From the IMG/VR virus record IMGVR_UViG_3300027631_000174, positions 1 through 20,348 of that record: a stretch of DNA of 20,348 nt; one strand, 5' to 3'. Positions 1 to 20,348 of this stretch are shown here, piece by piece. A model generated the notes under the pieces. The model saw only the letters and a program-made list of their open reading frames with translations, was not told the DNA's origin and ran no database searches. The stretch comes from a virus. The translations under genes were made by a program, and so were the position numbers. Every line of letters begins with the position of its first letter. The first letter of the stretch is position 1.

Positions 1-112
1 TATTTAGCCATGTAATTGTAGTACCTTTGGTCTTACAACTGGCTACGTCTGTAGATTCTTGGCTTTGAATTTTACACGCAAAGCCAACGCGTTTTTGATT
101 TTGATTAAACAT
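1..112 (-). CDS. uvdE: UV-damage endonuclease (UvdE/UvsE-like), N-terminus only
   Basis: Only the first 37 residues lie in the window; the gene continues past position 1. The start reads MFNQNQKRVGFACKI and continues with a stretch ending TTITWLN. A near-terminal [R/K]xGFACK followed by a T-T-x-x-W-L-N stretch is what I recall of phage UvdE proteins, TIM-barrel endonucleases that nick 5' of UV photoproducts to start excision repair. That family knowledge is from memory; no catalytic residues fall inside the window. A clean sigma70-type promoter sits just upstream (120-148). The ribosome-binding site is weak (AGTGG). If it is not UvdE, it is an unknown phage protein. Moderate confidence. Confidence 0.6.
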   Translation of the reverse strand, partial: MFNQNQKRVGFACKIQSQESTDVASCKTKGTTITWLN

Positions 113-119
113 AGCCACT

Positions 120-148
120 ATTATAAATAGATTTAACTACTAAATCAA
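120..148 (-). promoter_or_regulatory. sigma70-type promoter for the UvdE-like gene
   Basis: On the minus strand TTGATT (143-148) is followed after 17 bp by TATAAT (120-125). It starts right after the stop codon of the upstream minus-strand gene, so the repair gene can be transcribed separately. Confidence 0.75.
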
Positions 149-150
149 GT

Positions 151-621
151 TTATCTTTCTAAACCTGTTTCTAGACGTTCTGATACTAGGCGTGCATAAC
201 CAGCAATATCAACCCAGCTATCTGCGTAGTCAGGGTTTCCGTTAAGAATTCGGGCCAGCTTATGCACTATCATCTCCAGGCTCTCCTTTTGATCTGGCAG
301 CATCCCTCCCCATGAGGGGGCTTGGCGCATAACCTCTTTAAAGGTCTGCGTAAGTTGTCCAATACCTGAGAACTTGCCGTAATTTTTTGCACGTTCATCT
401 AAGACTGCTAAGGTAGAGTCTGGTGGCGGGGTGTTTAGGTCTATTGCCAGCCGATTCCAGTCGTAGTCTATTCCTTCTGGAAACGGCCACGGTTTAGGGT
501 CATACATTGTTGTAAAAGATAGGCTATCTTCTGTATGCTCTGTTTTATGCGCTGGATGATCTGGCCAGAGGGCTTTTAGCTCTTCAGGAGTTATTGCTGG
601 TATTGTTGTATTTGTTATCAT
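151..621 (-). CDS. DUF6378-like phage protein (156 aa)
   Basis: The C-terminal half carries LDERAKNYGKF (about residues 74-84), then KESLEMIVHKLARILNG and DSWVDIAGYARLV. This is the signature of DUF6378, a small all-helical domain common in phages and reminiscent of MazG-type nucleotide pyrophosphatases. The DExxxxYG...EM..HK...DxW.DIAGY pattern is visible; an enzymatic role is inference. The N-terminal ~70 residues are not conserved to my knowledge. The assigned ATG lies only four bases downstream of a TATAAT-like sequence (625-630), so either that box is not used or a later start applies. Transcription more likely comes from the promoter at 834-862 through a structured leader. Confidence 0.75.
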   Translation of the reverse strand: MITNTTIPAITPEELKALWPDHPAHKTEHTEDSLSFTTMYDPKPWPFPEGIDYDWNRLAIDLNTPPPDSTLAVLDERAKNYGKFSGIGQLTQTFKEVMRQAPSWGGMLPDQKESLEMIVHKLARILNGNPDYADSWVDIAGYARLVSERLETGLER

Positions 622-827
622 GTTATTATAAAGATTAGTATAGTACTTACCTTAAATACTATAGTAATCTCTCCTAAAAGAGACTACCGTATATGCTTTC
701 TGCAAAAAGACTTATTATACTACATTCAGTCTGTCCTGCGTGGCTGTGCAGAGCCGTGCTTCGATGATGAATTGTAGACAGTTATGATTAATTTAAATAA
801 ACGCGGACAACGCCAAATTCCGCGCAA
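622..827 (-). promoter_or_regulatory. long structured 5' leader of the DUF6378-like gene
   Basis: About 200 nt lie between the expected transcript start (near 827) and the start codon. On the minus strand the RNA would begin with a stem CGCGGA/TCCGCG (802-824). Nearer the gene there is an 8-bp hairpin GTAGTCTC/GAGATTAC (664-687). No open reading frame with a start codon stands out. I recognise no known riboswitch; it could be an untranslated leader or a small RNA that partly terminates. Confidence 0.4.
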
Positions 828-833
828 TAAGTA

Positions 834-862
834 ATTATACTTGAATTCTCTAGCCAGGTCAA
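834..862 (-). promoter_or_regulatory. sigma70-type promoter
   Basis: Minus strand TTGACC (857-862), 17-bp spacer, TATAAT (834-839). The -35 box overlaps the stop codon of the 64-aa gene at 859-1053. Confidence 0.78.
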
Positions 863-1053
863 GTGTGTTTTTCCTTAGCCCTAAGGAGCGCAGGGAGTTT
901 TTTCTTTGCTTTTATCTGAGATAATAAATCTTGATTAATACCCTGAAGGGGGCTTATTACTCCTTGAGACTTCTGATGTTTCTCATAAATAGGCAATAAC
1001 TTATCCAAGATTAATAACTCTAACTCTTTGACATAGGTATAAGAAGAACTCAT
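859..1053 (-). CDS. small protein of unknown function (64 aa)
   Basis: I do not recognise this protein. It is basic and lysine-rich at the C-terminus (KAKKKLPALLRAKEKHT), with a predicted amphipathic helix near the N-terminus (VKELELLILDKLLPIYEKH). There is no cysteine, signal peptide or membrane segment. It is supported as a gene by a textbook promoter at 1076-1104 and an AAAGG ribosome-binding site about 8 nt before the ATG. It is the only gene in its unit and stops just where the next promoter begins. Confidence 0.65.
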   Translation of the reverse strand: MSSSYTYVKELELLILDKLLPIYEKHQKSQGVISPLQGINQDLLSQIKAKKKLPALLRAKEKHT

Positions 1054-1075
1054 TGGTAGACCTTTATTTTGCCCT

Positions 1076-1104
1076 ATTATACCAGTTATGGCATTTCATG
1101 TCAA
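1076..1104 (-). promoter_or_regulatory. sigma70 consensus promoter for the 64-aa gene
   Basis: Minus strand TTGACA (1099-1104), 17-bp spacer, TATAAT (1076-1081): both hexamers are exact consensus. An A/T tract (AAAATTT) lies just upstream of the -35 box, as in several other promoters here, and may act as an UP element. Confidence 0.85.
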
Positions 1105-1135
1105 CAACTAAAATTTTTTTGGTACTATATTTTAG

Positions 1136-1173
1136 TGAAAACAAAGCCCTGTAAGGGCAAACCTTACAGGGCT
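1136..1173 (-). terminator. intrinsic terminator of the left non-coding transcript
   Basis: A perfect 12-bp stem, AGCCCTGTAAGG / CCTTACAGGGCT (1145-1156 with 1162-1173), is followed on the minus strand by TTTGTTTT. It ends leftward transcription coming from the RNA region. Confidence 0.85.
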
Positions 1174-2508
1174 GAGAGGAATTAGTTCCAGCGGCGACGC
1201 AATACTATAAGTGGCAACACGGCTATCTTTTTTATTCCTTGACTCGTAACGCCTCAAACTAGGTTGAAAGGGTAAGACCCTAGCGGGTTGTGTTAGAGTT
1301 TCGCTTGAATTTCACAAGCTCATCAGAAGGATAGGTTATGGGGTTAGTTGTTCGCTAACTTAGGAATTCCAATCATCAGGGTCTAGAGAAACCCCTACAT
1401 ATCACCCGTACTCTCCCATATATTAGCACTCTGGTAGATACTTGAAATCTACACGACACCCCATATTAAAGGGCTTCTCTGCCTCTTGAATTACAGAATG
1501 CTAATATATGGCGATCGCCCCTAAACGATCAGCATATAGTCTTGCTACTATTGGACGACAGTCCGCAAGCTTAGAAATCCATATGCGAAGTCCGCTATCA
1601 CTCGCATATTTTTAATGACGGAGGTTACATCCGCCTCGACCGAAGTGTGCTGCTAACCACTAGGGAATATGGCAACAAGCATGGCGGGACTAAATTAGTA
1701 ATGGCGAGTCTATGTTTTTATTACTTAACAACCATGTTATCTGTAGCGGTTAGTTGATCTCTAACCTTTGCCCACGCTTCTCACCTGACTACAAATTAAA
1801 GGAATTGAACCTTCAAGGACGGATATTTTGAGTACCCATTTTTAACATTAACTCTCTACCATTATTTAGTGCTATCATGCCGATTTGCCAACAAAGGTGC
1901 TTCCTCTGGCAAGCGACTAGCAGTTATATTAGGACCTGTTCCTCGCACAGTTAGGCCCGCATAGTCATAGCGTCCTATGACGATTCCTTGATAACACTAA
2001 ATAATAGGAACTAGGTCAAGGCGACAGCCTAGTTCAGTCAGTTGTTACGCCACCACTAGAAAGTTCCAGCAACGAATCTACCGGTTTCTAGTTGGTCTGA
2101 TCTTCTTCCCATCCCTGAGAAATTTGGTACTCGATACCGGAATCGAACCGGTCTTACCAACGTGAAAGGCTGGTGTCCTAACCGATAGACGAATCGAGCA
2201 AAGGTTACGGTGGGCTGCAGATAGTGATTTCGCCTGCATTTAAGTTTCTTACTCCCTGTCATGAGCGGGGAACACATAACACCCATAAAGAAAAGTTCAG
2301 CAAGCTATTAACAATGTCGTAGCATTAGCGCGTTCGATGCTCGGCCGAGCACTACTAGCCGTGGATGATCTACGCACAGTTGTTAATCAGGCCAGCCTAG
2401 AACTGTCTGAACTTTTGTTTATATGTGCTTGGGGCTGTGGCTCGGATAAGTTATTCGCCACAATTAAGGAAGCGCGCCGTGAATTGCGTCCGCTTTCCAC
2501 CCTTATAA
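1138..2508 (-). ncRNA. large structured non-coding transcript carrying tRNA-Glu
   Basis: A minus-strand unit of about 1.37 kb runs from the promoter at 2515-2543 to the terminator at 1145-1173. No credible protein is encoded. The sequence is dense in perfect helices: a 13-bp helix pairing 1416-1428 with 1499-1511, 8 bp pairing 2008-2015 with 2028-2035, 8 bp pairing 1581-1588 with 1602-1609, 7 bp with a tetraloop at 1964-1981, and 6-bp helices at 1748-1766, 1434-1452 and 1885-1912. A T-loop-like element, AAGG-TTCAATT-CCTT, lies at 1800-1814. tRNA-Glu is embedded at 2125-2199; about 300 nt of structured RNA precede it and about 950 nt follow. Setting and size recall the giant phage RNAs GOLLD and ROOL, often found beside tRNAs. 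Family membership is inference. Confidence 0.6.
2125..2199 (-). tRNA. trnE: tRNA-Glu, anticodon UUC, CCA encoded
   Basis: Full cloverleaf on the minus strand. Acceptor stem GCTCGAT/ATCGAGT closes with G-T at the first pair. The D-arm is GTC-TATCGGTTAG-GAC. The anticodon stem is CCAGC/GTTGG with loop CTTTCAC, giving anticodon TTC. The T-arm is ACCGG-TTCGATT-CCGGT. The 3' CCA is encoded after discriminator A. The D-arm and the CTTTCAC loop are typical of bacterial tRNA-Glu. It reads GAA and GAG, both frequent in the surrounding genes. It sits inside the large leftward transcript, so it must be processed out. Confidence 0.93.
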
Positions 2509-2514
2509 ATATCA

Positions 2515-2543
2515 ATTATACAGTAAAACACTATATAATTCAA
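2515..2543 (-). promoter_or_regulatory. sigma70-type promoter of the left non-coding transcript
   Basis: Minus strand TTGAAT (2538-2543), 17-bp spacer, TATAAT (2515-2520). It lies just downstream of the terminator of the small RNA at 2546-2681, so the two RNA units are separate. Confidence 0.8.
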
Positions 2544-2545
2544 GT

Positions 2546-2681
2546 AAAAAATTAAACAGTCGTTGCCACTATGACTTAACTTCGCAGATGTAGGCCTATA
2601 CAATGCCTGAGTAGTGGTCGAAGGTGTCGTTGACAAACGCTAAATTGAACCCCTGTTCTTATTGGCTTCCCGACTGTTTAT
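2546..2681 (-). ncRNA. small structured RNA (~135 nt) with its own promoter and terminator
   Basis: The predicted start (7 nt after the -10 box at 2688-2693) falls directly at a closing stem AAACAGTCG (2671-2679). This pairs perfectly with CGACTGTTT (2554-2562), followed by AATTTTTT (2546-2553). Inside, GCCA pairs with TGGC, CGTT with AACG, CTTCG (around 2623) with CGAAG, and AGGC with GCCT. The molecule is thus a closed, branched RNA whose terminal helix is also the terminator stem. No start codon opens a credible frame. I recognise no known family; a closed terminal helix also occurs in 6S RNA, but there is no clear promoter-like bubble. Confidence 0.65.
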
Positions 2682-2687
2682 AAATAA

Positions 2688-2716
2688 ATTATAACTGATT
2701 GGGCAGTAAAAGTCAA
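2688..2716 (-). promoter_or_regulatory. strong sigma70-type promoter of the small RNA
   Basis: Minus strand TTGACT (2711-2716), 17-bp spacer, TATAAT (2688-2693). About 50 bp around it closely resemble the promoter at 19981-20009 (shared CAAAATTT upstream, CCCAAT in the spacer, TATAATTTATT and ATAAACA downstream), so the two are copies of one promoter cassette. Confidence 0.85.
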
Positions 2717-2734
2717 ATATAAAATTTTGATCCT

Positions 2735-2911
2735 TTAAAAGTAAAAGCCCGAAGCCTCAAGAGCTTCATAAGCAGTATCCTCTGGGCTAACACCTGCATC
2801 AAAATTATCCCAGTAAGAGTAGTCAGGAATATCATTTACGCCAAGCCCACACATACGTTCAACGTGTAGATTAACTATTGTTAACCAGGTATCAAAATTT
2901 TCGTATTTCAT
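2735..2911 (-). CDS. small acidic phage protein, DUF5419-like (58 aa)
   Basis: Starts MKYENFDTWLTIVNLHVER and ends EALEASGFYF. The arrangement of a tryptophan near residue 9, GLGVNDIPDYSYWDNF in the middle, and a PEDTAYEALE tail matches a widespread class of small phage proteins that I know as DUF5419-like (W..V....GL...DLPD...W.D.F..G..PEEAA.EAL). Function is unknown. It is acidic with no signal or membrane segment. It follows the 34-aa gene by 26 nt and probably shares its promoter at 3066-3094. No strong ribosome-binding site is seen. Confidence 0.7.
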   Translation of the reverse strand: MKYENFDTWLTIVNLHVERMCGLGVNDIPDYSYWDNFDAGVSPEDTAYEALEASGFYF

Positions 2912-2937
2912 TTTATGAGTTCTTTCACAAAAAATTT

Positions 2938-3042
2938 TTAAGCTATGGGAGTATCGGAATGAATTTCACCAAGCAGATCTCCTAAAATCTCATTGATAAG
3001 GCTGAAATCTCCGTAGAAAAAAGCCGCTTCAATTTCGGTCAT
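2938..3042 (-). CDS. tiny protein of unknown function (34 aa)
   Basis: Reads MTEIEAAFFYGDFSL and ends HSDTPIA before TAA. It is supported mainly by a strong AAGGAGAA ribosome-binding site 5 nt before the ATG and a good promoter at 3066-3094. It is acidic with one hydrophobic helix-like stretch (LINEILGDLLGEI). I do not recognise it. It heads a two-gene leftward unit with the DUF5419-like gene. Confidence 0.6.
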   Translation of the reverse strand: MTEIEAAFFYGDFSLINEILGDLLGEIHSDTPIA

Positions 3043-3065
3043 GTTCGTTCTCCTTCTAAAGATAT

Positions 3066-3094
3066 ATTTTACAAAATTTTAGAAAAAGTTTCAA
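3066..3094 (-). promoter_or_regulatory. sigma70-type promoter for the two small minus-strand genes
   Basis: Minus strand TTGAAA (3089-3094), 17-bp spacer, TAAAAT (3066-3071). Together with the rightward promoter at 3152-3180 it makes a divergent control region where gene direction switches. Confidence 0.7.
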
Positions 3095-3151
3095 ATTTAA
3101 ATTTATATGCTTAACTCAGTAGACCAAGGATAGGAGTGTGTAAAAATTGAC

Positions 3152-3180
3152 TTGATTTTATGAGCTAAAACACGTATAAT
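3152..3180 (+). promoter_or_regulatory. promoter heading the rightward gene block
   Basis: TTGATT (3152-3157), 17-bp spacer, TATAAT (3175-3180), about 33 bp before the first gene. A second TTGACT starts 5 bp upstream (3147), giving TTGACTTGA, the same doubled -35 seen at 8932-8940. Confidence 0.75.
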
Positions 3181-3212
3181 GTTTCTTCAACTATCGTTAT
3201 TTTATTATTAAT

Positions 3213-3500
3213 ATGGATATAGCAACAGCTTTAATTAACGGAACTATGGAGACTGACGCCAGTGGTAATCAAATTATCCGGCCACCTACGGCTCTAGCTA
3301 CTAGAGCAGCATCTCATATTAAGAGTCTGGAAGATCAACACCAAGTACACTTGCAAGCACTAATGCAGCTTCAGCAAAGAGAAGCTGCCTTGCTACAAGA
3401 GGTAGAGGTATATAGACAGACAATCAAGGAACAGGATGCACAATTACAAAATTTACGCAAAGATAAACAGTCAACTAGCTCAGTGGGAAGTACTGGCTAA
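3213..3500 (+). CDS. coiled-coil phage protein (95 aa)
   Basis: The N-terminus has a pattern seen in many phage small proteins: a short helix, TDASGNQIIRPPT (about residues 14-26), then AASHIKSLEDQ. From about residue 33 to 85 it is a continuous charged helix rich in Q, L and E (LMQLQQREAALLQEVEVY), predicted to form a coiled coil, followed by a Ser/Thr-rich tail. No enzymatic motif. It is first in the rightward block; the ribosome-binding site is poor. The 50-aa frame at 3436-3588 starts inside its 3' end in another frame. Confidence 0.75.
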   Translation: MDIATALINGTMETDASGNQIIRPPTALATRAASHIKSLEDQHQVHLQALMQLQQREAALLQEVEVYRQTIKEQDAQLQNLRKDKQSTSSVGSTG

Positions 3501-3588
3501 TTCATACGTAGAAGCAATTGAATTAGTTAAAGTAGATACACAACTAGAGTCGGCTATCTTATGTTTATTAGAGGAGAATGCTAGATGA
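3436..3588 (+). CDS. small overlapping helical protein (50 aa)
   Basis: A frame opening with MHNYKIYAKINSQLAQWEVL begins 65 nt before the end of the preceding gene. It runs to a TGA that overlaps the ATG of the lysin gene (ATGA). It is helical, with alternating hydrophobic and acidic residues (EAIELVKVDTQLESAILCLL). The coupling at both ends and absence of other coding in 3501-3584 support it. Its place just before the lysin suggests, but does not show, a link to lysis; it has no signal or membrane anchor, so it does not look like a spanin. Its C-terminus carries the GAGGAG ribosome-binding site for the lysin. Confidence 0.62.
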   Translation: MHNYKIYAKINSQLAQWEVLANSYVEAIELVKVDTQLESAILCLLEENAR

Positions 3589-4142
3589 ATATCATAAAAG
3601 CAGCAATACTTTCTACAACTTTAATTATACCCCTACTTATCGTTGAAAAAGTTTATGAATTTAGAACTAATAGGTTAATGGAGCAAAATGGTGATGCAAT
3701 CATTAAGTTTAAATCAATTAGTGAGATGGACAGAGAATTAAGATGCATGGCTCGTAATGTTTATTACGAAGCTGGAAGTGAACCAGTTGAGGGTAAAATC
3801 GCGGTTGCCCAGGTAACTTTAAATCGTGCAAAAGATGGCAGGTTTGGCGCAGGTATTTGTGGCGTGGTCAATGCTAAGAATGTAGTCTATGAAAAAGTAA
3901 TATGTCAGTTTTCCTGGCTATGCGATGGCAGCGAAGGTAGATTTAAAGTAAATAAGAAAGTCTGGGAAGAAAGCGAAGCAGCAGCTAAAAAGGTATTACT
4001 AGAAGGCTTCACCCTTCCTAGTCTGAAGAACGCCCTATACTTTCACGCAGATTATGTACACCCACAATGGAAAGGTCTAGAAGAAGTATCTAAGATAGGC
4101 CGCCACATTTTTTATAAAACAAAACAGGAAAAAGTAAAATGA
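3585..4142 (+). CDS. SleB/CwlJ-type cell wall hydrolase with N-terminal membrane anchor (lysin)
   Basis: 185 aa. Residues 5-21 form a hydrophobic helix (AAILSTTLIIPLLIV) with no obvious cleavage site. The Hydrolase_2 (SleB) domain follows from about residue 50: MARNVYYEAGSEPVEGK with the likely catalytic Glu62, AQVTLNRA, then CQFSWLCDG and LYFHADYVHPQW. Family members cleave peptidoglycan as lytic transglycosylases or amidases. The weakly hydrophobic anchor plus holin-like neighbour suggests a signal-anchor-release endolysin exported by the host Sec system and activated when the membrane is depolarised; this is inference. Good GAGGAG ribosome-binding site; ends in ATGA overlap with the next gene. 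Confidence 0.88.
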   Translation: MNIIKAAILSTTLIIPLLIVEKVYEFRTNRLMEQNGDAIIKFKSISEMDRELRCMARNVYYEAGSEPVEGKIAVAQVTLNRAKDGRFGAGICGVVNAKNVVYEKVICQFSWLCDGSEGRFKVNKKVWEESEAAAKKVLLEGFTLPSLKNALYFHADYVHPQWKGLEEVSKIGRHIFYKTKQEKVK

Positions 4143-4474
4143 TTGACGAAATAGAGAAATTTACCATTAAAGATACAATAAGTAAATTTAATCCCATGTC
4201 TTGGGTACAAGAACACGTTGCTAATATTAGTGCTACTAGCCTGCATCTTATATCCGTAGTGCTACTACACTCTTCAACTTTACCAACCTTACTAACACTT
4301 ATGTTTGGTTTAAGTGATAAGACCCCTATCTTAGATATGGTATTATTAATATGGGCAGCCCTATTTGCAATGTTTGCTCAGGCCCTAATTCAAAAGAACC
4401 AACTAATAGTAATGGTTATTACTGTTGGTTTTATGATTCAATCAGTTATCATGGCTTTAATTTTCTTTAGGTAA
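4139..4474 (+). CDS. membrane protein, probable holin or lysis partner (111 aa)
   Basis: After a soluble N-terminal ~35 residues there are three hydrophobic segments: about residues 36-58 (LHLISVVLLHSSTLPTLL), 64-84 (ILDMVLLIWAALFAMFAQAL) and 89-110 (LIVMVITVGFMIQSVIM). Three membrane helices, small size and the ATGA overlap with the lysin gene fit a class I holin. The family looks conserved in large phages as far as I can recall (WV..H...IS..S.H...V.LLH..T.PTLL), where it is usually left unnamed. The alternative is a conserved phage membrane protein with another role. Confidence 0.65.
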   Translation: MIDEIEKFTIKDTISKFNPMSWVQEHVANISATSLHLISVVLLHSSTLPTLLTLMFGLSDKTPILDMVLLIWAALFAMFAQALIQKNQLIVMVITVGFMIQSVIMALIFFR

Positions 4475-4478
4475 TACT

Positions 4479-4748
4479 ATGAGCAACGAGCAAGATAAGT
4501 TTAATCATAGCAAAAGGCTTTTAAAAGAAGAAGCAGCTATTGCCAAACAATTAAAGATTGCTAAAGAATTTGGTATAGACCACTACCTATCTCAACCACA
4601 TAGACTGGCTAAACACCATGCCTTAGATTGCGGGAACTCTAAATGTTTGATGTGCTCTAGAGAGAAAATTTTTAAAGAACGCACCATTCAAGAGCGTAAG
4701 ATTACTCAGCGTGAACATTACTCACTTGACTTAGACCCTGAAGAATAG
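4479..4748 (+). CDS. small phage protein with C-x4-C-x2-C zinc-knuckle motif (89 aa)
   Basis: The first half is a basic helix (HSKRLLKEEAAIAKQL). The conserved part is HHALDCGNSKCLMCSREKIFKE (about residues 46-67; Cys51, Cys56, Cys59, nearby His46 and His47), followed by ERTIQE. This CGN.KC.MC...K.F.E.T.QE pattern recurs in small phage proteins, function unknown; it probably binds zinc. A second protein with the same C-x4-C-x2-C spacing is at 12779-12937. It starts 4 nt after the holin-like gene, so it is co-transcribed. Confidence 0.8.
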   Translation: MSNEQDKFNHSKRLLKEEAAIAKQLKIAKEFGIDHYLSQPHRLAKHHALDCGNSKCLMCSREKIFKERTIQERKITQREHYSLDLDPEE

Positions 4749-4754
4749 TATAAT
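4726..4754 (+). promoter_or_regulatory. internal sigma70-type promoter
   Basis: TTGACT (4726-4731), 17-bp spacer, TATAAT (4749-4754), overlapping the 3' end of the zinc-knuckle gene and lying just before the gene at 4779. Confidence 0.75.
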
Positions 4755-4778
4755 TAATGATTAATTAGGAACTAATTT

Positions 4779-5024
4779 ATGATATTTGCAGACTTGGTTA
4801 TTACAAACCCGTGGAAAAAAGCAGGAGCTTTTAGAGAATATTTTCATTATGTGAAGATTTTTCCTAATGGCTATACATTTAATTTAGAATTATTTAAGTA
4901 TAGTTATATTATATTTGGAATTGAATTTGCTTGGAATACAAGACTGTTTGCCGGACCAAAACTACAACTAAGTTTATTAGGTTTTAGTATTAAAATTCAA
5001 ATAATGAGTAACAAAAGAGATTAA
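4779..5024 (+). CDS. unknown protein (81 aa)
   Basis: I do not recognise it. It is basic and aromatic-rich (FREYFHYVKIFPNGYTFNL) with alternating beta-like segments (SYIIFGIEFAWNTRLF, LQLSLLGFSIKIQIM). The overall hydrophobicity is too patchy for a clear membrane helix. AGGAA precedes the ATG by about 8 nt, and a promoter lies 25 bp upstream (4726-4754). The next gene follows after one base. Confidence 0.65.
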   Translation: MIFADLVITNPWKKAGAFREYFHYVKIFPNGYTFNLELFKYSYIIFGIEFAWNTRLFAGPKLQLSLLGFSIKIQIMSNKRD

Positions 5025-5025
5025 A

Positions 5026-5370
5026 ATGAAAGTTAATTTAGAACACGACCTCTATGCTTCTCCCTACATGATGGAGAAAGTGCAGAGTAATGAGCTTTAT
5101 GCACAGCATCTTTATGCCTCCCTATGCAATATTGTATGGCTTAAGGGGGATGAGGAGTGGCACTGTAGCTGGCGTCATTCAGGTAGTGTAGTATCCACTA
5201 TGCGTGGAGAGGGCGACTACATGAGCTGGTACTGCTCAGGTATTTGGGGTGATTTTGATGATCCTCCACCTACTTGGAAAACAGTCCCAGAGGGTAAGGT
5301 TACAGAAGAAGTAGCAGAAGATTTAAAAACCTTAGGATGGTCTTGGAGACACTGGGAAAAACATGAATAG
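5026..5370 (+). CDS. conserved phage protein of unknown function (114 aa)
   Basis: Contains LEHDLYASPYMMEKVQ, AQHLYASLCNIVW, EWHCSWRHSGSVVSTMRG, GDYMSWYCSGI and a C-terminal VTEEVAEDLKTLGW. These blocks (HDLYA..., YAQHLYA..CN, CSWR..G.....R..GDY..WYCSG, E.VT.E...DL..LGW) are typical of a widespread phage family with no assigned function. Rich in Trp and Cys, soluble, about the usual length. It overlaps the next gene by 8 nt. Confidence 0.8.
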   Translation: MKVNLEHDLYASPYMMEKVQSNELYAQHLYASLCNIVWLKGDEEWHCSWRHSGSVVSTMRGEGDYMSWYCSGIWGDFDDPPPTWKTVPEGKVTEEVAEDLKTLGWSWRHWEKHE

Positions 5371-5554
5371 TTTATTAGAAAAACAACAACGAGACTACTT
5401 AAAAGAGCTAGAAGTATTAGTAAGTCCAGCAACAGTTGAGAGATTCAAGTACTGGCCTACTGAAACTAAGCTATATATGTACTTACACCATATTCAGATT
5501 GAAACTATGAATAAGTACATGGAATTACTATCAAAACACGTATCTAAGTCATAA
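5363..5554 (+). CDS. small helical protein (63 aa)
   Basis: Starts MNSLLEKQQRDYLKELEVL and ends LLSKHVSKS. It is predicted all-helical, with a conserved-looking core VERFKYWPTETKLYMYLHH. No catalytic motif. The ATG lies 8 nt inside the preceding gene and its TAA is directly followed by the ATG of the next one, so it is translationally coupled on both sides. Not recognised. Confidence 0.7.
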   Translation: MNSLLEKQQRDYLKELEVLVSPATVERFKYWPTETKLYMYLHHIQIETMNKYMELLSKHVSKS

Positions 5555-5707
5555 ATGCCCATTATATACAAATATATTATAGTAGCAGTTTTGTTACTAT
5601 TTTTTGGTACTCATGTTATATATGGGTATGTTAAATGCGTACAATCAGACTGGGCATTATGCCCAGGAACCTTAGCAGATGAAGACACAGAACAAGACGA
5701 GGATTAA
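5555..5707 (+). CDS. small single-pass membrane protein (50 aa)
   Basis: Begins MPIIYKYIIVAVLLLFFGTH: a membrane helix at about residues 5-25. Then comes a short loop with two cysteines (KCVQSDWALCPG) and an acidic tail (DEDTEQDED). The ATG touches the stop of the preceding gene (TAAATG). Topology is probably N-in with a periplasmic two-Cys loop, or a signal anchor. Small Cys-pair envelope proteins are frequent among phage early genes; no function can be assigned. Confidence 0.65.
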   Translation: MPIIYKYIIVAVLLLFFGTHVIYGYVKCVQSDWALCPGTLADEDTEQDED

Positions 5708-5709
5708 TA

Positions 5710-5883
5710 ATGTGGATATTATTAGTTATAACTCTTATAGATGGTGGAGCACGTCCATCTAAATTTGAAGAGTTTAAGCACCCCACATTAAGTAGCTGCT
5801 TAACTGCACAGGCTAAAGCAGAGCGTGCTAACTCCGGCACATTTGCGTATTGTAGTATTGAGTCTACTAGGAGAACCCGATGA
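5710..5883 (+). CDS. small secreted-type protein with two cysteines (57 aa)
   Basis: Starts MWILLVITLIDGG, a short hydrophobic N-terminus that may be a signal or anchor. Then follow HPTLSSCLTAQAKAERA and GTFAYCSIE. The pattern of one Cys in a helix start and one in a terminal strand matches a class of small exported phage proteins; the 73-aa protein at 10881-11102 has the same plan. Two nt after the previous stop, and ATGA overlap with the next gene. Confidence 0.62.
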   Translation: MWILLVITLIDGGARPSKFEEFKHPTLSSCLTAQAKAERANSGTFAYCSIESTRRTR

Positions 5884-6170
5884 ATATGTTTATAAAATAT
5901 TATATGGATAAGGCAGGAATACACCTAGTAGCTAATGAGTATGATGAACTTATGCTTGTAGCCTTAGAGGACGATAAATTAACTGATCCCACAACTGCCT
6001 TAAATAACTTTGCAGAATTTTTAGTCAAACATTGTGCTGAGGTTGCCTTTCATAATGATTATGACCCATATGCAGGTATCTTAAAAGAATTTGGTGTACA
6101 AGAAGTAATACAGGAGCCCAATTACGAAAGTAATTGGGTTCGCAAGATAGTTATGGGAAGAATAAAATGA
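5880..6170 (+). CDS. unknown protein (96 aa) upstream of iscU
   Basis: Acidic and soluble. Blocks seen: HLVANEYDELMLVALEDD, NNFAEFLVKHCAEVAFH, PYAGILKEFGVQEVI. No motif that I can name. It is coupled to both neighbours by ATGA overlaps, ending inside the start of iscU, so it is made with the Fe-S genes; the link is positional only. Confidence 0.7.
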   Translation: MNMFIKYYMDKAGIHLVANEYDELMLVALEDDKLTDPTTALNNFAEFLVKHCAEVAFHNDYDPYAGILKEFGVQEVIQEPNYESNWVRKIVMGRIK

Positions 6171-6550
6171 GTTATTCCACAAAAGTTTTGGATCACTATG
6201 AGAATCCTAGAAATGTAGGATCATTCCAAAAAGATGATCCAGAAGTTGGCACAGGCATGGTAGGGGCACCTGCTTGTGGTGACGTAATGCGATTACAAAT
6301 ACGAGTAGTTGAGGGAATTATAACAGATGCCAAATTTAAAACATATGGATGCGGCTCAGCGATTGCGTCAAGTTCCCTCGTTACCGAGTGGGTTAAAGGT
6401 AAAACACTTAGTCAAGCTTTAACTATTAATAATTCTCATATTGCTGAAGAGCTTGCCCTGCCTCCAGTTAAAATACATTGTTCAATCTTAGCAGAAGATG
6501 CTATAAAGGCGGCCATAAATGATTACAGTAACCGATGCTGCAAAGTCTAA
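6167..6550 (+). CDS. iscU: IscU-type Fe-S cluster scaffold protein
   Basis: 127 aa, the normal IscU length. All cluster ligands are present: Cys37 and Asp39 in APACGDVM, Cys62 in YGCGSAIASSS, and His104-Cys105 after the LPPVK motif (98-102) that host chaperone HscA recognises in IscU. The N-terminus STKVLDHYENPRNVG is also typical. IscU receives sulfur from cysteine desulfurase IscS and builds 2Fe-2S or 4Fe-4S clusters. The ATG at 6167 (overlapping the upstream stop) is preferred over an upstream in-frame start because the family begins here. The gene overlaps the A-type carrier by 32 nt. No phage iscS or hscA is visible, so the host must supply them. Confidence 0.93.
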   Translation: MSYSTKVLDHYENPRNVGSFQKDDPEVGTGMVGAPACGDVMRLQIRVVEGIITDAKFKTYGCGSAIASSSLVTEWVKGKTLSQALTINNSHIAEELALPPVKIHCSILAEDAIKAAINDYSNRCCKV

Positions 6551-6842
6551 AATATTAGACATATTAATTGAAGAAGATAATCCAAGCATATGCCTTAGAA
6601 CTTTTGTTCAAGGTGGCGGATGTTCAGGATTCAATTACGGATTTACATTAGACGAGGTAACAAATGAAGATGATTTTGAAATACCCTTAGACAACTTTCG
6701 TCTACTAATAGATGCGATTAGTATGCAATATTTAACAGGTGCTACTATAGACTATAAAGGTTCTTTTATGTCTAAAGAATTCGTTATAAGTAATCCTAAT
6801 GCTAAACATAGCTGTGGATGTGGTAATAGTTTTTCAGTATAA
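6519..6842 (+). CDS. iscA: A-type Fe-S carrier (IscA/ErpA/HesB family)
   Basis: 107 aa. The three conserved cysteines are Cys35 in QGGGCSGFNYGF and Cys99 and Cys101 in the terminal CGCGNSFSV. FVISNPNAKHSCGCG is the classic C-terminus. These proteins accept clusters from IscU and deliver them to target enzymes. The GGGCSGF.YGF..D wording is closest to the ErpA/IscA branch. It begins inside iscU with AAGGCGG as ribosome-binding site, so the two are expressed together as scaffold plus carrier. Confidence 0.93.
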   Translation: MITVTDAAKSKILDILIEEDNPSICLRTFVQGGGCSGFNYGFTLDEVTNEDDFEIPLDNFRLLIDAISMQYLTGATIDYKGSFMSKEFVISNPNAKHSCGCGNSFSV

Positions 6843-6847
6843 ATAAT

Positions 6848-7048
6848 ATGACAAATAATCAAAAAATTATTAAAATGCGCGAAATGATGATCTTAATTGA
6901 TAGTTCTATTCAACTTGCGGATAATCATGCAGAACTACTTCTATTAGCGTCTGCTATGTTACAACGATCAACAGATATTTTTGACGGTATTCTAACTAAA
7001 CCAGGTCGAAAAATATTATATGAGGACGTATTACAATGCAAATTTTAG
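6848..7048 (+). CDS. small helical phage protein, paralog of the 15986 gene (66 aa)
   Basis: Key segments: MILIDSSIQLADNHAELLLLASAMLQRSTDIFD and a terminal GRKILYEDVL. The same plan (LIDxAI..CDDH.DLL.LA..M..R...D...G...R...) occurs at 15986-16183, so this is a duplicated family. I know it as a common small phage protein without function. Helical, soluble. Starts 5 nt after the carrier gene and overlaps the next gene by 13 nt. Confidence 0.75.
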   Translation: MTNNQKIIKMREMMILIDSSIQLADNHAELLLLASAMLQRSTDIFDGILTKPGRKILYEDVLQCKF

Positions 7049-7236
7049 ATGTTATTCAAAAGCAATGTCAACTTAAAGAAGATTTAGGTGATTACAACCG
7101 ATTAGTATTCACGCATCTTTATGCAGCGATTAATGATATTGATATGCATCATGCTGCAACAACTTATGACCTAGGAATGGCTCAAGCTACTCGTGAGATA
7201 ATTCTTAAAGAGATTAGAAAATACTTTGAAACATGA
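7036..7236 (+). CDS. small helical protein (66 aa)
   Basis: MQILDVIQKQCQLKEDLGDY leads, then LVFTHLYAAINDIDMHHAA and a charged C-terminus (ATREIILKEIRKYFET). Predicted all-helical and soluble. Not recognised. Overlaps its upstream neighbour by 13 nt. Confidence 0.7.
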   Translation: MQILDVIQKQCQLKEDLGDYNRLVFTHLYAAINDIDMHHAATTYDLGMAQATREIILKEIRKYFET

Positions 7237-7245
7237 AAGATAGAG

Positions 7246-7395
7246 ATGTCAGGATTTAATTCCAAAAGGCTAATGGCCTTGAAACGATTTGATGAATTAT
7301 ATGAGTTTGAAAAACCTCGTGATTGGAAACCCGTACAGATATACTTATTAGTTATCTGTATATCCTTTCTAGCAGTGGCGGTATTAATCCTATGA
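7246..7395 (+). CDS. small C-terminal membrane-anchor protein (49 aa)
   Basis: Reads MSGFNSKRLMALKRFDELYE, a basic soluble segment, then a membrane helix from about residue 31 to 49 (VQIYLLVICISFLAVAVLIL). It ends in TGA overlapping the ATG of the HExxH gene. AGATAGAG upstream is a weak ribosome-binding site. A tail-anchored topology is likely. Function unknown. Confidence 0.6.
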   Translation: MSGFNSKRLMALKRFDELYEFEKPRDWKPVQIYLLVICISFLAVAVLIL

Positions 7396-7679
7396 AGGTA
7401 GCATCCTATAAAGTACTAATCGCCGGCCTCCAGTATGATGTAGTCTATAAGCCAGGTGAAGAAATGCAGGGAAACTTAGGTCTTGCTAACTTTAACTTGC
7501 AGGAGATTTCAATTAATGCGAATGCCACAACGCAAACTCAACAAGTTGCAGTATTGCATGAAGTCTTACATATTATAAGTGATAGCTATAACCTAAAAAT
7601 GAGTGAAGAGCAGGTTAAGTTTCTTACTCATGGAATACTTGCATTTAAGCATGATAACCCTGGTAATACTATACTGTGA
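7392..7679 (+). CDS. HExxH-motif phage protein, probable zinc metallopeptidase fold (95 aa)
   Basis: The helix QQVAVLHEVLHIISD holds HEVLH (His56, Glu57, His60), the zincin active-site motif. An N-terminal beta region follows the pattern YKVLIAGLQYDVVYKP...GNLGLANFNLQEI. The C-terminus EEQVKFLTHGILAFKHDNP resembles the family of small phage SprT/IrrE-like proteins with LHE.LH...........E..V..L...L......NP. Start at 7392 (ATGA overlap) is preferred to a longer upstream frame. The target is unknown; peptidase activity is inferred from the motif. Confidence 0.8.
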   Translation: MKVASYKVLIAGLQYDVVYKPGEEMQGNLGLANFNLQEISINANATTQTQQVAVLHEVLHIISDSYNLKMSEEQVKFLTHGILAFKHDNPGNTIL

Positions 7680-7867
7680 AACACTGGAAATATGTTCTCG
7701 AAGAGGATGGTGGCGGTATTGGATACTCAGTTATCTCAGAAGCCGAAATCTTAAAACAATTCTTCTCTGAATGGAGTCAGCAGATGGAAGAAATGGGGCG
7801 AGAAGACGAAATAAACGAACAAAATTGTATAGAAGAATGGCTTACCTATTACTCAGCCTGGCAATAA
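7676..7867 (+). CDS. small conserved phage protein, GTG start (63 aa)
   Basis: The start codon is GTG overlapping the upstream TGA (GTGA). Segments VISEAEILKQFFSEWSQQM, GREDEINEQNCIEEWLTYYSAW match a frequent phage family in which E.IL..FW..W..RM...G....I....CIEDW...HWA is conserved. Function unknown. Soluble, acidic. Confidence 0.75.
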   Translation: MKHWKYVLEEDGGGIGYSVISEAEILKQFFSEWSQQMEEMGREDEINEQNCIEEWLTYYSAWQ

Positions 7868-7872
7868 TTTAC

Positions 7873-7901
7873 TTGAAATTTAGATAAAGAATCACTATAA
7901 T
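7873..7901 (+). promoter_or_regulatory. promoter whose -10 box overlaps a start codon
   Basis: TTGAAA (7873-7878), 17-bp spacer, TATAAT (7896-7901). The ATG of the 57-aa gene is at 7900, so transcripts from here start inside that gene and would serve the phosphoesterase downstream. Confidence 0.6.
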
Positions 7902-8073
7902 GAATAATGAAAAGACAGTACGCCATTCCTATTTTTCAGGATGGGCAATGCTATTTTATGTGGGGGGCATCGTTATTGCCCAAGGATTTTGGAGCGTATT
8001 TTTTGCAGTAATATTTCCTCCTTACGGCTACTATCTCCTAGCAGAACAACTAATTAAACACCTACTACCATGA
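7900..8073 (+). CDS. small membrane protein (57 aa)
   Basis: MNNEKTVRHSYFSGWAML leads into hydrophobic stretches: about residues 15-37 (AMLFYVGGIVIAQGFWSVFF) and on through AVIFPPYGYYLLAEQL. One or two membrane passes. It ends in TGA overlapping the ATG of the phosphoesterase. Ribosome-binding site weak. Not recognised. Confidence 0.6.
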   Translation: MNNEKTVRHSYFSGWAMLFYVGGIVIAQGFWSVFFAVIFPPYGYYLLAEQLIKHLLP

Positions 8074-8903
8074 AAATCTCAGTTTGCAGCGACCTACACC
8101 TAGAAGTTAAAGGACTAGTATTAGAGAATGTGGATTCAGCCACAGTATTAGTCCTGGCGGGTGATATTTGCGTTGCTGCGGCCTTACTAGATAGAAGTGA
8201 TTTTCCGGCAATAACAGTTGCTCAGGAAAGGTCTATGAGATTTCACCTGTTCTTCCAAGATTGTTGCCGGAAGTGGCCTCATGTAATCTACATCATGGGT
8301 AATCATGAGCATTATCACGGTGACTATGCCAACACCATCAATCACCTAAAGTCAAAGTTAAGCTATTTACCAAACCTATTTATCCTAGAGCAGGAGATTG
8401 CTGTAATCGAGGAAGTTACCTTTGTTTGCGGTACTCTTTGGACTGATATGAATGCCGGTTCGTCCTCAACCCTACAGGTAACAGGAGGCATGATGAATGA
8501 CTTTCATTGCGTCTTAAACTCCTTAAAGCCGCATCATCAGGGACGTCCCCCAAGGTTTACTCCCTTAGACTCAGTACTTGCACACCAAGATACCTTAAAG
8601 TATTTTGAATTTGTATTAGAGGGTCGTTGGTATGATAAGTTTGTAGTAGTTGGGCATCATGCGCCTAGCCGATTAAGCACTCATCCAAGGTTTGCTCGGG
8701 AGAAGGACATGAATGGTGCTTTCTCCTCAAAGCTGGACTGGTTTATAAAAGATCATCCGCAAATTAAACTATGGATTCATGGTCATACTCATGATCCTTG
8801 GGACTACCAGGTAGAGGGTACCAGAGTTGTGTGCAATCCGCGTGGATACGCGGGACACGAGCCTAGTGCTGTTGGCTACCAACCGAAAACTGTAGAGGTT
8901 TAG
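8070..8903 (+). CDS. calcineurin-like metallophosphoesterase (277 aa)
   Basis: All five motifs of the calcineurin superfamily appear in order: SDLHLE (Asp8, His10), LAGDIC (Asp32), GNHEHY (Asn78, His79), VVGHHAPS (His196) and HGHTHDPWDY (His239, His241), followed by NPRGY. These bind two metal ions and hydrolyse phosphate mono- or diesters. Substrate is not readable from sequence; phage relatives are suggested to act on nucleic acids or cyclic nucleotides. It is the last gene before a strong terminator at 8908-8954. Its stop codon TAG lies inside one copy of the GTTTAGGGTCA motif. Confidence 0.92.
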   Translation: MKISVCSDLHLEVKGLVLENVDSATVLVLAGDICVAAALLDRSDFPAITVAQERSMRFHLFFQDCCRKWPHVIYIMGNHEHYHGDYANTINHLKSKLSYLPNLFILEQEIAVIEEVTFVCGTLWTDMNAGSSSTLQVTGGMMNDFHCVLNSLKPHHQGRPPRFTPLDSVLAHQDTLKYFEFVLEGRWYDKFVVVGHHAPSRLSTHPRFAREKDMNGAFSSKLDWFIKDHPQIKLWIHGHTHDPWDYQVEGTRVVCNPRGYAGHEPSAVGYQPKTVEV

Positions 8904-8908
8904 GGTCA
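8898..8908 (+). repeat. GTTTAGGGTCA motif copy
   Basis: Exact 11-bp match at the end of the phosphoesterase gene. Other exact copies (either strand) are at 492, 17055, 18451, 19045, 19586 and 19617. Confidence 0.7.
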
Positions 8909-8954
8909 AGGGGCAGTTTAGGTCAAAAATATTGACTTGAACTGCCCCTTTTTT
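8908..8954 (+). terminator. intrinsic terminator after the phosphoesterase
   Basis: Stem GGGGCAGTT (8910-8918) / AACTGCCCC (8940-8948), followed by six T. The 21-nt loop contains an inner dyad GGTCAA/TTGACT. The 3' arm doubles as part of the next promoter. Confidence 0.82.
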
Positions 8955-8965
8955 CGTGTTATAAT
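8937..8965 (+). promoter_or_regulatory. promoter overlapping the terminator
   Basis: TTGAAC (8937-8942) lies in the 3' arm of the terminator hairpin; 17-bp spacer; TATAAT (8960-8965). It restarts transcription immediately after termination. Confidence 0.72.
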
Positions 8966-8985
8966 TAATCTTTTAGGAAAATCAA

Positions 8986-9222
8986 ATGAAACTCACATAT
9001 AATGAAAATAAAGCTACTTATACTCTAAAAGGTTTGTCAGATACAGACCTGCAAGTTATTTCTACTCTTATGGCGAATGTTCGTCTAGGTGGAACTCACC
9101 CAGGTACTGAGAGTTGTTATCGTATTGGTGAGTTCTTGGAAACTAAGGGATGGGATTTATCTGATATGGAATTGAATGTCTATAAAGAAGATGAATATAG
9201 TTATGGAATGGAGTTTGTATGA
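8986..9222 (+). CDS. unknown protein (78 aa)
   Basis: MKLTYNENKATYTLKGL is followed by TDLQVISTLMANVRLGG, then IGEFLETKGW and a Tyr/Glu-rich tail (YKEDEYSYGMEFV). It reads as a small alpha/beta protein. AGGAAA precedes the start, and a promoter lies 20 bp upstream. Overlaps the next gene by 4 nt. Not recognised. Confidence 0.7.
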   Translation: MKLTYNENKATYTLKGLSDTDLQVISTLMANVRLGGTHPGTESCYRIGEFLETKGWDLSDMELNVYKEDEYSYGMEFV

Positions 9223-9566
9223 GCGAATATTGTCCTGATAAATGGTTAGTTATTAAACTTAACTACGAAACTGGCAGTCATTACAGAGTATTTGGCTCTT
9301 GGTATGGTGGTTATCTAGGTTCTGACTCTTGGAGAATGAACAGTGGTATTACCTCTGTTACCCAAGATGACAACTGCTACTACTTTAGTGGTACTAGCGG
9401 CTCTACTTACACTTGTCATAAAAGTAGTTATGGGGCTAGTGGTTATGGTACTAGGGTTCTTGAGGGTATGATTGATGCACAGAAAGCTCAGGGTATTGAT
9501 ATTGACATCCTAGCCGATAGCACTAACTTCTTAAACTTAGAGTATAAAGATACCTATGCAAAATGA
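9219..9566 (+). CDS. conserved phage protein, Tyr/Ser-rich (115 aa)
   Basis: Segments KWLVIKLNYETGSHYRVFGSW, SDSWRMNSGITSV, NCYYFSGTSGSTYTCHKS and YGTRVLEGMI. The DKW.V.K......YKVF.SW.GGY...DSWR.NSGI......Y..F.G.SGS.Y.C... pattern is that of a common phage family with no function. It is beta-rich with two cysteines. The overlaps (4 nt upstream, 11 nt downstream) place it in a tight operon. Confidence 0.75.
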   Translation: MSEYCPDKWLVIKLNYETGSHYRVFGSWYGGYLGSDSWRMNSGITSVTQDDNCYYFSGTSGSTYTCHKSSYGASGYGTRVLEGMIDAQKAQGIDIDILADSTNFLNLEYKDTYAK

Positions 9567-9750
9567 TTTAGTATATCGATTACGTTATCGTGCTGAAATC
9601 AGACGCCAAATTCTCACTAGAAAAAGTGTGCAGGAGGGAGCGCCTGATCGTATTGCAGACTTACTAGAAGAAGCCGCAAACGCGATTGAAAATTTGGAAA
9701 ATCAAATATACAATTTAGCTATGGAGAATAAAAATGAAAGTAGTAATTAA
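9556..9750 (+). CDS. small basic phage protein (64 aa)
   Basis: RLRYRAEIRRQILTRKSVQEG and RIADLLEEAANAIENLENQI define a well-spread phage protein (DL..RLRYRA.IRRQ...RKS......DRI.DLLEEA). It has a basic N-terminal half, an acidic coiled-coil C-terminal half, and no known function; nucleic-acid binding is possible from charge only. Confidence 0.75.
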   Translation: MQNDLVYRLRYRAEIRRQILTRKSVQEGAPDRIADLLEEAANAIENLENQIYNLAMENKNESSN

Positions 9751-10015
9751 CACCTGTTTTGGCGGTTTTGGCCTGTCTGATGCTGCAATCGAGCGATTTT
9801 GTGAGCTAGATGGGTGCAGCTCAGTCAACTTCTGGGCAGGAAATCTAGATCGTGACGACCCTAACCTAGTACGAGTAGTACAGGAACTAGGTGAAAAGGC
9901 TGATAATACTTACTCACAGCTTAAAATTGTAGAAGTTCCCAAAGGTGTTAAGTGGCACATCTGTGAATATGACGGTCTAGAGCACGTTGCGGAAGATCAT
10001 CGCACTTGGGAATAA
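9734..10015 (+). CDS. conserved phage protein, VINTCFGGFGLS family (93 aa)
   Basis: The N-terminus KVVINTCFGGFGLSDAAIER is the hallmark of a very common phage protein. It continues with RDDPNLVRVVQELG, LKIVEVPKGVKWHICEYDG and EDHRTW, all conserved blocks. Length is typical. No enzymatic function is established to my knowledge. Overlaps its upstream neighbour by 17 nt. Confidence 0.85.
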   Translation: MKVVINTCFGGFGLSDAAIERFCELDGCSSVNFWAGNLDRDDPNLVRVVQELGEKADNTYSQLKIVEVPKGVKWHICEYDGLEHVAEDHRTWE

Positions 10016-10016
10016 T

Positions 10017-10217
10017 ATGCGAGATTATATGAAGTTTTTAGAAGAATTTATAAAAGGCCCACGATCTGCTAGTATATACATAGGTGGAATAGATAATGAC
10101 TATTTAGTGTTACTTTTCCACGAAAATACTTGGATTGAAACCCGTAGTTTAGTTGGACAAACTATGAAATACGCGCAAACTTGTGCCGAGAATTGGGTAG
10201 AAGGAGTTATACCATGA
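10017..10217 (+). CDS. unknown small protein (66 aa)
   Basis: Start taken at ATG 10017, directly after the stop of the previous gene; a longer in-frame start at 9987 would overlap it. Reads MRDYMKFLEEFIKGP, SIYIGGIDNDYLVLLFH, then TWIETRSLVGQTMKYAQ. Soluble alpha/beta. Not recognised. Ends in ATGA overlap with the next gene. Confidence 0.68.
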   Translation: MRDYMKFLEEFIKGPRSASIYIGGIDNDYLVLLFHENTWIETRSLVGQTMKYAQTCAENWVEGVIP

Positions 10218-10879
10218 GAGTTAAAATCGGAAATTACCCCGACTGGACGGGGCCGTACCAGATTGCTGAAAAGCTACTTTTCTGGTTGGATAAAGACAAG
10301 GACGAGCGTGTTCATAAATTTGGCACTTGGCTTGCAGGAGGCAAAGATAAAGACAGCCTCTTAATGCGGGCGTGCACTTGGATTCACTCCAAGCAGAAGC
10401 GCCAAGTAGTAGTTAAGCTGGACAAGTGGGATACCTGGAATATGGATGCTACCTTAGCCCATATCGTTCTTCCTATGCTTCGTCAACTTAAAGCTGCTCA
10501 GCACGGAGCAGGTTTTGTTGATGACCAAGACGTTCCCGAGGGTATTGGCTTGCAGAGTACAGAAGCAGACCCAAAAGAAAATGAGTATGATACTGACTCC
10601 AATCACTTCCAACGCTGGGAGTGGGTACTAGACGAAATGATTTTTGCCTTTGAGTGCAAACTAGATGACTCATGGGAAGACCAGTTCCGCGAAGGCGAGA
10701 TTGACTGGGATTCGGTTCCTTGTGCATGGGATTTACTGGGCAAGCCTACCATGTACGAAATGAAAGATGGCCCTAATCACACATACAAGTGTGATTACGA
10801 CGGCATGAAAGTAGTGCAAGCGCGTATCACTAATGGTTTCCGTTTATTTGGTAAGTACTACCAGAACCTGTGGGATTAA
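10214..10879 (+). CDS. conserved phage protein of unknown function (221 aa)
   Basis: The ATG at 10214 is preferred (ATGA overlap, AAGGAG ribosome-binding site) over an upstream in-frame start. Conserved blocks: VKIGNYPDWTGPYQIAEKLL, VHKFGTWLAGG, VVVKLDKWDTWNMDATLA, VLPMLRQLKAAQHGAGFVDD, then NHFQRWEWVLDEMIFAFE and SWEDQF. These define a family found in many large phages (VKI..Y..W.GPYQIAE...FW........LG.WLA), often seen near structural or replication genes; no experimentally shown role known to me. Full length. Confidence 0.85.
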   Translation: MRVKIGNYPDWTGPYQIAEKLLFWLDKDKDERVHKFGTWLAGGKDKDSLLMRACTWIHSKQKRQVVVKLDKWDTWNMDATLAHIVLPMLRQLKAAQHGAGFVDDQDVPEGIGLQSTEADPKENEYDTDSNHFQRWEWVLDEMIFAFECKLDDSWEDQFREGEIDWDSVPCAWDLLGKPTMYEMKDGPNHTYKCDYDGMKVVQARITNGFRLFGKYYQNLWD

Positions 10880-10880
10880 T

Positions 10881-11102
10881 ATGAATATTTACATTGCGGT
10901 ACTCTTTGTATGTTTGGGAGACGTTTGTAACTTTATGCAGGGTAGTCTTGCTCATAAAACAGAACTGCAATGCAGAATGTCCCTTGAACAACAAAAAAGA
11001 CAATTAAAAGAAATAGCAGTAGCTGCAAACCAGGGTGAGATAACTATCTTAGAAGGTATGTGCGTTACTGTAACACTTAAACCCTTAGGAAGCCCTGTAT
11101 GA
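10881..11102 (+). CDS. small exported-type protein with cysteines (73 aa)
   Basis: Begins MNIYIAVLFVCLGDVCNFMQ: a short hydrophobic N-terminus. Then come LQCRMSLEQQKRQLKEIAVAA and GMCVTVTLK. The layout (hydrophobic start, C, Cys-led helix, terminal Cys strand) resembles the 57-aa protein at 5710-5883 and other small secreted phage proteins. The start at 10881, 1 nt after the previous stop, is preferred over an overlapping upstream start. ATGA overlap downstream. Confidence 0.65.
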   Translation: MNIYIAVLFVCLGDVCNFMQGSLAHKTELQCRMSLEQQKRQLKEIAVAANQGEITILEGMCVTVTLKPLGSPV

Positions 11103-11440
11103 GCTTAGATGTAACTTTAACTAAGATAATGCCCACAGAGGTTTATGGCAGCAATATTACCCATAATTTAGGTAAAATGGCTTTAGAAGTGCACTTAGAG
11201 TGCGGATTAACCTTGTATGACGTAATGTGGCGTCCAGAGGAGCACAATCTCCTACACGCTAAAGACATTGCAGAGTTACTAGACGAGGCGTGGAATAGGC
11301 TATTAGCAGATCCGCACCACTACTGGCAGTTTAATCCCAAAAATGGTTGGGGCAATTACGATGGTTTATGCAACTTTGTGTACAAGTATAGAAACGCCTG
11401 CTGGGATAATCCAGATGCAGAAATATCGGTGTGCAGATGA
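11099..11440 (+). CDS. conserved phage protein, ITHNLGKMA family (113 aa)
   Basis: MSLDVTLTKIMPTEVYGSNITHNLGKMA opens the protein in two consecutive conserved blocks. LYDVMWRPEEH, LLDEAWNRLLADPHHYWQFNP and GWGNYDGLCNFV follow. All are signatures of a common phage family whose function is unknown. Full length. A conserved DPE/DPHH...FNP.NGWG segment suggests a structural, not catalytic, core. Confidence 0.82.
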   Translation: MSLDVTLTKIMPTEVYGSNITHNLGKMALEVHLECGLTLYDVMWRPEEHNLLHAKDIAELLDEAWNRLLADPHHYWQFNPKNGWGNYDGLCNFVYKYRNACWDNPDAEISVCR

Positions 11441-11634
11441 ACGAACTAATTAAAGCCGATGTCAATCATATTTTAGGCAAACTTTTTTTTCAAGATCATG
11501 CGCTAATAGAAGTTTGGTGGCACACAGCAAATAAACATTTTGAATTTAATACTCCTAACTTTATTTTTCAAGAAGATGCTGATGGTAGACAAAGAGTATA
11601 TGACTATGTGCAAAAATGTTTTTTAGGACAATGA
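11437..11634 (+). CDS. MbcA/ParS-type antitoxin-like small protein (65 aa)
   Basis: The C-terminal part, EVWWHTANKHFEFNTPNFIF and GRQRVYDYVQKC, resembles the toxin-binding C-terminal domain of the Xre/MbcA/ParS antitoxin family (W...PN..F.G..P......G...V..YL), a form frequent in phages without a DNA-binding half. No RES-domain toxin gene is next to it, so an antitoxin role is uncertain; it might neutralise a host toxin. The start at 11437 overlaps the upstream stop (ATGA); a GTG six bases earlier is possible. Confidence 0.5.
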   Translation: MNELIKADVNHILGKLFFQDHALIEVWWHTANKHFEFNTPNFIFQEDADGRQRVYDYVQKCFLGQ

Positions 11635-11638
11635 AAAC

Positions 11639-11734
11639 ATGACTTTCTTTTGGGGATTCCTGCTAGGATACATTGTAGGTGTATTATATATGTGTTACCG
11701 ATCAAACGAAGACTCTAGGAGATATATAGAATGA
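11639..11734 (+). CDS. tiny membrane protein (31 aa)
   Basis: MTFFWGFLLGYIVGVLYMCY followed by a charged tail RSNEDSRRYIE. One membrane helix. Its TGA overlaps the ATG of fdhD (ATGA), and AGGAGATATATAG in its 3' end is the fdhD ribosome-binding site. Codon choice is still phage-like, so the border of the fdhD cassette is at about 11731. Function unknown. Confidence 0.55.
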   Translation: MTFFWGFLLGYIVGVLYMCYRSNEDSRRYIE

Positions 11735-12546
11735 ACGATACCATAGTATCCGATGTTTCCTTGACAAGGACCGTTGAGGTGCTGAATCATCACGGAGAGA
11801 TGCAGACATTACAAATACCCACTGAACGTGCCCTGACAGTTTATGTGGATAAAAAAGAAATTGTCACGCTGATGACACTGGGAGCCTATCCTGAATGGTT
11901 GGTGTTGGGATACTTGCTCAATCAACGACTGATTGATTCTGCAGCAGAAATAGATTCAATAACGGTAGATTGGGAAGTCGGGGCGGCTGCGGCAAAGACC
12001 CATAATGGAATTTTTAATTTCAAGAAGAAAACAGCCAAACGCACAGTCACCACTGGTTGTGGGCAAGGTAGTATGTTTGGAGAGTTGATGCACAATATCA
12101 GTGATATACAACTTCCGCCGTCGGCCATCACGCAAACTCAGTTGTATGCTATTGTAAATACCATACGCACAAATGACAGCATTTATAAAACTGCTGGGTC
12201 TGTACATGGTTGTGCATTGTTTCAAGGTGAAAACATGCTGGTGTTTATTGAAGATGTAGGGCGACACAATGCATTAGATGCCATTGCCGGATGGTTGGCA
12301 TTACAACCCCGAGACAGCATACCAGTAAATGACCGAGTATTTTACACAACTGGAAGACTGACCAGCGAGATGATTATTAAGTCTGCACAGATGGGGGTGC
12401 CTATCGTTATATCTCGCAGTGGTATTACTGAAATGGGTTATGAAATTGCAAAAAAATTAAACCTATGCGCTATAGGCCGAGCAACCAATAGACGCTTTTT
12501 TTGTTTTACTGCACCCGAGCGGTTGGTGTACGGAGTTGAAGAATGA
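11731..12546 (+). CDS. fdhD: formate dehydrogenase accessory sulfurtransferase FdhD
   Basis: 271 aa, full length. Family motifs: TVYVDKKEIVTLMTLG and WLVLGYLLNQRLI near the N-terminus; TVTTGCGQGSMFG with Cys110; GSVHGCALF; EDVGRHNALDAIAGW (174-188); YTTGRLTSEMIIKSAQMG; IVISRSGIT. FdhD takes persulfide sulfur from IscS and passes it to the Mo-bisPGD cofactor, which formate dehydrogenase needs for activity. The E. coli enzyme has a Cys-x-x-Cys loop; here the second position is Gly (CGQG), as I recall for a subset of proteobacterial FdhDs. Codons use CTG and TTG for Leu far more than the CTA/TTA-loving neighbours, which suggests recent acquisition. A phage-borne fdhD is unusual. Confidence 0.93.
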   Translation: MNDTIVSDVSLTRTVEVLNHHGEMQTLQIPTERALTVYVDKKEIVTLMTLGAYPEWLVLGYLLNQRLIDSAAEIDSITVDWEVGAAAAKTHNGIFNFKKKTAKRTVTTGCGQGSMFGELMHNISDIQLPPSAITQTQLYAIVNTIRTNDSIYKTAGSVHGCALFQGENMLVFIEDVGRHNALDAIAGWLALQPRDSIPVNDRVFYTTGRLTSEMIIKSAQMGVPIVISRSGITEMGYEIAKKLNLCAIGRATNRRFFCFTAPERLVYGVEE

Positions 12547-12767
12547 ACAAATATATCTGTTGTATATTCTTACTGATTTTGATTTCCCCAGCCTGGGCCT
12601 ACAAAACTGAACGTGTGTGCCACACCACTGAGGCTTCATTGAAAGCACCTGCGAAGAAAACATGCAAAACATTATTGGTCATGACAGAAGCACAGAAAAA
12701 AGCAGTTGAAGCAGAAAAAGCCCGACGAGAAACAAAACCTGCAAAAAAAGAACAACCCAAACATTAA
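12543..12767 (+). CDS. small secreted protein carried with fdhD (74 aa)
   Basis: Signal peptide MNKYICCIFLLILISPAWA, with likely cleavage after AWA (residue 19). The mature part is YKTERVCHTTEASLKAPAK with Cys26 and Cys41 (KKTCKTLLVM) and a Lys/Glu/Pro-rich tail. It overlaps the fdhD stop (ATGA) and shares fdhD's base usage, so the two genes look acquired together. I recall similar short cysteine-pair periplasmic proteins in betaproteobacteria, but cannot name a function. Confidence 0.72.
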   Translation: MNKYICCIFLLILISPAWAYKTERVCHTTEASLKAPAKKTCKTLLVMTEAQKKAVEAEKARRETKPAKKEQPKH

Positions 12768-12778
12768 GGAGATATGGA

Positions 12779-12937
12779 ATGAATATAACTATGCATACAG
12801 TTATGTACTCTGAGCGGTGGGACGCCCACTACAGCCCCCTACGTAATAGCTGGTTAGATGATCGTTGCGATGACCCCGAGTGTGAATATTGTGTAGATAG
12901 ACCTGAACGACCATTAGAGGTAAAAGATGAACTATGA
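12779..12937 (+). CDS. small protein with C-x4-C-x2-C motif (52 aa)
   Basis: Preceded by AAGGAG 6-7 nt before the ATG. Reads MNITMHTVMYSERWDAHYSP, then CDDPECEYCVDR with the same C-x4-C-x2-C spacing as the protein at 4479-4748 (Cys34, Cys39 would be the first two of its three; a fourth ligand could be a nearby His or Asp). A zinc knuckle is likely; function unknown. First phage-like gene after the fdhD cassette. Confidence 0.65.
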   Translation: MNITMHTVMYSERWDAHYSPLRNSWLDDRCDDPECEYCVDRPERPLEVKDEL

Positions 12938-13262
12938 GACATTTAGAGACCTAGTAGTCTCAATGAAACAGCGTATTGAAACGCAAGAACAATATATGGA
13001 CTCTATTCCTCAAGATATTCGTCAAGTAGTATTTGAAAATGAGTACGCAAAAATTGACGGACTAATGATTGACCATTTAAGTAGGTTACTACTTGGTGAT
13101 CTCTATGAAGATGTTGCCTGGTTTCTTTATGAGAATAACGAAAGATGCAATAAGATTTGGTATGATGATAGAGAGTACATTATTAACTCTACAGAAGACT
13201 ACCTCTATTACGCTAAACAGGAACTGTTCAAGGAAGTGAGAATGTGTTGGTACCATGAGTAA
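12927..13262 (+). CDS. conserved phage protein (111 aa)
   Basis: Blocks: YETFRDLVVSMKQRIETQEQ, SIPQDIRQVVFENEYA, LLLGDLYEDVAWFLYE, then IINSTEDYLYYAKQE. The PxDIxxxVFEN.Y......L......G..YEDV.WFLYE pattern belongs to a family found in large phages, of unknown function. Acidic, helical, soluble. Overlaps both neighbours by 8-11 nt. Confidence 0.75.
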   Translation: MNYETFRDLVVSMKQRIETQEQYMDSIPQDIRQVVFENEYAKIDGLMIDHLSRLLLGDLYEDVAWFLYENNERCNKIWYDDREYIINSTEDYLYYAKQELFKEVRMCWYHE

Positions 13263-13443
13263 TACAGAAGCAGAACTAATAGAAAAAATCTTTGAACTTG
13301 GTGAAGAGATTAAGTATCTTAGAGGTCAAATAACATATTTACAGGAACAACTTTCCTCAGCAGAAGATGAAATCTACTTTGTTAAGGGTTCACTTCAACA
13401 TGAAATTGATAGCCTTGAAAAACAACTGGGAACAGCAGGATAA
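13255..13443 (+). CDS. coiled-coil protein (62 aa)
   Basis: Almost the whole chain is a heptad-patterned helix: ELIEKIFELGEEIKYLRGQI, LQEQLSSAEDEIYFVKGSL, IDSLEKQLG. Acidic, no other motif. Probably an oligomerisation module or small structural protein. Overlaps the upstream gene by 8 nt. Confidence 0.68.
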   Translation: MSNTEAELIEKIFELGEEIKYLRGQITYLQEQLSSAEDEIYFVKGSLQHEIDSLEKQLGTAG

Positions 13444-13446
13444 ATA

Positions 13447-13704
13447 ATGAAAACATTTGATACATTTGATGGAGTAACAGGCATGATGGATTGCATGAAA
13501 AAACCACTAGTGGTCCATGCTAAACGGATTGATGAGGAATTCCGTGTTAATACCCTAGAAGGCAACTATAAGCAGGGTAAACCTGGCGACTACTTAATGC
13601 GTGGCATTGATGGTGAACTCTACATCTGCGACGGCCCTATTTTTAACAGATCATATAATTGGATGAATGATGAAGCTAACAGTGTACAATTTAAACAAAC
13701 TTAA
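13447..13704 (+). CDS. conserved small phage protein, PGDYLMRG motif (85 aa)
   Basis: KKPLVVHAKRIDEEFRVNTLEG, then GKPGDYLMRGIDGELYICD and IFNRSYNW. This is a common phage domain (P..V.A..I...F.V.T.EG.....PGDY..RG..GE.Y.C...IF...Y), a small beta-barrel of unknown role. Starts 3 nt after the previous stop. Confidence 0.78.
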   Translation: MKTFDTFDGVTGMMDCMKKPLVVHAKRIDEEFRVNTLEGNYKQGKPGDYLMRGIDGELYICDGPIFNRSYNWMNDEANSVQFKQT

Positions 13705-13858
13705 AACTATCTGTGAAGATGTTGGTACAGACTACTTTACGCTAACACAGACTGCTGACTGTGGCATTGGCAGTACGCTTACAATGACCTACCATACAGA
13801 GGTTGCAGGCTACGAGGCAGAAGTCTCAATTGTAGTGTCAGGTGTGGAGGATTGGTAA
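13667..13858 (+). CDS. small beta-rich phage protein (63 aa)
   Basis: Starts inside the preceding gene at one of two consecutive ATGs (13667 or 13670). Reads MMKLTVYNLNKLKTICEDVG, YFTLTQTADCGIGSTLTMTY, then EVSIVVSGVEDW. Conserved-looking pattern (L..L..I....G...FTL......GIGS.LTMTY.T...G....V..EVSGVE.W). Function unknown. Its TAA shares the A of the ATG of the broken gene that follows. Confidence 0.72.
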   Translation: MMKLTVYNLNKLKTICEDVGTDYFTLTQTADCGIGSTLTMTYHTEVAGYEAEVSIVVSGVEDW

Positions 13859-14031
13859 TGCACAGCCGAATTAATGAACTTGAACCACAATGCTGGGAAG
13901 TCAATGAGTTTGGTCTTAACTTCAACTACCAAAAGTTTGCCTATCTAATTGTGTAAGAGTGCGCTGAAATTGCTGACCAAGCAGAACCGTACAAGGCTGC
14001 GGATTTGATTAAACAACATTTTGGAGTTTAG
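13858..14031 (+). pseudogene. small conserved phage gene broken by an in-frame TAA
   Basis: The frame reads MHSRINELEPQCWEV through KFAYLIV, then TAA at 13954-13956. It continues with ECAEIADQAEPYKAADLIKQ and HFGV to TAG at 14029. The usual phage protein has KFAELIV[Q/R]EC......EP..AADLIK.HFGV without a break, so a single C-to-T change (CAA to TAA) explains it. The related gene at 15147-15404 is intact (KFAELIIEECE). TAA is the normal stop elsewhere in the window, so recoding is unlikely. It may be a recent mutation, a sequencing error, or a truncated 32-aa product. Confidence 0.7.
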
Positions 14032-14199
14032 ATGAAGGTAATCATATCATTAATTGCTGCGTATTTTACAGCATTCATAGTTACTTATGGACACGCCTAT
14101 CATCAGCTTAGTTCTACAAATGCCGGAGAGAATGTTATTGGAGCATTCATGTCATCACTATTCTGGCCACTATATTGGTCTATACAGGCGTGGAAATAG
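14032..14199 (+). CDS. small membrane protein (55 aa)
   Basis: MKVIISLIAAYFTAFIVTYG gives an N-terminal membrane helix or signal anchor. A polar loop (YHQLSSTNAGENVIG) follows, then a second hydrophobic stretch (MSSLFWPLYWSIQAW). It starts directly after the TAG of the broken gene. Weak ribosome-binding site (GGAG 8 nt upstream). Not recognised; small inner-membrane proteins of this plan are frequent in phage early operons. Confidence 0.6.
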   Translation: MKVIISLIAAYFTAFIVTYGHAYHQLSSTNAGENVIGAFMSSLFWPLYWSIQAWK

Positions 14200-14218
14200 T
14201 TATTAAAGGAATTGAAAA

Positions 14219-14443
14219 ATGAAAAAAATTGAATTAGACGCAGACATTGCAGACCGGATTGCCTTGCTTGTGCTCCAAGAACACCGTGACCTACTACAAG
14301 AACAACTAAGAAAATGGCAAAAGAATCCTAAATCGGAGGCAAATCCTCGGGGATATTACCTTCATCCTGAGGATGTAACAGGCAATATGCAACTTGTTGC
14401 GGCCTTAGACTTAATTATTGGATACTTTGGTGGCAGAGAATGA
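14219..14443 (+). CDS. conserved small phage protein (74 aa)
   Basis: IELDADIADRIALLVLQEHR, LLQEQLRKWQKN, then LHPEDVTGNMQLVAALDLII and GYFGG. This pattern (LD...AD.I....L.......L......HPED......L..AL..V..YYGG) is widespread in large phages; function unknown. AAAGGAATTG is the ribosome-binding site. Overlaps the next gene by 4 nt. Confidence 0.78.
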   Translation: MKKIELDADIADRIALLVLQEHRDLLQEQLRKWQKNPKSEANPRGYYLHPEDVTGNMQLVAALDLIIGYFGGRE

Positions 14444-14664
14444 AACCTATAGCATACTATACAAGACCTATGATGCTTTCTTATGACTACTTAAATGACT
14501 CTTCAAGAGCCTTCTTATCTTTTGTAGATCATCCTGTGCTTGGCAAGATTGATGGTGTGACTACTAGCCCTATTATATCTCCTCCAGACAAACTGGGTTG
14601 TTTTGAAACTAAGAATACCTTTTATAAACCTATTGAGTTAAAAAATGAAACAAGAACTAGATGA
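14440..14664 (+). CDS. unknown protein (74 aa)
   Basis: MKPIAYYTRPMMLSYDYLND, SFVDHPVLGKIDGVTTSPI, then SPPDKLGCFETKNTFYKPI. The end (TSP...PPD..GCFET.NT.Y) looks conserved rather than random, but I cannot name the family. Soluble. Overlaps upstream by 4 nt and downstream by 20 nt. Confidence 0.68.
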   Translation: MKPIAYYTRPMMLSYDYLNDSSRAFLSFVDHPVLGKIDGVTTSPIISPPDKLGCFETKNTFYKPIELKNETRTR

Positions 14665-15034
14665 ACTCCTATGTCAGCGATATCCAAAGATGATGGTTAA
14701 CCGCAATAGTCCCATGCAAGAGACTTGTATGTGCTGGGGTTTTGACTGTGGGGATGGTTGGTTTAATATCCTAAACCAACTCATGGGCAGTATTCAACAT
14801 CACCTAGACTGGAAGAATAAAAATGATTTGGTTGTCGAACAAGTTACCTTAGACCAAGTCAAAGAGAAGTTTGGCACCTTACGTTTCTACTACTCAGGCG
14901 GCGATGATGTTATCGATGGTATGGTACGTTTAGCAGAGTCGATGACCTGCGTTACCTGCGAAGTATGTGGCAGTCCAGGTACACAAAATAGTGGTGGATG
15001 GATTACAACCCTATGTGAGAGTCATAGACTATGA
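14645..15034 (+). CDS. conserved phage protein with C-terminal zinc-binding part (129 aa)
   Basis: CQRYPKMM..., ETCMCWGFDCGDGWFNILN, then VKEKFGTLRFYYSGGDD, GMVRLAESMTCVTCEVCG and WITTLCESH. The MCWG...GDGWF.I......I......V...QVKEKFG.LRFYYSGGD..I.GM...AE..S..TCE.CG.PG pattern is a very common phage family. The CVTCEVCG...C..H end probably binds zinc. Function unknown. Full length; ends in ATGA overlap. Confidence 0.85.
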   Translation: MKQELDELLCQRYPKMMVNRNSPMQETCMCWGFDCGDGWFNILNQLMGSIQHHLDWKNKNDLVVEQVTLDQVKEKFGTLRFYYSGGDDVIDGMVRLAESMTCVTCEVCGSPGTQNSGGWITTLCESHRL

Positions 15035-15150
15035 ACGAGGTTGAACAAGCGGGCCGCCGGGCTCAGGTGTTGCTCTACATGGTGTTGTTTGCTGTATGGT
15101 TCAATGTTGCTTGCATTGTGGCTTGGATTTACAAGGAGTGGTTTTTATGA
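15031..15150 (+). CDS. tiny membrane protein (39 aa)
   Basis: MNEVEQAGRRAQVLLYMVLF followed by AVWFNVACIVAWIYKEWFL: one membrane helix from about residue 13 to 34, N-terminus basic and probably cytoplasmic. It is coupled by ATGA overlaps on both sides. GC-rich start (GCGGGCCGCCGGGC) unlike its neighbours. Function unknown. Confidence 0.6.
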   Translation: MNEVEQAGRRAQVLLYMVLFAVWFNVACIVAWIYKEWFL

Positions 15151-15404
15151 ACGAACTAATTAAAAAATGTGCTCAAGAGGCTGGTATCACAACCAACCTA
15201 GACACTGACTATTTTGAACGAGATATGAACAAGTGGGTGGACTACTATTCAGAAAAGTTCGCCGAGTTGATTATAGAGGAGTGCGAACTAGCCCTTTGGT
15301 CAGAAAGTTGTAGGGTCAGTGACCTAGCCTATGAGGAATACTCTAGTAATTGCAGGAAGATTCAAGAACATTTTAAGGCTAGTAATGCAGCAATTAGAAC
15401 TTAA
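15147..15404 (+). CDS. small phage protein, FAELIxEEC family (85 aa)
   Basis: Start at ATG 15147 (ATGA overlap, AAGGAG ribosome-binding site), not at the upstream in-frame ATG 15096. NELIKKCAQEAGI, then YYSEKFAELIIEECELALW and KIQEHFKA. The E.FAELI..EC core is shared with the broken gene at 13858-14031 and many small phage proteins. Helical and acidic; function unknown. Confidence 0.75.
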   Translation: MNELIKKCAQEAGITTNLDTDYFERDMNKWVDYYSEKFAELIIEECELALWSESCRVSDLAYEEYSSNCRKIQEHFKASNAAIRT

Positions 15405-15657
15405 ACTATTTTGGCCACTTCAAGAGCAGATTCCTCTAGACTTAGACGACTGTTTAATGACTAAGGCGAGTTCTTTTACTTGCGCTCCTTCTACGATTAT
15501 TAATAGTGCATTCTCCCTCACCTCTAGTAATATTTCAGGTAGCGTTTTCACAATTAACACAGACGAAGTAGTGTTTCATACTAAACGGCCGCAGAATTTA
15601 TTTAGGCGACTATTTTTCCGTTTGCTAGGACTTAGGGTAGAAAATGTGGATAATTAA
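15385..15657 (+). CDS. conserved phage protein (90 aa)
   Basis: The ATG at 15385 has AAGG 8 nt upstream and gives the usual family start QQLELKLFWPLQEQIPLDLD. A Ser/Thr-rich beta region follows (TIINSAFSLTSSN, SGSVFTINTDEVVF) and a basic tail RRLFFRLLGLRVE. Similar proteins (L.LF.PL.EQIPLDLDY...........L...G) occur in many T4-like and other phages, unnamed. A longer upstream start is less likely. Confidence 0.72.
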   Translation: MQQLELKLFWPLQEQIPLDLDDCLMTKASSFTCAPSTIINSAFSLTSSNISGSVFTINTDEVVFHTKRPQNLFRRLFFRLLGLRVENVDN

Positions 15658-15817
15658 AGTAACACACGAGAGTGACTTTCACAAGAATCAGTCATGCTCT
15701 ATTGAGCATAGGCTTACAGACCTGCACGTAGACGGCTCTAACCTAGACGTACTCACGGAGACTCTTCGCCAGTGCGTTCGTCAAGTTCAGATTAGCATGG
15801 AAGATCCAGAACAATGA
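15644..15817 (+). CDS. unknown small protein (57 aa)
   Basis: MWIIKVTHESDFHKNQSCSI, HRLTDLHVDGSNLDVLTETL, then RQCVRQVQISMEDPEQ. Soluble, two cysteines, helix in the second half. It overlaps upstream by 14 nt and downstream by 4 nt (ATGA), which supports it as a gene. Not recognised. Confidence 0.62.
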   Translation: MWIIKVTHESDFHKNQSCSIEHRLTDLHVDGSNLDVLTETLRQCVRQVQISMEDPEQ

Positions 15818-15993
15818 TTAAAAGTGTGTATTGTCGGCACTGCAAACAAAATCACGACGTCAAAGACGTTAAACTAATAGACCAAGTGGGAATCCATGAT
15901 GGTCTATTTGTTTACTCATTTATTTGTCTTTTTAATAATAAACTTTCAACCAGCACTTTAGGGGTACCCCTTGTAGAGGAACAAGATGAGTGA
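15814..15993 (+). CDS. small protein with CxxC zinc-type start (59 aa)
   Basis: MIKSVYCRHCKQNHDVKDVK begins with C-x2-C and nearby His residues. VGIHDGLFVYSFICLFNNKL follows, with a further Cys. Probably half of a zinc ribbon. Overlaps both neighbours (4 and 8 nt). Function unknown. Confidence 0.6.
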   Translation: MIKSVYCRHCKQNHDVKDVKLIDQVGIHDGLFVYSFICLFNNKLSTSTLGVPLVEEQDE

Positions 15994-16183
15994 ACAAAGA
16001 CAACAACGACACGATGAGTTATTACTACTCATCGACCAGGCTATCATGCAATGTGATGACCACAGAGACCTATTAATTCTAGCCTGCGGAATGATCTCTC
16101 GCACTAGAGAAATGTTAGACACAGTCTTAGGGCCAGATATAAGAAGATCACTTTTTACTGAGATTACAAATGAAAACAAATAA
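15986..16183 (+). CDS. small helical phage protein, paralog of the 6848 gene (65 aa)
   Basis: LLLLIDQAIMQCDDHRDLLI, CGMISRTREMLDTVLGPDIR and RSLFTEI. Lines up over its length with the protein at 6848-7048 (LIDxxIQxxDxHxxLLxLAxxMxxR). Conserved among large phages, no known function. It overlaps thyX by 14 nt; the small gene is a frequent kind of neighbour in nucleotide-metabolism operons, but no direct link is shown. Confidence 0.75.
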   Translation: MSEQRQQRHDELLLLIDQAIMQCDDHRDLLILACGMISRTREMLDTVLGPDIRRSLFTEITNENK

Positions 16184-17057
16184 CATAACCGCTAAGGTGG
16201 TTCAAGACAGCATTGCTAATAATGTTCGTATCACTACCCTAGAACTAGAGTACCCACGCTTTATTCATGCTGAGGTACTTACTCATCGTCAGTTCTCCAG
16301 AAACTCTGCTAGTTCAAGAGCTGTACCCGTTGACGATATGCTGCAGCTAGTTCAGGCAAATCCAGCTGAGCCAGTATTCTGGGGCCGAGCACAATCAGGT
16401 ATGCAAGCTCGTGAGGAAGTTGATGACTCCCAAGTTGCCATTACCTACTGGAATGCAGCACGCTACTCTGCCCTAGACTACGCCCAAACCCTAAAGGGTT
16501 TAAACCTTCACAAGCAGATTGTTAACCGCATTACTGAGCCTTTTCAGATGATTCGTGTAGTCCTAACAGCTACTGAGTGGAGCAACTTCTTCGAGCTCAG
16601 AGATCACGCAGACGCTCAACCTGAAATACAAGCCCTGGCTAAGGCAATGGGTAAAGCGTTCCTGTCAAGCAAGCCTATGCAACTACACGCAGGCGACTGG
16701 CACGTTCCCTATGTGACTCGCCAACAAGATGAAGCTGGACAAGTTTTCTATGGTGATGACACCGTGTTAGACCGCGCAAGCGCCCGCTTAATCTCCGCTA
16801 GTTGCTGTGCTCAGGTGAGCTACCGACTAGCAGACAGGAGCCTAGAAAAAGCTGAACGCATAGCCAAGCGACTTCTACAGGCTCGTCCTTGGCACGCCTC
16901 ACCATTTGAGCATCAGGCAACTCCTATGCGCTCAGGCTCGTTCTTAGACATCGAACCGGGCGTGACTCATATGGATACCTTAAACCAGCTCTGGTCTGCT
17001 AACTTCCGATCATGGATTCAGCATCGCCAACTCTTAGAGCAAGCCGAAATTTCCTGA
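16170..17057 (+). CDS. thyX: flavin-dependent thymidylate synthase ThyX (295 aa)
   Basis: The ThyX signature is THRQFSRNSASSRA (residues 38-51), matching [R/T]HRxxSxNxxSxR with His39, Arg40, Ser43 and Arg50. Later blocks ITEPFQMIRVVLTATEWSNF (the TEW.NF segment near the flavin) and LFELRDHADAQPEIQ-like FFELRDHADAQPEIQALA are typical, and HASPFEHQATP closes the core. It makes dTMP from dUMP using methylene-tetrahydrofolate, FAD and NADPH, supporting phage DNA synthesis. Length is at the upper normal limit for phage ThyX. Its TGA stop begins a TGACCCTAAAC motif. No clear terminator follows. Confidence 0.95.
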   Translation: MKTNNITAKVVQDSIANNVRITTLELEYPRFIHAEVLTHRQFSRNSASSRAVPVDDMLQLVQANPAEPVFWGRAQSGMQAREEVDDSQVAITYWNAARYSALDYAQTLKGLNLHKQIVNRITEPFQMIRVVLTATEWSNFFELRDHADAQPEIQALAKAMGKAFLSSKPMQLHAGDWHVPYVTRQQDEAGQVFYGDDTVLDRASARLISASCCAQVSYRLADRSLEKAERIAKRLLQARPWHASPFEHQATPMRSGSFLDIEPGVTHMDTLNQLWSANFRSWIQHRQLLEQAEIS

Positions 17058-17065
17058 CCCTAAAC
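17055..17065 (-). repeat. GTTTAGGGTCA motif copy
   Basis: Exact match on the minus strand (plus strand TGACCCTAAAC); its first three bases are the thyX stop codon. Confidence 0.7.
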
Positions 17066-17173
17066 CGCTAGAGCTTTTAAGAATCAAGAAAAGCAGAACC
17101 TGCTCCAACTAAGCCCGTATCCCCTTATCCTGGTCATAGTTACACGAATTTTCACCCTTGCTTAAAATTCTGC

Positions 17174-17202
17174 TTGACTTCTGGCGAAAAGTGTGATATA
17201 AT
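17174..17202 (+). promoter_or_regulatory. sigma70-type promoter before the rod RNA
   Basis: TTGACT (17174-17179), 17-bp spacer, TATAAT (17197-17202). Transcripts would start near 17209, 20 nt before the hairpin described next. Confidence 0.82.
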
Positions 17203-17208
17203 TATTGT

Positions 17209-17360
17209 ATATTAAAAGATATAAGCAATGTGGACCTCAAGCGGGCTAAGAGACGACAAATTGAAAAAATCTTTGATCTTTTTCTCTAATTTGTCAAGTC
17301 CTCTTAGTTGCCTGCAATTGAGGGTCCACAACAGACACTAAGTAGGAAAACTTCGTGTTT
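17209..17360 (+). ncRNA. rod-shaped hairpin RNA or structured leader
   Basis: Positions 17230-17329 fold into one long interrupted rod: GTGGACCTCAA / TTGAGGGTCCAC (17230-17240 with 17318-17329), CTAAGAG / CTCTTAG (17246-17252 with 17301-17307), GACAAATT / AATTTGTC (17255-17262 with 17288-17295), GAAAAAATC / GATCTTTTTC (17263-17271 with 17275-17284). A second hairpin ACAC-TAAGT / ACTT-CGTGT (about 17335-17359) follows with a short T stretch and may terminate weakly. The unit has its own promoter and fills the gap before the 259-aa gene. It could be a small RNA, an RNase III substrate or a regulatory leader. No known family recognised. Confidence 0.6.
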
Positions 17361-17385
17361 AAAAAACTAAAATAACCTTGAAAAT

Positions 17386-18165
17386 ATGAATTTAACTGAA
17401 AATCCCCACCCTGAACCGCCGCGTCAAGGGCATAAGCGAGATCTCCGTGCTTGGCCCTTTGAGGCATTCCAATCAGCTAACCCACTTGTCCTCGGTCAAC
17501 TAGCTGACCAATTGCGATTAAATTCGCAGAACTCATGGCTACCAGATCAGCTTCTACACCACTTTGGACAGTGGACTTTAGTATGGAAGGACTCCTTAGT
17601 GGATTGTAAGGCTACAGCTCGCTTAAACTTAGGGTCAGAGTTCCAAAGAGGTTGCTGGTTTTTAGCCTGCCGTTTACCTCGTTCAAAATTAATACCAAAG
17701 CAAACTGCTCAACCACAATTCTCCTCTTTCGTGCCACTTATCCTAGCTGGCATTAAGCGTTATCAAGGAATAGCATATTCTAGTTGGTCTCAGGAGGGGT
17801 TAGAGTCGGTAATGCCCAAGGAGTTAGTGGAAGCTGCTGTTACCCCTTGGCCTGCGGTTGACAGGGAGGAGTTGCTCAGATTGCGCCAGGAGGGACTCCT
17901 AGTCCGCTCAGGCCCAAAATCAGGTACTCTCCGTGACCCTAAAACATCATGGCAGCTTTATGGTATCAAGGATACTGAGCTAGGGCAATTGCCCAACTAT
18001 ACACAGGTTCAACTGACCCAGATATGGGTCTGTCACCCAGATCAGCGACACCAGGATATGATCTGTGATCCCCTAGACTGGGATAAGCACCCAGAACCCC
18101 TAATTAAAACAGAACCAGTAGCCAAGTGGACCGGCCTAACAAAACTACCTTGGGATAACCAGTGA
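17386..18165 (+). CDS. conserved phage protein of unknown function (259 aa)
   Basis: Pro-rich, basic start (NPHPEPPRQGHKRDLR), then WLPDQLLHHFGQWTLVWKD and FVPLILAGIKRYQGIAYSSW. The strongest blocks are ELLRLRQEGLLVRSG, RDPKTSWQLYGIKDTELG, QVQLTQIWVCHPDQRH, MICDPLDWDKHPEPL and LPWDN. The R..GL..K.G......P.....LY.IK.T.....P......L.QIW.AHP..R...MILD...WD..P.PLI pattern belongs to a family in T4-like and related phages with no settled role. It overlaps the helix-turn-helix gene by 4 nt, so the two are made together. Two TGACCCTAA-type motif copies fall inside it. Confidence 0.82.
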   Translation: MNLTENPHPEPPRQGHKRDLRAWPFEAFQSANPLVLGQLADQLRLNSQNSWLPDQLLHHFGQWTLVWKDSLVDCKATARLNLGSEFQRGCWFLACRLPRSKLIPKQTAQPQFSSFVPLILAGIKRYQGIAYSSWSQEGLESVMPKELVEAAVTPWPAVDREELLRLRQEGLLVRSGPKSGTLRDPKTSWQLYGIKDTELGQLPNYTQVQLTQIWVCHPDQRHQDMICDPLDWDKHPEPLIKTEPVAKWTGLTKLPWDNQ

Positions 18166-18464
18166 AATACGACGAACCAACAACAAAAAAACTACAACTA
18201 GATTACCTGGCAGGAGTCGCAGTATCTGCCCTAGCTGAGGGTCTGGGCGTTCCAGAAAGATCAGTCATAGCTAAGCTCTCCTCTCTGGGCGTGTACAAAA
18301 AGAAGGAGTACTTGACCAAGCGTGGTGAAATTCCTGTGAAGAAGGACGAATATATAGAGCGCATCGCTAAGCTACTAGATGTAAATTCAGACATGCTTGA
18401 GTCACTGGAGAAGGTAAATAAGTCAGTTTTAGCACTTATAGAGCGACGTTTGACCCTAAACTAG
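18162..18464 (+). CDS. small helix-turn-helix DNA-binding protein, copy 1 (100 aa)
   Basis: Residues about 14-42 form a sigma-type helix-turn-helix: YLAGVAVSALAEGLGVPERS followed by VIAKLSSLGVY. Then a short linker KKKEYLTKRGEIPVKKDEY and a C-terminal helical part (IAKLLDVNSDMLESLEKVN). The whole protein lines up with the 103-aa protein at 19636-19947: Y.....VS.LA..LG...RSV.AKLS..GVY....Y..K.G..P.KKD......IA..L......SL.K.NK..L..I. A regulator of phage transcription or genome handling is likely. The gene ends in a GTTTAGGGTCA motif and a strong terminator. Confidence 0.8.
   Translation: MKYDEPTTKKLQLDYLAGVAVSALAEGLGVPERSVIAKLSSLGVYKKKEYLTKRGEIPVKKDEYIERIAKLLDVNSDMLESLEKVNKSVLALIERRLTLN
18451..18461 (-). 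repeat. GTTTAGGGTCA motif copy
   Basis: Exact minus-strand match in the last codons of the helix-turn-helix gene. Confidence 0.7.
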
Positions 18465-18471
18465 GCCAATT

Positions 18472-18503
18472 AGCCCCCTATGTCACAATAGGGGGCTTTT
18501 TTT
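18472..18503 (+). terminator. strong intrinsic terminator of the rightward block
   Basis: AGCCCCCTA (18472-18480) / TAGGGGGCT (18489-18497) with loop TGTCACAA, followed by seven T. It closes the long rightward gene series. Confidence 0.92.
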
Positions 18504-18508
18504 CGTCT

Positions 18509-18691
18509 TTTCCTAAAATATGTCGGAAATTGTGCAGGTTTCCTAAATTATGTCAGATTAAGCCATTTAGGAGTGATTTGGGGGCAACCGGGCCCTGACT
18601 GGGGCGGCTTAGGGTCAGAAACTCAGAGGTTTCACTATTCTAAAAATTTAGCACCTCTAGGTTTCCTTAAAATACCGCAAAGAATATACAC
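18509..18691. repeat. intergenic control region with 30-bp-spaced direct repeats
   Basis: TTTCCTAAAATATGTCGGA (from 18509) recurs as TTTCCTAAATTATGTCAGA (from 18539), exactly 30 bp later, about three helical turns. A related GTTTCCTTAAAATA lies at 18661. A TTAGGGTCA copy is at 18609-18617, and GAAAC/GTTTC plus AGAGGT/ACCTCT form hairpins at 18618-18654. No gene with a start codon is present. The spacing suggests operator sites for a dimeric or cooperative DNA-binding protein, perhaps one of the two helix-turn-helix proteins. Confidence 0.5.
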
Positions 18692-18720
18692 TTGACAAAT
18701 TAGCAGAAGCACTGTATAAT
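18692..18720 (+). promoter_or_regulatory. exact-consensus promoter pointing into the right RNA region
   Basis: TTGACA (18692-18697), 17-bp spacer, TATAAT (18715-18720), followed by TTTTGGCGCC. The promoter at 20198-20227 shares TATAATTTGGCGC. No plus-strand gene follows before 19640, so it would make antisense RNA to the leftward transcript, or read through to later genes. Confidence 0.75.
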
Positions 18721-18765
18721 TTTGGCGCCGAAGCACAGGAATTTCTGGACGTGGTAGAAAAAGGA

Positions 18766-18803
18766 CAACAAAAAGCCCCTACGGTAATTACTCCGTAGGG
18801 GCT
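18766..18803 (-). terminator. intrinsic terminator of the right non-coding transcript
   Basis: Perfect 11-bp stem AGCCCCTACGG (18774-18784) / CCGTAGGGGCT (18793-18803) followed on the minus strand by TTTTTGTTG. Confidence 0.85.
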
Positions 18804-19044
18804 AGTTGATCGACTAGGGTTGACTACCCAAAGCACTCGTAAGATGAAACTCTAGTCCGCAACCTTGTCAGGGTTCTATGGTTGTAGAGTAAGCAGAGCT
18901 TAGCTGTCTTTGTCAATTTTATCGGTTGTCTTTATACTATCCGTGCAGGTTTCCTCTGTGTCCACGGCTTAGTAACAGTTTTTTGTTTGGGATAGTTACT
19001 GTCATTGTACTCTCCATGTGGCTCAGGGCACCACACCCCTTGCC

Positions 19045-19055
19045 TGACCCTAAAC
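19045..19055 (-). repeat. GTTTAGGGTCA motif copy
   Basis: Exact minus-strand match inside the right non-coding transcript, not at a gene end. Confidence 0.65.
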
Positions 19056-19298
19056 CTGAGCGCCTTAGCCAGTGGTTAGCTGGAGTCTGCTTCAAAGTTG
19101 CCTAGTCAAGCCTGTAACATAGGCTACTCGACCGCGTATATTTTACGACTCTACGTGTATAAGTCAGTGCGCTAGTAGGAGTCCATACCTACATGGCTGG
19201 GAGGAACCCAGATCTTTGTTAGATGATAGCTGTATTTTAAAGACTTCTTTGTCCTCTCAACTCTGTTATTGAGCGTTTCAGGAGTTGACACTATCGCT

Positions 19299-19397
19299 AG
19301 GGTTCCTATCTAATGATGTTACCCCGAACCACTAACTTTTTATGATGGTGTTAGTAACCCCAGGGTTCCTATCTAATGATGTTACCCCCAACCACTA
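19299..19397 (-). repeat. two direct copies of a 36-nt RNA module, 63 nt apart
   Basis: 19299-19334 and 19362-19397 are identical except one base (G at 19326, C at 19389). Each starts AGGGTTCCTATCTAATGATG and ends AACCACTA. On the RNA strand each copy can form a GGGGTAAC...GGAACCC hairpin, and the spacer between them folds as ACTAAC/GTTAGT. They look like two equal structural or protein-binding units in one RNA. With only two copies and no cas genes this is not a CRISPR array. Confidence 0.75.
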
Positions 19398-19575
19398 CGT
19401 TTAGAGGACGCAGGCCTCGCTATAGCTTTGGAAGTGGTCGCTTTACCTTGATAAGCGTACCCGTCATCAGGAGATGACGGGGGTGGATTCGAACCACCTA
19501 CTAACTGTTCCAGAGTCTATCTTATGAAGTTGGCAACTTCTAATTTATTTTAAATTATCGCCTATTCAAGAATCT

Positions 19576-19604
19576 ATTATACAAGGTTTAGGGTCATGAT
19601 TCAA
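19576..19604 (-). promoter_or_regulatory. promoter of the right non-coding transcript, with motif in its spacer
   Basis: Minus strand TTGAAT (19599-19604), 17-bp spacer, TATAAT (19576-19581). The spacer contains the whole TGACCCTAAAC motif, so a protein binding the motif would directly control this promoter. Confidence 0.78.
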
Positions 19605-19627
19605 GTGAATATTTCTTGACCCTAAAC
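19586..19627. repeat. inverted pair of the GTTTAGGGTCA motif
   Basis: GTTTAGGGTCA (19586-19596) and its exact complement TGACCCTAAAC (19617-19627) face each other across 20 bp. They lie between the right RNA promoter and the 3' end of the helix-turn-helix gene, and can also form an 11-bp hairpin in RNA. Confidence 0.78.
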
Positions 19628-19635
19628 TGCTGAGA

Positions 19636-19947
19636 TTACTGCAAGCCAGCCAGGATTTTAGTCAGGGCGGTCTTGTTAGCCTTGGTCAGGCTGTCTGCCT
19701 CTGCTTCAGTAAGCTGGAGGATATTGGCAATCTGGTCAGCAACCAGGTCCTTCTTGATAGGCTTCACACCAGTCTTAGAGACGTAGCTCTTAGCTTGGTA
19801 CACGCCTTCACGGGACAGCTTAGCCACAACCGAGCGCACCGACTTGCCTAGAGCATCTGCAATAGACTCGACCGATTGGCCCGACTGGTAGTCCGCGACC
19901 AGCTTCTCAACTTGGTCTGCGGTGTAGTTTACGATTTTTGCGGTCAT
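19636..19947 (-). CDS. small helix-turn-helix DNA-binding protein, copy 2 (103 aa)
   Basis: Start taken at the ATG at 19947, with AAAGGAAG 6 nt upstream; an in-frame start further out would lie over the promoter. Reads MTAKIVNYTADQVEKLVADY, then SVESIADALGKSVRSVVAKL and SREGVY as helix-turn-helix. KTGVKPIKKD is the shared linker, followed by a helical end (IANILQLTEAEADSLTKANK). A paralog of the protein at 18162-18464. Its GC and codon choice (CTG, AAG, GTC) are more GC-rich than most neighbours, suggesting strong expression or a different origin. It is driven by three tandem promoters, so probably an abundant early protein. Confidence 0.85.
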   Translation of the reverse strand: MTAKIVNYTADQVEKLVADYQSGQSVESIADALGKSVRSVVAKLSREGVYQAKSYVSKTGVKPIKKDLVADQIANILQLTEAEADSLTKANKTALTKILAGLQ

Positions 19948-19980
19948 TTTGCTTCCTTTGGTTTGTTTGTTTATGAATAA

Positions 19981-20009
19981 ATTATAAGGCATTGGGGCAA
20001 GGGAGTCAA
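19981..20009 (-). promoter_or_regulatory. tandem promoter P1 of the helix-turn-helix gene
   Basis: Minus strand TTGACT (20004-20009), 17-bp spacer, TATAAT (19981-19986). AAAATTT lies upstream as a possible UP element. Closest promoter to the gene, giving a leader of about 27 nt. Confidence 0.87.
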
Positions 20010-20064
20010 ATAAGAAATTTTGCGCCTCTTTGACCCTATTGGCCTATCTGCCCCTAAAGATAAT

Positions 20065-20094
20065 ATTATAAAGGCATTGGGGTCTCAGAGTCAA
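20065..20094 (-). promoter_or_regulatory. tandem promoter P2
   Basis: Minus strand TTGACT (20089-20094), 18-bp spacer, TATAAT (20065-20070), within the second repeat unit. Confidence 0.82.
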
Positions 20095-20152
20095 ATAAGA
20101 AATTTTGCGCCTCTTGTACCCGTTTGGCCCCCATCTGCCTGTCTAAGTAATT

Positions 20153-20181
20153 ATTATAAGGCAAAGGACTACCAGGTTCAA
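20153..20181 (-). promoter_or_regulatory. tandem promoter P3
   Basis: Minus strand TTGAAC (20176-20181), 17-bp spacer, TATAAT (20153-20158), within the diverged third unit. Confidence 0.78.
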
Positions 20182-20197
20182 GTAAGAAATTATTTAC

Positions 20198-20227
20198 TTG
20201 ACACGCCCTCGGTCCTTCGGTTATAAT
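20198..20227 (+). promoter_or_regulatory. rightward promoter, divergent from P1-P3
   Basis: TTGACA (20198-20203), 18-bp spacer, TATAAT (20222-20227), followed by TTGGCGC. It points out of the window to a gene not seen here and runs straight into the 41-bp repeats. Confidence 0.82.
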
Positions 20228-20235
20228 TTGGCGCA

Positions 20236-20348
20236 GCCACTGGCGCGTGCGCACTTTTGCGCTTAACAATACCTTTGCCACTGGCGCGCGGCAGTTTTTG
20301 AACTTGAAATTACCTCTGCCACTGGCGCAGCAAACTAGTTTGCTAGCC
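20236..20348 (+). repeat. 41-bp iteron-like repeats with core GCCACTGGCGC
   Basis: GCCACTGGCGC occurs at 20236, 20277 and 20318, exactly 41 bp apart each time. TACCT(T/C)T precedes copies 2 and 3. The first nine bases, GCCA-C-TGGC, are a dyad. Between the cores the sequence is only partly conserved. The third core is followed by a perfect 14-bp palindrome GCAAACTAGTTTGC (20330-20343). Regular spacing of about four helical turns places all cores on one face of DNA, as in operators or replication iterons. The array may continue past the window. Confidence 0.82.

Follow-up and report, generated by a model that had tools for sequence, protein, structure and literature searches.

The window analyzed here, a 20,348-nt (20-kb) fragment from an uncultured virus, carries on its minus strand what consensus sites suggest is one promoter-to-terminator transcript of ~1.37 kb (1138-2508). 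A sigma70-type promoter (TTGAAT-17-TATAAT, 2515-2543) puts the start near 2508, and a promoter stands at the same position in L166, L171, L165, and L167 and in most of L232-L243. The terminator at 1173-1145, a 12-bp stem followed by T-rich DNA, precedes the next gene, and no promoter-like site was found on the minus strand between 2543-2515 and this terminator. The first-pass annotation had described this region as a large structured transcript with a leftward promoter, a terminator, an embedded tRNA-Glu, and many perfect helices. These claims are borne out by our data, although that annotation missed both the hammerhead ribozyme described below and the internal module boundaries. The tRNA-Glu (2125-2199, minus strand) has a cloverleaf with a UUC anticodon and scores 55.2 bits against the Rfam tRNA model. 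With loops of up to 200 nt allowed, 1138-2508 contains three perfect Watson-Crick helices that reach 11 bp or more (2005-1995/1871-1861; the 13-bp helix 1511-1499/1428-1416, already singled out in the annotation; and the terminator); in 300 dinucleotide shuffles, the mean count was 0.04 and the highest was 1. Minus-strand folding energy beats shuffles in most, not all, 250-nt windows (z of about −3.3 to +1.0) and is weak at 1201-1450 and 2101-2350, where the RNA is not unusually stable. Folding energy alone is therefore not decisive, and covariation is.

Structured elements also lie on either side of this transcript. A separate structured small RNA of ~125 nt (2557-2690, minus strand) has its own promoter at 2716-2688 (11/12), is 73% conserved in clades C and D, and is present in L244. 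Downstream, a minus-strand block at 629-1171 is conserved at 72 to 76% in distant clades; it contains a 64-aa open reading frame (ORF) (859-1053), preceded by a perfect 12/12 promoter (1104-1076), and has another promoter (862-834) ahead of a noncoding stretch (690-830).

Comparison with related phages resolves the RNA into a series of modules, all on the minus strand. The 5′ domain D5 (GGGUG...UUAAUUGUGG...CCGAGCCACAGCCC; 2432-2508) was aligned in 14 loci, tRNA-free phages included, with 32 invariant columns, in an alignment (A5) where the D5 stem is not resolved in every row. A helix-closed insert, M4 (AAAAGUUCAG/CUGAACUUUU; 2291-2416), recognized by sequence and by spacing comparison, occupies the site where clade C and D phages hold another module, M3, and a module similar to M4 is present in L007. 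The spacing between D5 and the second domain, D2, is ~230 nt where a ~130-nt helix-closed insert is present (M3 in clades C and D, M4 in the window) and 92 to 96 nt in most tRNA-free copies; in L237, a stump resembling the M3 closing helix, read by eye, is kept at the insert site. D2 itself (2212-2284) is a three-way junction defined by covariation: in 13 loci, 14 of its pairs covary or are invariant (e.g., UA/GC, CG/AU, and GC/AU/UA swaps). The tRNA-Glu is placed between D2 and the hammerhead, which adjoin each other in L232-L243, where the tRNA is lacking. Farther 3′ lies a 186-nt insert (1515-1700) that is bounded by the direct repeat TGGCGA and is absent from a 95%-identical clade B phage; 82 nt of it (1610-1691) are 94% identical to an element elsewhere in L009/L011, and the segment may be a mobile element. 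The helix-closed module M2 (1416-1511), sealed by the 13-bp helix noted above, is also found in L006/L164, directly 3′ of M3. The 3′ tail, which ends in the terminator (AAUAAAAAAGAUAGCCGUGUUGCC..; 1138-1235), resembles the tails of full-length RNAs in other phages (UUAAAAAAGAYAACGCUGUUGC), a match made by sequence only. We rejected an array of degenerate tRNAs as a description of the region: ARAGORN and Rfam see only tRNA-Glu, and M3, M2, and the hammerhead misfit tRNAs.

At 1236-1331 lies a type I hammerhead, recognized from its core, stems, and covariation, which scores 121 bits with covariance model R1. Stem I (1331-1327/1240-1236) is followed by CUGAUGA (1326-1320), a stem II with a 7-nt loop, GAAA, and a long stem III; the conserved block 1233-1330 reads UCCUU-CUGAUGA-GCUUG(UGAAAUU)CAAGC-GAAA-CUC...GAG-U-C/AAGGA, the slash marking the cleavage predicted between C1241 (C17) and A1240. 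The core (CUGANGA, GAAA, A15.1-U16.1, and C17) is invariant in 17/17 sequences, every one of which carries C3U4G5A6N7G8A9, G12A13A14, A15.1-U16.1, and H17. A plain, unfitted MAFFT alignment of seven loci already pairs 100% of hammerhead cells, with 6 of 18 pairs changing on both sides. In the 17-sequence alignment (A4), which was fitted to the hammerhead model, stems I and II are 100% paired, stem III is 94.9% paired, and half of the pairs (9/18) change on both sides, giving a covariation score of 0.439 versus 0.151 for shuffled and 0.02 to 0.11 (maximum, 0.109) for slid alignments. By these comparisons, all three stems covary. Moreover, a covariance model built from the seven loci detected hammerheads (E values of 1e-10 to 1e-13) in ten further loci that had been retrieved only via a body-B or small-RNA motif. 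The window hammerhead shares with known hammerheads of types I to III (PMC3088659) the CUGANGA/GAAA/A-U/C17 core, the three stems, and compensatory changes, but it differs in its very long stem III, its 7-nt stem II loop, and its location inside a giant phage RNA. It also lies below every Rfam hammerhead threshold: the window yielded only an off-register 21.5-bit Hammerhead_3 match (1293-1364), and the Rfam hammerhead models found no match in the homologous loci. The long variable stem III is probably the reason for this miss. Each locus has one hammerhead, and a hammerhead pattern scan of genome contigs returned no match.

Syntenic relatives, located through flanking proteins, place this RNA in a wider family. 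The same region is 99.7% identical in clade A (L002) and 90 to 94% identical in clade B (L004/L166), where 1515-1700 is missing, and it recurs in L006/L164, clade C (L083/L171), clade D (L086/L165), and clade E (L007/L167), with identity falling to 70 to 75% while paired positions change together. Clades C to E hold a ~700-nt segment, body B, between hammerhead and terminator, and part of it matches window 19170-19253 at 77%. A 25-nt body-B motif is present in 20 viral contigs, and the same hammerhead RNA occurs in nine of the newly found contigs; no tRNA gene was detected in any of the new contigs. The tRNA-free copies from seven phages, aligned in full, form one transcript of ~0.9 kb (864 to 944 nt) in the order promoter, D5 (GGGUGACAGC...UUAAUUGUGG...GAGCCACAGCCC), D2, hammerhead, body B, tail, and terminator, with covariation at 9/12 pairs of body B. 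In the window transcript, D5, D2, hammerhead, and tail keep this family order, and body B (~0.5 to 0.7 kb, after the hammerhead) is missing. Because these four elements are common to the window and the tRNA-free phages, we read the window RNA as a family member with inserts and without body B; the resemblance of its 3′ tail to the family tail points to deletion of body B, and the window copy may be a reduced or decaying version. Comparison across phages shows that D5, D2, and the hammerhead share a common ancestry and that D2, M3, the hammerhead, and body B are base paired. These data support a new family of large structured phage RNAs with the plan D5-D2-hammerhead-body B-3′ tail, all of whose sequences come from uncultured viruses; the collection scans used exact patterns, and more distant members were probably missed. 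Not every phage needs a single molecule, since clades C, D, and E have a second promoter that lies between the D5-D2-M3-tRNA part and the hammerhead part.

A second large RNA in the window (18770-19575, minus strand) is a paralogue of body B with its own promoter (19604-19576) and terminator (18803-18774), and an 81% identical copy is present in G001. Near its 5′ end, 19437-19505 (minus strand) forms a permuted tRNA-like module (T-arm, closed acceptor stem, and D-arm). This arrangement recalls YrlA (Y RNA-like), but the Rfam YrlA match is weak (30.1 bits, E value of 0.0057, versus a gathering score of 69); L176 has a similar YrlA-like match at 3677-3788. Both phage groups have small D5-like/HTH DNA-binding proteins (phrog_323 and phrog_1725) flanking their large RNAs (L237, 5488-5808; window, 18162-18464 and 19636-19992). 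Several phage contigs also encode permuted-type tmRNAs (L166, 8915-9274; L169, 5526-5941; L167, 7674-8028; L189, 6265-6783) with the tags ANDSQFALAA, ANDEVFALAA, and ANDEKFLMAA, and Rfam beta_tmRNA scores 137 bits in L007. These tmRNA genes suggest betaproteobacterial hosts for the window clade.

The M3 module (1855-2007, minus strand; covariance-model hit of 164 bits) is a pseudoknotted RNA of ~150 nt with a closing helix of ~18 bp and a pseudoknot pairing 1946-1943 with 1916-1913. A relaxed M3 pattern matched in 50 viral contigs, which reduce to 31 distinct full sequences, many of the loci being similar to each other. Across these 31 sequences, 95.3% of cells are paired and two-sided changes affect 31 of 44 pairs, for a covariation score of 0.495 versus 0.168. 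The pseudoknot helix is 100% paired and shows base-pair exchanges (21 GC:10 CG and 23 AU:8 GC). M3 was found in 18 of the 20 virus records searched, at a single place in each except for one 364-kb record with two matches, at its two ends; from these records, M3 appears to be a one-copy-per-genome element of phages up to 364 kb. It sits in tRNA arrays in ~30 distinct phage contexts, most often directly after tRNA-Glu. Where M3 abuts a tRNA, helix 1 continues into the discriminator-CCA end, whose pairing partner is the opposite end of M3. The two sides change in concert: nine distinct sequences have ACCA/UGGU, with GCCA/UGGC in L196 and UCCA/UGGA after a tRNA-Gly in L208, with L209 as a partial exception. 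The sole exact-pattern match in a bacterial genome (L182, Romboutsia) lies in AT-rich DNA without a tRNA and received no score from M3 model R2, and we discounted it. M3 has no Rfam match, and we regard it as a second new RNA family. In relatives, tRNA-Glu and M3 belong to phage tRNA arrays of up to ~27 tRNAs, but M3 is not a tRNA, and the window has one tRNA embedded in structured RNA. Since M3 and tRNA-Glu also occur elsewhere as separate tRNA-array elements, the window RNA is modular. Other helix-closed structured RNAs, unlike M3, lie between tRNA genes in L176 (86-260; e.g., ACCAUAGAGAAACAC...GUGUUUCUCUAUGGU) and L174 (11575-11690).

Precedents exist for large ornate phage RNAs, for hammerheads, and for tRNA arrays, and the GOLLD RNA reportedly goes back to Weinberg in 2009. 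We consider it probable that the region encodes one ~1.37-kb transcript of a new hammerhead giant RNA family that has gained tRNA-Glu, M3, M4, and M2 as inserts, has lost body B, cleaves itself, and yields stable trans-acting pieces. We found no counterpart, in Rfam 15 or in the open-access papers searched, to a family of giant RNAs that center on a hammerhead and take tRNA and pseudoknot inserts as options. The first-pass annotation had left a choice between membership in a known giant RNA class, such as GOLLD or ROOL, and a new class. The absence of Rfam matches and the ~0.9-kb family in tRNA-free contigs favor the latter, and the strong covariation found among homologues, the check that it had named, agrees with its structural reading. 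A permissive Rfam 15 search of the window and 15 related loci (E values up to 5 for the window, up to 10 for five homologous loci, and up to 1 for ten more) found no match to GOLLD, ROOL, or HEARO, returning tRNAs, permuted tmRNA, and chance matches only, which speaks against membership at the level of covariance models. The window RNA does share with both GOLLD and ROOL a large, ornate, phage-borne form near tRNA genes or islands, and GOLLD linkers sometimes hold tRNAs (PMC12286853). However, its conserved sequences differ from those of GOLLD, its family has D5, D2, and body-B domains and an internal hammerhead, and hammerheads are not mentioned for GOLLD or ROOL in PMC12286853; a divergent member of either class is accordingly most improbable. 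GOLLD and ROOL are the nearest functional analogy to the window RNA rather than its class. Among the 50,697 isolated-phage records in INPHARED, blastn yielded no genuine match to M3 (two queries, the second with five divergent variants), to the hammerhead RNA, to either large RNA, or to the small RNA; the matches H22 and H23 span just 41 and 29 bases and lie at the promoter end.

A tRNA-operon transcript, in which tRNA-Glu and separately processed small RNAs (M3 and the hammerhead) share a promoter and no large-RNA function exists, would account for the independent life of M3 in tRNA arrays, for the second promoter in clades C to E, and for the dispensability of the 186-nt piece in clade B. 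We nevertheless judge it unlikely: D5, D2, hammerhead, and tail stand in the same order in tRNA-free phages within one ~0.9-kb transcript, and this shared order makes the transcript frame independent of the tRNA insert. Hammerheads are common in selfish or viroid-like elements (PMC3088659), where they would serve RNA circularization or retromobility, and both the modules and the 186-nt insert appear to move between places. The single hammerhead per locus, however, rules out a circular RNA released as a twin-ribozyme monomer, and the position is fixed beside phage genes and promoters across syntenic clades, which leaves this explanation with very little probability. We give the least credence of all to protein-coding or untranslated-leader DNA. 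A few short ORFs do overlap 1138-2508, but none has a Pfam match, the terminator precedes the next gene, and comparison with a 95%-identical relative reveals frame-breaking indels of 1, 2, 4, 7, and 22 nt; in the longest shared non-tRNA frame, protein conservation (81%) is below DNA conservation. The annotation had seen no credible gene here and had named a conserved frame as grounds against its reading; no such frame crosses the region.

If the region does encode a self-cleaving member of this hammerhead family, host RNA polymerase would transcribe the giant RNA, and self-cleavage between C1241 and A1240 would give a ~1.27-kb 5′ piece with a 2′,3′-cyclic phosphate and a ~100-nt terminator tail with a 5′-OH. 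The same cut in tRNA-free relatives would leave D5-D2-hammerhead on one piece and body B, beginning with a 5′-OH, on the other. RNase P and tRNA 3′ enzymes would excise the tRNA-Glu, RNase III could possibly cut the long closing helices of M3 and M2, and the large pieces may persist as stable trans-acting RNAs, most plausibly, by analogy, as RNA-only or RNA-protein assemblies comparable to GOLLD, a 14-mer RNA nanocage, and ROOL, which also forms nanocages (PMC12286853). A bolder and distinctly doubtful possibility is that two new RNA machines lie here: a self-cut giant RNA that forms an RNA-only particle, and a ribozyme-like M3, joined to the tRNA-Glu 3′ end and acting as a catalyst or decoy on tRNA 3′ ends or against tRNA-targeting host defense. 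A family with a predicted self-cutting element gives a way into the question of what GOLLD, ROOL, and other giant phage RNAs do: its cleavage site would define the pieces, mutations in the core would distinguish the effects of cleavage from those of structure, and versions with and without the tRNA are directly comparable. M3, a separate and sharply defined family with a covarying pseudoknot and a strong tRNA-Glu link, is small enough for structural work.

Elsewhere in the window, a NifU-like Fe-S assembly protein and a neighbor resembling an IscA-type protein are encoded at 6134-6842, and a thymidylate synthase (ThyX-like) is encoded at 16170-17057.
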